Source: a bacterium (GTDB taxonomy: Bacteria > Zhuqueibacterota > QNDG01 > JAGLOF01). From it: a DNA stretch of 64,000 bases. The position numbers were made by a program, and so were the translations under genes. Positions within the stretch are counted from its first letter, which is position 1; each line of letters begins with the position of its first letter. Where the stretch lies: positions 1 through 64,000 of the forward strand of contig JAGLOF010000011.1 of NCBI GenBank assembly GCA_023139105.1, written 5' to 3'. Positions 1-64,000 of this stretch are shown here, in pieces. The notes beneath the pieces were generated by a model. That model was given only the letters and a program-made list of their open reading frames with translations. It was not told where the DNA came from and ran no database searches.

Positions 1-378
1 TATGGCTTTTAACCGGTTTAAACCATTCTGATGCAATTTGAGGTGAACTTGGGCTAACACAGTATCCTTGTGCCCAAAAATGACGCCCCCAATATCGACG
101 TTTCATCTTTTCATGACGGTTAAATACCTTTATGGCACTTTTGCCTTTTAGATATCCAACCACCCATGAAACTGATAACTTTGGGGGAAAACTCAAAACT
201 ATGTGCACATGGTCTGGTTGTATATTCTTTTCAAGTATTTCGAACTTTTTCCAACTACACAATGAGTCCAAGCTTTCGTCAACGGTCCGCAGCACTCCGG
301 TGTCGAGTACTTTGTATCTGTACTTCAGCACCAAACTAAATAGTACTTGCATTCCCAAATTACATGTGCTAATTTTTT
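1..378 (-). pseudogene. tnpA: IS200/IS605-family TnpA (Y1 transposase), truncated by window edge and frameshifted
   Basis: Reverse-strand translation reads HVIWECKYYLVWC, then a frameshift (tgctgaagtac where tgcccgaagtac would be expected), then LKYRYKVLDTGVLRTVDESLDSLCSWKKFEILEKNIQPDHVHIVLSFPPKLSVSWVVGYLKGKSAIKVFNRHEKMKRRYWGRHFWAQGYCVS, typical IS200 TnpA with the HVH motif. No in-frame ATG upstream. Confidence 0.88.
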
Positions 379-397
379 AAACTGGTTTATTTATACT

Positions 398-437
398 TCC
401 TTATCATTTCAGGGTCTCCTGACTATTATGATAAGGA
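398..437. repeat. Nested hairpin, candidate end structure of the IS200-like element
   Basis: TCCTTATCAT ... ATGATAAGGA perfect 10-bp arms, with inner TCAGG-gtct-CCTGA stem, just upstream of the tnpA remnant. Confidence 0.55.
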
Positions 438-488
438 GGCTTTTTACTCCACACCACCAAATCCTATGGAACATGCAAAGCCGATGAT

Positions 489-839
489 TTAATGGTGATA
501 ATTAAGTGGGAGCAGTAAATGCCTGAACCCTCGCTCTTCAGATGCCGCATCCACGAACCAACCCGACCTAGGTCCATAGAAGACCAAAATGTGACCCTGG
601 TCATCAGTATAAGCACTGAAGTTCCGGCCGGGGTCGGTTTGATCCGTCACTTTAACCAAAACATTGACCACTGGCCCAGCACCGTTTCCAAGATATTCCC
701 CACGGTTGTCCGTTACTGTGCCCTGGAGTACGATTTGTGATAACAACATCTGACTAAAGACAATGAGACAAAAAACACTAACTCTCATGAAATTACGATA
801 AGCCATATAAATTTCTCGCAACTTAAGAAGTGACACCAT
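489..839 (-). CDS. Small secreted protein with carboxypeptidase-regulatory-like fold (LQGTVTDNRGEYLGNGAG...), probably truncated
   Basis: Signal peptide, Ig-like segment VNVLVKVTDQTDPGRNFSAYTDDQGHI; the C-terminus looks out of frame. Confidence 0.45.
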   Translation of the reverse strand: MVSLLKLREIYMAYRNFMRVSVFCLIVFSQMLLSQIVLQGTVTDNRGEYLGNGAGPVVNVLVKVTDQTDPGRNFSAYTDDQGHILVFYGPRSGWFVDAASEERGFRHLLLPLNYHH

Positions 840-876
840 TTTTTAAAATAAACTTACAAGTAAGGCCAATATATGG

Positions 877-919
877 ATTTTCGACACCAAATATTGAGTC
901 AGCACCTAGTGTCGAAAAT
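877..919. repeat. 11-bp perfect inverted repeat ATTTTCGACAC / GTGTCGAAAAT
   Basis: Read directly; 21-nt spacer, intergenic. Confidence 0.7.
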
Positions 920-943
920 AGTCAAATAGATGGTCAAACAAAA

Positions 944-1333
944 TTAAATTTTTACTTTTACTTTAGCTTGACCGATTTGATAAGATTTTGAGACATTTGT
1001 CTTGATTCTTCCCTTACCGATTAGGTCGTGGGTGTTAATATCAATATCCCATATTTCAATTTTCAATTCACCTCTACACTCTCCTATATCGAATGTGACT
1101 GTAGAGTTATATGTGTTACTGGCCTCTGATGATGACATTGTTCCTAATTCATCACTACTGATTTTCACCTGGATATCAGGTGCCCCACCCCATCCATCCC
1201 ATTTCCTGCCATTTGCTTTGGTTTGTTCAACTTGTACAGTGATTCTTATAGTGCGGTCAGGGATAGTCGCAGATGCAACGTTTAAAAACACAAAACATAC
1301 TACCAGAAGTGCAATTATTTTGTAAACTTTCAT
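944..1333 (-). CDS. Small secreted protein, possibly C2-like beta-sandwich
   Basis: Signal peptide MKVYKIIALLVVCFVFLNVASA; DIDINTHDLIGKG pattern resembling C2 domains. Confidence 0.5.
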   Translation of the reverse strand: MKVYKIIALLVVCFVFLNVASATIPDRTIRITVQVEQTKANGRKWDGWGGAPDIQVKISSDELGTMSSSEASNTYNSTVTFDIGECRGELKIEIWDIDINTHDLIGKGRIKTNVSKSYQIGQAKVKVKI

Positions 1334-1539
1334 CGTAACCTCCTATGTTCAGGATTAGTTGCAAGTGAAAAATTTTCACGGAATTCTAGTATACTGATTC
1401 AATAATTGGACCTTAAAATTTATGCAGGGCTATCACTAAGTTATTATTGGGGTTAAATCTATGCAACAAAGAGCAGTAATAATCTAATTTGTTGTAACTT
1501 TATTACAATGTGCTTGAGGGCTGTTGTATTTTTACAACA

Positions 1540-1570
1540 AAAAAGCCCCAACCATTTGGCGGGGCTTTTT
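1540..1570. terminator. Bidirectional Rho-independent terminator
   Basis: AAAAAGCCCC-aaccatttggc-GGGGCTTTTT. Confidence 0.8.
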
Positions 1571-1729
1571 GTATTTATGTATATACAACACCAGGATTTG
1601 TATCGATTCCCGACACCGGTTAGTATGTTAAACAAATTTCGCTAAGTAGTTTAGAACAGAGACAAAGCAAGCTGTAAAAGGTTTTTGTTGAAAAGCCAGA
1701 ATACATTACAGCAATCAATGCACTGAAAA

Positions 1730-1957
1730 CTATTTTCCTATAGCATATAAAGTGTCTGAACTTAAATCAATCTCATTAGGCCACTCAACTGAAAAACCTG
1801 TGTTTTTTAATCTTTTAAATAGCGATTCATCCTTTAACTCTCTAAAAGCACCTTTTTCTATAAATTGGCTTATGTTGCAAATTTTTATATCTCCATTTTC
1901 AAATACAACTTTTAGTGTGGATTTTGGTAATGGAGTAATTTTAGATATTTTTAACAT
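1730..1957 (-). CDS. DUF2442 domain protein
   Basis: MLKISKITPLPKSTLKVVFENGDIKICNISQFIEKGAFRELKDESLFKRLKNTGFSVEWPNEIDLSSDTLY, DUF2442-like. Confidence 0.75.
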   Translation of the reverse strand: MLKISKITPLPKSTLKVVFENGDIKICNISQFIEKGAFRELKDESLFKRLKNTGFSVEWPNEIDLSSDTLYAIGK

Positions 1958-1970
1958 AATATCCCCTCAT

Positions 1971-2175
1971 TAATCTAAAGGTTTTATTTTAAATACTCGT
2001 TCACCATTTAGGGCAAGTTCCCAATCAGCAACAAGCTCATCTTTATGAATCTCAATCCATGCTTGAATAAGTTTTTTACATCTATTAGGAATTTTTCCAG
2101 CCAATATCTCTCCTGCTTCAATATTAAAAACAGCATTATTCTCTTGATACTGTGCATGTATGTGAGATTTTTAAA
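1971..2175 (-). pseudogene. DUF4160 remnant, 5' truncated
   Basis: Reverse frame SHIHAQYQENNAVFNIEAGEILAGKIPNRCKKLIQAWIEIHKDELVADWELALNGERVFKIKPLD* matches the DUF4160 C-terminal part; in-frame stop immediately upstream and no start codon. Confidence 0.7.
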
Positions 2176-2254
2176 GTATTAACATCATTTAGCTATAAAT
2201 AAATATAATTCAGGGGTGTTATCAAGGAAAAATTGTGTCACCCTAGCTGCAACT

Positions 2255-2476
2255 GAGAGTTTTGGAAATGTATTTTCCACTGCTGTTAATACCGGTGAGC
2301 TTTTAAATGATGGATCCCTGCCAGGAGCATGCAGGCTGAGTCCCGGTTCTGTACGGGAGATGACATTATTTTTTTGGGATGGCATGTAATTAAAAAGTCT
2401 GCCACTCCTGAACTCTTCACGCCGACCGGAGGTCAGTGCCCTTGTCAGGAGTCTACAATTAAAAGGATTAAAAATG
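2255..2476 (-). repeat. Dispersed repeat copy A (same family as 56653-57030 and 57402-57626, opposite orientation)
   Basis: Reverse complement contains TGTAGACTCCTGACAAGGGCACT...TTCAGGAGTGGCAGACT...TGTCATCTCCCGTACAGAACCGGGACTCAGCCTGCATGCTCCTGGCAGGGATCCATCATT, shared with the 56-57 kb copies. Confidence 0.9.
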
Positions 2477-2521
2477 CAGAGTCCGGTACTGTTATTACAA
2501 TTGAAACTTTGATTGAATGCA

Positions 2522-3880
2522 CTATTTCATCCCATACTTCTTCATCTTATATCGCAGATTCCGCTCTGTGATAGAGAGCAGCCGCGCAGCCGCGCTTTGA
2601 TTCCCCTTGGCCTCGGCCAAAGCATGAAGAATCATCTGGCGTTCCAGCGCTTCCACGCTGGCAGTCAGAGAACCATCCTCAACCGGTTCAACCCGTTCAG
2701 CCTGTAATCTACCGATACCGGGTGGCAAATCCACCGTGGAGACTGCCTCACCCCGGGCCATTACCACACCGCGCTGAATAATATTCTCCAGTTCCCGGAC
2801 ATTTCCAGGATAATCATGTTTCATCAAACTGTCCATGACCTCTCTGGAGACAGTTGAAACAGATTTAGCCTCTTCTTCACTGTACCTTTTAATAAAATGA
2901 TCGATGAGAAACGGTATATCCTCCCGTCGCTCTCTCAAGGGGGGAATGCTGATGCTGACCACATTAAGCCTATAAAACAGATCCTCACGAAATTGTCCCT
3001 CTTGAATCATCGTCTCCAGGTTCTGACTGGTAGCAGCGATTATCCGAACATCAATCTCTACAGTCTGAGACCCACCAACTCTTTCAAAAGAACGTTCCTG
3101 CAAGACCCGTAGAAGTTTTATCTGACTAAAAACAGGCATATCGCCAATCTCATCGATGAACAACGTACCCTCATCCGCCATCTCAAAACGTCCCTGCCGC
3201 TGCCTGTCTGCGCCGGTAAAGGCACCTTTCTCATGGCCGAAAAACTCGCTCTCCACCAGATTATCCGGCACAGCCGCCATGTTTACCGCCACAAACGGCC
3301 CGTTCTGCCTGGGACTGGCAACATGTATGGCCCTGGCAATGACCTCCTTGCCTGTGCCGCTCTCACCACGCAGCAATACAGAAGCCCGGCTATGGGCCGC
3401 TCTGCCGGCCAGGTTCAATACATTCTCCATGGCAGCACTATTACTTACAACGTGTTTAAATTCAAACCGGCTGCGAAGTGTCTCTTTCAAAATTTCATTC
3501 TCTGCCAGTACCTGTTTCTTTTCAAGCATTTTCCCAATGACAATATCAAGATGATCCAGGTCGATAGGTTTCTGTATATAATCTTCCGCACCCTCTTTCA
3601 TAGCCGTTACCGCATCATCTACATCGCCGAAAGCCGTCATCATCACTACCATGATACGGGGATTCAATTGCTTCACAACCTTTAGAAGCGCAGTGCCGGA
3701 CATCTCAGGCATGCGCATATCAGAAAGAATAATATCTACAATATTTTTTTCCACCACATCAATGGCTGCTTTTCCACTCTCTGCACTGAATACGGTGAAA
3801 TGCTTTTTCTTTAAATACCCGGACAACGTATCACGCTGTGCCGCTTCATCATCGACTATCAATATGCTAAACTGGCTCAT
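2522..3880 (-). CDS. NtrC-family sigma-54-dependent response regulator (REC-AAA+-Fis HTH)
   Basis: ILIVDDE receiver, GESGTGKE Walker A, ESEFFGHEKGAFTGA (GAFTGA motif), Fis-type HTH at the C-terminus; start at MSQF overlaps the kinase stop (ATGA). Confidence 0.95.
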   Translation of the reverse strand: MSQFSILIVDDEAAQRDTLSGYLKKKHFTVFSAESGKAAIDVVEKNIVDIILSDMRMPEMSGTALLKVVKQLNPRIMVVMMTAFGDVDDAVTAMKEGAEDYIQKPIDLDHLDIVIGKMLEKKQVLAENEILKETLRSRFEFKHVVSNSAAMENVLNLAGRAAHSRASVLLRGESGTGKEVIARAIHVASPRQNGPFVAVNMAAVPDNLVESEFFGHEKGAFTGADRQRQGRFEMADEGTLFIDEIGDMPVFSQIKLLRVLQERSFERVGGSQTVEIDVRIIAATSQNLETMIQEGQFREDLFYRLNVVSISIPPLRERREDIPFLIDHFIKRYSEEEAKSVSTVSREVMDSLMKHDYPGNVRELENIIQRGVVMARGEAVSTVDLPPGIGRLQAERVEPVEDGSLTASVEALERQMILHALAEAKGNQSAAARLLSITERNLRYKMKKYGMK

Positions 3881-5919
3881 TGTCCCTCTCCCGGAAGCCA
3901 AAGGAAAAATGCTGTTCCTTCCTCCGGCTTACTTTTAACATCTATACTACCGCCATGCCTCTGGATAATCTGATGGACTATTGAGAGACCCATACCAAGA
4001 CCATCAGCCTTGGTAGTAAAATATAGATCAAAAATATCACCCAGCACTGCTTTGGGAATCCCTTGCCCTGAATCTCTGACTTCTACTTTGTACATCGAAT
4101 CCTGCGGCTCACCCAGCAAAACGATACGGCCATGATCTGTCATGGCATCCAATGCATTTTGCAAAAGGTTGATCAGTGCCTGTTTCATCTGATCACGATC
4201 TATTAAAAGAATTTTATCCTCTCCGACTTCAACACTGAAATTGATTCCATCGCCCTCAATCCGGCTGCGCATCACATTGGCAACGTCCTGAAGCAATTGA
4301 TTCATGGAGACAGGGGCGAAATTTAATCTGGCTGGTCGTGCAAAGCGGAGAAACCGTTGAATAATTTCATTGCTGCGCCGGGTCTCCTGAACCATAGTCC
4401 TGGCCAAAGTCTCATACTCCTCCACATCGTCTGTTGGTCTGAACTCCTTGAGAAAACGTTGCGCAATCATGCCAATGGCATTTATTGGATTACGAATTTC
4501 ATGTGCCACTCCCGAGGCCAGCTTCCCCATGGCACTCATTTTTTCTTTCTGCCTCAAAGCCGCTTCCAGCTCCACCTGCACTGTCAGGTCAGTGGCAACC
4601 AGAATCACGCTATCAATACCTCCGCCCTCTTTTTCCAGTATGGATGTGCGCAAAGCGAGCATTTTCTTCTGTTTGCCAACCAGTACTTCCTCCATGGGCC
4701 GATCAAGGGCATGTTGTCCGGTTAGAGATTTATTAAGAATATCCAGTGCCGGTACGCCCAGAGACAGCAACTGCTTCCCGACAGCCCCGATCTGCAATAT
4801 ACCAAACAACCGGGCAGCAGCCTGATTAAATACTGTAATTACTCCCAATTCATCAATAGCAATCACAGCCTCTTTCATGCTCTGCAGAATTTCACCGGTA
4901 TGGGTTTTTACCTGATGATAGGAGGCTGTCATCATGCGAGCATTCAGTCTGGCCAGCCAGAATCCAATTCCTGCTATACCCATTAAAACAAAAAGAAATA
5001 CAATAAAAAATAATCGGAAACGAACATTACTGAGAATATGCTGGTAATGTGCAGTTTCGAGGCCAATGCGGAAAAGACCAAGATTTTCACCGTCAATTAA
5101 AAAACAACCCGCAATCTCAAAAACTTCTTTCCCCAGGTATCGGACAAAACGCATTCCATGAGACTGCTGCCGATTGATATCATTCAGGAAATGATCATTC
5201 TGAATACGGCTCATCTCTTCAACACCGCGGCTGGCAAGCAAAATACCCAGCGTATCCTGCAGCACCACATAAGCCATGCCCTGGCGTTGACCTATTTCCT
5301 GAATCAGTCTGCCCGGCCCTAATTCTCTTCGCAGCTCCAGCAGGCGGCCGGCATCGGCAGTGACAACCACACCGCCGCCCTTGCGCCTTCTGAGTACAAC
5401 AGCATGTCGTACACCCCGCTGATCCTGACCCTGACGGAGACCCACAATCAGCGTATCCTCTTCCCCCTTGCGGATAAAATCAACGATACCGGCACGGACC
5501 AGCATTGAATCAGGCGCATGATCGTTGGTCTGAATTTCAATACTGCTCATGGATCGGCGCCCACTCTTATCCAGAAGATGAATGCAGAACAGATCGGCAT
5601 TTTGAGCCAGCTCCTTCAACCTGTCCTGATCGAGACCATAAGTATAATCAATATCCTCAATCAGGCGGCTGCTGGCAAGAAGCCGCTGCTGCATTATATC
5701 TTCCAGTGCTTCAAAAGCCAAAACAGAACGCTCACCACTGGCACGCAAAATCTCCAGAAGAATTATACCTTCTTCATCCAGCATGGTAGTCAAATCTTCT
5801 TTTGAACGGGAAAATTCCAACAGGGCAAAAGTTGTAAAAAGAATGATCAACATGACGGCTGTCATTAACACCGTAATAAATACAGAACGCTTTTGATAGG
5901 GTTTTGCTGTATTCATCAT
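3877..5919 (-). CDS. Membrane sensor histidine kinase with PAS domain
   Basis: TM segments, PAS-like region, HEIRNPINAIG H-box, GLGMGLSIVHQI catalytic motif. Confidence 0.93.
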   Translation of the reverse strand: MMNTAKPYQKRSVFITVLMTAVMLIILFTTFALLEFSRSKEDLTTMLDEEGIILLEILRASGERSVLAFEALEDIMQQRLLASSRLIEDIDYTYGLDQDRLKELAQNADLFCIHLLDKSGRRSMSSIEIQTNDHAPDSMLVRAGIVDFIRKGEEDTLIVGLRQGQDQRGVRHAVVLRRRKGGGVVVTADAGRLLELRRELGPGRLIQEIGQRQGMAYVVLQDTLGILLASRGVEEMSRIQNDHFLNDINRQQSHGMRFVRYLGKEVFEIAGCFLIDGENLGLFRIGLETAHYQHILSNVRFRLFFIVFLFVLMGIAGIGFWLARLNARMMTASYHQVKTHTGEILQSMKEAVIAIDELGVITVFNQAAARLFGILQIGAVGKQLLSLGVPALDILNKSLTGQHALDRPMEEVLVGKQKKMLALRTSILEKEGGGIDSVILVATDLTVQVELEAALRQKEKMSAMGKLASGVAHEIRNPINAIGMIAQRFLKEFRPTDDVEEYETLARTMVQETRRSNEIIQRFLRFARPARLNFAPVSMNQLLQDVANVMRSRIEGDGINFSVEVGEDKILLIDRDQMKQALINLLQNALDAMTDHGRIVLLGEPQDSMYKVEVRDSGQGIPKAVLGDIFDLYFTTKADGLGMGLSIVHQIIQRHGGSIDVKSKPEEGTAFFLWLPGEGQ

Positions 5920-5953
5920 TCAGTCAGCCGCCATTGAATATGATTCGGAAATA

Positions 5954-7180
5954 TCAGAAAGTAAATTCACAGCCCAGGCGCGTCATACCGGACTTATAAT
6001 AATAATAGTCATCATTGGAATTATTATAAATATACATATAGTTAAGAGTAAGCACCATTGATTTTCCTATGGCCTTGAAGCTGATTGTTTTGCTCAATGT
6101 TGCTCCCAATATTCGAAGTGTATCTTCACGCTTCAATCCTTCCACAACGACGCCATCGAGATCATAGACAGGACGACTGTATTTTTTCCGCCCAAACATA
6201 GCATCAATTTTCAACCGACTCTGCCATGGAAGCAGCTGTGTGAGTTCCAACGAAAGATCGTTCATATCATAACTGTATGGATCGTCAAAAAGTTCATCAT
6301 TAGTTTCATAACCGGAATCCTGACCCGAAAGTACACGGCTGCCGCCATCCAGATTCCGCTGCATGGTATATTCAACAGCACATCCGGTTTTAGCTCCCAG
6401 TGACTGAGCCAGACGCAGTGCTCCGGTCAACTGAAACACAGAATTCTGCGGTGATACCACATGTACAACATTATAATAGGTCGAATCCGTACCGTCACCA
6501 ATACCTCTGCCCTTACCACGTCCCATCTGCCCAGTCCCGGTAAAACTTTCCACCCATTCATCATTGATCAATGATTCGGTAAAAGTTTTATAACCAGCCT
6601 GAAACCTGCCCATGATCGTAGTCCTGGTTTTTAGGAAAAAACTACCCCTTATAAAGGCCAGAGTTTCCAGAAAATTAAATTCTGTCAATTCTATATTACG
6701 ACGGTAGCGGACCTGAGCACCAAGCATCCAAATACGGCCTTTCTGAGTATCAACCTGAAAATTCATGTAAGCGTCCGCATGTTGATAGTCATAGTATTGA
6801 TAATCCGCCTTGTTAAACCGCTGCCCACCCTGCAGACCCCATGAGAGTGTACGCATGCCATCATCACTCCAGCGTTGACCTGAAAAGCCAATGTTATGAT
6901 AATAATATTGACGGGCGGAAAACTCTGTAAACAGAAAGGCCGATCCATTGTAAAAAAACTGAATCCCACCCTTCTCATTACTGAGTTCATGAAAAAGAGA
7001 CAGTCTTGGTTGATAAATGATATCTGACAGATTTTCATAATTTTTAAAGGCATTACCATCCAAAACAGTAGTATTGGAAAAACGTATTCCAGTCTGAGCA
7101 AAGCCTGCAGAAATCATTGATAAAAACAAGAAACCCGCAGCTTTCATAATATAAGTCTTTAGTCGAATTTTTCTATGCAT
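5954..7180 (-). CDS. Predicted outer-membrane beta-barrel protein
   Basis: Signal peptide; alternating aromatic strands; ends ...SGMTRLGCEFTF. Confidence 0.65.
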   Translation of the reverse strand: MHRKIRLKTYIMKAAGFLFLSMISAGFAQTGIRFSNTTVLDGNAFKNYENLSDIIYQPRLSLFHELSNEKGGIQFFYNGSAFLFTEFSARQYYYHNIGFSGQRWSDDGMRTLSWGLQGGQRFNKADYQYYDYQHADAYMNFQVDTQKGRIWMLGAQVRYRRNIELTEFNFLETLAFIRGSFFLKTRTTIMGRFQAGYKTFTESLINDEWVESFTGTGQMGRGKGRGIGDGTDSTYYNVVHVVSPQNSVFQLTGALRLAQSLGAKTGCAVEYTMQRNLDGGSRVLSGQDSGYETNDELFDDPYSYDMNDLSLELTQLLPWQSRLKIDAMFGRKKYSRPVYDLDGVVVEGLKREDTLRILGATLSKTISFKAIGKSMVLTLNYMYIYNNSNDDYYYYKSGMTRLGCEFTF

Positions 7181-7212
7181 AACGCTAACCCGTTGCTTTC
7201 TATATGTTCTTG

Positions 7213-7884
7213 CTATTTTTTCCCTCTACGACCAACACGACTCCGCATCCGTCTTAATCCACGGTCATCGGCTATTCCGTCACCATCTGCATCAAAGAAG
7301 CGATCCATCCTGCCTCGATTGACACTCTTCTGCCGTTCAGGAGTGTTAAAATGATCATTCATGCCGTCGCTGTTTGTATCGGCAAAATCAATATCGATCT
7401 TGCCCGTCTCTTCATCCACGTTACCATATCTATACCCCAGGATATCACGACCGTTGTAGGCCAGGCCTGTGATATCATTCTTTCCGTCTTTGTCCGCATC
7501 CAGCACGTGCTGCATAAGCGCACGGCCCCGCAGGCTGCCCTGCACCCGATCAAGTATGCCGTCACCGTCTGAATCTGTCCAGCGGCTCATGGCTTTTAAA
7601 AGCTCGCCCAGGTAGTCATTGACGCCGTCGCCATCAACATCTTTCCACAAGTCATTGATGCCATCACTATTCTCATCTCGGAACGGAAAAGGCAGCGTAT
7701 AGGATGCTCCGTCAATATCGTTCTTCCCATTGCCGTCTGCATCTACAAAGACATCATTGATGCCGTCACGGTTGGCATCTACCCAGCCCGATACATTCAG
7801 GCTGGTTTGCGCCGTGAGCGATGGTGAGATGATCATGGCTATGAACATGATCGCCGTTGTAAATGTTAATCGAAACAAGTGCAT
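7213..7884 (-). CDS. Secreted DxDxDGxxD (EF-hand/thrombospondin-3-like) repeat protein
   Basis: Repeats DANRDGINDVFVDADGNGKNDI, DENSDGINDLWKDVDGDGVND, DSDGDGILD, DADKDGKNDI, DTNSDGMND, DADGDGIADD. Confidence 0.85.
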   Translation of the reverse strand: MHLFRLTFTTAIMFIAMIISPSLTAQTSLNVSGWVDANRDGINDVFVDADGNGKNDIDGASYTLPFPFRDENSDGINDLWKDVDGDGVNDYLGELLKAMSRWTDSDGDGILDRVQGSLRGRALMQHVLDADKDGKNDITGLAYNGRDILGYRYGNVDEETGKIDIDFADTNSDGMNDHFNTPERQKSVNRGRMDRFFDADGDGIADDRGLRRMRSRVGRRGKK

Positions 7885-7950
7885 AAGACAAATATACCTT
7901 CATCACTTTACAATGTCAATGGCTTTCAATCTCTTCCGATTCGTTAATTT

Positions 7951-7978
7951 GGGGCACCGGCAAAACTCCGGAGCCCCA
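7951..7978. terminator. GC-rich intergenic hairpin
   Basis: GGGGCaCCGG-caaaact-CCGGaGCCCC, without a strong U-tract. Confidence 0.5.
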
Positions 7979-7988
7979 TAATATCCAT

Positions 7989-9464
7989 TTATTTTAAAAG
8001 CAACATACGCCGGGTCAGTGTGGACGTCCCCGTTCTCAACTTATAAAAATACAGTCCTGAAGGCACAATTTCTCCCTGGTCATTCCGTCCGTCCCAGGTC
8101 ACAGCATGAATGCCTGGTGCTGCCAAGGCATCTAGCAAAGTGCGGATTTCCTGCCCCAGTACATTGTAGACGGTCAATACGGCCTGTACTGACTCCTGTC
8201 CTCCCAGCTCAAAATCGATCCGGGTCTCTGGATTGAAGGGGTTGGGATAATTGGCCATGAGCCGGTGCTGATCAGGTATAATCGGACTACTTGCATCGAC
8301 ACCTGTGGATTCCAAAGCTTTGGAGCCTATCACCAAATCGGAGAAATGAATAACATCCGCATAGATCTTGTTCATGACAGTATCAACAACCACATTGCTG
8401 ATGCCATCGCCATTGTAATCGGTTTCATTCTCAAAAAAGAAGATCCAAAGGTCATCAGCTGTCAGGCCCAGGTCATTCAATAAATTTTCTTTATATGGCA
8501 GTACCAGTTGAATGGGTTCTGTAAAGTAGTATGGACTGATCAAAGTATCATTGACATAAACGTTGAAACTAATTCCATTAAGGATCTGATCATTGTAGGA
8601 GACAGTAGAATCATTTTCAACTATGGCAGCATCAGTCAGACGGATATCAATACTCAGACCCTCAACCAGACTACCGGCCGGAAAAACAATCTCACCGCCA
8701 TTGAGTACGTTAAGGGGAAAGTCAAGTCCATTTATAATAAAAATATCATTTTCATCCACTCTTATACACGTACCTTCCAATGTCCCATCCCGATCCCGGA
8801 ATTGAATTCGAACGGTATCTTGACTGGCTGTATCCGCCTCAGTGGAGACAAGAACCCGTGTTGTGGCTGTGTACCGGCCCACAGCGGCACGGATCATACC
8901 GACACCCTTATCTGTTGCCGTAAAAAATCCATCTTCTGTGAGTGAGCCGACCTCATTCCCCCTAAGCTCCCAGACCGCTGTCGTATCGTGACCCAATCCG
9001 GAACTGTCGATTAGGCTTGCATGAAACTGTAGAGTCTCACCGATTAAAATTAATGTGTCAGCAGGAGTTATCTCTAAATGACTGAACACCGACTTTGCGG
9101 CATCTCCCTTGGCAGTATCAACAACTGACACATGACTTTTACCTGTTAAATCTCCTGCTGCAGCATAGACATATCCGTTTCCCCGTTCTGTCGCAGAAAA
9201 CAGCCCTTCTTCACTGATTGTCCCAAAACCGGTGGCATCCACACTCCATGCGAAAGTGGTATCGGTTTCGGATCCGTTTACTTCAATGATCTTTGCAGAA
9301 TACTGTAGCTCACTACCTATCTGAAACCGGGCCGATGTGGGCTCAATAACAATTTTACGTTTTCTCTTGCCTTGCCCCTGTGCTAAAACTTGAGAAAAAG
9401 CCAACACCATCAATGCAACTAGAATGAAGCTCAAACCTCTGGCTGATCGTATCTTATTCCACAT
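7989..9464 (-). CDS. Secreted Ig-like-repeat protein with C-terminal sorting/FlgD-like domain
   Basis: Repeated Ig-like modules (W-x-V..G.IS..GLFSA, W-x-L..G.LTEDGFFTA); NYPNPFNPETRIDFEL...LTRRMLLLK C-terminus. Confidence 0.8.
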   Translation of the reverse strand: MWNKIRSARGLSFILVALMVLAFSQVLAQGQGKRKRKIVIEPTSARFQIGSELQYSAKIIEVNGSETDTTFAWSVDATGFGTISEEGLFSATERGNGYVYAAAGDLTGKSHVSVVDTAKGDAAKSVFSHLEITPADTLILIGETLQFHASLIDSSGLGHDTTAVWELRGNEVGSLTEDGFFTATDKGVGMIRAAVGRYTATTRVLVSTEADTASQDTVRIQFRDRDGTLEGTCIRVDENDIFIINGLDFPLNVLNGGEIVFPAGSLVEGLSIDIRLTDAAIVENDSTVSYNDQILNGISFNVYVNDTLISPYYFTEPIQLVLPYKENLLNDLGLTADDLWIFFFENETDYNGDGISNVVVDTVMNKIYADVIHFSDLVIGSKALESTGVDASSPIIPDQHRLMANYPNPFNPETRIDFELGGQESVQAVLTVYNVLGQEIRTLLDALAAPGIHAVTWDGRNDQGEIVPSGLYFYKLRTGTSTLTRRMLLLK

Positions 9465-9499
9465 AGCCTTGCTCCCTACTTAATGTAAAATAAAAATAC

Positions 9500-9522
9500 G
9501 CCGGGGTGAATTTCACCCCGGC
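9500..9522 (-). terminator. Intra-operon hairpin followed by T-rich tract
   Basis: GCCGGGGTGAA-a-TTCACCCCGGC then GTATTTTTATTTT on the minus strand. Confidence 0.7.
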
Positions 9523-9545
9523 TGAAAAACTAAGATCTTAAAACA

Positions 9546-10046
9546 TTACCGTCCGCGCCTGCCGCCCATGGCTTTACTCATGGAGCTGCCGGTTCTTTCC
9601 AGAGAGGTACCCCTGCCCGCACCACCACCTCGGCCAAATCCACCCTGACCAGCTGCAAATCCACTCCCGCGAGAACCGCGCATCATTTTACGACCGCTGC
9701 CATCCTGGGGACGTACATAGTCAGGATCTTTACCATTGGGAATGCCATCACCATCAAAATCCTGAACATTGTCATTGATGCCGTCACCATCAATATCCAC
9801 AAAACCCTGTCCCCGGCCCGATCCATTGCGGACATAGTCAGGATCCTGACCGTTGGGAATGCCGTCGCCGTCTGCATCGGGTGCGTTGTCATTGAATCCG
9901 TCACCATTGGCATCTACAAATGTGATACCACGTCTGCCTTCACCCGTGCCTGTTGAGTCACATGTTTGAGCTTGTACAGATTGGCCCAGTACCAGAACGG
10001 CCAATGTTGCCAGGGCCGTAAGCAGAAGTTTGTTGTTGCGTTTCAT
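9546..10046 (-). CDS. Secreted DxDxDGxxD repeat protein with Gly/Arg-rich C-terminus
   Basis: Signal peptide; DANGDGFNDNAPDADGDGIPNGQDPDYVRNGSGRGQGFVDIDGDGINDNVQDFDGDGIPNGKDPDYV; GRGGGAGRG tail; AAAGGAG RBS. Confidence 0.85.
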   Translation of the reverse strand: MKRNNKLLLTALATLAVLVLGQSVQAQTCDSTGTGEGRRGITFVDANGDGFNDNAPDADGDGIPNGQDPDYVRNGSGRGQGFVDIDGDGINDNVQDFDGDGIPNGKDPDYVRPQDGSGRKMMRGSRGSGFAAGQGGFGRGGGAGRGTSLERTGSSMSKAMGGRRGR

Positions 10047-10103
10047 AGCTTTCTCCTTTTAACTCGTTTTGAATAGTTTCATTTGTTTTCTACACTGGTC
10101 TTA

Positions 10104-10119
10104 TGCAACTGCTATGCCA
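10104..10119 (-). promoter_or_regulatory. Sigma-54 (-24/-12) promoter
   Basis: Minus strand TGGCAT-AGCAG-TTGCA: GG and GC at canonical spacing, ~60 nt from the start codon. Confidence 0.85.
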
Positions 10120-10192
10120 CATTTTATTAATGGCCTTTAATTCTATATTTTCAATAACTTAGCGAAATCAAACTTTTTTAATGAAAACTTGG

Positions 10193-10235
10193 TTTCGACG
10201 ATATCGTCGCGACATATCGACTCTTAAGTCGATAT
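10193..10235. promoter_or_regulatory. Tandem palindromes, candidate enhancer-binding (UAS) sites
   Basis: CGACGATATCGTCG (10196-10209) and ATATCGACT-CTTA-AGTCGATAT (10214-10235), centres 22 bp apart, ~80-130 bp upstream of the sigma-54 site. Confidence 0.55.
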
Positions 10236-10763
10236 TTTTTTAACTGAACAGAAAATTATTTAACAAGTGATAGCTAAACACTTCATACTATTAATTAATT
10301 TCTCATTCCCTCCTTAAAAAGAGGCTCTTCTGGCACCTGTGTGGAATTAGCCCTAAAGATTAGGCATATTGCAGCATGAATGATAAAGAATTATACAGAC
10401 AGATATTAAGTGTCGTGTTAGTAGATTGGAGGGTGATGCGGAACATCACAAACGAAGCATGGGTCCCACCCTCTGAGGCTGTATGAAAGAGAAGCATTCT
10501 AAGCGTAACAAATGCCCCCCAGTGAATGGAAAGCTGGTATTTCAATTCAATGTTGCAAGAACAAAAATTCAGCAACTAACAAAACGAACAAGACGAACAA
10601 CAAAAAACATAATTACAAAACAAAAATACTTTACTTAGCATTAATACAAAAATATCATATACTATTGACTTTTTACATCTTATTTGTAAAAATCTCTATA
10701 TCTTTTTCTCTTCCGGGTTTTGCAGTTAAATCATTATTCGTTAATTGATATTCGATTTTTTTT

Positions 10764-11044
10764 GACTGATAGTTCCACATATTATAGTCGAGACAAAAAA
10801 TCTTTCTAAAATTATATTGGTTAGAGCAAAAACAGGAGTTATCTTTCCTCATGACAAGCTAATTCATGTTGCATTCGTACTGGCTGGTTCTTCGGGAAAA
10901 CGGGGACGTAGTCTGCATTTAAGAGATTTGGCTGCTATTGCCCAGATCACTCATAAACCTGAGTTTGATAAAAAATGGATGAGTGCCCGAAATGAAGAGG
11001 AATTAAAGAATATCATTCTATTAGCTGAAAGGACTAGGGGTTAA
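10764..11044 (+). pseudogene. PTS EIIA (PtsN-like) domain fragment, N-terminal part missing
   Basis: Open frame LIVPHIIVETKNLSKIILVRAKTGVIFPHDKLIHVAFVLAGSSGKRGRSLHLRDLAAIAQITHKPEFDKKWMSARNEEELKNIILLAERTRG* is the C-terminal half of an EIIA-2 type domain; a short TTG-start ORF at 10817 could still be expressed. Confidence 0.6.
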
Positions 11045-11047
11045 AAT

Positions 11048-12805
11048 ATGGTTGTAAAAAAAGCAAGTCGCTTTAATATGGAAAGTTTTTTAGTTTGGAT
11101 TGAAAAAACCGGCAACAAGCTTCCGCATCCTTTCTGGATTTTTATCTATCTGGGCGGTTTCGTGCTGCTTCTTTCGCTGGTATTTGGACTCCTGGGCGTT
11201 TCCGTTTCCCATCCTGTAAGCCAGGAAACCATTACAGCACAGAACCTATTGTCACAGCATGGTTTACAGAGATTTGTTCTGGAGATGGTCACTAACTTTG
11301 CTCATTTTGCGCCATTGGGTCTGGTTCTGGTGATGCTGATGGGGGTTTCCCTGTCAGTTCATTCAGGTTTTATGGAAATGGTTCTGGTTAGAATGATTAG
11401 AGTCCCTGAATTTCTGACGCTGCCTGTCATTGTTCTCGCGGGAATCATGGGAAATTTGGGCTCTGACGCGGGAATAGTTGTTGTTCCACCTCTAGCTGCA
11501 GTGGCTTTCAAGAAAATGGGTAAGAATCCTTTGGCCGGACTAATTCTTGCTTATGCAGCATGCACCGCCGGGTTTTCCGCCACTTTGATCCCCAGGGGCA
11601 CAGATGTACTTCTGGCCGGCTTCACCAACTCTGCCCTGGAAGATCCCAATCTCCATGTGGGCGCTTCTGCAAATCTCTATTTTATGATTGCTTCTGTTTT
11701 CCTTATTGTCTTGGTAATGACCTGGGTCGCCAAACGATATACACTGCCGGCACTTCAAGACTTCGAGGCTGTTTCCCCCGACTCTAATACAAAGATGAAT
11801 AAAACAGAAAAAAAAGGATTCAAGTGGGCTCTAATCGCATTGGGCATCTATACAATTTTTGCGCTTTTGACAGTGCTTCCGGAAGATGGGCTGTTGCGCT
11901 ACAATGTGGAAAAAATCCAGACGATAGCCTTTAAAGAGAATCCGAAAGCAGAGAGAACGGACAGGGCTATTGGGAAAACGGCTATTATTTCAGACGGTGA
12001 AAAAAAACGAATTGCAATTGTTTATAATGATCAGAAACTCTTTTTAGATGACGTTTCAGTAGACCGAGTGGTGGAGGATGCCAGTGTCCGTATCCATTTC
12101 TTAGAGGGATGTTCAACTCTAGACAGGCAGAGTATTACCCATATAGAAATCATGCCTGATGTGATGCGCGGCCCCTTTTTCAGGGGTTTGGTGGTAATTC
12201 TCTTCTTTTTCTTTGCTGTTCCCGGTATAGTCTATGGTAAGTTTGTAGGCAAAATCCAAAAATTGGCCGATATTCCGGGCATGATGGTGACAAGTGTAAA
12301 GGGCGTTGCTGGTCTAATTGTTCTGGTACTTGTTATGTCTCAGTTTGTGGCGTTTTTCCAATGGTCTAATCTTGACAGGATCATAGCTATCTATGGAGCC
12401 AATCTTCTGAATGCTCTTCAGTTTCAGGGGCCTCCGCTGCTGGTCGTGACAATTATAATGGTTATGATATTGAATCTATTTCTGGGTTCCAGTTCAGCCA
12501 AATGGGCCATGCTGGCGCCCATAATTGTACCGATGTTTTTATATTTGAATCCTTCGATTTCTCCGGCTGTTTCCCAACTTGTCTATAGAATTGGAGACTC
12601 AACTACCAATGGCATCTCGCCACTATATCCATATTTCCCCCTGGCCCTCGGCTGGGTAAGGGAATACAAAAAGGACGCCGGTATTGGAACATTAATCCGG
12701 CTTCTATTACCCTATGCAATTTTCACTGGAATCGCCTGGATTGCTTTACTGCTTATATGGTATTTTTTAGGCATTCCTGTTGGCCCTGGTGAGGCAATAA
12801 TATAA
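11048..12805 (+). CDS. AbgT-family transporter with unusual internal soluble insert
   Basis: GNLGSDAGIVVVPPLAA, AYAACTAGFSATLIPRGTDVLLAGFT, LGSSSAKWAMLAPIIVPM, RIGDSTTNGISPLYPYFPL motifs. Confidence 0.92.
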   Translation: MVVKKASRFNMESFLVWIEKTGNKLPHPFWIFIYLGGFVLLLSLVFGLLGVSVSHPVSQETITAQNLLSQHGLQRFVLEMVTNFAHFAPLGLVLVMLMGVSLSVHSGFMEMVLVRMIRVPEFLTLPVIVLAGIMGNLGSDAGIVVVPPLAAVAFKKMGKNPLAGLILAYAACTAGFSATLIPRGTDVLLAGFTNSALEDPNLHVGASANLYFMIASVFLIVLVMTWVAKRYTLPALQDFEAVSPDSNTKMNKTEKKGFKWALIALGIYTIFALLTVLPEDGLLRYNVEKIQTIAFKENPKAERTDRAIGKTAIISDGEKKRIAIVYNDQKLFLDDVSVDRVVEDASVRIHFLEGCSTLDRQSITHIEIMPDVMRGPFFRGLVVILFFFFAVPGIVYGKFVGKIQKLADIPGMMVTSVKGVAGLIVLVLVMSQFVAFFQWSNLDRIIAIYGANLLNALQFQGPPLLVVTIIMVMILNLFLGSSSAKWAMLAPIIVPMFLYLNPSISPAVSQLVYRIGDSTTNGISPLYPYFPLALGWVREYKKDAGIGTLIRLLLPYAIFTGIAWIALLLIWYFLGIPVGPGEAII

Positions 12806-12813
12806 AAAAAGAT

Positions 12814-12847
12814 CCGGGTGTTGCAGAATATATTTTGCAACGCCCGG
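12814..12847 (+). terminator. Hairpin downstream of the AbgT gene
   Basis: CCGGGTGTTGCA ... TGCAACGCCCGG. Confidence 0.55.
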
Positions 12848-12861
12848 TGTTAGTCATTCAA

Positions 12862-13140
12862 GACAATCCTTAACGTAATTCAGCCTGCACTCACCACAGG
12901 CATTTATCCAAGACAGGTTTCTCCCCCTTTTTCGATATTTTCAAAGCATCCATGCCGCATTTACTGGCACAGATACCACAATCGGCACATTTTTCTCCGG
13001 GGAGTATTTTGAACAAACCCACTCTGGAAACAACATTCAATAATGCACCGGACATACATATTTACAAAATGGACGAAAGACAAACAGACTGCTGATGAGG
13101 ATAACGATTAAAAAGCCCAAAGCAAAAGGTGGCCCCTGAC
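12862..13140 (-). pseudogene. Truncated, degraded duplicate of the NapH-like gene at 19582-20346
   Basis: Near-continuous match to 19588-19880, e.g. catatttacaaaatggacgaaagacaaacag; small internal deletions break the CxxCxxC region. Confidence 0.88.
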
Positions 13141-13252
13141 GTTGAATTCATTGACCAACTGTCTCACTATTCTTCCTGTCGCATTGTAGACAGTTATTTC
13201 TACATGACCTGATTTTGCCAAACCGTAGGCCATCACTGTGCTGGATTAAAGG
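13141..13252 (-). pseudogene. C-terminal sorting/FlgD-like domain remnant
   Basis: Reverse frame STVMAYGLAKSGHVEITVYNATGRIVRQLVNEFN; the upstream NPFNP motif is frameshifted. Confidence 0.7.
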
Positions 13253-13261
13253 GGAGCGCTA

Positions 13262-13423
13262 ACAGTCTGTCGGGCTTAAGGCTATTAGGCATGTTTTTAG
13301 AGATTTTTTTCCTATTCAAGGCGCGATTGAGGCGCATAAAGGGGAGTATGTAACGATTAAGCAACGCTGAATAGGGGAAAAAGATCAAAAACAGGACAAT
13401 ATTGTTTAAGTCCGACAGACTGC
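13262..13423. mobile_element. MITE-like 162-bp element with TIRs and flanking TA dinucleotides
   Basis: Left ACAGTCTGTCGGGCTTAA, right (rc) GCAGTCTGTCGGACTTAA; inner imperfect symmetry (TGTTTTTaGAgaTTTTTTTCCTATTCA / TGTTTTTGATCTTTTTCCCCTATTCA); TA on both sides. Confidence 0.78.
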
Positions 13424-14388
13424 TAAGGCTGAACCGCCCGATGAGCTTCGTTCTGTTGATTTAATACCAGGTTTAACAGTTCCATCCTGTTTTTCAAACC
13501 CAATTTTTTATACAAATTGTATATATGATTTTTCACTGTATGGGGTGCAATATAAAGCAGTTCTGCAATTTCACGATTGTTTTTACCTTCAAGCAACAGT
13601 TCCATAATTTCCTGCTGACGTGTTGATACACCATTATTCTTACAGAAACTGTCAATAGCATTAATATTTAGGCTCATGCCATTGTTGGCTGCTGAAGATT
13701 TTATAAACCCGGGTATCCAAATAAAAAGATAGGCATTAAATGCCAGAGGTATGACAGCATCTCCCAGCTGTTGGGGCAGGCCGGGAATAAATGTGCTGCT
13801 GACCCAAAAAACCAAACCCGCACCATAAAACAAAGTCATCTTCCCCACTTGCCGCAATCTTGCAGAAGCGACGTGCTTCAACCCTTGAATGGTGAATATA
13901 ACCATCACAATCAGCATAGCCACCAGGTTGGAAAGTATGAGAAAATAACTGAGCATGGCAGCCCATACATGGCCCGCGTCTTTGTAAAAGAGCAGATGAA
14001 TCGTATAGAAAACGCAAAAAAGAACAGGACTGATTTTAAAGACCCATTGCAGCCATGGTGGCGCTTTTCTGTCAGCAGCCGCCCATAGCCATCGAAACGC
14101 CGTGTACAGAAAAAGGAGAAATACCAGAGCGGTCACGGGGCTGAGGAAATTCATGAATCTGGATTGTTTAAATGCCATCAAATCCGGAAAAAATGAGATA
14201 TGCACATACCCAGATAATGAATCAAGCAGAATCAGTAGATTATACATAACAACAGGCAGCAGCAAAGCCTTTAATGCTATGGACTCCCTACGACTGCATT
14301 GAAGTGTATACGCAAAGAGGCCGGCACCCATAATTACTGTCAGAATATTTAGCCAGAGATGGACATGCTGCATAGTAAAATTAACCAT
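13423..14388 (-). CDS. LuxR-family HTH regulator with N-terminal multi-TM sensor region
   Basis: C-terminal TRQQEIMELLLEGKNNREIAELLYIAPHTVKNHIYNLYKKLGLKNR; about seven hydrophobic segments; start probably at M44 of the listed ORF. Confidence 0.88.
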   Translation of the reverse strand: MVNFTMQHVHLWLNILTVIMGAGLFAYTLQCSRRESIALKALLLPVVMYNLLILLDSLSGYVHISFFPDLMAFKQSRFMNFLSPVTALVFLLFLYTAFRWLWAAADRKAPPWLQWVFKISPVLFCVFYTIHLLFYKDAGHVWAAMLSYFLILSNLVAMLIVMVIFTIQGLKHVASARLRQVGKMTLFYGAGLVFWVSSTFIPGLPQQLGDAVIPLAFNAYLFIWIPGFIKSSAANNGMSLNINAIDSFCKNNGVSTRQQEIMELLLEGKNNREIAELLYIAPHTVKNHIYNLYKKLGLKNRMELLNLVLNQQNEAHRAVQP

Positions 14389-14564
14389 TTTATTGCTGTA
14401 AGATTGTTCAAGGTAATGCAACGCGCTTCTTTTTGCAACTGTAAATTTGAACCATAATGAGACGCTTTTCTCAACAACTACTTCATATGTGCCCACGTAT
14501 ATTATGCCATCTTGCACACATCACATGTACTCATTTTGTATAATAATTACAGGAGAAAAAGCCA

Positions 14565-16547
14565 ATGCGTCGAACATTTTATTTATCTGTTGCAGCAATA
14601 ATTGTGTATGCAGCAGTTTCTGTGAGCGGACAGACTCTGCATGAATATGTGGACAAAGGGAATATAGCAAAAGTGAAGGAATTGCTACAGGCCAATCCCG
14701 GTGATATCGATTTGCTGGACGGCCAGCATACCACGCCGCTTTATCATGCGGTCATGGCCAGCAACACCGACCTGATTCAATATCTTTTGGAGCAAAAAGC
14801 CGATCCCAATACAGCCGATGCCGCAGGTTGGGGCCTTCTGCATCACTGCGTTATAGGGGACAAAGTGGAGATACTGACATTATTGCTGAATCATGGGGCC
14901 GACATCAACAAAATTGGAGGCGGTGAGTACACAGCATTGCTGCTGGCCATTCTGGTTCCCCGGCCAGCCATGGTGCCCCTTTTGCTGGAAAGAGGTGTGG
15001 ACATTGATCTGTTTTCTGCAGCTAGTCTTGGCAGGCTGGACATCATAAATTCACTGCTGGATAAAGGCGAAGATGTCAACAAGCCCATGCAGGACAAAAG
15101 GACAGCTCTGTTTTTTGCGGCCCAATACAACAAGCCTGAATCAGTTGAGCTGCTGGTCAAGCGTGGCGCAGCCTTGGAGACCAAAGACGCTCGGGACATT
15201 ACGGCCCTGTTCATGGCAACCAACACCAATGCCGGTGAAGCCATAAAAAAATTGGTGACCCTGGGCGCAGACATCAAGACTGTGGATGGGTCTGGCAACA
15301 CAGCAATACACTTAGCACTGGAGAAAAAACACAATAAACTGGCCCTGTGGTATCTGCAAAATGGTGCTGACCCCAAAGCTGTAAACAATACCGGTGATGG
15401 CCTTGTGCAATATGCTGCCCGATCAGGAGCCGTTTATGTCATTGACTTGCTGGTTAAATCTGGTGTTGATATAAAGGTCAGGAATAAAAAGGGAGACTCT
15501 GCACTTGAATTTGCTCTGGCAGCGGGTCAAGGGGAAGCTATGAAATCTCTTGTGGACCATGGCATACTGGATGATTTCTCAGATACTCAACTACAGTTAA
15601 CGCTTCATCAGGCAGCTCAGGGCGGCCAGGCAGTGCTTTGTGATCTGCTTATGGGAAAAGTTACTTCCAGATCATCATTGAACGGTGATGGCGGTACCTT
15701 GATTCATTCTGCCGCATCTGGGGGGCTTGATCAAATGTTAAAAAGGCTGCTTGTCACTGACCTCAATGCAGAACTACTCGATCGTTATGGCAGAAACCCT
15801 GTTGAGCTGGCCGCACTGAACGGGCATCGCTCCTCAGCACAGATTCTGGTGGAAAACAATGTAAAGGCTGATGGGCGTGATGAGCTTGGTCGATCAGCGC
15901 TTCATAGAATGTCCAGAAGAAATAACGCTGCCGGATTGTCTATTCTATTAAGCCTTGGCAGTGACATCAATATCAAGGACAAAGCCGGTGAAACCTCACT
16001 GCATTATGCTGTGCGCTTTAACTGTTCTGATGCACTGGATACATTGCTCAGTGCAAATACCAATATTAATGCCAGAGATAAAAATGAACGTACACCGTTA
16101 ATTGCGGCTTTGGCCTCGGGACAGCATTCTATGGCAGACCGGTTATTAGCCGGTGGTGCGGATGTCAATGTTAAAGACAGAGATGGCGCGACACCTTTGC
16201 ATTGGGCAGTCAAAATGCATCATGAAGCCGCAGTGGAGTCAATTCTGAAAGCCGGAGCTTCGGCTGTAAAAAAAGATAAAAGAGGCAGAACGGCATTGCA
16301 CTGGGCCGCCGAAACATGGAAAAATGAGAATATCTGCAATATGCTGTTGAAGGCCGGTTCAGATATTAACCGGCGGGACAAAGGCGGCAACACGCCTTTG
16401 CACACAGCAATCATGCATGGCCAGCCCGAACAGGCCCAGTGGCTTGTGCACCAGGGTGCGGATATGACCATTAAAAATAAGAATAGTGACAGCACATCAG
16501 ACCTGGCCCGCAAATGCGGAATGACTTTAAGTGAAATTTCCCGCTAA
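14565..16547 (+). CDS. Secreted ankyrin-repeat protein
   Basis: Signal peptide and many ANK repeats (G.TPLH.A...G....LL..GAD.N). Confidence 0.95.
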   Translation: MRRTFYLSVAAIIVYAAVSVSGQTLHEYVDKGNIAKVKELLQANPGDIDLLDGQHTTPLYHAVMASNTDLIQYLLEQKADPNTADAAGWGLLHHCVIGDKVEILTLLLNHGADINKIGGGEYTALLLAILVPRPAMVPLLLERGVDIDLFSAASLGRLDIINSLLDKGEDVNKPMQDKRTALFFAAQYNKPESVELLVKRGAALETKDARDITALFMATNTNAGEAIKKLVTLGADIKTVDGSGNTAIHLALEKKHNKLALWYLQNGADPKAVNNTGDGLVQYAARSGAVYVIDLLVKSGVDIKVRNKKGDSALEFALAAGQGEAMKSLVDHGILDDFSDTQLQLTLHQAAQGGQAVLCDLLMGKVTSRSSLNGDGGTLIHSAASGGLDQMLKRLLVTDLNAELLDRYGRNPVELAALNGHRSSAQILVENNVKADGRDELGRSALHRMSRRNNAAGLSILLSLGSDINIKDKAGETSLHYAVRFNCSDALDTLLSANTNINARDKNERTPLIAALASGQHSMADRLLAGGADVNVKDRDGATPLHWAVKMHHEAAVESILKAGASAVKKDKRGRTALHWAAETWKNENICNMLLKAGSDINRRDKGGNTPLHTAIMHGQPEQAQWLVHQGADMTIKNKNSDSTSDLARKCGMTLSEISR

Positions 16548-16564
16548 AGGGGAAGGGAGATAAA

Positions 16565-17809
16565 ATGACAAAACGATTGACAGTGTTACTGATATTAATA
16601 TTAATGGCTGCTCAGGCAACGCAAATTTTTGCTGATGACTGGCCCAGATGGCGCGGGGCGCATGCAAATCAGATATCCACAGAAACAGGTTGGAACGCAA
16701 ATGCTCTATCCAAACCGACGATTGTCTGGGAGAGTCAGATAGGCCGGGGCCATTCAGCTTTTGCCATTGCTGGAGGTCAGTTGTTCACCACAGGTCAACG
16801 TGAAGTGGCCATGGCCGTTGACACCGTATTTGAAGAGATCGTTTTCAGTATCGATGCCATTACAGGCAAAGAAAACTGGCGCCACACCTATCGCTGTCCC
16901 GGCACTGGTAATTTCCCCGGACCAGAAAGCACACCCTGTATCGATAAGAATCGTGTTTACACTATTGGCCGAGAAGGCGATCTGTTTTGCTTGAACAGAG
17001 AAGACGGCCGTGTTTTGTGGCATCGCAATGTGGTACAGGATTCCCTGACACGTCTTCACGCCTGGGGAATATCAGGATCACCTATTGTAGATAGTGATAT
17101 GCTTTTCCTGAACATAGGTGAGTCAGGTGCCGCCTTTGATAAAAAAACAGGTTCAATCATATGGGGCAGCAAACCGGTAACATGCGGTTTTGCGTCTCCT
17201 GTTCTTTTTGTTCATGAGGCGAGATCATTGGTGGCCATGCAGGCAGCCCAAAACTTAAATATTGTCAGCAGAAATGATGGCAAAGTGGTCTGGGAGTATA
17301 AGTGGAGTTCCTATCAGGACCCCATTGTTATGGGTGACAATCTCTTTTTAACCGCAGGCCAGGGCGGCAAGATCAAAGGCAGTGCGATGCTCAGCTGGAC
17401 AGACAATGAGCCCACTGTACTGTGGAACCGCAAACGGCCAGGATCCGGCTTTCAGAACTGGGTGGTGATTGGTGATTACGGTTATGGTTTCTTTAATCCA
17501 CGCAAGCAGTCTCTCCAATGCATTAACCTGAAAACCGGTGATCTGGCCTGGGAAGAAGACCTGGGTGACTGGGGCTCATTTATCGCTGTCAATGACAAGC
17601 TGATTATTGCCACAGGCCAGGGCGAGGCCATTACAGCTGAAGCCACCCCCGAAGGATTCAGACCCATTTCAAGAGCCATGGTTCTGCCCTCAGGCAGGGG
17701 TCGTCAGGATCAGTGCTACTTATGGACTCATCCCATTTTGGCAGACGGCCTTTTGTATATACGCAATACTGATGGAGACATGGTATGCATTGACATGCGT
17801 GCAGATTGA
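16565..17809 (+). CDS. PQQ-like beta-propeller (BamB-like) protein
   Basis: DDWPRWRGAHANQISTETGW, GKENWRHTYRCPGTG, DGRVLWHRNVV, GDLAWEEDLG propeller motifs. Confidence 0.9.
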   Translation: MTKRLTVLLILILMAAQATQIFADDWPRWRGAHANQISTETGWNANALSKPTIVWESQIGRGHSAFAIAGGQLFTTGQREVAMAVDTVFEEIVFSIDAITGKENWRHTYRCPGTGNFPGPESTPCIDKNRVYTIGREGDLFCLNREDGRVLWHRNVVQDSLTRLHAWGISGSPIVDSDMLFLNIGESGAAFDKKTGSIIWGSKPVTCGFASPVLFVHEARSLVAMQAAQNLNIVSRNDGKVVWEYKWSSYQDPIVMGDNLFLTAGQGGKIKGSAMLSWTDNEPTVLWNRKRPGSGFQNWVVIGDYGYGFFNPRKQSLQCINLKTGDLAWEEDLGDWGSFIAVNDKLIIATGQGEAITAEATPEGFRPISRAMVLPSGRGRQDQCYLWTHPILADGLLYIRNTDGDMVCIDMRAD

Positions 17810-17844
17810 TTTGGTCAATAGGTTTATGACAAGTTGATGTTCTG

Positions 17845-17876
17845 GGCGCTGAGACTATTCTGTTCGGCGCCTTTTT
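17845..17876 (+). terminator. Rho-independent terminator
   Basis: GGCGC-tgagactattctgttcg-GCGCCTTTTTATTTTTT. Confidence 0.7.
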
Positions 17877-17881
17877 ATTTT

Positions 17882-17911
17882 TTCATCCTGAGCACAGCGA
17901 AGAATCTTTGT
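17882..17911. repeat. TCATCCTGAGCacaGCGAAGaATCT dispersed-repeat-type sequence
   Basis: Resembles TCATCCTGAGCGxAGCGAAGGATCT intergenic repeats known from many bacterial genomes (from memory; not searched). Confidence 0.5.
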
Positions 17912-18060
17912 TTCTGATATCGGGTAGGCCGGGAATTTAGGGGTTATGATCCTTCACCTGAAAATTACTGGTATGAGTTTTTGCCTGAAAAACAGACCTA
18001 TCTTAAATTCTTTATTTTTAAATAGTTAGAGAAGTTCGATTAAATATAGACAAATCCATT

Positions 18061-18100
18061 TTTCGACTATTTCGTCGTAACTCTTCGACCCTTAAGTCGA
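18061..18100. promoter_or_regulatory. Second copy of the TTTCGAC-n-CGTCG...CTTAAGTCGA motif
   Basis: Ungapped hand alignment to 10193-10232: 32 of 40 identical. Confidence 0.6.
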
Positions 18101-18109
18101 GAATAAAAA

Positions 18110-18147
18110 AATCCCCCCGGAGGCCATCTCTTCCTCTGGAGGGATTA
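18110..18147 (-). terminator. Terminator hairpin
   Basis: AATCCCtCCaGAG ... CTCCGGgGGGATTTTTTTA on the minus strand, downstream of the YCF48-like gene. Confidence 0.7.
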
Positions 18148-18169
18148 AAAACATACACGCCAAATTATA

Positions 18170-19423
18170 TTATTTTACAAGTACCATTTTTTTATTATGG
18201 ATAAATCCATTTGCAGCTAATTGATAAATATAAGAGCCGGCAGATAATTTACCACTATTAAAATTTACACTGTATTGCCCACCACCTTTTATTTCATCAA
18301 CTAATATCGCAACTTCTTTGCCACAGACATTATAGACTTTCAATGTTACAAAACTTTTTTGCGAAATTGTAAAATCAATAGTTGTTGAAGGATTGAAGGG
18401 ATTAGGAAAATTTTGTGCTAAAGTAAAATCAGTTGGCGGTTCACTGGCATAAAAATTTTCTACTGCAGTACTACTGCTAGTATGAAAAATCTTACCATGC
18501 TCTCCCACAACCCAACCTGAATTTGAATCAGCAAAATATACACATTTTAGATCATCGGTAATTCCAAAATCTTCGACATCCCAATCCTTTCCTCCATTTG
18601 TGGTAAAAATGACCGTACCTTCTGTTCCAACTCCCCAACCGTTATTTTCATCAGTAAAAGAGACACTTTTAAGTGTTTGATTGGTTTTGGGAAATTGAAA
18701 ATTCCAGTTAATACCCCCATCAGTGGTATGTAAGATTGCAGCAGAACCACCCAATGCCCAACCTATTTTGGAATCAACAAAATGAACGCCCTTAAGGGAC
18801 CGGCTGGTTCCGGAATATTGAGAACTCCAGCTGCTGCCTCCATCAGTCGTAATTAGAATTGTTCCATAATTTCCTACTACCCATCCGGAATCAGGATTAG
18901 TAAAATAGATACAGTTCAAACTATTTGTCGTTCCTGTAATTTGTTCAATCCAATTGCTGCCCCCATCTATGGTGTGAAGCATAACTGATGGTTCACCTCC
19001 AACTGCCCAGCCTGTATTAGCATCAATAAAACAAACGCTTTGCAGTTCACTATCCCCGCCGGAATCTTGAGTTTCCCAACTGTCTCCGCCATTTATAGTG
19101 TGAATAATTGTGCCGTGCTCCCCAACGATCCAGCCATTTTTAGCATTTAAGAAATATATACCTTTGAGCTCTACATTAGAAATTCCGGAAGCGAGAGTAA
19201 TCCAATTATTTCCACCATCTGTTGTACGTAAAAGAGTTGCCGGATCCCCGCCGCCGGCGACCCATCCGCTATCTGCATCTATAAAATGAACGCATATTAC
19301 ATCATGGTCTGTACCTGAATCTTGCAAATCCCAACCTTCTTGGGTATAGGCAGAAGTTACAAAAAAAATTAGCCCTAAAATGATAACGGCATTTTTTAAC
19401 ATAGTCATCTCCTTATTAATCAA
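18170..19423 (-). CDS. YCF48-like beta-propeller protein with C-terminal sorting domain
   Basis: Tandem repeats FxDxxxGWxVGxxGTIxxTxDGGxxW; C-terminus NFPNPFNPSTTIDFTISQ...KKMVLVK. Confidence 0.9.
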   Translation of the reverse strand: MINKEMTMLKNAVIILGLIFFVTSAYTQEGWDLQDSGTDHDVICVHFIDADSGWVAGGGDPATLLRTTDGGNNWITLASGISNVELKGIYFLNAKNGWIVGEHGTIIHTINGGDSWETQDSGGDSELQSVCFIDANTGWAVGGEPSVMLHTIDGGSNWIEQITGTTNSLNCIYFTNPDSGWVVGNYGTILITTDGGSSWSSQYSGTSRSLKGVHFVDSKIGWALGGSAAILHTTDGGINWNFQFPKTNQTLKSVSFTDENNGWGVGTEGTVIFTTNGGKDWDVEDFGITDDLKCVYFADSNSGWVVGEHGKIFHTSSSTAVENFYASEPPTDFTLAQNFPNPFNPSTTIDFTISQKSFVTLKVYNVCGKEVAILVDEIKGGGQYSVNFNSGKLSAGSYIYQLAANGFIHNKKMVLVK

Positions 19424-19581
19424 ACGCTAAACCCTTTGTTACGTATTTACAGTATCAAACTTTAAAACTATACATATTATCGTTTGCACTGTTTAAGTAT
19501 CATTTAAACGGTTTCACAAATTTCATTACCTTACTTGAATTTCGACGGGAGTTAAAAACAACATTACACAACAAGTCTATA

Positions 19582-20346
19582 CTATTTTAGACAATCCTTA
19601 CTACAATTCACCCTGCACTCGCCGCAGGCAATACAGCGGGATTTGTCCAGCACAGGTTTCTCCCCTTTTTTTGATATTTTCAACGCATCCATGCCACATT
19701 TACTTGCGCAGAGTCCACAATCGGTGCAATTCTCTCCAGGTTTTATTTTAAATAAGCCAATCCTGGAAACAATACTTAAGAGTGCGCCGACTGGGCAAAC
19801 ATATTTACAAAATGGACGAAAGACAAACAGGCTGCTAATGAGGATTACAATTAAAAACCCCAAAGCAAAAGGCGGCCCCATTAAATTGAATACTACTTTG
19901 AAAGGGCTGACCGCGGAGGTAAATACCTTCGCATGAAAAAGAATCGGGACTGCGATGAGGGCAAAAAGCACCAGGTAGGGGATTTTCCGCAGCCAGTTGT
20001 CCAGCTTTTCCGGAATTTTCAGGTGCAGTTCTTTCCGATAGAGCAGCTCCTGGATGATGCCCTTGGGACAGACCCAGCCGCAGAAGATCGGCCCCAGGAA
20101 AAAAGCAGGAACGACCACAACAGCCAGTTTAATCCAGAAGGGCAGCGTTTTTACAAAATCCAACGGGGCCATTAAAATATTCTGAATGGCGCCTATGGGT
20201 GACGGACAGCCCATCTGCAGGAATCCAAGTACAGCCAGCGATCCCAGCATGACAATCCAACGAACAGCCCGTTTCTTCATAAAAAAACCGGCAATTGCTA
20301 CAGCCATAAAAACAATATATGTCAAATTCTCAGCAGAAATATTCAT
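19582..20346 (-). CDS. NapH/MauN-like 4Fe-4S membrane protein
   Basis: GPIFCGWVCPKGIIQELLYRKELH, FRPFCKYVCPVGALLS, then CTDCGLCASKCGMDA and CIACGECRVNCSKDC. Confidence 0.9.
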   Translation of the reverse strand: MNISAENLTYIVFMAVAIAGFFMKKRAVRWIVMLGSLAVLGFLQMGCPSPIGAIQNILMAPLDFVKTLPFWIKLAVVVVPAFFLGPIFCGWVCPKGIIQELLYRKELHLKIPEKLDNWLRKIPYLVLFALIAVPILFHAKVFTSAVSPFKVVFNLMGPPFALGFLIVILISSLFVFRPFCKYVCPVGALLSIVSRIGLFKIKPGENCTDCGLCASKCGMDALKISKKGEKPVLDKSRCIACGECRVNCSKDCLK

Positions 20347-20377
20347 CCCTTTTCCCTTTTTACTTTTTACTTAAAAC

Positions 20378-21622
20378 TTACAATACTATCCGCGTCTCAA
20401 ATTTAATCTGCTGAGTACGGGCAAGTTCTTCACCCAGGTTCAGTACAGAATAGACCAGCCAAAAACGCCTGCCTTCAGTGATCTTTACCATGAGACCGAC
20501 ATCCAGCTCATCAGATATTGAATCAAGCGAATGACGATCAAGGCGACGGAAATAATCAACCTGTCCCTGCAGATGGCTGCTGAAGGCGGGATTCCATTTG
20601 TGTTTTAAGCCAAGGATCAATCCATGATATGCGTTATAACGCATACGCTCACCCCAGCGACTACGCTCAAATATCGGTGAGAAAACTGCTTTATCATGTC
20701 CTGATCCATACTGAAGACCCCAACGACTCTGCAGACCGCCCAATTTCGTTTTCCATAATTTCTGAATGAGAAACGATGCTCCAATTGCATTATCCATAAC
20801 TGTACTGATCTCATCGGGCCGCTGCATGGCTAATTCTCCAAAATAACTAACTCCCCTACCCAAAGAACCATTTATGTAGAGGCTGGCAAAGGTGGCAGAC
20901 CGGCTTAAACCACCGGCATTTGGAGCAAGTTGGCGCATGACCAAAAGTGACGCACGCTGGCGGCCGAGCCACCGCGCTGAGAGCGTACCGCCAAATGCGG
21001 AGAGATCACCCCAATCCGATGAGCAAAGGTTTTTCCAGCAGGCGAGATGTTCAATCACCTCCTTTTTCTGGCAGGCTCTGGCAGCATCTACAGCCAGGGC
21101 CCCGCCGAAAAAACTTCCCTTTAATTTGCCGAATTCCCAATTCAATTCGCCGCCGTCAAACCAGTGGTTCAGAACGAGTCCATTGCCGTAGGCCAGGTTC
21201 TGACGGCCCAAGCGAAACAGAAAATCACCCGGAGTCCATTCCAGAAAGGCCTGTTTCAAAGTAAAATAAACACCTTCCTCATCAAACTGACAGGAAAAAT
21301 CACTCCTGTTCTCCCAACGCCGTACAACACCCTCGCCCAGCCAGAAGAGATTATCACCTATTTCACCCTGCACAAGCATATCCGCCGCGCCAAAGGCATA
21401 GCGTTTGTTCTGAAAAGATTGAGACGTTTCATCATATTTATTAACGCCATAGAGAAAGGAGCGCAGCTCAACTCCCCAGGAGATACCAACGTCGCCAATA
21501 TCACGTAAATTCCCCGGTAAAAGTGAGGGGCAATCCTGTGCAGAGACATCCACGCGCCAGAGGGTCAGAGCTGTAAAAAAGCCGAGGAGTAACCGGCCTG
21601 ATCTACCAGAATTCATCATCAT
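20378..21622 (-). CDS. Predicted outer-membrane beta-barrel (porin-like)
   Basis: Signal peptide; FLEWTPGDFLFRLGRQNLAYGNGLVLNHWFDGGELNWEFGKLKGSFFGG resembles alginate-export-type barrels; alternating-strand sequence to the C-terminus. Confidence 0.7.
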   Translation of the reverse strand: MMMNSGRSGRLLLGFFTALTLWRVDVSAQDCPSLLPGNLRDIGDVGISWGVELRSFLYGVNKYDETSQSFQNKRYAFGAADMLVQGEIGDNLFWLGEGVVRRWENRSDFSCQFDEEGVYFTLKQAFLEWTPGDFLFRLGRQNLAYGNGLVLNHWFDGGELNWEFGKLKGSFFGGALAVDAARACQKKEVIEHLACWKNLCSSDWGDLSAFGGTLSARWLGRQRASLLVMRQLAPNAGGLSRSATFASLYINGSLGRGVSYFGELAMQRPDEISTVMDNAIGASFLIQKLWKTKLGGLQSRWGLQYGSGHDKAVFSPIFERSRWGERMRYNAYHGLILGLKHKWNPAFSSHLQGQVDYFRRLDRHSLDSISDELDVGLMVKITEGRRFWLVYSVLNLGEELARTQQIKFETRIVL

Positions 21623-22428
21623 GTGACTCCATCCTGAATGGCTTCAAAACGGCAAGCGGAAACACAGGCCTCACAACCGTTACACTCAATTTTATCGATA
21701 GCTGCAGTCTGCTTGACCATTACCAGGGCATCGTATGTACAGGCATCGACACAGGTGCCGCAAAAAATACATGTGTCCAGATTAAATGATGGCGTCGACT
21801 TTTCTCCTTCCACCGCTTCATGCGTGCAGGCCTCTTTGCAATTTCCGCAGGCCGTACATTTCTCTTCATCAATATGCACCTTGGCGGATTCAATTGCATT
21901 TCTCGAGCAGACCGCGAGACAATCACCGCATCGCTGGCAGAGCGATGTGTTAATCTGTGCCTTTCCCCCACCGAGAGTGATCGCACCGTAAGGACAAGCC
22001 GGGACACAGTCACCGCACTTGTTGCATCGACTGTTGACGGAATAGTGATCGGGGTTATAGGCAATGGCATCTTCTTCACAGGCGGGTATGCAATCACCGC
22101 AGCCCACACAACTATGCTGTAAAATAGTGAATGGACTGGGAACCCCGGACACCGCATCCACAGGACAGGCAGTTCTGCAATCGCCGCAACCTGTACATTT
22201 TGAGGCGTCCACTTCAAAATGAGACTTCTCCGGCAGCGCAATTGCTTCACGGGGACACAATTCCACGCATTCTCCGCACCCTGTGCAGGCAATTCCATCA
22301 ATACGCATGTATGGTGCAAGTAAAGAATTGTTCAAACTGCAACTGGTGAAAGGAATCAAGGTTGTACTTGCTACAAGCCCTACTCCTTTGAGCGATCTAG
22401 ATAAAAATTCTCTTCTGGCTAAATTCAT
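21619..22428 (-). CDS. Polyferredoxin with eight CxxCxxCxxxC motifs and Tat-type signal
   Basis: ARREFLSRSLKGVG signal; CTGCGECVELC, CTGCGDCRTAC, CVGCGDCIPAC, CNKCGDCVPAC, CQRCGDCLAVC, CTACGNCKEAC, CIFCGTCVDAC, CNGCEACVSAC. Confidence 0.93.
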   Translation of the reverse strand: MNLARREFLSRSLKGVGLVASTTLIPFTSCSLNNSLLAPYMRIDGIACTGCGECVELCPREAIALPEKSHFEVDASKCTGCGDCRTACPVDAVSGVPSPFTILQHSCVGCGDCIPACEEDAIAYNPDHYSVNSRCNKCGDCVPACPYGAITLGGGKAQINTSLCQRCGDCLAVCSRNAIESAKVHIDEEKCTACGNCKEACTHEAVEGEKSTPSFNLDTCIFCGTCVDACTYDALVMVKQTAAIDKIECNGCEACVSACRFEAIQDGVT

Positions 22429-22431
22429 CTG

Positions 22432-22842
22432 TTACTCTCTACTCTTCTTAATCTCTTCATTCACGGCCACCATTGTATCCAATACGGCTACTTTCCATTC
22501 GGCAGCAGAAATTCCTTTCTTGGAACATTCCCGAATAACTTCTAGTTTTGCATCACCGATTTTTGTTGATTTCAATATTAAAACAATTGAGTAGGTTCCA
22601 CGCTTCTCTTTGCTCCAACTACTCTGTTTAATAAGTTCAAAATTTTTCAGATTAAAGCGGGTGTCGTCTAGCTCAATAACACAACGTCTGTGCTCATAAA
22701 TCACTTGCACCTTGACTTCAATAATCTCTCCAACTGTAGTTTGTTTAACCTTTGACTCAAACTTATAGTGACATGCCATCAGTGGATTAGAAAAAACAAA
22801 TACGAGCATCAGCACAATACCCGGAATTAAAAACTTCTTCAT
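22432..22842 (-). CDS. Small secreted protein of unknown function, first gene of the Fe-S cluster operon
   Basis: Signal peptide MKKFLIPGIVLMLVFVFSNPLMA, 4 nt from the next gene. Confidence 0.65.
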   Translation of the reverse strand: MKKFLIPGIVLMLVFVFSNPLMACHYKFESKVKQTTVGEIIEVKVQVIYEHRRCVIELDDTRFNLKNFELIKQSSWSKEKRGTYSIVLILKSTKIGDAKLEVIRECSKKGISAAEWKVAVLDTMVAVNEEIKKSRE

Positions 22843-22898
22843 GATATACCTCCTTTATTTAAACAGCATCTTACATTTCTCTTTCGACAGCATGTATT

Positions 22899-22914
22899 TT
22901 CAATTATTGTGCCA
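22899..22914 (-). promoter_or_regulatory. Candidate sigma-54-like promoter with imperfect -12
   Basis: Minus strand TGGCAC-AATAA-TTGAA: perfect -24, -12 has A in place of C. Confidence 0.4.
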
Positions 22915-23000
22915 AAAAAGCACAACGTCTCAATACATTATATAAGCCTATATTTAACAAGAACTTAGAGTCTCTATTATTATTTATATATCCTATTAAA

Positions 23001-23041
23001 CTTCGACGACATTGTCGAACAGCCCGTCAAAATAGTCGAAG
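23001..23041. promoter_or_regulatory. Third occurrence of the TTCGAC...GTCGA motif
   Basis: TTCGAC-gacatt-GTCGAA followed by AGTCGAA at nearly the same offset as in 10193-10235. Confidence 0.5.
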
Positions 23042-23094
23042 CTGTTTTTTCTTAAATCGAATCGACATAAATAGAAATGCAAATCATAATCCAC

Positions 23095-23225
23095 AATTTT
23101 ATTTCGATGATAATAGAAATAAAATTAACATTGGCCATTTCATTGAATATATTTATTTCGATCATAATAGAAATAAATTGACACTGGCCATTTCATTGAT
23201 TATATTTATTTCGATTACTGTCGAA
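23095..23225 (+). promoter_or_regulatory. Tandemly duplicated operator/promoter units upstream of the ArsR-fusion gene
   Basis: AATTTTATTTC-n10-GAAATAAAATT + TTAACA-n17-TATATT, then ATTTATTTC-n10-GAAATAAAT + TTGACA-n17-TATATT, then TTCGA-n6-TCGAA. Confidence 0.85.
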
Positions 23226-23245
23226 TTAAAATAGAGCGTACACAC

Positions 23246-24220
23246 ATGAAACATAACCTCAGGCTCAACCTGCTGAAAGCCATAGCCGACCCCTCTCGCC
23301 TCCGGCTTTTGGATGCACTTCTTAAAGGACCACAATGCCTGGAAGAGCTTACCCAACGTCTGGCACTGGCTCCTTCCACTGTCTCCTTCCACCTGAAAAA
23401 ATTGGAACACGCCAAACTGGTTAACAAGCTTCGAGATCAATATTATACTGTCTATACTCTAAATGTAGACAAGCTCAACATACGGCTCCGTGACTTGGTG
23501 GAAACACCTGAAGAAGAACATAATGTACAGGACCAACGCCTGGAACAACGGCGCGTTCAGGTATTGAAAACTTTTTTTGAGGGGAATCTACTAAAACAGT
23601 TGCCAGTACAAAAAAAGAAACAACGCATTGTACTGGATATATTTGCAGCCGATTTTAAAACCAAGAAAGATTATTCCGAAAACGAAGTCAACCGGATCAT
23701 TCAGGAACGTTTTAACGATTATGTCCTCATCCGTCGATTATTAGTGGACCAGGGCGACATGGATCACAATCAGGGTTTTTACCGCCGCTCAGGGCAAAAG
23801 GCACAACCGGATATATCCTTACCTAAAACAAACATTGAGACCGAGATAAAAAACGACGAAAAGAAAAAACATAAAACTGCATGGCAGCCATATGAAATAC
23901 GGAAGAAAGAAGCAGGCATCTGGAAGATCACATGTTTGGCAAATGGAAAGTTTCTCCTTGGCAGCAACCTGGATATAAATGGTCCCTTTAGCCGGCACCG
24001 CGCCATGCAATCAATTGAAAACCACCCTATAAAAGCCATTCAGCATGACTGGAATCAATTTGGTAAAGAGGGTTTTAACTTTGAGGTACTTGAAACTATT
24101 TCTAAAAAAGCTGAAGCCTCCTTTAATCAGACCCACCAACTAAAAACCTTAAAACAAAAATGGATAGATAAAATGATGCCCTTAAAAGGCCAATGGTACA
24201 ATGAAGGCGAACCATTTTAA
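23246..24220 (+). CDS. ArsR-family HTH - DUF2087-like - GIY-YIG-like fusion regulator
   Basis: N-term KAIADPSRLRLLDALLKGPQCLEELTQRLALAPSTVSFHLKKLE; middle RIVLDIFAADFKTKKDYSENEVNRII...LVDQGDMDHNQGFYRR; C-term GIWKITCLANGKFLLGSNLDINGPFSRHR...DWNQFGKEGFNFEVLE. Confidence 0.85.
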   Translation: MKHNLRLNLLKAIADPSRLRLLDALLKGPQCLEELTQRLALAPSTVSFHLKKLEHAKLVNKLRDQYYTVYTLNVDKLNIRLRDLVETPEEEHNVQDQRLEQRRVQVLKTFFEGNLLKQLPVQKKKQRIVLDIFAADFKTKKDYSENEVNRIIQERFNDYVLIRRLLVDQGDMDHNQGFYRRSGQKAQPDISLPKTNIETEIKNDEKKKHKTAWQPYEIRKKEAGIWKITCLANGKFLLGSNLDINGPFSRHRAMQSIENHPIKAIQHDWNQFGKEGFNFEVLETISKKAEASFNQTHQLKTLKQKWIDKMMPLKGQWYNEGEPF

Positions 24221-24428
24221 AGCAACTTTACTGCCACGGGTATACACCAAACTCTTCTTATCAATACTCAAACAGAACAACTATTTTCCTTGTCTCTTTA
24301 GTAATCATCCAGTATCCACACCAATTAAAAAAATTTTATCTGATTTTCAGAAAAATGTCAGGGTAATTACTTTTACACACGTATCCTTTATCGAAATATC
24401 CAATAAATGCAAATACGGGAGAACTGTT

Positions 24429-25742
24429 TTGAAATTCAAATTATACTTCTTATTTATCATTGTGGCTTTAATAGCAGCTTGCGATCCGTCTTCGGGTATC
24501 AATGTAAAACCACAACCTGTTTCAGTCTCATTAGAAATCTTTTCTGGCAATAACCAATCCGGCAATGCCGGAGAGCTACTGCCAGCTCCTGTTGTCATCA
24601 GTGTCATTGATGCCAACCATGAAACAATAGCAAATTGTCAAATCACACTTCGCATTATAGAAGGGACCGGTGTTCTGAGCGACACACTCATTTCAACTGA
24701 TTCCCAGGGAAACATATCTGTAGAATGGCAGATTGGGTCAAATTACAATAGTATTGAAGCATTATCTCTATCAGAAGATTATCCGGCTCAGCCATCGTAT
24801 ATTTATGCTTCCAGTCAGAATCCCACAGGCATCAGCCAGATTAGAACCTTGAACAGCTTGGCACTAGTGGATGGATTATACACCTTATCATTGTATGGTG
24901 ATTTCACTGAACACTGGAATCAACGAAACAATTTGATTGTCAGCACCTGGGGAACGGCCGGTACTCAAGGCCACCTTTCACCCCACAATTGTAGTCTTTT
25001 CACAGCCTTTGGTACAACAGAGTCATCCATTTACGGAAGAAACACTGACAGCCCTGAATCACATATCTTGGTAAGTCGATACACTCCGCCCAGAGGTTAT
25101 ACTTCTATTTCTTTTTCACGCATCTTTGAAGTTGGTTATGATTATTTTGAAGATCTGGCAGCCCTGCCACTAAATCAAAGAAGAGGCCTTTTTAATATGG
25201 CTCAATCTATGATAGATGGTATGAATGAAAAAGGTGTGACTATTGCCGTGGCCGATATAACACGATCAGCCTATAATCCTGACAGTAGTAAAGAAACAAT
25301 ATTTTCTCTCTATCTCATGCGTAAAGTTTTGGATAATGCCGGAAATCTTCAGGAAGCCATTGACATAATAAAGGCATGCAATCCCTGGGATGGAAGCATG
25401 AACGTATTCCACAGCCAATTCCTGATTGCTGATCCTGACAGCTCAGTTCATATGAAATGTGTAAACGGATCTTTTGTTTTTGAGCACAATACAGTGGCAT
25501 ATCAAACTGCCGGCCACAGGCATACCGAAACATTTTCATTACTTAAGAACTACAATGGGAATATTCAATGGGATAGAGGGATGGATATTCTGGAACATGT
25601 ATCAGTAGATCCGACATCCTCCCAATATCCATATCCTACCATATACTCCAACATTTTTGACATGAAAGCAGCAAAAGTGTACACTGTGTTAAATAGAAAT
25701 TATTCACAGACTATTGAATTTGATCTTCATAATGAATTCTAA
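24429..25742 (+). CDS. Lipoprotein with Big-1-like module and C45/linear-amide (Ntn) hydrolase domain
   Basis: Lipobox LIAACDPSSG; CSLFTAFGTTESSIYGRNTD resembles the nucleophile region of C45/choloylglycine-hydrolase-type enzymes; TTG start inferred. Confidence 0.7.
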   Translation: MKFKLYFLFIIVALIAACDPSSGINVKPQPVSVSLEIFSGNNQSGNAGELLPAPVVISVIDANHETIANCQITLRIIEGTGVLSDTLISTDSQGNISVEWQIGSNYNSIEALSLSEDYPAQPSYIYASSQNPTGISQIRTLNSLALVDGLYTLSLYGDFTEHWNQRNNLIVSTWGTAGTQGHLSPHNCSLFTAFGTTESSIYGRNTDSPESHILVSRYTPPRGYTSISFSRIFEVGYDYFEDLAALPLNQRRGLFNMAQSMIDGMNEKGVTIAVADITRSAYNPDSSKETIFSLYLMRKVLDNAGNLQEAIDIIKACNPWDGSMNVFHSQFLIADPDSSVHMKCVNGSFVFEHNTVAYQTAGHRHTETFSLLKNYNGNIQWDRGMDILEHVSVDPTSSQYPYPTIYSNIFDMKAAKVYTVLNRNYSQTIEFDLHNEF

Positions 25743-25760
25743 ATCTCCCATTTTACCCTC

Positions 25761-25790
25761 GTCCCCCCGCAGCTTTCAACGCGGGGGGAC
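25761..25790. terminator. Strong hairpin
   Basis: GTCCCCCCGC-agctttcaac-GCGGGGGGAC. Confidence 0.7.
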
Positions 25791-25828
25791 ACCCGTTTTC
25801 CAAAAATATAAATCTGAATCTTTACCAA

Positions 25829-25858
25829 CAAAAACAGGCGACCATTACCATCGCCTGT
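25829..25858 (-). terminator. Rho-independent terminator for the M28 peptidase gene
   Basis: ACAGGCGA-tggtaatgg-TCGCCTGTTTTTG on the minus strand. Confidence 0.75.
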
Positions 25859-25876
25859 AAATAAAATCTTCTCATA

Positions 25877-28195
25877 TTACTGCAGCATTAATGTGTCCCG
25901 GCTGACAACCGTGGTTCTGAAGCGTACCGAAGCGGATTCCGATTTCACTTCCAGCTCCAGCGGCAACTCTGCATAGACAGCAGAGACAGTTCTAATTAAC
26001 CGCGATCCACCTGGAATTGAAAGCCGAAGATCTATATTTAACATTTCCGGCGGTTCCACTTCCCATGTAATATTTACCCGGCCATCATTGAGGTTATACT
26101 GCAAGTCTGTATCCACTGAAACAATTCCCAAAGTATCAGTCTTCAATGACATTACAACACGATGCCAGGAGCGATCAGACTGAATGCACCAGTTACATTG
26201 CACATCAAGAGTATCATTGAGTGAGCTTTGCATAACCTGCTCCCCAGTCACTTCAAACCATGCTGCTTCAAAATCATGAGAGAGAGTATCAACAAAAATC
26301 TTGCCTGCATAAGACCGCTCAAGATCATCGAACTTTACAGTCACACCATCTAATTTATCATTACCCTCAATCAATAGAGAGCCTTTTTGTGTATTAACAT
26401 CATAACGGGCATTGATATGCACATCTGATCGCCAAAGATCATTCCGTGTTGGTAGGCTGTAAAGTAAAGCACCATACCCGACGGTCAATATCAAAATGCC
26501 CATGCCCCACAATGGTTTTCTAATCACTTTCAGGCCCAGCTTAACATCTTTGACAGCTACTACACAATAGGCAAATCCATAAATAAATGGAATAGTCCAG
26601 ACCAAAAGCAGTAAAAATAATCCTGCTTCGGTAAAGAATCCTGTACTGCCGCTGTTAAAATCAAATCCTAAGTGTGACATCATGCGTACTGTAAAGGGCA
26701 AGGCCTCAGCGAAAAGCAGCCTGAACATTGGCAATGGGCTCAAAGCAACTAACAAAAATTTAATCCACGAAGGATGTATCAAGACAGCCAATGCCATACA
26801 AATTAACGCTAAGGCCGGGTAAGCGGCGAGACGCGTACCGGCAAGAACGAATAATAAAGTAAAGATAAAAAGCAGAACGAGGCTTCTCTTTACATAGACA
26901 TAGGCATCAGGGCTGAAACGCCAGCGGCGTGTTATCTGTAGTGCCAGCCATATCCCCAGGGCCAGGCAGAATACAGCAAACCACAAATACGGAGTCAAAT
27001 GAACCAGCCAGGGATAACGCATTGACGTCACCAGCTGCATCAGCCAATCTCCTGCCCTGACAGCAAACACAAGGATAATTGCCATGCTGAACAGCTTCCA
27101 GCCGGAAAATCTTACTCTGTCTTTTTTTTCAATGACGAACCGATATCTACGGCTCATCCAGAAAGCAATTCCCCCAATCAGCAGTGATAATATAAAAAGG
27201 ACACCCGGAACCCAAAGTGGAATAAACACTAATACACCCAGTACCATCCATAAAATGTATGGAGAGTTTTTAGAAGCAGGTATACCATTTTTCTGATATT
27301 TCAAAAGTAATCCATCCACTAGTTTCGCGCAATGCTCCAGCATAGGTTTGTACACATATTCGGCACGGTCCTGAGGTGTATGTATAGGAAAGTTATTTAT
27401 GCCTACTGTAAAATCAATAGCCGGAATATGATGCTTGAGGAATGGTATATGGTCTGAACCGGCTCCATCACCCAGGTTATTCAATGTTGAAAAATGTGTT
27501 GGATAACGAAGTCTATTCATACCCAGGTGCTTATCCAGTTCAAATGAATCACGCAAGAGCCATGCCGGAGCCATGCTGCTGTCTGTTTCCATGATGATAA
27601 ATATGTCGTCATCGGCTCCAGTCATATCAATGGAGATCATAAGTGCCACATCATCAATTTGCTGATAATTACGAACGAAATGCCAGGACCCCAGCAGTCC
27701 TCGTTCCTCACCGCCAAAAGCACAGAATACCATGGTGTAATGCCTGGGCCTTTTCTGCCATACACGAGCCAACTCAAGTACAGTGGCCGGACCGGATGCA
27801 TTATCATTGGCTCCAGGAACTTCCCGCGAATCCGAGTCAATATGGCCGCCAATGACAATCGTCGAATCAGTAACACCCCGGAATATGCCAATGGCCACAC
27901 CACTTTGTGTATTTATCGAACTTCCTGCATCAGCAATCCGGTCAAAACACATCACATAACTTGTGTCCGCGCCGTATTGCGCCAATCTGTCAGCCGACCA
28001 CTTCAGAGCCTGCCGCTCTGCCCTGGAACCCATTGGCCTGGGTCCGATAGTCTCACTTAAATGGACAATATGTGAATAAATTGAGTCGACATTCACTGTT
28101 GAAGTCTGCGCAACAACTAACATTGGTAAAAGCAGCAACAGAAATACAATAATTTTTTTTACAATCAACGAATTCTCCTTTATAACGAACGACAA
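25877..28195 (-). CDS. M28-family metallopeptidase with C-terminal multi-TM region
   Basis: VIGGHIDSDSREVPGANDNASGPATVLELAR, CAFGGEERGLLGSWHFV, GAGSDHIPFLKHHIPAIDFT. Confidence 0.92.
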   Translation of the reverse strand: MSFVIKENSLIVKKIIVFLLLLLPMLVVAQTSTVNVDSIYSHIVHLSETIGPRPMGSRAERQALKWSADRLAQYGADTSYVMCFDRIADAGSSINTQSGVAIGIFRGVTDSTIVIGGHIDSDSREVPGANDNASGPATVLELARVWQKRPRHYTMVFCAFGGEERGLLGSWHFVRNYQQIDDVALMISIDMTGADDDIFIIMETDSSMAPAWLLRDSFELDKHLGMNRLRYPTHFSTLNNLGDGAGSDHIPFLKHHIPAIDFTVGINNFPIHTPQDRAEYVYKPMLEHCAKLVDGLLLKYQKNGIPASKNSPYILWMVLGVLVFIPLWVPGVLFILSLLIGGIAFWMSRRYRFVIEKKDRVRFSGWKLFSMAIILVFAVRAGDWLMQLVTSMRYPWLVHLTPYLWFAVFCLALGIWLALQITRRWRFSPDAYVYVKRSLVLLFIFTLLFVLAGTRLAAYPALALICMALAVLIHPSWIKFLLVALSPLPMFRLLFAEALPFTVRMMSHLGFDFNSGSTGFFTEAGLFLLLLVWTIPFIYGFAYCVVAVKDVKLGLKVIRKPLWGMGILILTVGYGALLYSLPTRNDLWRSDVHINARYDVNTQKGSLLIEGNDKLDGVTVKFDDLERSYAGKIFVDTLSHDFEAAWFEVTGEQVMQSSLNDTLDVQCNWCIQSDRSWHRVVMSLKTDTLGIVSVDTDLQYNLNDGRVNITWEVEPPEMLNIDLRLSIPGGSRLIRTVSAVYAELPLELEVKSESASVRFRTTVVSRDTLMLQ

Positions 28196-28878
28196 TTATC
28201 AATCGAATAAGAGTTCTTCTCCAATGCGACCAGACGAACAATAAAGCCGGCAAATATCAATGCAAAATGGCACATGATTGATGGCATGCCGCCCTGGGCC
28301 GCAGGAAGAAATGTCACTATAATTGAGGACGGTGCTACAAAGGCCAGTGTACCCCAAAAAATATATCTTAGCATACGGCGATGATAAGGATTGACACTGG
28401 ATCTCATACCCCATGCGGACACACCAATCATACCCAGCAAACCGAGCTGGTAATAAATGCAATACAGCAAATATTGCGGCATCAAATTCTGATACTTTGC
28501 AAAAACCACAGAACAGACAGAAATAGATACAAATTGACTGTCAATCACTATCCACAGTACAATGATTGAGGCCGCACATATCATCCCCCATGCAAATCTG
28601 ATCACAGCCTTAGAACGAGGTGTTAACAATTTAGCAATCAACAATAATCCTAAAGGAGGAAGCCAGGTAATATCTACAAAAGCCAGTTTTGAGATAATGA
28701 CACTTCCGCCACCGGAGCCACATGCAAGAACCTCCATTATCTGATATCCTGCCAGCAAAAACAACAAAGCACTGCTGATCCGAATAATTGATTTTCTTCC
28801 AGTACCAGCCAGTGCCCAGATTCCGGCAACAATTTCAAGCATCGCTGTCAAAATTGATAAATATGGTGAGTACATCAA
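28180..28878 (-). CDS. Multi-pass membrane protein of unknown function
   Basis: Several TM segments; overlaps the start of the M28 gene. Confidence 0.6.
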   Translation of the reverse strand: MMYSPYLSILTAMLEIVAGIWALAGTGRKSIIRISSALLFLLAGYQIMEVLACGSGGGSVIISKLAFVDITWLPPLGLLLIAKLLTPRSKAVIRFAWGMICAASIIVLWIVIDSQFVSISVCSVVFAKYQNLMPQYLLYCIYYQLGLLGMIGVSAWGMRSSVNPYHRRMLRYIFWGTLAFVAPSSIIVTFLPAAQGGMPSIMCHFALIFAGFIVRLVALEKNSYSIDNCRSL

Positions 28879-28968
28879 CAGTACACCTATGTCTTTCTAT
28901 TTAAAACCGGTTGGTCTAAAACGCCATGAGGATTAACAGAATACTCCACGGCTATAAAAAAATGCAGC

Positions 28969-29979
28969 CTAAGGATTCACAAACAGACTGAAATTAGCAT
29001 TAATACCAACAGAAGCAACAAATGGGCTGGCATCATTTTCGAATGTTGCCGTACTCAACATAGCATAAATCTTTGTATTGTCTATAACTGTCTTAAAAAC
29101 TCCTGCCGTTATCCCAAAACCCTCAACAGCACCTGAAGTTACCATTCCAATAGAGACTGCAATATCAGTTTTTATATCTTTCAACGTCACAGTGGACGTT
29201 GTATAGAAGAATTTAATATCCTCGTCGCCCGTCTTCATACTCTCAAAAGAAATGCCTACTTTAACATTTTTAAACTTACTTGTTGCGTAAATTCTAAGTG
29301 CATTTTTATCAACTCCAATTCCGGGAATTGGGGCCATAATGTCACCGTTCATTGCTGTCACAATCCCTATAGTACAATTATTTTTATTGTAGGATACCCC
29401 AAATATGTATGCATGATCATTATCATTAGAATCATCTACATATAATCCGCCTACCAATGTAATACCTTTTAAATCAGGAGATTTATATTGAAAGGAGTTG
29501 TCAGTAAAACCGTTGGTCCCACCGGACAATCCATAAGTAGCACCACCGGCACCATATATTCCACCGGCATTTATATGAGACAGATTGTAGAATGGATCCA
29601 TAGCAAAACCCGGAGCTTTATAGGCATTGGTCATTCGGCCTACAGAAACAGAACCAAATCCCCCTTTCAAACCACCATAAAAGAAACGCTGTTTAAAAGC
29701 ACGCCCATCACCGTCTCTGTCTGAAAAGGCTTGGGTCTGTATATGGAAGAAAGTTTTGATCTGCTCATTTCCCCATTCTCCTTTAATTCCGAAAAGGGAT
29801 ATATTGTCACGACCCTGAATACCATCAATTCCGGCACCAACACCATCCTCATTAATCATATTAAGCGAATAACGAAAACTACCATACATTGTTACATTTG
29901 GAGGATTGCCGGCAATACAAATCCCCTGTACGCTCAAAACAACTGCTGCTAAAATTAACAAATATGATTGGCGTTTCAT
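28969..29979 (-). CDS. Gram-negative porin
   Basis: VTMYGSFRYSLNMINEDG...DNISLFGIKGEWGNEQIKTFFHIQTQA...GLKGGFGSVSVGRMTNAYK, general porin pattern. Confidence 0.85.
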   Translation of the reverse strand: MKRQSYLLILAAVVLSVQGICIAGNPPNVTMYGSFRYSLNMINEDGVGAGIDGIQGRDNISLFGIKGEWGNEQIKTFFHIQTQAFSDRDGDGRAFKQRFFYGGLKGGFGSVSVGRMTNAYKAPGFAMDPFYNLSHINAGGIYGAGGATYGLSGGTNGFTDNSFQYKSPDLKGITLVGGLYVDDSNDNDHAYIFGVSYNKNNCTIGIVTAMNGDIMAPIPGIGVDKNALRIYATSKFKNVKVGISFESMKTGDEDIKFFYTTSTVTLKDIKTDIAVSIGMVTSGAVEGFGITAGVFKTVIDNTKIYAMLSTATFENDASPFVASVGINANFSLFVNP

Positions 29980-30038
29980 GTTACAGCCCTCCTTTTGATG
30001 AATATAATTATGATACTAAAGAATCTACATAATCATTT

Positions 30039-31064
30039 TTAACCTGTCAACCCAACAATTAAAAAACCCAATGCTGCCACAATGCCGGCAAAGAGAGCAT
30101 AGGGCAACTGAGTAACTACATGATCCATGTGGTCTGAGGCAGAAGCCATAGACGAGATCAATGTAGTATCAGAGATTGGTGAGCAATGATCACCAAATAC
30201 ACCACCCGAGACAATGGCAGCTACCACAGGTAACAAGTCCCCGCCCATCTGCTGCACAACAGGAATGCCGATAGGCACCATAATGCCCCATGTGCCCCAT
30301 GAAGTCCCGGTAGAAAAAGCAATGAAACCTGTAGTGATAAACAGAATCATCGGCAGTAATTTTGGAGATATCAACCTTTGAGCAATTGAGGCCACATATG
30401 TTCCCGTACCCATATCACGGCAGAGTTGACCAATGGCAAATGCAAACATCATCAGTATGGCTATTGGATAAAAATTATAGATCAGAGATTTAAAGTAGAT
30501 TGAAAAAGAAAATGGAATGCCCTGCATTGCCAGAAGTCCGGCCATGTAGGCCCCCCAGGCATTGACTGGAATCATAGCACAAATTGGTGCAGAAGTAGAA
30601 TCACAAAGATAGGCCAGTTTTTCTCTGGATATTTTAAGCCGATCAAACAAAGGCCGGCTCACTGTTCCTGTTACCAGCACACTGATACTGGATTCAATAG
30701 GAACGGCTATCCCTATAAATACGGCAAGGAACTGCGCACGTCTTCGGGATTGAATCAAAGATCTGGCAGATAACCAGTCAATAAATCCCTGCACACCTCC
30801 GCTATGCTGTGTGAAAGCAATCACCGCACCGATAGTTGCAGAAAAAAGAATGACACGTGTGTTCCCAGGATCCTGAAATACACGTATACAGAGATCAATA
30901 GTATCGGCCAAACCTTTTAAAGGATTACCACCGGCCAGAATAGTAGTACCTGTCCAAAGGCCGACGATCAGAGCCACATAGACTTGCCTGTAGATAATGG
31001 CAATTATAATAGCGACCAACGGTGGAATCACCGACAGCCAGGCGTGCAGTTCAAGGTTCAGCAT
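30039..31064 (-). CDS. NhaC-like Na+/H+ antiporter
   Basis: STGTSWGTWGIMVPIGIPV, GGVFGDHCSPISDTTLISSMAS. Confidence 0.85.
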   Translation of the reverse strand: MLNLELHAWLSVIPPLVAIIIAIIYRQVYVALIVGLWTGTTILAGGNPLKGLADTIDLCIRVFQDPGNTRVILFSATIGAVIAFTQHSGGVQGFIDWLSARSLIQSRRRAQFLAVFIGIAVPIESSISVLVTGTVSRPLFDRLKISREKLAYLCDSTSAPICAMIPVNAWGAYMAGLLAMQGIPFSFSIYFKSLIYNFYPIAILMMFAFAIGQLCRDMGTGTYVASIAQRLISPKLLPMILFITTGFIAFSTGTSWGTWGIMVPIGIPVVQQMGGDLLPVVAAIVSGGVFGDHCSPISDTTLISSMASASDHMDHVVTQLPYALFAGIVAALGFLIVGLTG

Positions 31065-31087
31065 AACTTCTCCTTAAACATATTTGA

Positions 31088-31114
31088 AAGCCCCTCACCG
31101 AATGCAAGGGGCTT
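31088..31114. terminator. Terminator hairpin
   Basis: AAGCCCCT ... AGGGGCTT. Confidence 0.6.
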
Positions 31115-31134
31115 AAAGTTTCAAACAGATTAAT

Positions 31135-34100
31135 TTACTTCTTCCAGTCCGGCAATCTTCCCGGTGTCCATGGAGCTTTAATTGATTCCAACTTTTTCTC
31201 CAGTTCGACAACATCTATCTCTATCATCTGCTTGAGCGTGTCATAATGCTCTCCGAATTCTTCGCGTATAATACGATATGCCTCCCGCTCGGTCTGCGTC
31301 ACTGCCGCCGTTGAGCGACGGTGGGTAAAGGCCATCGTACGTAGACGACCGGATATGGACGTCAACGGATTTTCGCTGTGGCGACTGATTATGGGATCAC
31401 CATTGAAGGCCATCATCATGGATTCCAAAATTTTCTCCATAGTCATCGCATCAGCCATAATTACACCAGGTGCACCCGGCGTAACCTGTACAGCCTGTTT
31501 TACGAATGCTATACGTTTTTGCAATTCATCTGCTGCATTAATAGAGCCCTGCACTACGCGATATAGTTCTGCCGCTTCTCTCTGGAATGCCGCCAATACT
31601 TTCCTGTCTTCAGCCGGCAGCGTAGTATTGTTTAAAGCGATTACATTAAACGACTGAGCTCCCACCAGTTCTGAAATCTGACCGTTAATGCTCAATGACA
31701 CAGAGACATGATATCTGCCTGGTGCCACCAGATTACCGGCAGACCCCGTTGAAAGTGGGTCATACTTTTCGTCAGTAAGACGAACAGGCCTTGTTCCGGC
31801 ATCACGCATATCCCAAGTATAACGTCCAATACCCTTTTTGGGCGATTGCGCCAACTTACGAATCTCCTTGCCAACATCATCCATAATAGTGAAAAGCAGG
31901 TATATTTTCTCTTCATTATCCTCTGCACGGAGCGCATCCCAGGAAGGATAGGGAATGGCCTTGCCATCTTTATCGAGCTTTTTCTCTTTCTCTTTACGCT
32001 GAGCCTTCAGGCTCTTTGGTATGTCTTTTAAATAAAGCGTAAATGTAGCAGCCACAGGAGGATTTTCAGCTGCATAATAGGTTGAACCCTGACCATACTT
32101 ACCGCCCTTTGGTACAAACTGTAATGCATCCTTGATGGGATACATCATGGCTTTTTTATCCAGGTCGGATCGGGTAAAGTGGCGCAGCGGTGTGTAATCA
32201 TCAATAATATAAAATCCACGCCCGAAAGTAGCTATGACCAAATCATTCTCACGCTCCTGAATGGCTATATCTTTCACTGATATTGTAGGAAGATCATTCT
32301 TTAACTGCACCCACTCCTTACCTCCATCCACGGAGAAAAAGACAGTAAATTCAGTTCCGATAAAAAGCAGATTGGCATTTACAGGATCTTGTGCGAAAGT
32401 ATGAACAGGCCCATTAGCCGGTAGATTATTTACTATTGATTTCCAGCTCCTGCCTTTATCCGTAGATTTATAGACATATGGTTTAAAATCATCACGTTTA
32501 TGATTGTTGAACGTGGCATAAACTACATTAACATCATGCCTTGACGGGCAGATATCCGAGACATATGTCATCCCGGGTACTCCGGGAAATTCCGACATAT
32601 TTCGCCAGGTATTCTGATCTTCAGTAATCTGAATTAATCCGTCATCAGTACCGGCATAAATTAGATTTTCATCCAACTTTGATTCTGCTAAAGAGACAAT
32701 TGTACCCCAGAGACTTGTGGATGCATTCTTTGCAACCGCATCAACAGACCATACCTTACCCATTACGGGCAGTGTATTTCGATCAATCTGCCTTGTTAAA
32801 TCATCAGATATAACTGTCCAGGAATTACCTCGATCTTCTGATCTGAAGACTTTATTTGCAGCACAATACAATCTGCCGGGAGCATGATTGCTGACAAAGA
32901 GAGGTGTATCCCAGTTCCACTTATATGTATCCTCTCCTTTTCGTGGCTGAGGTTTGATAGAGATTGATTCACCGCTTTTTCGGTCATAACGTACCATATA
33001 ACCATATTGAGATTCAGCATATACAATATCCGGATTTTCAGGATCAACAGCAGTCCAGAAGCCATCACCACCATTGGTAACAAACCAGTCATCATTGATT
33101 ATACCAAGCCTGGATAGTGTACGAGACGGTCCGCCCATTGAATTATTATCCTGAGTACCTCCATATACATAATAAAAGGGCTTGGAATTATCTACACCGA
33201 CTCTATAAAACTGCGTAACAGGAAGATTTGGTTTAAACTGCCAGTTGGACCCGGCGTCCCATGATTCATAGATACCACCGTCTCCACCGATGAGCAGATG
33301 ACGGGTATCTTCAGGATTTATCCACAAAGCATGGTCATCAACATGACGGCCTTTGAGACCAAGCCTATGCCATGAACGGCCACCGTCATCTGTATATTGT
33401 GTAACAGTTTCAACAGAATAAACTTTATCTGCATCCTGTGGATCACAAAAAATTTCATTGTAATGCTGAGGGCTGCTGGCTACATGGCTACTCATCTTTT
33501 TCCATGAAGCACCACGGTCTGTTGAACGGAAAAAACCACCTGTGTCTCCGGCTGCTTCAATTATAGCATATATGAAATCAGGATTCACCGGGCTCACTGC
33601 AAGGCCGATAGCACCCATATCACCTCCTGGAAGCCCTTTCTTAAGGCGATCCCATGTCTTACCGGCATTTACAGTTTTATATATGGCCGTCTCCGGGCCG
33701 CCGTCAATCTTGGTGAAGACATGCCGGCGACGTTGATGGGAAGCAGCATAAATAACATCGGGATTACGTGGATCAAATGTAATATCAGAGACTCCGGTAT
33801 GTTCACTAATAGTAAGAACGGCTTTCCAGGTCTTGCCGCCATCCGTGGTCTTATAAAGGCCACGCTCTGCACCAGGCCCCCAGACCGAACCTTCAGCTGC
33901 TACATAGACAACGTCAGAATTGCGAGGATCAACAAGAATCTCACCAATTTGACGTGAATTTTTAAGCCCCATATTCTTCCAGCTCTTACCGCCGTCAATT
34001 GTCTTATATACGCCATCACCATAACCAAGGGCACGTTGACTATTGTTTTCACCGGTACCTGCCCATACTACATTGTGATTGCCCGGATCCATTACAACAC

Positions 34101-34401
34101 AGCCGATGGCATATGAGCCGTAATTGTCGAACACCGGCTTCCATGTCACACCGTGGTTCACTGTCTTCCAAATATTACCAGAAGCCACAGCAACATAATA
34201 TTCACTGGTATTTTCAGGATTTACAGCAAAATCACCTATGCGGCCCGAACAAAAAGCAGGGCCGATATTTCGCCAACGAAGTCCCGAAAAAACATTTGAA
34301 CTTAGACTAGATTTATCTTTTGCCGAATTACTTTTTCCACCTGCTACTGCACCTGAATAGAGCAGCAAGCTTACACACAGAATGAGTGGAATACGCCTCA
34401 T
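31135..34401 (-). CDS. VPS10/BNR-repeat (sortilin-like) secreted protein
   Basis: FSGLRWRNIGPAFCSGRIGDFAVNPENTSEYYVAVASGNIWKTVNHGVTWKPVFD and repeated YKTTDGGKTW Asp-box motifs. Confidence 0.92.
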   Translation of the reverse strand: MRRIPLILCVSLLLYSGAVAGGKSNSAKDKSSLSSNVFSGLRWRNIGPAFCSGRIGDFAVNPENTSEYYVAVASGNIWKTVNHGVTWKPVFDNYGSYAIGCVVMDPGNHNVVWAGTGENNSQRALGYGDGVYKTIDGGKSWKNMGLKNSRQIGEILVDPRNSDVVYVAAEGSVWGPGAERGLYKTTDGGKTWKAVLTISEHTGVSDITFDPRNPDVIYAASHQRRRHVFTKIDGGPETAIYKTVNAGKTWDRLKKGLPGGDMGAIGLAVSPVNPDFIYAIIEAAGDTGGFFRSTDRGASWKKMSSHVASSPQHYNEIFCDPQDADKVYSVETVTQYTDDGGRSWHRLGLKGRHVDDHALWINPEDTRHLLIGGDGGIYESWDAGSNWQFKPNLPVTQFYRVGVDNSKPFYYVYGGTQDNNSMGGPSRTLSRLGIINDDWFVTNGGDGFWTAVDPENPDIVYAESQYGYMVRYDRKSGESISIKPQPRKGEDTYKWNWDTPLFVSNHAPGRLYCAANKVFRSEDRGNSWTVISDDLTRQIDRNTLPVMGKVWSVDAVAKNASTSLWGTIVSLAESKLDENLIYAGTDDGLIQITEDQNTWRNMSEFPGVPGMTYVSDICPSRHDVNVVYATFNNHKRDDFKPYVYKSTDKGRSWKSIVNNLPANGPVHTFAQDPVNANLLFIGTEFTVFFSVDGGKEWVQLKNDLPTISVKDIAIQERENDLVIATFGRGFYIIDDYTPLRHFTRSDLDKKAMMYPIKDALQFVPKGGKYGQGSTYYAAENPPVAATFTLYLKDIPKSLKAQRKEKEKKLDKDGKAIPYPSWDALRAEDNEEKIYLLFTIMDDVGKEIRKLAQSPKKGIGRYTWDMRDAGTRPVRLTDEKYDPLSTGSAGNLVAPGRYHVSVSLSINGQISELVGAQSFNVIALNNTTLPAEDRKVLAAFQREAAELYRVVQGSINAADELQKRIAFVKQAVQVTPGAPGVIMADAMTMEKILESMMMAFNGDPIISRHSENPLTSISGRLRTMAFTHRRSTAAVTQTEREAYRIIREEFGEHYDTLKQMIEIDVVELEKKLESIKAPWTPGRLPDWKK

Positions 34402-34621
34402 GGAATTTCTCCTGTTAGAAGTTTTTGTAAAAGTTAGTCTGGGATTGTGTATAAATGTATGAATGCTGAGCTTTTTAATCAACTCCTTTTTGCATATTAC
34501 CTATACAAACTCTTTTTTAAATAAATGAAATATGGAACACAGATGACGAAAGTAAATAGAAAATGACTTGATATAAATCGGGAATAAATGTATTTTTAAA
34601 AGTATCAAAAAAGGAGTAAAT

Positions 34622-36553
34622 GTGCCAGGTATTCAAAGAAATTGCACACCCATGGTCTTCTGGACATGGGGTGATGAAGCTATAGAGAATCCACGTAAGA
34701 TAAAAATTGCTCTGGAAGCTTTACATGAAGCCGGTGTTAAGGGTTTTCTTGTAATGTTAAAGAACACTCGCTATACCTTGTTTGACAGACGTGTTATTCG
34801 TGCTGTCAGCCAGGTATCTCAATGGTCTAAAAAGCGCGGACTCTCTTTTTGGATACATATGGACCCCCGACATGCATCACGTAAATTCATTCAAGATACC
34901 GGCGAAAATCTGCAATATATACTCTTTAGCCAGGCCACAGGCATGAAACCGGTTACTCCATTAATCGATCCTCATTTTGAGATAGAATTCAAATGGCCCC
35001 CAATCTCTGAAACTGCCTGGCTTCAAGAAGCCGCAATATCCGTACAACCTGTCTCTTTGGAACGCGCCTTTATATTCCAGACAATTGATGGTAAAATTGC
35101 TGTAGATACCATAAACGACATTACCGCTCATACCAATATGACTTCAAATATGGCAAAACGTACTACTTTGGTTTTTGGTGAGATGCATCTCCCTGAAGAT
35201 GAGACATGGTATGTCTGCGCATTCCCTAAATTTGACACCAATCTATATGATTATGCCGGACGTGAATCAAATGACAGCATGAGTGTATTTATTGAAGATC
35301 TATTTGACGGTTGTACGCATTTAGATGGCATAGCCTGGGCCGAAGGAGGACCTCCGGCCATGGTTCCCCAGGCATTTTTACCCGTCAGCCTGTCGATATT
35401 TAACTCCTTTAAATCCGAGATGGGCTATTCACTACAATCCAAACTCTATGCACTTGTATTTGAATGCAGTAACAACGAACATTTATCTATCCGGCATGAT
35501 TATTTTAATTTTCTAAATAAACTACTCTTAACAGCAAGGCATGATTTCTATCGTAATTTACATAGTTTTTTCCCAGGTGTTCAACTGGGAGCTCACCACC
35601 AGCGTATTCCATCAGTACTGGCAAATCAGCGGAACTCAGGTTGCATTGATCCATGGCGGAACATGCAGCACATGCAAGCCGGATTCTGTCTCATTGAAGC
35701 TACAAACGGATCAATACACAGACATCTGCTGGCAAGACTCATTGCACTTAAGAGCATGGCTGCGCAGGGCCAACGTTATACTTACTGTAGTTTGGATTGG
35801 GATAGCCTTGATGATAAAGATCGTACTCTTCTTGTTGATTGGATGCTGGTACTGGGTTTAGAGATCAGTCCGCAACTTCATCATTCAGGCGAGATATCAG
35901 ACCAAAAACAGTCCGCCATTTTATCCTTGATAAATCGCCAGAAAAAACATAATTCAAATACTCTCTCCCCCTATCCTATCACTGATACTGCAATGATATA
36001 TCCTTTTGAAACATTGATCACCGCAGATCAGGCCATTGCTAATGATACAATTTCTCACTTTGCACATTGGAGTGTAGACCTTATGCTGGCCGGCATTCAA
36101 ATTGATATATTCTCATCTACACAGCTCTCCGATGCACGATTGATCAAAGGCATGCTGCATCTCTGTGGACGTCAATACCGCCAGCTTGTTTTCCCATATC
36201 CTTCTGTCCTGGATGACAAAACAATATCTATGCTGCACCATTTACACAGCCAGAGCTTTCCTATATTTTTTATGGGTTGTAATATGCAATACAATCTCAA
36301 GGGACAATCCATTGATGTTCTGGATATACCGGTTGAAGATAGTGCAAATGAGCTGGTTAAAAGGGGACTAAAGCCATTACTTATAAGCCCTCCAAATACA
36401 ATTGCAGCATTATATGAAACAGAAACAAATTGGGCCGCTGTTGTGGCACCACTTAAATCAGACATTGCAGTAGAGGGGGAAATTCAATTCGGATCACATA
36501 AAATTACTATACCGCGCGGAAAAGGATTGCAGGTAATTGAATTTATTAACTAA
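34622..36553 (+). CDS. Hypothetical protein, possibly glycoside-hydrolase-like TIM barrel
   Basis: GTG start with AAAAAGGAG RBS; FWTWGDEAIENPRKIKIALEALHEAGVKGFLVML resembles barrel N-termini of carbohydrate-active enzymes; family not identified. Confidence 0.5.
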   Translation: MPGIQRNCTPMVFWTWGDEAIENPRKIKIALEALHEAGVKGFLVMLKNTRYTLFDRRVIRAVSQVSQWSKKRGLSFWIHMDPRHASRKFIQDTGENLQYILFSQATGMKPVTPLIDPHFEIEFKWPPISETAWLQEAAISVQPVSLERAFIFQTIDGKIAVDTINDITAHTNMTSNMAKRTTLVFGEMHLPEDETWYVCAFPKFDTNLYDYAGRESNDSMSVFIEDLFDGCTHLDGIAWAEGGPPAMVPQAFLPVSLSIFNSFKSEMGYSLQSKLYALVFECSNNEHLSIRHDYFNFLNKLLLTARHDFYRNLHSFFPGVQLGAHHQRIPSVLANQRNSGCIDPWRNMQHMQAGFCLIEATNGSIHRHLLARLIALKSMAAQGQRYTYCSLDWDSLDDKDRTLLVDWMLVLGLEISPQLHHSGEISDQKQSAILSLINRQKKHNSNTLSPYPITDTAMIYPFETLITADQAIANDTISHFAHWSVDLMLAGIQIDIFSSTQLSDARLIKGMLHLCGRQYRQLVFPYPSVLDDKTISMLHHLHSQSFPIFFMGCNMQYNLKGQSIDVLDIPVEDSANELVKRGLKPLLISPPNTIAALYETETNWAAVVAPLKSDIAVEGEIQFGSHKITIPRGKGLQVIEFIN

Positions 36554-36684
36554 TCCGTTATGTAGATGCAAGATAGGCCGATCTCCCGGGAACTGTCTAT
36601 TCAAATTTTGCTTTAGTTAAATCTTATAGTTGACATTTAACAATGCGAAACGTTCAGATAACATCCTTCAGGATCTTTTATGGA

Positions 36685-37560
36685 TTATTCATAGGGAAGA
36701 TGAGCAAGCCCTGTCTCTTCATGCAATTGCTTGCGTCGAGATTCAAGAAGCTGTAGAGGCTCTCCTCTGAATTCAGCAGCAGTTTGAATAATAACACCAC
36801 GATCTTGGGCTACCTTGAACAGGGGTTCAATCTTATGGCGCCATTGAAAATCACGGCAAATATGATGATCTAAAATCATTTTTTGCAAACTTGTAGATTC
36901 AATAACAGCTTTTAATGCAGAGACTTTTTCATCCAAATTATAGATTTCGCCTTGCTGTCTATACGTTACCGGCCCATCAAGGTATAGCATATCCGGATTC
37001 TGCCGGCAGATGAAGTCCAATATATTACCATGACAAGCACCTGCTATCTCAGATGAAAAAACAAAACAACTATCAGCTTCTTGAACTGAGACCTGAAGTA
37101 CCCGGTTATAAATATCCGGATTTTCAGCTACCGGTTTTGAAAATTCAATTCGAGTACTGCCTAATCTGAACACCTTATTGTCTACAAATTCAAGATCTTT
37201 TGCCACCTTCCGCACTTCACTCATCCATGCAAAAACCTTGTTACGCCGATCCGGAGATGTATATTGATTGGGATTTTTAATGAAAAGTGTTTTATCTGCC
37301 AAACTCTCGGGCGGCAGAGCTTCAATTTGTGAAGGATGAAAATGAGTTAACACTATTGCCCGGGCTGATTCCAAAAAAAGCTGAACTCGGCGAGACATTT
37401 TTTCAACAGTCCAATGTTCAACGGCCAGGGGTCTTAAATCAAAACGTTTTTCCATCAACCAGATACCCGGATCAATCAATATCCGGGTATCCATGGTCTC
37501 AATAAATGTAGCCATACTACGGGCACCAAGAGATTCCGCAGCCAGGGGCGTGATCTGCAT
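36685..37560 (-). CDS. MBL-fold hydrolase, UPF0282-like
   Basis: DTRILIDPGIWL, AIVLTHFHPSQIE, MILDHHICRDFQWR. Confidence 0.75.
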   Translation of the reverse strand: MQITPLAAESLGARSMATFIETMDTRILIDPGIWLMEKRFDLRPLAVEHWTVEKMSRRVQLFLESARAIVLTHFHPSQIEALPPESLADKTLFIKNPNQYTSPDRRNKVFAWMSEVRKVAKDLEFVDNKVFRLGSTRIEFSKPVAENPDIYNRVLQVSVQEADSCFVFSSEIAGACHGNILDFICRQNPDMLYLDGPVTYRQQGEIYNLDEKVSALKAVIESTSLQKMILDHHICRDFQWRHKIEPLFKVAQDRGVIIQTAAEFRGEPLQLLESRRKQLHEETGLAHLPYE

Positions 37561-37597
37561 CGTTCACTCTCCTTGCCATTATACTACTAATCAGAAA

Positions 37598-39004
37598 CTA
37601 ATATCTATAATGATCCGGCTTATATGGCCCCTCAACAGGTACACCAATGTAGTCTGCCTGTTCCTGTGACATCAGCGTAAGCTTTGCTCCCAGCTTATCC
37701 AGATGCAGCCGTGCCACCTCTTCATCCAGTTGTTTACCAAGACGATAAACTCCGATGGCACGTTGTGGATTATTACATATATCTATCTGTGCCAGAGTCT
37801 GATTTGTAAAGCTGTTAGACATCACAAAACTGGGATGACCTGTAGCACAGCCAAGGTTGACAAGACGCCCCTCAGCTAAAAGATATATTGAATGTCCGTC
37901 TGGAAATGTAAAACGGTGAACAGGACATTCCGAGCCTTTAATCTCCTCTTTCACTATACCAGGCCAGTTCTCAAGCTCTGCCACTTGAATTTCATTGTCA
38001 AAATGGCCAATATTACACACAATTGCCTGATCCTTCATGAGGCTCATATGTTCTGCTGTAATAATATCTTTATTGCCGGTAGTAGTGACAAATATATCCG
38101 CTATCGGCAGCATATCTTCAATAGTATTTACTTTAAAACCAGCCATACAGGCCTGCAAAGCACAGATAGGATCTACTTCAGATACTGTGACAATTGCTCT
38201 TTCATTGCGCATAGACTCTGCCGAACCCTTACCCACATCTCCGTAACCGCATACCATTACTGTCTTGCCTGATATTAGTACATCCATTGCACGCTTTATA
38301 GCGTCGGGCAGAGAGTGACGACAGCCATAGACATTATCGAATTTAGACTTGGTGACTGAATCATTTACATTTATAGCCTGAAAAAGGAGCTCATTACGTT
38401 CTTCCATTTGAACGAGACGATGTACACCTGTAGTAGTCTCTTCAGAGACACCTTTAACATGCGGAGCAATTTTATGCCAATGCTGATTATCTTCCTGCTG
38501 AACCTTCTTCAGCAATGCAAGGATGACTTGTTTTTCCTTAACGTCTGTCTTTTCATCCAGAATTGAAGGATCATCTTCGGCCTGCCGGCCCAGATGTATC
38601 AGCATGGTTGCATCGCCGCCATCATCAACAATCTGCTCCGGACCGGAACCATCCGGCCAGGTCAGTGCGCGATATGTACATTCCCAGTACTCCTCGAGAG
38701 TCTCACCCTTCCATGCAAATACAGGTGTACCTCCACGGGCAATTGCAGCAGCAGCATGATCTTGAGTCGAGAAAATATTACAACTGGCCCAACGCACATC
38801 AGCACCAAGCTCAACAAGCGTCTCAATTAATACGGCAGTCTGCACTGTCATATGCAGAGAACCCATTATCTTCACGCCTTTTAGTGGTTTACTCGAGCCA
38901 TATTTTTCACGGGTAGCCATTAAACCCGGCATCTCTTTCTCAGCTATACCAAGTTCTTTGCGGCCAAAATCCGCAAGCTTTATATCTTTAATTTTATAGT
39001 CCAT
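37598..39004 (-). CDS. ahcY: Adenosylhomocysteinase
   Basis: [60 protein letters not shown], ending KPDHYRY. Confidence 0.98.
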
Positions 39005-39026
39005 TCTCTTGCCTTTCAGGAACAAA

Positions 39027-40160
39027 TTACTTTAACAGTTCTTCTACCCGGTCTTTGTTCTCCCATGTAAAACCTGCCTCTTCACGGCCAAAGTGACCAT
39101 ATGCAGCAGTATTACGGAAGATCGGTTGACGCAGTTGCAAATAGTCGATCATACCAGCAGGTGTCAGATCAAATACTTTACGGACCTTGACTACCAGTGC
39201 ATCGTCGGAGATCTTGCCACTGCCATGTGTATCAATCAGAATAGAAATAGGGTCAGCCACACCAATGGCATATGCCAGTTCAACTTCACACTGATCAGCC
39301 AGTTCTGCAGCAACTATATTCTTGGCAACCCAACGGGCTGCGTAAGTAGCAGAACGATCTACTTTAGTAGCATCTTTACCTGAGAATGCGCCGCCGCCGT
39401 GACGGGCATAACCACCATAGGTATCTACAATAATCTTACGACCGGTCAGGCCAGTATCACCCATGGGGCCACCACGTACAAAACGACCAGTAGGATTAAT
39501 ATGATATACAATATCATTCTCATCGATGAGTTCCACAGGAATAACAGGTAAAATTACATGTTTGATAATATCGGCACGAAGCTGGTCCATTGCAACATCG
39601 GGATCATGTTGTGCAGCAATAACAACAGCCGTAACCTGTACAGGCTTGCCATCTACATAGCGTACTGTTACCTGGCTCTTGCCATCAGGTCTGAGATACT
39701 CCAAAACACCCTCTTTACGCACCTGAGAAAGACGGTAGGTCAACTGGTGAGCAAGCATTATTGGCAGCGGCATCAGCTCAGGAGTCTCTTTACAGGCATA
39801 ACCGAACATGATGCCCTGATCACCGGCACCCTGCCTGTCAACACCCATGGCGATATCGGGAGACTGCTCCTGAATAGTATTAAGCACTGCACTTGATTCA
39901 TGATCAAAACCATAATGAGGATTGGTATAGCCAATCTCCTCAATAACTTTACGAACGACCCGGGGGATATCAATATAAGTGTGTGTAGAGATCTCACCGC
40001 CAACCATAACCATACCGGTTGTAGCAAATGTTTCACATGCCACACGACTCATGGGATCATCACGCAGGGCAGCATCAAGAATAGCGTCAGAAATCTGATC
40101 ACAGACCTTGTCCGGATGCCCCTCTGAGACACATTCAGATGTAAATAGACGAGTTCCCAT
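39027..40160 (-). CDS. metK: S-adenosylmethionine synthetase
   Basis: [56 protein letters not shown]-like motif. Confidence 0.98.
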
Positions 40161-40219
40161 TGGTGTACTCCTTTATATTAATTCAAAAATTTTTATTTCC
40201 ATAAGATCAACATCCAGCA

Positions 40220-40483
40220 TTAATCTTCATTAAACTTACCTTCAAGGAGAGCAGTAAGAGCATCACCTAAAGGTTCAGCCTCTTTGCCGTTAGTTTTTAA
40301 TACTATTTCCTGGCCTTTTTCAGCAGCAAGCATCAATACTCCCATGATGCTCTTACCGTTAACTTCAACACCATCCTTTGTCAAAGTTACATCTGCATCA
40401 TAACGGGCTGCGAGTTCCACAAATTTAGCAGCAGGACGTGCATGCAGGCCATACTTATTCAAAATGATCAATGTGCGTTCCAC
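40220..40483 (-). CDS. ptsH: HPr-family phosphocarrier protein
   Basis: NKYGLHARPAAKFVELA, VNGKSIMGVLMLAAEKG. Confidence 0.95.
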   Translation of the reverse strand: MERTLIILNKYGLHARPAAKFVELAARYDADVTLTKDGVEVNGKSIMGVLMLAAEKGQEIVLKTNGKEAEPLGDALTALLEGKFNED

Positions 40484-40550
40484 TTACTCTCCCCTTTTAT
40501 TATCTCAGAAATAATACGAAAAAGTGAAAACAAAAACAAGGAAAAAGATA

Positions 40551-41525
40551 TTAATAACTTCTTTCCCGTAATCGATTTACAAGGCCCAAAAGTTCTTTGC
40601 GGGCCCTGCTTTTCGGCAAAGATTCCAGATGCACCTGCGCTGCTTCTGTCCTCTCATAGACCGCATTGCGTGCAGATTCCAACGAACCCGTTTTAGACAT
40701 TAATTCTCTGATGTGGGTAATATCAGAGTTTGAAAGATTCTTGCTGCCCCAATACTTCCGCATGGCATTTATCTCTGCCCTGCCAGCATGTTCATAAAAA
40801 TGTAAAGATAAAAACGTCTGTTTTCTGGCTTGAATATCGCTACAGGCAGGTTTGCCCAGTTTGGATTCTTCACCGTATATATCAAGCAAATCATCCTGAA
40901 TCTGGAAACCCTCTCCCCATGCATTGGCATATGCCTTGAGATTAAGCCGTTCACTCTCTCCTGCACCGCCTAAAACAGCACCCAAATCACAAGCAACTTC
41001 CAGGAGCTTGCCTGTTTTTTTCTGTATCATGATCATATATTCTGTTAATGACACATCTTTCCGAGTCTCAAAAGACTTGTCCATTGCCTGTCCTTCACAG
41101 AGAATCAACAATCCGTCTGTAAAAAGACGTGCCGCATCTGCTATTCTCTTGTCATGAATGCCAAGCAGCACTTGATATGCTAAAGTAACCAGACCGTCAC
41201 CAGCTAGAATGGCCGTGGCTTCATCCCAACGTGTATGAATTGTTGGGCTGCCTCTCCTCATTGCATCATGATCCATGATATCATCATGAACCAGCGTAAA
41301 TGTATGAAGAATTTCAACAGCAAGAGCAGCCGGCCACACTTGCTCTACATCACCGCCAACAGCTTCACATGAGAGCAGAACCAGTATAGGCCTGATACGT
41401 TTTCCACCCGCCTCCAGGACGTATCTCATAGGTTCATAGAGTTCTTTCGGCTCTCTGCCGCTAAGCAACTCGGTCAGAGAGGCGTTAATATCATCCTGTA
41501 ATAGAGTAATGCCGTCTTTCAACAC
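40551..41525 (-). CDS. Polyprenyl (farnesyl/geranylgeranyl-type) diphosphate synthase
   Basis: GGKRIRPILVLL, LVHDDIMDHDAMRRG, FQIQDDLLDIYG. Confidence 0.95.
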   Translation of the reverse strand: MLKDGITLLQDDINASLTELLSGREPKELYEPMRYVLEAGGKRIRPILVLLSCEAVGGDVEQVWPAALAVEILHTFTLVHDDIMDHDAMRRGSPTIHTRWDEATAILAGDGLVTLAYQVLLGIHDKRIADAARLFTDGLLILCEGQAMDKSFETRKDVSLTEYMIMIQKKTGKLLEVACDLGAVLGGAGESERLNLKAYANAWGEGFQIQDDLLDIYGEESKLGKPACSDIQARKQTFLSLHFYEHAGRAEINAMRKYWGSKNLSNSDITHIRELMSKTGSLESARNAVYERTEAAQVHLESLPKSRARKELLGLVNRLRERSY

Positions 41526-42553
41526 TCTTCCTTCCGGTCTGAATATAATACGGATTTATGCCTTAATTGAATTGGATCTTCACATCCGGTTAAAAACAGG
41601 ACTCTTTTAAAATCAAGTTGCCACTTCCGCAGCCAGCTTATTGTTTCATCAATGCCATGCTGGGAAAGTTTTAACAACACAGGCAATGCCGCAGCAGCGA
41701 TATTAGCGCCCAGTGCTATGGATTTAGCCAGTGTAATGCCATTATCAATACCTCCGGACGCTATTAGCTTCAATCCCTTTATCGATTGAAGCAGTTCAAT
41801 AGATACGGCTGTAGGAATACCCCAGTCCCAAAACAAATCGTCATGTAAACCATCTTCCCGGCGCGCCATCTCAATGCCAGCCCATGATGTACCTCCGGCT
41901 CCGGCTACATCAATCCATTCCACACCTGCATCACAAAGCCGCCGGGCAACATCCGGAGAGATGCCGCAACCTACTTCCTTGATAATAACAGGGACAGGAA
42001 GCAGCCTGCACAGTTCTTCAATCCCCTGCAAAACTCCACAGAAATTATTATCTCCTTCAGGTTGAAGAATTTCCTGTAGAGGATTCAGATGTATGGCCAT
42101 GGCATCGGCTTCGATCATATCAACCAGGCTGCGAACAGATGACAGATCAGGCATTGTAGCCACTTGTGCACCACCGATATTGCCAATAATAATACCTTTG
42201 GGATTCTCTTTTCTGACAATAGCGTAACTGCGTACGGCAGAACTATCTTCAAAAAACTGCCGCTGGCTGCCCACGCCCATAGCAACACCACACTCTCCGG
42301 CCAGTATGGCAATATCTCTGTTAAACTTTTCAGTTTGGCCATGCCCGCCCGTCATTGCACTGATCATAAATGGGAAAGTAAGCCGTTTCCCAAGAAAGAG
42401 AATGGATGTGTCAATTTGATTAAAATTCAATTCAGGTAAAGCACAATGCAGAAAGTCATAATGCTCAAATCCCGTACGCTTCTTTTTAAAGCGTACAGGC
42501 TGATCCAGACATATATTAAGATGTTCAATTTTCCGCGTTGAAATCTTGCTCAT
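41519..42553 (-). CDS. fni: Type 2 isopentenyl-diphosphate delta-isomerase
   Basis: ISAMTGGHGQTEKFNRDIAILAGECGVAMGVGSQRQ, MAIHLNPLQEILQPEGD, IDVAGAGGTSWAGIE. Confidence 0.95.
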   Translation of the reverse strand: MSKISTRKIEHLNICLDQPVRFKKKRTGFEHYDFLHCALPELNFNQIDTSILFLGKRLTFPFMISAMTGGHGQTEKFNRDIAILAGECGVAMGVGSQRQFFEDSSAVRSYAIVRKENPKGIIIGNIGGAQVATMPDLSSVRSLVDMIEADAMAIHLNPLQEILQPEGDNNFCGVLQGIEELCRLLPVPVIIKEVGCGISPDVARRLCDAGVEWIDVAGAGGTSWAGIEMARREDGLHDDLFWDWGIPTAVSIELLQSIKGLKLIASGGIDNGITLAKSIALGANIAAAALPVLLKLSQHGIDETISWLRKWQLDFKRVLFLTGCEDPIQLRHKSVLYSDRKEEC

Positions 42554-42730
42554 AATACTTTCCAATAAGAATATAAAACAGTCTTGCCACTTTCATGTCG
42601 GATAAAAAATCGGGTTGATAAAACTCCCCCGTCATATACAATTGTCATCATTACATACGGACATATGATAAATACTGGTTAAACTAAACCGTAGACGTTA
42701 AATTACACAATTATAAGGCCATTGACAATT

Positions 42731-42762
42731 AAAAAAAGGCGGATACGCAATGTACCCGCCCT
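42731..42762 (-). terminator. Rho-independent terminator of the exporter operon
   Basis: Minus strand GGCGGGTACATTGCGTATCCGCCTTTTTTT. Confidence 0.75.
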
Positions 42763-42910
42763 TATAATAATCTACATCGATGTGTATAGCTTGTGGCTGC
42801 TCTACAGTTCTAATCGGTTACTAGATGAAAGAAGAGCAGTAGCATTGCGAAAAAGAGCAAAAAAGAACACGCTCCCGCCTCACCCAGAAACAGAGTTTCT
42901 CCCCCAATTA

Positions 42911-42941
42911 GGTTCCCAAACCAAAAAGAAGTTTGGGAACC
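42911..42941. repeat. GGTTCCCAAAC...GTTTGGGAACC hairpin, dispersed-repeat type
   Basis: Perfect 11-bp arms; resembles GTTCCCAnnC...GnnTGGGAAC intergenic repeats known elsewhere (from memory). Confidence 0.6.
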
Positions 42942-42950
42942 AGGAGCAGA

Positions 42951-43009
42951 TTTTTTTGTCTTTTGTCTTTTGTTATTTGCTATTTGTTATTTGGCCTTTG
43001 CCCTTTGTC
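42951..43009. repeat. Heptanucleotide tandem array
   Basis: Reverse complement GACAAAG GGCAAAG GCCAAAT AACAAAT AGCAAAT AACAAAA GACAAAA GACAAAA, consensus RRCAAAW. Confidence 0.85.
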
Positions 43010-44233
43010 TCATTCGAACCTTAAAGCAACAATCGGATCCAGTTTGGCCGCCTTACCTGCCGGATATATTCCAAAGAACAGGCCAACAGCAGAAGCAAAG
43101 AACAAACCGCCAAATACAGCCCAGATCGGCACGGAGGCAGGAAGAGGAGTGACAGCACCTATCAAGGCACCTAATCCCAGACCTGCGGCAATTCCAATCA
43201 TGCCTCCTACCAAAGCCAAGGTAATGGCCTCAAAAATAAACTGTCTCATAATATCTTTACGCCTGGCACCAAGAGATTTTCTTATTCCAATTTCTCTTGT
43301 GCGCTCTGTAACCGAGACCAACATGATATTCATTATGCCAATACCGCCGACAAGAAGTGAAATAGCCGCTATACCCACAGCGGCTGCAAAGACAACGCCT
43401 GTAAGATTTTTCCAGGTTTCCATCAAGGAATCTTGAGTTAAAATTTCAAAATCATTATCTTTACCAGGCAGAACTTTTCGCTCAACACGGAGAATTCCCA
43501 CAACCTCATCAATTGCCGCAGGCAGTGCATCAGGATCTTTAGCCTGAAGCACAATCTGCACCATATCACCTTCACCGTATATACGTTCAAATGCAGTGTA
43601 AGGAATAATTACTCTATTATCCTCGCTTTGACCGAAAGAGGAGCCCTTTTCCTCCAGCACTCCTACTATACGAAACTTCCTGGCACCAACGCGAATCTCC
43701 TTATCAATAGGATCAGCAAAAGGGAAAAGATCTTCCACAATATCCATTCCTACAACGCATACTGGCCTGGAAGAGTGAATATCTATGGGCTGAAGGAAAC
43801 GCCCGCTATCAACATATCGCCCGTTTATTATCTGCCAATCGGAACTGCTACCTACAACAAGGATGCCCGAGTTGGTCTTCTCTCCCTTAAACCGTACACG
43901 CTCTGAGAACTCATACAATTCAGGTGAAACGCGATGAATTAAATTGGAGCGCTCCATAATTGCTTCAGCCTGCTCAGGTGTAACATCTTTTCTATTACGA
44001 TATTTTTCCTGAGTGTGGCCTGTCATAATAGCCGGAAATTTTCTTATATAAAATGTATTGGTACCTACAGTTGACAGTTCTTTAGATACAGATGTGTTAA
44101 TTCCTTCTATGATTGTCATCATTCCGATAACAGTCATCACACCGATAACAATGCCAAGCAAGGTTAAAAAAGATCTAAGTTTGTTAGCTCTTAATGCTGC
44201 AAGAGCAATTCGTACTGACTCTAGTATCTGCAT
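43010..44233 (-). CDS. MacB-like ABC transporter permease (second permease)
   Basis: LRSFLTLLGIVIGVMTVIGM, SLLVGGIGIMNIMLVSVTERTREIGIRKSLGA. Confidence 0.95.
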   Translation of the reverse strand: MQILESVRIALAALRANKLRSFLTLLGIVIGVMTVIGMMTIIEGINTSVSKELSTVGTNTFYIRKFPAIMTGHTQEKYRNRKDVTPEQAEAIMERSNLIHRVSPELYEFSERVRFKGEKTNSGILVVGSSSDWQIINGRYVDSGRFLQPIDIHSSRPVCVVGMDIVEDLFPFADPIDKEIRVGARKFRIVGVLEEKGSSFGQSEDNRVIIPYTAFERIYGEGDMVQIVLQAKDPDALPAAIDEVVGILRVERKVLPGKDNDFEILTQDSLMETWKNLTGVVFAAAVGIAAISLLVGGIGIMNIMLVSVTERTREIGIRKSLGARRKDIMRQFIFEAITLALVGGMIGIAAGLGLGALIGAVTPLPASVPIWAVFGGLFFASAVGLFFGIYPAGKAAKLDPIVALRFE

Positions 44234-44240
44234 AATATTC

Positions 44241-44831
44241 TCACTTACTAAATTGAGCGCCTTCCACATTGGCACCATCTAAATTGGCACCATCAAGTAT
44301 GGCATTTTTTAAGTTGGCATCACGCAGGTCTGCACCGCGCAGATCTGCATTTTTCAGTGAGGCTCTCTGCAGATGAGCACCAACAAGTGAAGCATTTTTT
44401 AACTTAGCACCAACAAGACTTGCTCGTTTCAAACGGGCACGCGAAAGGTCTGAACTTTCTAAATTGACACCATCCATCTGAGCACCGAAAAGCGAGATAC
44501 CGGAAAGTGCCGTATTTCTTAAATTAGCATTCTCAAGGTTGGTATCCTGTAAGTTGGTACCATTGAGTTTGGCACCTTCAAGGTTGGCATCTTTCAAATT
44601 AGAGCCAAATAAAAATGCCTTCTCAAGGTTGACACCTTGCAGATTAGCACCTTCAAGATTAGCATTTTGCAAGTGAGCACCCTCCAGATTTGCTCCGGAG
44701 AAATCGGCACCTTTCAGGTTTGAGTATGACAGATCTGCCTGAGCCAGATCTTGATTTGCCAGGGACTGCCCATCAGCTACCATTTTCACAATTGTCTCTC
44801 GTGTTGGAACAGCCATATTAACCTCCCTCAA
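44241..44831 (-). CDS. Pentapeptide-repeat protein
   Basis: Tandem A(D/N)LxG/x repeats: GADFSGANLEGAHLQNANLEGANLQGVNLEKA... Confidence 0.97.
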   Translation of the reverse strand: MREVNMAVPTRETIVKMVADGQSLANQDLAQADLSYSNLKGADFSGANLEGAHLQNANLEGANLQGVNLEKAFLFGSNLKDANLEGAKLNGTNLQDTNLENANLRNTALSGISLFGAQMDGVNLESSDLSRARLKRASLVGAKLKNASLVGAHLQRASLKNADLRGADLRDANLKNAILDGANLDGANVEGAQFSK

Positions 44832-45168
44832 CGAAACTCTGTACAGCCAGGTCTACTGTGGCAAACATACTTAATACACGGTCTAACTTAGTAACAGTAA
44901 TTGGCCTCTTTACACGATCAGGAACTTCTGCAAGCCTTAAATCTCCACCTGAGCTGCGCAACGTTGTCAAAGCACCCATCAACATGCCAAGACCACTGGA
45001 GTTCATCCAGTTGATATCCTTCAAATTGGCTACAATATTTACTTCTTCCTTTTCAATTGACCGGTAAATCAGATCCTGAAACTTGACCGCCTCTTCTCCC
45101 CCCATCAATTCACCGGAAATTGTAAGCACCAATACATCATCTTGACGAGTTTCAATAATTTCATACAT
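44818..45168 (-). CDS. STAS-domain anti-sigma-factor antagonist-like protein
   Basis: DVLVLTISGELMGGEEAVKFQDLIYRSIEKEEVNIVANLKDINWMNSSGLGMLMGALTTLRSSGGDLRLAEV. Confidence 0.95.
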   Translation of the reverse strand: MYEIIETRQDDVLVLTISGELMGGEEAVKFQDLIYRSIEKEEVNIVANLKDINWMNSSGLGMLMGALTTLRSSGGDLRLAEVPDRVKRPITVTKLDRVLSMFATVDLAVQSFVEGG

Positions 45169-45208
45169 ATGTACACATCCTTCCCTTATCGAAAGCTACA
45201 AAGATCAA

Positions 45209-46429
45209 TTACTCATAATGCAAGGCATCTATCGGGTTTAACCTTGCCGCTTTACTGGCAGGGTACAGACCAAAGAAAATACCCACTGCTGAAGAAAAAC
45301 CAACGCCAAGAATGATAGATCCTATTGAAACTGTTGACGGCAGAGGTGAAACAGCAGCTATCATTGCCCCAAGACCAAATCCGCAAGCAATACCAATTAA
45401 TCCGCCAATACCGCTGATAGTAATAGATTCAATCAGAAATTGCCACAATAAATTCCGCCTTTTGGCTCCCAAAGCTTTTCTTATACCAATCTCCTTGGTT
45501 CTCTCTGTAACAGACACCAACATAATATTCATGATGCCTATGCCGCCAACCAATAGTGATATAGCACCAACACCAATTATTGCAGCATAGAGTGCGCCTG
45601 TCAATGAATTATACATATTCATAATCAGATCCATCTGATTAATAGCAAAATCATCATCTTTATGTGGCGGCACTTTCCTGATTCTTCGCAGAATGCCCCG
45701 TATCTCGTCTTTGGCTGCATCCATAACTTCAGCATGCGCAACCTTGACAGATATTGTCAATCCACGTCTACTGCCGAATAACTTGAAGAATACACCAATA
45801 GGAATTTTAATTTCCGTATCCTGGTTCTGCCCGAAAATATCTCCGCGCTTCTCCAAAATACCTATGATACGAAAAGAGTGCCCGGCTAGTTTGATTTTCT
45901 GACCCAGCGGATCTTCATTCTCAAAAAGCCGGTTGGCTACCTCCCATCCTATTACACAGACATTACGCCGATTATTTACATCTACAATTGACAGGTCACG
46001 ACCGAATTCAGGAAATGCCGAACTTGTTTTTTCCTGGTCTGTACCGTTTATTGTAACGCCTTTCAAGCTCTTGTTGCCCCGTTTCACAGTACGTCGTGTT
46101 GCAACAGATGGAGATACGGCTACAGCAAATTTGCAATATTTTTTCAATGCACGAACTTCACGCATGGTAATATCTTTACGATTGCGGTACTCGTCAAGAT
46201 TATCATTGTTCATCCATGGAAATTTCTGTACATACAAAATATCAGAGCCCAATGATGAAATTTCTTCACTAAAGGCTTGATCCAGCCCCTGAGTCAATGA
46301 AAAGATACCTATTACCGTCGTAACACCGATGATCATACCAAGCAATGTCAGAAAGGCACGCAACTTATTGACCCACAAAGCGGAAACGGCAATTTTTATG
46401 CCTTCCCAAAGTTCAATGAGAATACCCAT
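45209..46429 (-). CDS. MacB-like ABC transporter permease (first permease)
   Basis: LRAFLTLLGMIIGVTTVIGIFSL, SLLVGGIGIMNIMLVSVTERTKEIGIRKALGA. Confidence 0.95.
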   Translation of the reverse strand: MGILIELWEGIKIAVSALWVNKLRAFLTLLGMIIGVTTVIGIFSLTQGLDQAFSEEISSLGSDILYVQKFPWMNNDNLDEYRNRKDITMREVRALKKYCKFAVAVSPSVATRRTVKRGNKSLKGVTINGTDQEKTSSAFPEFGRDLSIVDVNNRRNVCVIGWEVANRLFENEDPLGQKIKLAGHSFRIIGILEKRGDIFGQNQDTEIKIPIGVFFKLFGSRRGLTISVKVAHAEVMDAAKDEIRGILRRIRKVPPHKDDDFAINQMDLIMNMYNSLTGALYAAIIGVGAISLLVGGIGIMNIMLVSVTERTKEIGIRKALGAKRRNLLWQFLIESITISGIGGLIGIACGFGLGAMIAAVSPLPSTVSIGSIILGVGFSSAVGIFFGLYPASKAARLNPIDALHYE

Positions 46430-46452
46430 ATTATATTATCCGTTTCCCGGCT

Positions 46453-47130
46453 CTAGGCCGCTTCATCACGTTCAACCAAACCGTCGCGCAACCGGATAAT
46501 ACGATCTGAATGCTCGGCGATATACTCCTCATGGGTAACCATAATTATTGTATTATTTTCATCGTGCAGAGATTCAAAAATTTGCATAATCTCATCGCCT
46601 GTACGTGTATCCAGGTTACCTGTGGGTTCATCGGCCAGTATTATTGAGGGGTCATTAACTAAAGCACGTGCAATTGCCACTCTCTGCCGCTGACCACCTG
46701 AAAGCTCATTTGGTCTATGATCCATACGATCTCCAAGACCTACGCGATCCAAAACCTCTTCTGCTTTCAGGCGTCGTTTTGAGGCCGATATCCCACGATA
46801 AATCAGGGGTAGTTCAACATTATGTAAAGCCGTGGCCCTGGGCAAGAGATTAAAAGTCTGGAATACAAAACCAATTTCACGGTTGCGTATTTCAGCTAAT
46901 TGATCATCATTCATTGTGCTGACATTTATGTCATTAAGCTCATAATCCCCGGCACTTGGTGTGTCAAGGCAGCCAAGAATATTCATTAATGTAGACTTGC
47001 CGGAGCCCGAAGGCCCCATAACGGCTACATACTCACCTTTATCAATTTTAATATTGATACCAGCAAGTGCATGCACAGACTGAATACCAACTAGATACTC
47101 TTTTCGAATTGCGTCCAGATTTATCAACAT
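46453..47130 (-). CDS. MacB/LolD-type ABC ATPase
   Basis: [51 protein letters not shown]. Confidence 0.97.
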
Positions 47131-47165
47131 ATTATTTACTCCTCACTGAGCATGAGCAAATTGCC

Positions 47166-48413
47166 CTAGCGGTCATTGTCATCATCATTGCGGCCATATC
47201 GCTTCAATTTGTTATCAATTTTTACACCGTCTTTATGTTTCAATTTCTTGGATAAAATTCGATAACTTCCACTAACAACTACATCACCGTCATTAAGACC
47301 ACTTATAATCTCATACTCTTCATCACTGGAGATACCAGTCTTTACCTTAACCTGTCTGGCTAATTCTTCCTCTACTACAAAAATAACCAGGATGTCATCG
47401 GCCTCTTCATCAAACTGGACAGTACTCTTGGCCCGCTTACTGCGAGTAGATGATCTGGTTGTGGAAGTATCCACTTTTACCGGTTTCCGTGAGGTAACAC
47501 ATTGAATAGGAATCTTAAGGACATCGTATCTTGTTTCAGTCAAGACATCTACAGTTGCCGACATACCGGGTCTGATCTTTTCCGGCCGCGTGATCATGGC
47601 TACTTTTACCAGGAAGTTGGTAACTTCCTCCTGCGTGCCCTGTCCTCTGGTTGTACCGGTATTGGCTATCTCTCTGACAATACCCATAAAGGTAGTATCG
47701 GGAAATGCATCTACTTCAATCCTGGCAGTATCTCCCAAAGATACAGTCACTACATCATTTTCATCGATTTCAGTCTCGGCCTGCATCCTGGAGAGATCGG
47801 CAACAACCATGATAACATCCAGGGTAAACTGTGATCCCATTGCCATCTCACCAAGTTTCTTATTCAACTGGGAAACAGTGCCGTTCATTGGAGAATAAAT
47901 TGTTGTCTTGCCCAAGCTGTCTTTAGCTTGATCCAAAGCGGCCTTGCTTTGATCAACCTGAGCTTTAGCCTGTTCATATGATGATTTGGCGATTTCCAGT
48001 TCTGCCTTGGAAGTAAGATTATCTTCATACAACTTCTCGGCACGAACATATTCATTCCTTGCTTTATCATAACCAGCATTGGAAAAATCAAGATTTGAGC
48101 TGGCCTGATTGACCGCTGCCTGATAATTAATACGGTCCAGCTGTGCAAGGAACTGGCCCTTTCTAACAGCGTCACCCTCTTTCACATCCAGGCGAATAAT
48201 CTGCCCGCTTACCTTTGCGGAAATTTTAACTTGAATTTCCGGTTGAATCCTTGCAGAGCCTGAGACCGAGGCGGTTATATCGCCCCGGACTACATTGTCA
48301 GTCTGCACAGTAATAGCATTGCCGCCTTTTTTATTAAGGTTGCCTGCAACCAGCAGTACAATTACTAAAAGCGCACCAACGGCTATAAAAATCTTTGTTT
48401 TTTTCTGTGCCAT
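47166..48413 (-). CDS. Periplasmic adaptor (MacA/HlyD-like) subunit
   Basis: Lipoyl-like VSGQIIRLDVKEGDAVRKGQFLAQLD; coiled coil; KTTIYSPMNGTVSQL. Confidence 0.95.
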   Translation of the reverse strand: MAQKKTKIFIAVGALLVIVLLVAGNLNKKGGNAITVQTDNVVRGDITASVSGSARIQPEIQVKISAKVSGQIIRLDVKEGDAVRKGQFLAQLDRINYQAAVNQASSNLDFSNAGYDKARNEYVRAEKLYEDNLTSKAELEIAKSSYEQAKAQVDQSKAALDQAKDSLGKTTIYSPMNGTVSQLNKKLGEMAMGSQFTLDVIMVVADLSRMQAETEIDENDVVTVSLGDTARIEVDAFPDTTFMGIVREIANTGTTRGQGTQEEVTNFLVKVAMITRPEKIRPGMSATVDVLTETRYDVLKIPIQCVTSRKPVKVDTSTTRSSTRSKRAKSTVQFDEEADDILVIFVVEEELARQVKVKTGISSDEEYEIISGLNDGDVVVSGSYRILSKKLKHKDGVKIDNKLKRYGRNDDDNDR

Positions 48414-48441
48414 AAAATTATCCCCGTTCCTTCCCTGAAAC

Positions 48442-49758
48442 TTATCTGTTTAACTGACCCATAGCTCTTTCAAGCCGGGCAATAGCATATTTATAGCTGT
48501 AAAGTGCCTGGATAAAATCACTCTTGGCCTGACGCGACTGCACCTGAGCATTTAAAAGATCCAGCATTGTACCTGCACCGAGCGAGTAACGCTCCTGATT
48601 CAGGCGAAGACCTTCCTCGGCAGCTTCTTCTGCATTACGGGAGACGGCGATCTCTCTCTTGAACTGCTCAACCTCAAAATATGACTGCTTGACTTCCAGC
48701 TCTATGTCACGCTTGGCCTGCATAAGTGCCTTCCGGCTGGATTTTTTTGCAAGACGGGCCTTGGCAGTCTGTGCGACACGTGCTCCTCCCTGTAAAAGGG
48801 GAATACTCAATTGAGCACCCATGTACCAACGATAATCCGTATCAAATAAATTATCTATCTTATTAAAATCCTTATTGTTCCAATTATGCTGAAAGAAAGC
48901 CGAGACAGAAGGCAGCCAACGGCCTATCGCTACACCCATACCGGCATTGGCAGCTGCCAGATTACTTTGTGCCTGCATCAGGCTGGGATGTGCTCCCAGC
49001 GCATTACCCATGGCATCTGCATAACCGACTTCCACTTCAGGTACATTGAGATTATCTTTCACTCTTATCTCATTGTCTACTTCAAAACCCAGGACATGAT
49101 TCAATGATGCACGAGCAATAGAGAGACTATTCTCTGCACGGATTACTCCCAACTTATCCCTTTCAGCCTGCACTTTAGCAGTCAGAACATCTGATTTGGG
49201 TACTTTACCTACTTCATACAGGGCATTAGCCCGCTTTAAGGATTCCTGAGATGATTTGCCTGTTTCTTCAGCAACATCCAACATTTTTTCAGATTTGAGC
49301 AAATTATAATAACGTTCTTTAACTAAATATATAATATTCTGCTTGGTTCCGGCAAAACTGTAGACAGCACTCTTTTTCAGGGCCAAGCTCTGCTTCAATC
49401 CGTAGACATTTTGCACACTCAATTCCTGAGAAACTGTAATTCTGCTGCTGGAATAATAACTACTCTCTTTATCACGTAATGGCACCAGGATACCCGTTGT
49501 CTGGTCTATATATTTTGCAGATAGAGCTCCGCTAACCTGATGTGTATATCCAAGGTTGGCAGAGGCATTAGGCAAAAGACTGGCTACAGACACCCAGACA
49601 TCCTTACCCGCCATCTTCATTTGAAATTCACTCATAATGAGCTGTGGATTCTGTTCCATTGCAACACCCACACACTCATCCAGAGTTAAAACTTTGTCCT
49701 GGGCAATTGCGCCCATACTGATTATTAAAATCAAAAATAACGAAAACAACCGTTTCAT
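48442..49758 (-). CDS. TolC-like outer-membrane efflux protein
   Basis: LTLDECVGVAMEQNPQL, duplicated OEP repeats, LNQERYSLGAGTMLDLLNAQVQ. Confidence 0.95.
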   Translation of the reverse strand: MKRLFSLFLILIISMGAIAQDKVLTLDECVGVAMEQNPQLIMSEFQMKMAGKDVWVSVASLLPNASANLGYTHQVSGALSAKYIDQTTGILVPLRDKESSYYSSSRITVSQELSVQNVYGLKQSLALKKSAVYSFAGTKQNIIYLVKERYYNLLKSEKMLDVAEETGKSSQESLKRANALYEVGKVPKSDVLTAKVQAERDKLGVIRAENSLSIARASLNHVLGFEVDNEIRVKDNLNVPEVEVGYADAMGNALGAHPSLMQAQSNLAAANAGMGVAIGRWLPSVSAFFQHNWNNKDFNKIDNLFDTDYRWYMGAQLSIPLLQGGARVAQTAKARLAKKSSRKALMQAKRDIELEVKQSYFEVEQFKREIAVSRNAEEAAEEGLRLNQERYSLGAGTMLDLLNAQVQSRQAKSDFIQALYSYKYAIARLERAMGQLNR

Positions 49759-49791
49759 AGCTACACCTTTCCTTACGTTATAGATCATTTA

Positions 49792-50511
49792 TTACATACC
49801 AAAATTGCTGAGCAGCCCGCCAAATACCACCGAGAGTACAATCCAGATCCCCCATAGTGTTGCAACAACGGTGATTGCTTTATTGATTGTAAATTTGAAG
49901 ATGGCTGTAAATCCAAACACCCACACAACATTTTGCCAGATAGCAAAAATATCCAGTTGTTTGAAAATACGATACAGAATCGATTGAGGGGCACCGAGTT
50001 CAGGTGTTGGAAGCAGTAGAGCTAAACTGGTAGTTACGCCATATGAACTACCTCTGGAATAGACCAGAAAAGAAGTTACTATCATGCCGACAATGCCGAT
50101 AAGACTCCCCCAACACACCATGCTGAATACTTTCTTGAACTTTGATTCACCGCCTCCGATAACATTACCGGCAAAAAGAAAAATAGCTGCCAGAATAACC
50201 CAGAATATCAAAGTTCCTACAGGAGCAAAAATCAACCCCACATACCGCATAGCTCCCTCTGATTGACTTATGACCATATCAATCTGCTCCTGAGGTGCCT
50301 CATTGACCTCCATGAGCGCAATACGGTCATTAATCTGTATGTCTGCTACAAAAAACTGAGTTGCACAAACAACAACTGCAAAGAGCAGAAATGGAATAAA
50401 CCAACTGGGCTTACGGTCTACACTCTCAAAAGCCTGCCCCGGAGAAGTAAACACGGCTATAATGCGCTGAAATGCATTTAACTCCTGTACTTCCGAACGT
50501 ACCTCACTCAT
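49792..50511 (-). CDS. Yip1-family membrane protein
   Basis: FQRIIAVFTSPGQAFESVDRKPSWFIPFLL and Yip1-like TM organisation. Confidence 0.85.
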   Translation of the reverse strand: MSEVRSEVQELNAFQRIIAVFTSPGQAFESVDRKPSWFIPFLLFAVVVCATQFFVADIQINDRIALMEVNEAPQEQIDMVISQSEGAMRYVGLIFAPVGTLIFWVILAAIFLFAGNVIGGGESKFKKVFSMVCWGSLIGIVGMIVTSFLVYSRGSSYGVTTSLALLLPTPELGAPQSILYRIFKQLDIFAIWQNVVWVFGFTAIFKFTINKAITVVATLWGIWIVLSVVFGGLLSNFGM

Positions 50512-50635
50512 AGCACCTCCTTAGTAACTCATTAGATCGACCAATTAATATGACGTAAAGAAAGGATAAATGTTTCAGGAATTCGTAATAAAAAACTCCT
50601 GTGAAACGGTTGTTTGCTTGCAAAATTGATACATT

Positions 50636-52039
50636 TTAATTTTTATCAATATAGTCATGCTTGATACGCAGCAAGTATTCTTTTGCTGCCTCATATTCAT
50701 TAGGAATCTCTCCATCAAGAATTGCTTCCTCAATGATTTTTTTTAACTTTCCTACCATTGGCCCCGGCTCAAGATCGCAGATGCTCATTATCTCATCACC
50801 ACGTACAGGAGATTGAAAAGCTCTCATACGATCTTTCTCTTCAACTTCTTTCATGCGCTGCATTACATAATCAAAATTGTGTAAATGCTTTTTAACGCGA
50901 TCAGGATTCCCCGAGGTTATATCTGCCCTGCAGAACAGCATCAAATCATCTACATCCTCTCCTGCAAGCACCAGTAACCTGCGGACAGCAGAATCTGTAA
51001 CTTCCTCACTTGTTAAATGAATAGGCCGCATATGTAACTTTGTCAGTTTCCTGCTGTACTTTAAATATTCATTGGAGAGCTTCAAACGCCTGCAAACCTT
51101 GTGAAGCATGCGTGCACCAACAAGTTCATGTCCATGAAATGTCCAGCCCGTACCTTCAACAAATCTTTTGGTGTATGGTTTACCAATATCATGAACAAGT
51201 GCAATGAAGCGCAAAATAGGATCATCACTTACAGCAGCCACATTGTCAACAACCTTCATTGTATGGTCAAAAACATCTTTATGATGATAACGATCACGCT
51301 GCTCAACACCGGCAAGTTGTTCTATTTCAGGAAAAATAATCTCCAGTATGCCTGTTTTCATTAGCAAAATCAGTCCAATAGACGGTTTTGCATGAGATAG
51401 AATCTTCAGAAACTCATCGGTAATACGTTCCTGACTGATAATGCTCAAGCGATCCCGCATCTGCATGATTGCAGCCAATGCACTCTCTTCAATGTTAAAG
51501 TCCAGCTGACTGGCAAAACGAACAGCTCGCATTATGCGCAGAGGATCATCATCAAAGGTGGCAACCGGATCTAAAGGTGTACGGAGTATCTTCTTATCAA
51601 GATCTATGCGACCGTCAAAGGGATCTGAAATAGCCCCGAAAGTCCCGGCATTTACTGACATTGCCATTGCATTAACAGTAAAATCTCTTCGGGTCAGATC
51701 TTCAGACAGAGTAGCTATCTCTACATTTGGATTCCGTGAATCCTTATGATAAGTCTCGCTTCTGGCAGTGACAAACTCAAATTTATAATCATCCTTAAGA
51801 AACGATGCTGTTCCAAACTTTGAATAGACAACAAAACCATGGCCACGCAGAGCTTTCATTGCATTTTCTGCCAGCTTCGGCCCATCTCCGACTACTACAA
51901 AATCAATTTCATCTGTACTGCGGCCCGCCAAACTATCCCTGACATAACCGCCAACCGCGTATGCTTCAACACCAGTTTTATCACAAACTTTACCAATTTC
52001 AATTAAATATTTCTCTAAACTTTTGGACATATTTTTCAA
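50636..52039 (-). CDS. CCA tRNA nucleotidyltransferase / poly(A) polymerase family with HD domain
   Basis: AYAVGGYVRDSLAGRSTDEIDFVVVGDG, RRDFTVNAMAM, DPLRIMRAVRFASQL, ALVHDIGKPYTK. Confidence 0.93.
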   Translation of the reverse strand: MKNMSKSLEKYLIEIGKVCDKTGVEAYAVGGYVRDSLAGRSTDEIDFVVVGDGPKLAENAMKALRGHGFVVYSKFGTASFLKDDYKFEFVTARSETYHKDSRNPNVEIATLSEDLTRRDFTVNAMAMSVNAGTFGAISDPFDGRIDLDKKILRTPLDPVATFDDDPLRIMRAVRFASQLDFNIEESALAAIMQMRDRLSIISQERITDEFLKILSHAKPSIGLILLMKTGILEIIFPEIEQLAGVEQRDRYHHKDVFDHTMKVVDNVAAVSDDPILRFIALVHDIGKPYTKRFVEGTGWTFHGHELVGARMLHKVCRRLKLSNEYLKYSRKLTKLHMRPIHLTSEEVTDSAVRRLLVLAGEDVDDLMLFCRADITSGNPDRVKKHLHNFDYVMQRMKEVEEKDRMRAFQSPVRGDEIMSICDLEPGPMVGKLKKIIEEAILDGEIPNEYEAAKEYLLRIKHDYIDKN

Positions 52040-52084
52040 ACCCTGTCTATACTATACCGATAACATTGATTAATATTCAAAAAT

Positions 52085-53083
52085 TTATTTTTTTTCTCCG
52101 CGAACAGCCTCTCGATACCAGCGTGATGTGGCTGTTATTGCTTCATCAACGGTAACGGCAGGGCTATACCCGAGTACAGTAGCGGCTTTTTCAACAGAAA
52201 AATGAAAATCACTGCATAGATGTTCTGCCAGATAACATGTAATAAAAGGACGCTGTTTAAGCCTTAAGGAGCGGTGTAGACTCTCCATACATCTGGCAAG
52301 TGCGCGCACAAATCCCGGCTTCAATGACAGGCGTGGATGCGGCAAGTCCAAAGCAGAACAAAGCCTGTCAAAATATTCTTTCCAGCTCATTTTTATGCCA
52401 TCTGTGATTATAAAGGTATCACCTGCCGCAGCCGGATGAAGACCACCTAATAAGATTCCGTCTGCCAGGTTTTCCACATATGTAAAAGCACCAAGAGTTC
52501 TGCCGTTGTCAATAAGCAGTAATAACCCCTTCTCAAGCATAGGTGCCATCTTCAAAAGGCTGGTTCTGTCACCGGGTCCATATACATCTCCGGGCCTGAT
52601 AATCACTGTTTCCATACCGCCTTTTTGATGAAATGCCCGTACCACCTCCTCTGCCTCTCTCTTGGATTGACAATATGGAAAGGGCGTCGGATTTTGAGGC
52701 GCGGTCTCATCCATATCCTGGGCATCTATAAATGAATGCACAGCAACAGAGCTGACATAGACCAGGCGTTTAACACCGGCAGCAGCTGAGAGCTCCATCA
52801 ATCGCCGTGTAGCATAAACATTGATCTCCCTGAACCACTCCAGGCTGCCCCAATCTCCTACAGCGGCAGCTACATGATAGACAACGTCAATATCTTTTAC
52901 TACAGAGGCCAATGCCTCTTTATCATTCAATGATACGACCTCAAGATCAACATTAAGGCCCTTCAACAGACTGAGATCACTGGTCTTACGTACGAGACCA
53001 CGGACATAGTCACCGCGATCCAGCAGTTTCTTACACACAGCGGCACCAACAAAACCATTAGCACCTGTAACCAATACTTTCAA
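52085..53083 (-). CDS. NAD-dependent epimerase/dehydratase (extended SDR)
   Basis: KVLVTGANGFVGAAVCKKLL, YxxxK-like YCQSKREAE. Confidence 0.93.
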   Translation of the reverse strand: MKVLVTGANGFVGAAVCKKLLDRGDYVRGLVRKTSDLSLLKGLNVDLEVVSLNDKEALASVVKDIDVVYHVAAAVGDWGSLEWFREINVYATRRLMELSAAAGVKRLVYVSSVAVHSFIDAQDMDETAPQNPTPFPYCQSKREAEEVVRAFHQKGGMETVIIRPGDVYGPGDRTSLLKMAPMLEKGLLLLIDNGRTLGAFTYVENLADGILLGGLHPAAAGDTFIITDGIKMSWKEYFDRLCSALDLPHPRLSLKPGFVRALARCMESLHRSLRLKQRPFITCYLAEHLCSDFHFSVEKAATVLGYSPAVTVDEAITATSRWYREAVRGEKK

Positions 53084-53113
53084 ATATGCTCCGCAGAAAA
53101 TCAGAATAAAATA

Positions 53114-53887
53114 TTATGACAATCGTATGCTTACAAATATGTCGGTAGCAATCCCTACAATAATATGCAGGATCAATGGATATATGATTGATCTTGACCT
53201 GATTGCCAGATAACCAAAAGCGAGACCAGCGGCAATTGCTCCAAAACTCTCAGAAGCAGGTTTACCGATATGGACAATGGCAGATGGAATTGTCTGGATT
53301 AAAATTGCCGGCAGTGCACCAAATTTACGCTCAAGACCAAAGAGCATGAAACCTCTGAACATAAATTCCCAGCTGACATAGTATACAATATAAAAACATT
53401 CCACCAGAAGAAAAAGTCTCCAATGACCAATCATCGACCTGGCCAGGGGATACTCAGCCTGAATACCAGGTTGTGCCGCGCCTGTATATGCCGCCCAAAG
53501 CAGAAATGGGGCGGCAATCATGACAAATCTCATGCCGTAGCGCCAATCGCCCAACTTGAATCCAAAATCTTTCAACCCTTTTCTAAATCCTACTTTTACA
53601 AAAAAATAGGGTATCCAGAACATCAACAGAAATGCCGACAAATACTCATAGATTGTGCTGTAAATATCTTGATTCCACCGTCCCTGCAATCCCTTGAACA
53701 GAGCATCAAAATCAGTCTGTTTTCCGTAATAGACCCATAAAGTCAATAGAATAGGAACAATAAACAGAATGAAAGTTGATTCTGTATCGCGTTCCGAAAA
53801 AAGTTTACGGAAGGTGATCTTTATCTCATCTGCCACCTGCTGCCCCTTCAGGGAATCGCCTGAAGCATCCATTTCATATTTTTTCAT
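53114..53887 (-). CDS. CPBP-family intramembrane metalloprotease
   Basis: SWEFMFRGFMLFGLERKFG, IPSAIVHIGKPASESFGAIAAGLAFGYLA. Confidence 0.85.
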   Translation of the reverse strand: MKKYEMDASGDSLKGQQVADEIKITFRKLFSERDTESTFILFIVPILLTLWVYYGKQTDFDALFKGLQGRWNQDIYSTIYEYLSAFLLMFWIPYFFVKVGFRKGLKDFGFKLGDWRYGMRFVMIAAPFLLWAAYTGAAQPGIQAEYPLARSMIGHWRLFLLVECFYIVYYVSWEFMFRGFMLFGLERKFGALPAILIQTIPSAIVHIGKPASESFGAIAAGLAFGYLAIRSRSIIYPLILHIIVGIATDIFVSIRLS

Positions 53888-56058
53888 TTTATCAATATCA
53901 CCTTCTGGGTTGTCACATATCCAAGAGCTTCAAAACGGACAAAATAGATTCCGCTATGCAAATTCTCTCCGTCAATTACATACCGATAAGAACCATTTGA
54001 CCCGGCCCGGATTACAGACTCTTCGATTATGCGCCCCAATGTGTCAAAGAGATCTATCTTCACTTCAGCAGGTTGAGATAAATGATAGTCAATAGTAGCA
54101 GATGGATTAAAAGGATTTGGATACGCGGCGTCAACCATAAATCTATTTGGCTTAATTGCATCATCTTGTACAGCTGTTGTACCAAGCATGGAGAACACAT
54201 CTAACTTACCCCATCCCCAGATATTATTTGGCAGTGATGAACCAGTATATCCATCCTGTATTGCGGAACTTGCAAGTGCGCTGCGTACCTGGGCATTGGT
54301 GGCTGAAGGATATTTTTGAAAATAAAGAGCCAGACAGCCTGCTGTAATCGGGCTGGACATACTCGTACCACTCATATTTGCATGTTTACCCCCCTGCACA
54401 ATTTCCTCAGGATAAATTGCACCCTCTTGTTCTGCTGCAACTGAGAGCGAAGAAATAATACCGTGTCCCGGTGCAGTAATTTCAGGTTTGATACGCCCGT
54501 CTGCCGAAGGGCCCATACTTGAGAAAGGGGCAATATCATGCACACTTCCATCAAGACCCCAGAGATTACCATCTTTATCAGTAAATTGAGTCCTGTTGGT
54601 ATAAGCACCCACCGCAATAATCTCCATACCTGTAGCAGGCAGGCCCACAGAATAATCATTATCCGCTGCTGTGTACTGAGCATCACCTACAGTCCCGGGA
54701 TAACTCTGTCCGACATCTGCCACCCAGGCATGAATGCGTGAATTACCATTTTTTATATATAGGCGCCAAAGATCCAGACGACCTACCTCTCCTGTATCCC
54801 AGTCCCAATCCAGAACATCTGCAATCTGAATCAGCACAGCACTTACGGAATCAGATACGGCAGAGGCCTGAAAGAAGACAGTACCTACGTCATTACCAAG
54901 ATTCTCCTGCTTGGCATTATCGGAGATAGTTTGTGTTGTATAATATGGTGTCATACCACCAGTTTCCAGCGGACCACCTGAAAAAGTTATAGGATTATAA
55001 TCACTTGAATCGGCACCAATTGCAAATTCAACCGTATTGATCATGGAATTAGGCACACGTATATATATCCAGATCTCGCCGTATTCATCAGTTGCATTGA
55101 AGTAAGTCCATTGAAGATTATTTGAAGAACTTCCTACGTGGATATTATCTGCGCCTTCATTGCCTGCAGCGGCACAAAAAGCTCTTCCACTTTGACCCTT
55201 CAACAATAGATCCAGACGCCGCGGTTCATCACCACTGCCGTCATGCGGTCCACCGTGGCTGCCCAGACTGGCATTGATTACGCAAGGAAGCCCAAGATTT
55301 TGAGCGATTTGATAAATGTAATTAGCACCATCCACAACACCTGTTGAATTTTCAAAATTCAGCGCAACCATGACAATATGAGCTCCCGGTGCCATGCCTG
55401 AGTATGTACCCACAGCCTGGCCATTACCGGCTGCACTGCCTGCTACATGCGTACCATGCCCGTCGGGATCTTCATGCGTGCATGCTCCACTGTTAATTTG
55501 AGCCGCTGTCCATTCCATTCCATAACTATATCCCGATGGAGTAGTTCCACTCTCATTCTGATCCCAGATTGATAAAATACGCGTACTACCATCAGTATTT
55601 TTAAAATCAGCATGATCAATATCAATGCCTGAATCGATGATTCCCACAACAACACCTTCACCCGTATATGCCTGATTTAAAGGTGCCTGCCCATTCCACA
55701 CATCATCGGCCCTGACAGCCTGAGCAGCTTGATCATTGAGTTTTCTCATTCTCCGGCCCAGGCGAATGCGGTGTACATCAACTTTATCTGCTAATTCCAT
55801 AATCCGATCAAGCGGCATTGATGCGGTTATATAATAACCTTGATCCGTATTTACCCAACCGCTTGCTTCACGCACAGCTTCTGCCGCATTCTCTCCATCC
55901 ACAAAAACACGAACATTCTCTGCCGATGTTTTATAGATTTGCCCTGAAAGCATTCTCTTGAGTGTCAGACCAATTTTATCAGAAGGTGCCTGTTCTGCCA
56001 TAAGTATTATTGGAATAAATACTGCCAATAAAATTTGAATTAATAAAGACCGCTTCAT
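53884..56058 (-). CDS. S8 subtilisin-like protease with C-terminal sorting domain
   Basis: VGIIDSGIDIDHADF, HGTHVAGSAAG, MSGTSMSSPITAGCLAL; C-terminus YPNPFNPSATIDYHL...KVILIK. Confidence 0.97.
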   Translation of the reverse strand: MKRSLLIQILLAVFIPIILMAEQAPSDKIGLTLKRMLSGQIYKTSAENVRVFVDGENAAEAVREASGWVNTDQGYYITASMPLDRIMELADKVDVHRIRLGRRMRKLNDQAAQAVRADDVWNGQAPLNQAYTGEGVVVGIIDSGIDIDHADFKNTDGSTRILSIWDQNESGTTPSGYSYGMEWTAAQINSGACTHEDPDGHGTHVAGSAAGNGQAVGTYSGMAPGAHIVMVALNFENSTGVVDGANYIYQIAQNLGLPCVINASLGSHGGPHDGSGDEPRRLDLLLKGQSGRAFCAAAGNEGADNIHVGSSSNNLQWTYFNATDEYGEIWIYIRVPNSMINTVEFAIGADSSDYNPITFSGGPLETGGMTPYYTTQTISDNAKQENLGNDVGTVFFQASAVSDSVSAVLIQIADVLDWDWDTGEVGRLDLWRLYIKNGNSRIHAWVADVGQSYPGTVGDAQYTAADNDYSVGLPATGMEIIAVGAYTNRTQFTDKDGNLWGLDGSVHDIAPFSSMGPSADGRIKPEITAPGHGIISSLSVAAEQEGAIYPEEIVQGGKHANMSGTSMSSPITAGCLALYFQKYPSATNAQVRSALASSAIQDGYTGSSLPNNIWGWGKLDVFSMLGTTAVQDDAIKPNRFMVDAAYPNPFNPSATIDYHLSQPAEVKIDLFDTLGRIIEESVIRAGSNGSYRYVIDGENLHSGIYFVRFEALGYVTTQKVILIK

Positions 56059-56411
56059 CGTATTGTTCCTTTCTTCAAAGGTTTCATAGCCTTAGCACCA
56101 GCGAGCCGGGTCACTTCATTGAATTTTGCCAGTTTATGGATTGCCTCAGCAGATGCCTGTGCTGTGAAAAGCTCACCCGTGACAGTTTGCAGTTCAACAC
56201 CCAGGCTTTCTATTTTTTCTTTGAGTTCACCTTCAATAGGCCCATCACACTCTCCAAAAAAACGGATCAGCGTATCTGTAGAATCAGCCAACGCCTGTTT
56301 GAGTCTGAAGTCTATCTTTGCTTCCGGTGTTGATTTATTCAGGACTGAACAGGCTGATACCAATACTATACTAATCAGCATAATAAAAATTGTTACTTTT
56401 CGAGACAACAT
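56055..56411 (-). CDS. Lipoprotein resembling a stand-alone I9-type protease propeptide/inhibitor
   Basis: Lipobox IVLVSACSVL; DTLIRFFGECDG...IESLGVELQTVTGELFTAQASAEAIHKLAKFNEVTRLAGAKAMKPL; ATG overlaps the subtilase gene. Confidence 0.55.
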   Translation of the reverse strand: MLSRKVTIFIMLISIVLVSACSVLNKSTPEAKIDFRLKQALADSTDTLIRFFGECDGPIEGELKEKIESLGVELQTVTGELFTAQASAEAIHKLAKFNEVTRLAGAKAMKPLKKGTIR

Positions 56412-56652
56412 TTCTGACCTCCTGTAAAATAGATGCTTCCCGAGAACTTCAAACATTCTATCAATAGATAAACACAATATACATAATATTATACATGCTC
56501 AACAGCAGCTTTTCAAACAATCACTCTGTTTTATGCACATTGGTCAATTATTAGATAATAAATAGTCTAACATTTTTTGCTCAAAAATGCAAATATTTTT
56601 TTATGTCGGAGGCAAAATTATATATTGTTACAAAGTATAGGCAGGATAAATA

Positions 56653-57030
56653 TTCAGGAGTGACAAACTTGGAGACAAAATGGAAACCTTTAAAAATGTC
56701 ACTCCCCAAAAAAAACTGTCATCTCCCGTACAGAACCGGGACTCAGCCTGCATGTTCCTGGCAGGGATCCATCATTAACCGGCTCCTCTATTCGATAATC
56801 ATAAGAAAGATTATTTTTTAATCCTCTCAATTGTAGACTCCTGACAGAGGCACTCAGGAGTGACAAACTTTTAAAATTTATGTCATCCCCCAAAAAAAAT
56901 GTCATCCCTGCATGCTCCTGGCAGGGATCCATCATTCAAAGGCTCACTTGTTATAACAGTAACGGAAAATACAATTTCAAAACTCCCTATTGTAGACTCC
57001 TGACAAGAGCACTCAGGAGAGACAAACTTT
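56653..57030 (+). repeat. Dispersed repeat copies B1 and B2 in tandem
   Basis: Repeated CAGGAGTGACAAACT...TGTCATC(TC)CCGTACAGAACCGGGACTCAGCCTGCATG-TCCTGGCAGGGATCCATCATT...TGTAGACTCCTGACAgAGGCACTCAGGAG; B2 lacks the CCGTACAGAACCGGG stem. Confidence 0.93.
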
Positions 57031-57052
57031 TGGGATTTATGCCATCATGAAA

Positions 57053-57343
57053 TCAACCAATCAAATCAAAATACAAATCTTTCCATTCGAGATTCACCGA
57101 TTCAATTAAACGAATTTTCCACGCCCGCTTCCATCTCTTCACCTGCTTTTCACGCTGTATGGCAACTTGTATATCAGAAGTTATCTCAAAATAGACAAGT
57201 TGATGCACACAATATTGCTTTGTAAATCCACCTCCAAGGTTATTTTTATGCTCATAAACACGTCTAATCAGGTCATTGGTCACACCAATATAAAGTGTGC
57301 CATATTTCTTGTTGGCGAGGATGTAAACATAATAACTATTCAT
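57053..57343 (-). CDS. GIY-YIG single-domain nuclease
   Basis: YYVYILANKKYGTLYIGVTNDLIRRVYEHKNN...YFEITSDIQVAIQREKQVKRWKR. Confidence 0.95.
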   Translation of the reverse strand: MNSYYVYILANKKYGTLYIGVTNDLIRRVYEHKNNLGGGFTKQYCVHQLVYFEITSDIQVAIQREKQVKRWKRAWKIRLIESVNLEWKDLYFDLIG

Positions 57344-57401
57344 AATTTATAAATATACACCAGCAAATCTTCATAAGCAAATATTTATTTTTTGATTTAA
57401 T

Positions 57402-57626
57402 TGTCCTCCCCCCAAAAAAACTGTCATCTCCCGTACAGAACCGGGACTCAGCCTGCATGCTCGTGGCAGGAACAGGCCCAGCGAAGCTGAATCCATCATT
57501 CAAAGGTACACTTGTACTAACAGTAACGGAAAATACATTTTTAATCCTCTCTATTGTAGACTCCTGACAAGAGCACTCAGGAGTGACATACTGTTTTTTA
57601 GATTTATGACATCCCCAAAAACACTG
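57402..57626 (+). repeat. Dispersed repeat copy B3, abutting the carB stop codon
   Basis: Same modules as B1/B2: GTCATCTCCCGTACAGAACCGGGACTCAGCCTGCATGCTCGTGGCAGG...TGTAGACTCCTGACAAGAGCACTCAGGAGTGACA. Confidence 0.92.
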
Positions 57627-60600
57627 TCAATCCCCCTGTAACGCAATCACGCCCAGCGGTCCGGCCTGTAGCGACCGTATCGCCTGAATGGCCGCCCACG
57701 CGGCAGACAGTGTGGTCAAACAAGGCACATCATGGGCCATGGCCGTGCGGCCGATGGCGTACTCATCACTGCGTGCATCTTTGCCCAAAGGGGTATTGAT
57801 GATCAGATCTATCTTGCCGTTAATGATGGCATCGGCTGCATGGGGACGGCCCTCTGCTACTTTTAAGGTCACATGGGAAGGAATACCTGCCCGGCGAAGA
57901 ATCTTATGTGTGCCGGTAGTAGCCATTATTCCAAACCCCAATTCATGCAATTGACGGGCAAGTCCGACAACCTCACCTTTGTCGCGGTCATTGACTGAAA
58001 TAAATGCATTGCCTCTTTTGGGCAGTCCATGCCCTGCTGCAAATTGAGCCTTTGCAAATGCACTACCAAATGTACTGCCAATTCCCATCACCTCTCCGGT
58101 GGAACGCATCTCCGGCGAGAGGAAGGTCTGCACATTTGGAAATTTCAAGAAAGGAAATATTGGTGTTTTAACTGCTATCATACCTGTTGTTGGCGCGGGA
58201 ATATCTATGTCCGAAAGCCTGGCCCCGGCCATCACCAAAGCTCCAATCCTGGCCCAGGAAATGCCTGTGGCCTTTGCTACAAAAGGCACAGTACGTGAAG
58301 CTCTGGGATTTACCTCCAACACATAAACAGTTCCATCGTAAAGAGCAAACTGTATGTTCATCAACCCTTTAACCTTTAATTTCCGGGCTAAAATTTCCGT
58401 CTGTTCCACAATAACGGCATAATCCTCATCAGCAAGCATGAAAGGCGGAAGCACGCATGACGAATCTCCCGAATGTATTCCCGCTTCCTCTATATGCTGC
58501 ATCACGCCGCAGAGACACACATCATATCCATCACAAACAGCATCCACATCAAACTCAAATGCATCTTCCAGAAATTTATCAACCAAGACCGGATGTTCTG
58601 GCGATACTGCCGTGGCTGTTTCAATATATCTCTCCAGTGTAGCCTCATCATAGACAATCTCCATACCACGACCGCCAAGCACATAAGAGGGCCGCACAAG
58701 AACAGGATAACCTATCTTTCCCGCAACAGTTTTAGCCTCATCAAAAGTAAAAGCTGTACCCCACTGTGGCAGACAGATCCCGCTTCCTTCTGTCAATGCA
58801 CCAAACTGCGATCTATCTTCAGCAAGGTCTATGGACTCAGGCGAAGTACCCAATATGGCTACTCCGGCATCCTTAAGCCTATGAGCGAGTTTAAGCGGAG
58901 TCTGTCCTCCAAACTGCACAACAACGCCTTTAGGCTTCTCAATCTCACATACGCGCAGCACATTCTCCAAAGTAAGTGGTTCAAAATAGAGCTTGTCAGC
59001 TGTATCATAATCCGTGGATACTGTCTCAGGGTTATTATTGATCATTATTACTTCATATCCTGCTTCACGCAAGGCCATCACAGCATGTACGCAGCAGTAA
59101 TCGAATTCAATTCCCTGGCCAATGCGGTTGGGACCACTGCCCAGAATAATAATTTTTTCTCTGTCTGAAACAGAAGACTCATTCTCCTCCTCATAAGTGG
59201 AATAGAGATATGATGTCTCCGATGCAAATTCAGCCGCACATGTATCCACAATCTTGAATACAGATCTGATGCCAGCATCTTCTCTCAGCTCCCTTACAGC
59301 AGGTTCACCATTTCCGCTAAGTTCTGCAATACGCCGATCTGAAAAACCAGCCCGCTTGATTCGCAGCAGAAAATCTATGTCCTTCAAGCCATTTTCCACA
59401 ATCTGCCTCTCAATATCAATAATCCCGGCAAACTGCCGTAAAAACCATGGGTCTATTCCTGTCAGATTATGTATTTCCATTATGTCGAAACCACTGCGCA
59501 GTGCCTGCCCTATCTGAAAAAATCGTTCGGGAGTTGGTCTCTTCAGTGCCCGTTTAAGAGCCTCATCATCCATAACGTCCTGAGGTGGAATCAAACCGGA
59601 GCAGCCCGTCTCCAAAGAACACAGTGCCTTCTGAAATGCCTCGGAAAAAGTACGGCCAATGGCCATGGTCTCACCCACTGACTTCATCTGTGTACCAAGT
59701 ACAGCCTCAGCCTGTGGGAATTTCTCAAAATTCCATCTGGGGTATTTTACAACCACATAATCCAGAGTAGGTTCAAATGATGCAGGTGTAGCACCAGTAA
59801 TGTCATTAGTGATCTCATCAAGAGTAAAGCCAACAGCCAGCTGTGCCGCAATCTTTGCAATGGGAAAACCCGTAGCCTTGGAAGCCAACGCCGAGCTACG
59901 GGATACCCGGGGATTCATCTCAACTACAATCATATCACCATTTTCAGGATTAATCGCAAACTGTACATTTGACCCACCGGTCTCTACACCGATTTCACGG
60001 ATAATCGCCTTTGCAGCATCCCGCATCAATTGATATTCACGATCCGTCAGCGTTTGGGCAGGAGCAACTGTCACCGAATCACCTGTATGCACACCCATGG
60101 GATCGATATTCTCAACAGAACAGATGATCACAACATTATCTGCCAGATCCCGCATGACTTCAAGCTCATACTCCTTCCAGCCGATAACAGACTGCTCTAT
60201 AAGTACTTCATTGATCGGACTGCATTGTATGCCCCACTGAACCTGCTCGCGATACTCCTCAATATTGTAGGCGATAGAGCCGCCAGTACCACCCATTGTG
60301 AAAGCCGGACGAATGATAGCCGGAAATCCCGTTTCTTCCACCAGAGCCATGGCATCATCCGGAGTCCGGGCAAATCCCCCTCTGGGCATCTTCAGATTAA
60401 GCCTGTCCATTGCTGCTTTAAACAGCTCCCTGTCTTCAGCCATCTGAATTGCATCCATCTTGGCTCCAATGAGCTCAACACCATGTTTCTGCAATATACC
60501 CCGATCATAGAGTTCCACAGTGACATTGAGGCTGGTCTGACCACCCATTGTAGGCAGAAGCGCATCGGGTTTCTCTCTGGCAATGACCTTGGCCACAGTC

Positions 60601-60830
60601 TTCCAGTTTATAGGCTCAACATATGTCCGGTCCGCCAGCTCAGGATCTGTCATGATAGTAGCCGGATTGGAATTGATCAGTACAATCTCATAGCCCAACT
60701 CCTTCAATGCTTTAACAGCCTGAGTACCGGAGTAATCAAACTCACAAGCTTGACCGATTACTATTGGTCCTGATCCAATGATCAATATTTTTTGAATATC
60801 TGTACGTCGTGGCATAATATCCTCAAACAA
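57627..60830 (-). CDS. carB: Carbamoyl-phosphate synthase large subunit
   Basis: [39 protein letters not shown]; duplicated ATP-grasp halves; [18 protein letters not shown]. Confidence 0.99.
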
Positions 60831-60855
60831 TTTTTTGACAGATTCAACAGGATTG

Positions 60856-60960
60856 ATGTCTTTGCGAGGGAGCCATCTTTTACGGCGACCGCAACAATCC
60901 CCTCACGGGTTGCCTGCACTTATTTTTAGCTACAACTGTCCAGACGGGGATTGCTTCAGC
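60856..60960. repeat. TTGCGAGGGAGC...GCGACCGCAACAATCCC dispersed-repeat-type sequence
   Basis: tgtctttgcgagggagccatcttttacggcgaccgcaacaatcccc...ggggattgcttc; resembles CATTGCGAGGAGCgaaGCGACgaAGCAATC repeats (from memory). Confidence 0.6.
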
Positions 60961-61005
60961 AAAAACAGCAATGACATCGATTATTTCCCCCCTGACAAAC
61001 GTCTC

Positions 61006-62121
61006 TTATCTATTTTTAATCATCTCATGAAACTGCCTGAACAGATATACTGAATCATGCGGCCCGGGAGCTGCCTCAGGATGATACTGCGCAGAAAAGA
61101 CAGGCAAATCTCTATGCCGCATACCTTCCACTGTATTATCATTAAGATTAATATGCGTTACTTCAAATCCTGCCTTGTCCACTGCGGCCCTGTCCACCGC
61201 ATAGTTGTGATTCTGCGCAGTTATCTCAACACGTCCCGTTTCAATAAAACGAACAGGATGATTGCTGCCATGATGCCCGAACTTCAATTTGTAAGTGCCG
61301 GCACCAAAGGCAAGTGAGAGAATCTGATGCCCCAGACAGATGCCAAAAATGGGATAATGCTCTGCTAATCTCCGCACAGTCTCTGCCGCATAGGGCAATG
61401 CCCGAGGATCACCAGGTCCGTTTGAAAGAAAAACGCCATCAGGATTCAATTCCTGAACCACCTCAGCCAACGTATCCGACGGCACCAGGGTCACTCTGAA
61501 ACCAAGCGATGTCATGAGCCGCAAAATATTATGCTTTATACCGAAATCAAACGCCACTACATGAAAACATTCACCCGCTGCCGCAATGTCATGATACCAG
61601 CGGGAATCAGCCGGTGTATCCCAGACCTGCCGCTCTCTGCATGAAACCTGCCCTACCAAATCGATTGCAGACACGTTCGGATGATCCAGAAGCATGTTCT
61701 TCAAAGCAGCCGCATCAAAAATTTCTGTGGAAATAATGCCCATCATGGCACCGTGTTCCCGGATATGCCGCGTCAAAGCCCGCGTGTCAATACCATGAAT
61801 GCCGATGATGCCCCGCACCTTCATCGCCTCATCCAGAGAGCAGATGGAACGCCAGTTGGAGGGCATTTCACAGTATTCGCGAACAATCAATCCTCCAGCC
61901 GCCTGCACATCCGACTCGGCGTCTTCATCATTTATTCCCGTATTGCCGATGTGGGGTGCAGTCATGATTACCATCTGCCCCTTGTAAGACGGATCTGTCA
62001 AAATCTCCTGATAACCTGTCATGCCTGTATTGAACACCACTTCGGCAACAGTAGTGCCCGATGCGCCAAATGACCTTCCCATGAAGCTCCGTCCATCTTC
62101 AAGATAGAGAATAGCCTTCAT
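61006..62121 (-). CDS. carA: Carbamoyl-phosphate synthase small subunit
   Basis: [52 protein letters not shown]. Confidence 0.98.
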
Positions 62122-62219
62122 CAATATTGATCCTCTCTTCTTTTCAAACAATTGTGCATAAGGTTAAAATGAATGTTTAGTATCGAATCTTACTGATTCT
62201 ATTTTTTGGAGATTTATTC

Positions 62220-63602
62220 TTAGTCCCCTGTTTCTCCATTAATTATACCTCTGGCCTCGTCAATCATATCTCTCACTTTATCAGGATGAGTGGAGCCCGT
62301 TGTCTTCTTACGCCTTACAGAGTTCTCAAAATCAGGCAGGACAAATCCATCACCAAACAGAGGTGAAAAGACACACAGCTCATCAATTGACAGGTCCGCC
62401 AATGAACACCCTCCCTTTTCCGCGGCTTGCACTACAGACCCTGCCACGCCATGGGCATCACGGAATGGCAGCCCCTGTTCAACCAGCCAGTCCGCCACAT
62501 CCGTAGCTAACATGGACGTATCAAGCTTCTGTGCGATAATTTTCGGGCAGAGCCGATAATTTTTGAGCAACACCTCCACAGCATCAAACACATTCAACGC
62601 ATAACATATTGCCTGTAAAGGTTTTTTATCTTCCTGCAGATCCTTATTATATGTCAGAGGCAGGCCCTTCATTGTCAAAAAAAGTTGACTAAACTCACCA
62701 AACATTCTTGCCGGTGCCGCCCGCAGCAGTTCATAAAAATCAGGATTCCGTTTCTGGGGCATTAAACTGCTGGATGTAGCAACTGCATCCGTCAATTCAA
62801 CATATGAGAATTCCTTTGACGAGAAGATAATTGAATCCTCTGCAAATCGGGATAGATCCAGCATTATTATGCTGAAATCTGAGAGCACTTCCAGAATGAA
62901 ACTGCGGTCACTGACAGTGTCCATTGCATTTTTGGAAACTGCCGAAAAACCAAGTTCACGGGCCATATATGTTCTGTCCAGATCAACAGTAGAACCGGCC
63001 ATAGCCCCTGATCCCAGAGGCATCACGTCAACACGCTTCAGCGCATCATTCAATCTATCTCTACCACGCTGCATCTGCCAGAACAGTGCCATTATATAAA
63101 AGCTGAATAAGACTGGCTGTCCTTGCTGCAAGTGCGTATATCCCGGCATAATGACGTCAAAATATTTTTCTGCCAGATCAATAATTACCCTTTGCACAGC
63201 GATCAATTTCTCATCTGCCCGTTCAATTTGCTTCATAAGCCATAAACGTTCAACCGTGACTACCTGCTCATTCCGGCTACGCCCTGTATGAAGTTTTTTA
63301 CCTGTACTACCTATCTCATCAGTCAGCAGGAGTTCTACTGCCGAATGTATATCTTCATACGGTGAAAGATCTTCTCCTTCTGCGATACGGAACGAAACAC
63401 GATACAGGCCATCCAAAATTTTGATCCGCTCCGAGTAATTCAGAATGCCGGCCTTTTCCAATGCAAGAGCATAGGCTCGTGATGCCCGAATATCCGCTTC
63501 CACAAGAAAGCGATCCTGGTCAATCGAAGCCCCCCACGTATTCAAGAATGAATTAACAGCTTGTGAAAAACGCCCAGCCCACACAGCTTGTCCATCAGTC
63601 AC
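62220..63602 (-). CDS. argH: Argininosuccinate lyase
   Basis: [48 protein letters not shown]. Confidence 0.98.
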
Positions 63603-64000
63603 CGAACCACCGCCTTCCCTGCCGGTTCAAAATAGCATGATGCGCCTTGAGCCGCAGAGCATGAATCTTGATAAAACCATCTGAATCCTTCTGATCGAAT
63701 CCACCTTCAATATCCATACTGGAGAGGTCCTGATCATATAGACTTGATGCCGACTGCCGCCCCTGCACCATCACATTACCCTTGTAGAGAGAGAGTGAGA
63801 CCATACCGTCAACTATCTCCTGTGACTTGTTGATTGCTGCCATCAGAAAATCCATTTCCGGTGAGAACCAGAATCCATTATAAATAAGCTCACTAAACTT
63901 GGGTGTCAGCATATCACGTAATCTCATCACCTCTCTATCCATGGCAACACCCTCAATATCCATATGTGCCGTACGAAGAATTGTCATGCCCGGTGATTCA
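63595..64000 (-). CDS. argG: Argininosuccinate synthase, C-terminal part (continues past window)
   Basis: [59 protein letters not shown]. Confidence 0.95.

Follow-up and report, generated by a model that had tools for sequence, protein, structure and literature searches.

The analyzed window is a stretch of 64,000 nucleotides from a KSB1 bacterium, the source genome assembly of which comprises 5.29 Mb and is 87% complete. At positions 19582–22842, the minus strand carries four open reading frames (ORFs) that, in transcription order, encode a small secreted protein (SP; 136 aa; 22432..22842), a polyferredoxin predicted to be a Tat-exported lipoprotein (polyFd; eight [4Fe-4S] motifs; 269 aa; 21619..22428), a predicted outer-membrane β-barrel of a family without description (414 aa; 20378..21622), and a NapH-like inner-membrane protein (254 aa; 19582..20346). 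The ORFs are joined by a gap of 3 nt, a 4-nt overlap, and a gap of 31 nt—in agreement with the four same-strand genes with short gaps and a 4-nt overlap reported in a preliminary description of this DNA. The same description noted the lack of a multiheme protein in the cluster, and a scan of the window and of 26 related loci finds no ORF with at least two CxxCH motifs. A plasmid search gave no match, and a scan for promoters and terminators yielded counts not clearly above those of shuffled sequence.

Divergent from the SP gene lies an ORF (23246–24220) encoding an ArsR/SmtB-type regulator fused to DUF2087 and a GIY-YIG-like (group I intron endonuclease-type) region; beside it, a protein with a linear amide hydrolase/C45-type domain is encoded (24201–25742). 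A separate minus-strand cluster (2522–10046) encodes a response regulator, a sensor kinase, FVDANGDGxxD-repeat proteins, a protein with a secretion-tail-like C terminus, and a barrel-like protein without Pfam match (5954–7180). An FVDANKDG protein resembling these repeat proteins occurs 3 kb upstream of the set in Tangfeifania (L015, 3084–3431).

Features of the four proteins

The polyFd of the window features 33 cysteines: Cys30 and 32 further residues that fall into exactly eight CxxCxxCxxxC motifs, matched by eight Fer4 stretches in Pfam. The twin arginines at residues 5–6 (22411..22416, minus strand) are part of the Tat motif ARREFLS, and Cys30 (codon at 22339..22341, minus strand), the sole cysteine outside the cluster motifs, is a lipobox-type residue in the context PFTSC. 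The eight motifs, the RREFL signal, and the Cys in LIPFTSC named earlier are hence all present in the translation. Homologues carry RRxF (all 15 tabulated, as judged by motif) and a Cys at the signal end, which is usually preceded by a small residue (A/G/S, by inspection). The cysteines comprise only cluster ligands and the signal Cys in the polyFds of L015, L044, L045, and L050 as well. The conserved RRxF and lipobox-type Cys lead us to reject a cytoplasmic ferredoxin and agree with the earlier view of an exported protein with a Tat/lipoprotein signal. Because an Asp directly after the signal-end Cys is seen, among the polyFds read, only in L093 and L094 (CDA and CDG), sorting to the outer membrane is likely if the +2 rule of enterobacteria, whose validity in these phyla is uncertain, is applied.

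Cluster numbers, taken as cysteines divided by four, vary widely: two clusters in L045 and L050; eight in the window and L011; 10 in L014, L015, L044, L063, and others; 14 in L056; 16 in L049, L051, and L062; 20 in L059; and ~22 in L074. What the long polyFds have in common is a central block in which CVGCG...C precedes a variant cluster; the segments on either side differ in length.

The barrel matches no entry of Pfam or NCBIfam, and neither its sequence nor its profile has a credible counterpart in the PDB. Cys31 and Cys184 are conserved without exception at the corresponding positions of 16 homologues in the family alignment. An AlphaFold2 model based on four sequences features about 16 strands at a pLDDT of 44, and the Foldseek matches listed for this low-quality model comprise porins of the outer membrane and barrels related to them, mostly of 16 and 18 strands. 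As judged by its length and this low-confidence model, the barrel seems porin-sized with ~16–18 strands. A dicluster ferredoxin is estimated to be ~24 Å across. By the usual barrel formula, the backbone radius amounts to ~16.5–17 Å for 18 strands (~16–17 Å is taken for the present barrel) and to 23.5 Å for 26 strands, the strand number of MtrB, which sheathes MtrA (PMC7198977). Since a porin-sized barrel would be that much narrower than MtrB, a ferredoxin domain inside the barrel appears unlikely on this poor model; docking at the barrel mouth is not so disfavored.

The NapH-like protein features the NapH-type architecture: a Fer4_5 match (E 5e-16) with the motifs CGWVCP and FCKYVCP, and two Fer4 stretches that correspond to two C-terminal [4Fe-4S] motifs. 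The alignment agrees with this assignment. Its scores against TIGR02163 and NF007013 are 95.9 and 77.8 bits, below the curated cut-offs of 213 and 234. SP, which has conserved Cys and the motifs HRxC and RxCxK, is confidently predicted (pLDDT 86) to fold into an Ig-like β-sandwich; it has no Pfam match and no close solved structural relative.

Conservation and genomic surroundings

Profiles built exclusively from Bacteroidota sequences pick the same four ORFs among all ORFs of the window (SP, 5e-19; NapH, 4e-56; barrel, 7e-7; polyFd, 2e-59); homology therefore holds, as the profiles contain no KSB1 sequence. Among 83 genomes of the phylum searched, a second KSB1 genome (G047) is the sole relative (E 8.6e-6, 27% identity). 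Its four ORFs are ordered SP–NapH–barrel–polyFd, an order shared by many Bacteroidales and different from that of the window. The SP profile led to G048 and G041 as well as to Bacteroidales such as Draconibacterium and Tangfeifania, which share the set and its order with G047. The full set is found in KSB1 and Bacteroidota (L011/L013, L014, L015, L044, L049, L051, L059, L062, L089, L090, and L092–L094), and genome G933 carries it on one 5.28-Mb contig. With the barrel profile, 19 strong matches occur in 395 genomes of the order (marginal ones near 1e-4 left out) and 11 in 141 genomes of the family at 1e-10; 399 genomes spread over the phylum give the query genome and one marginal match only.

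NapH adjoins the barrel in 26 neighborhoods, the window included, with the exceptions of L046 and L047 (sister genomes) and L091. PolyFd is adjacent in 18 loci (the window, L011, L014, L015, L044, L045, L049, L050, L051, L056, L059, L062, L063, L089, L090, L092, L093, and L094), and distal copies occur in G451 (~22 clusters) and G162 (~16 clusters). The barrel of the window is very divergent—its branch in the tree measures 5.9 changes per site, and barrel identity to the window is only ~20%. The same membership despite a different gene order and this very low identity indicates selection for the set. Conservation in two phyla rules out chance neighbors, and the co-occurrence that had been proposed as a check is thus found in the second KSB1 genome and in many Bacteroidales.

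PolyFd is not detectable in eight of the ~21 Bacteroidota genomes with a barrel, which belong to few lineages and include a small MAG (G268). On the tree, polyFd-less barrels are clustered, with two label changes compared with a mean of 6.7 after shuffling, which points to few events rather than many independent ones. The Cys-Pro-Cys motif of NapH varies alongside: all Bacteroidota loci that bear polyFd and could be read have GCPCMI or a two-Cys variant; in loci without detectable polyFd, it is replaced by GGPG (L048, L052, L053, L054, and L057) or reads GGCPGP (L055). In the NapH of the window, just the first of the two cysteines is retained (GCPSPI, residues 46–51). G041 retains SP and NapH, followed by a barrel pseudogene with stops and missing parts (L010, 6281–6607), and has no polyFd profile match; G048 lacks both barrel and polyFd. 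In addition, most Bacteroidota NapH proteins (after an N-terminal signal-like helix) and barrels (in one loop) carry acidic DEFxxF-type repeats, typically 2–9 per protein compared with about 0.1–1 in shuffled sequence; none occur in NapH or barrel of the window and G047. These shared repeats may point to a common docking partner of NapH and barrel.

The genomic surroundings vary. Nqr lies upstream of the set in L093/L094; Rnf adjoins it in L057 and, by position, also in L054; and an NADH-dependent [FeFe]-hydrogenase adjoins it in L089, a layout shared by L014, L090, and L092. FecR-type regulation, a TonB receptor, and DUF2202 ferritin-like proteins are the neighbors in L016/L044. An ArsP_1-type permease occurs near the set in L014, L045, L050, L089, and others, and beside it lies a second, divergent SP-like gene in set orientation (these four loci and L090, L092, L093, and L094). 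The polyFd-less sets of L053 and L055 are preceded by a TetR-like regulator and followed by an MMPL-family exporter, with a LolA-like gene further downstream in L053. No neighbor gene common to all loci was found, so the four genes look self-contained. Among 14 carrier genomes, none encodes an MtrB/PioB homologue above the cut-off and three encode a cytochrome c554-type domain elsewhere; hence, the set is heme-free, but the organisms are not.

Relation to known electron-transfer systems

In bacteria with two membranes, the well-described routes by which electrons leave the inner membrane and reach the cell surface depend on multiheme cytochromes. Like MtrCAB and PioAB, the present set encodes an outer-membrane barrel together with a multi-center redox carrier, and electron delivery to the outer membrane is proposed for it. 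Unlike them, it features neither a multiheme protein nor similarity to MtrB/PioB (PF11854), and its barrel of ~400 aa is apparently porin-sized, compared with the 26 strands of MtrB. The methanogen polyferredoxins FwdF and MvhB/VhuB are cytoplasmic and use tandem [4Fe-4S] dicluster domains as a multi-cluster wire. PolyFd shares the tandem dicluster domains but is Tat-exported and predicted to be lipid-anchored.

In NapGH, a four-helix Fe-S membrane protein of the NapH type is paired with a periplasmic protein that is Tat-exported and holds several [4Fe-4S] clusters, and MLMS-1 features a NapH–NapG fusion termed polyferredoxin (PMC5449189). The function of NapGH is contested: quinol dehydrogenase or maturation factor (PMC6195509). 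The present set resembles NapGH in pairing a NapH-type membrane protein with a Tat-exported multi-[4Fe-4S] protein. It differs from NapG, which has four predicted clusters and no barrel partner, by 2–22 clusters, a lipobox-type Cys, the barrel, and SP, and the NapH-like protein of the window differs from curated NapH by scoring below the family cut-offs. The redox pumps Rnf and Nqr, which adjoin the set in some genomes, stand outside the conserved set and have no outer-membrane part. The closest precedent at the inner membrane is NapGH and that at the outer membrane the porin–cytochrome complexes; taken as a whole, the set is neither a full NapGH system nor a full porin–cytochrome complex. No open-access paper found by the search describes a set of this kind, in line with the earlier statement that no barrel plus periplasmic polyferredoxin conduit was known as described.

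Possible roles of the set

We lean toward reading the four genes as an envelope electron-export module that delivers reductant at or near the outer-membrane barrel. The NapH-like protein would take electrons from the quinol pool and pass them to the Tat-exported, lipid-anchored polyFd, whose 2 to ~22 [4Fe-4S] clusters may form the chain that leads to the outer membrane. At or near the porin-sized barrel, the electrons would then either act on a substrate that has entered through it or cross the membrane; SP may serve as a periplasmic Ig-like accessory. From the sequences, we infer this route from quinol via NapH and polyFd to the outer membrane with good support. Its first two steps—quinol to NapH-like protein to polyFd—would follow the precedent of NapGH, the role of which as quinol dehydrogenase or maturation factor is itself debated, and the electron flow from NapH to polyFd is strengthened by the co-variation of polyFd with the Cys-Pro-Cys motif of NapH. 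The conservation of the set in two phyla, the match of the window proteins to Bacteroidota-only profiles, the export and lipoprotein signals and cluster motifs of polyFd, the redox pumps and the hydrogenase next to the set in some genomes (Nqr, L093/L094; Rnf, L057; [FeFe]-hydrogenase, L089), the joint decay or absence of barrel and polyFd in G041 and G048, and the lack of MtrB/PioB above the cut-off in the 14 genomes are in favor of an electron-export module. Against it speak that the set encodes no acceptor or terminal reductase, that two polyFds feature two clusters only, that polyFd is not detectable in the eight Bacteroidota genomes, and that the NapH of the window retains a single Cys of its motif. 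If the module holds true, an exported lipoprotein with as many as 22 Fe-S clusters, encoded beside a barrel, would represent another chemistry for bringing electrons to the cell surface, or else a new supply of reductant at the outer membrane. The set also offers marker genes for anaerobes without multiheme conduits, and the system is open to test in Draconibacterium and Tangfeifania, genera with cultured members.

This module, to which we hold as the common core, has two narrower forms. In one of them, quite conceivable if less probable than the core itself, the barrel is a substrate channel that would admit a soluble oxidant or metal complex, which polyFd would reduce in the periplasm for respiration, detoxification, or iron assimilation. 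The porin-like size of the barrel fits such a channel, as do the metal- and uptake-related neighbors in some clades (FecR-type regulation, TonB receptor, and DUF2202 proteins; ArsP_1 permease with the second SP) and the ArsR/SmtB-type regulator adjoining the set in the window; the lack of a single neighbor common to all loci and of a periplasmic reductase within the set speaks against it. Reduction of a barrel-admitted substrate in the periplasm is at least as likely as electron passage through the barrel.

That passage defines the other form, a true cytochrome-free conduit: with polyFd docked in the barrel or threaded through it, electrons would be exchanged across the outer membrane with external acceptors or donors—an MtrAB-like arrangement with Fe-S clusters in place of hemes. 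In its favor, most loci have barrel and polyFd side by side, G041 and G048 lack both or show decay, 8–22 clusters could cover a long distance, and neither an MtrB-type conduit in the 14 genomes nor a multiheme gene in the clusters was found. The conduit nevertheless appears rather unlikely, given a barrel whose length and poor model fit ~16–18 strands, the dimensions of barrel and ferredoxin discussed above, and SP–NapH–barrel sets that occur without polyFd. It is doubtful that some KSB1 and Bacteroidales possess a heme-free trans-envelope wire for extracellular electron exchange, formed by a lipid-anchored polyFd of variable length and the barrel, with a NapH-type quinol oxidase as the electron source. 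Of the preliminary idea that the polyferredoxin could replace a multiheme cytochrome, electron delivery to the outer membrane is plausible; a carrier inside the barrel gains no support from structure, as ~16–18 strands in a poor model compare with 26 in MtrB, and the polyFd-less sub-group retains SP–NapH–barrel.

Reductive assembly or repair of the barrel or of another outer-membrane protein, with the two invariant barrel cysteines as target, would account for SP–NapH–barrel sets lacking polyFd and recalls the maturation role discussed for NapGH toward NapA (PMC6195509), but it leaves up to 22 polyFd clusters without a reason and is improbable. Highly improbable is a polyFd that acts mainly as an electron or iron-sulfur store of the envelope next to an unrelated porin in the operon: the roughly ten-fold variation in cluster number would suit a store, but NapH and the barrel keep together in 26 neighborhoods of two phyla with the few exceptions named.

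The polyferredoxin of G451 (L074, 4368–7921) is a Tat protein of 723 aa with 92 cysteines. It stands apart from the SP–NapH–barrel set of that genome, and its gene overlaps that of an Omp85-family outer-membrane protein.
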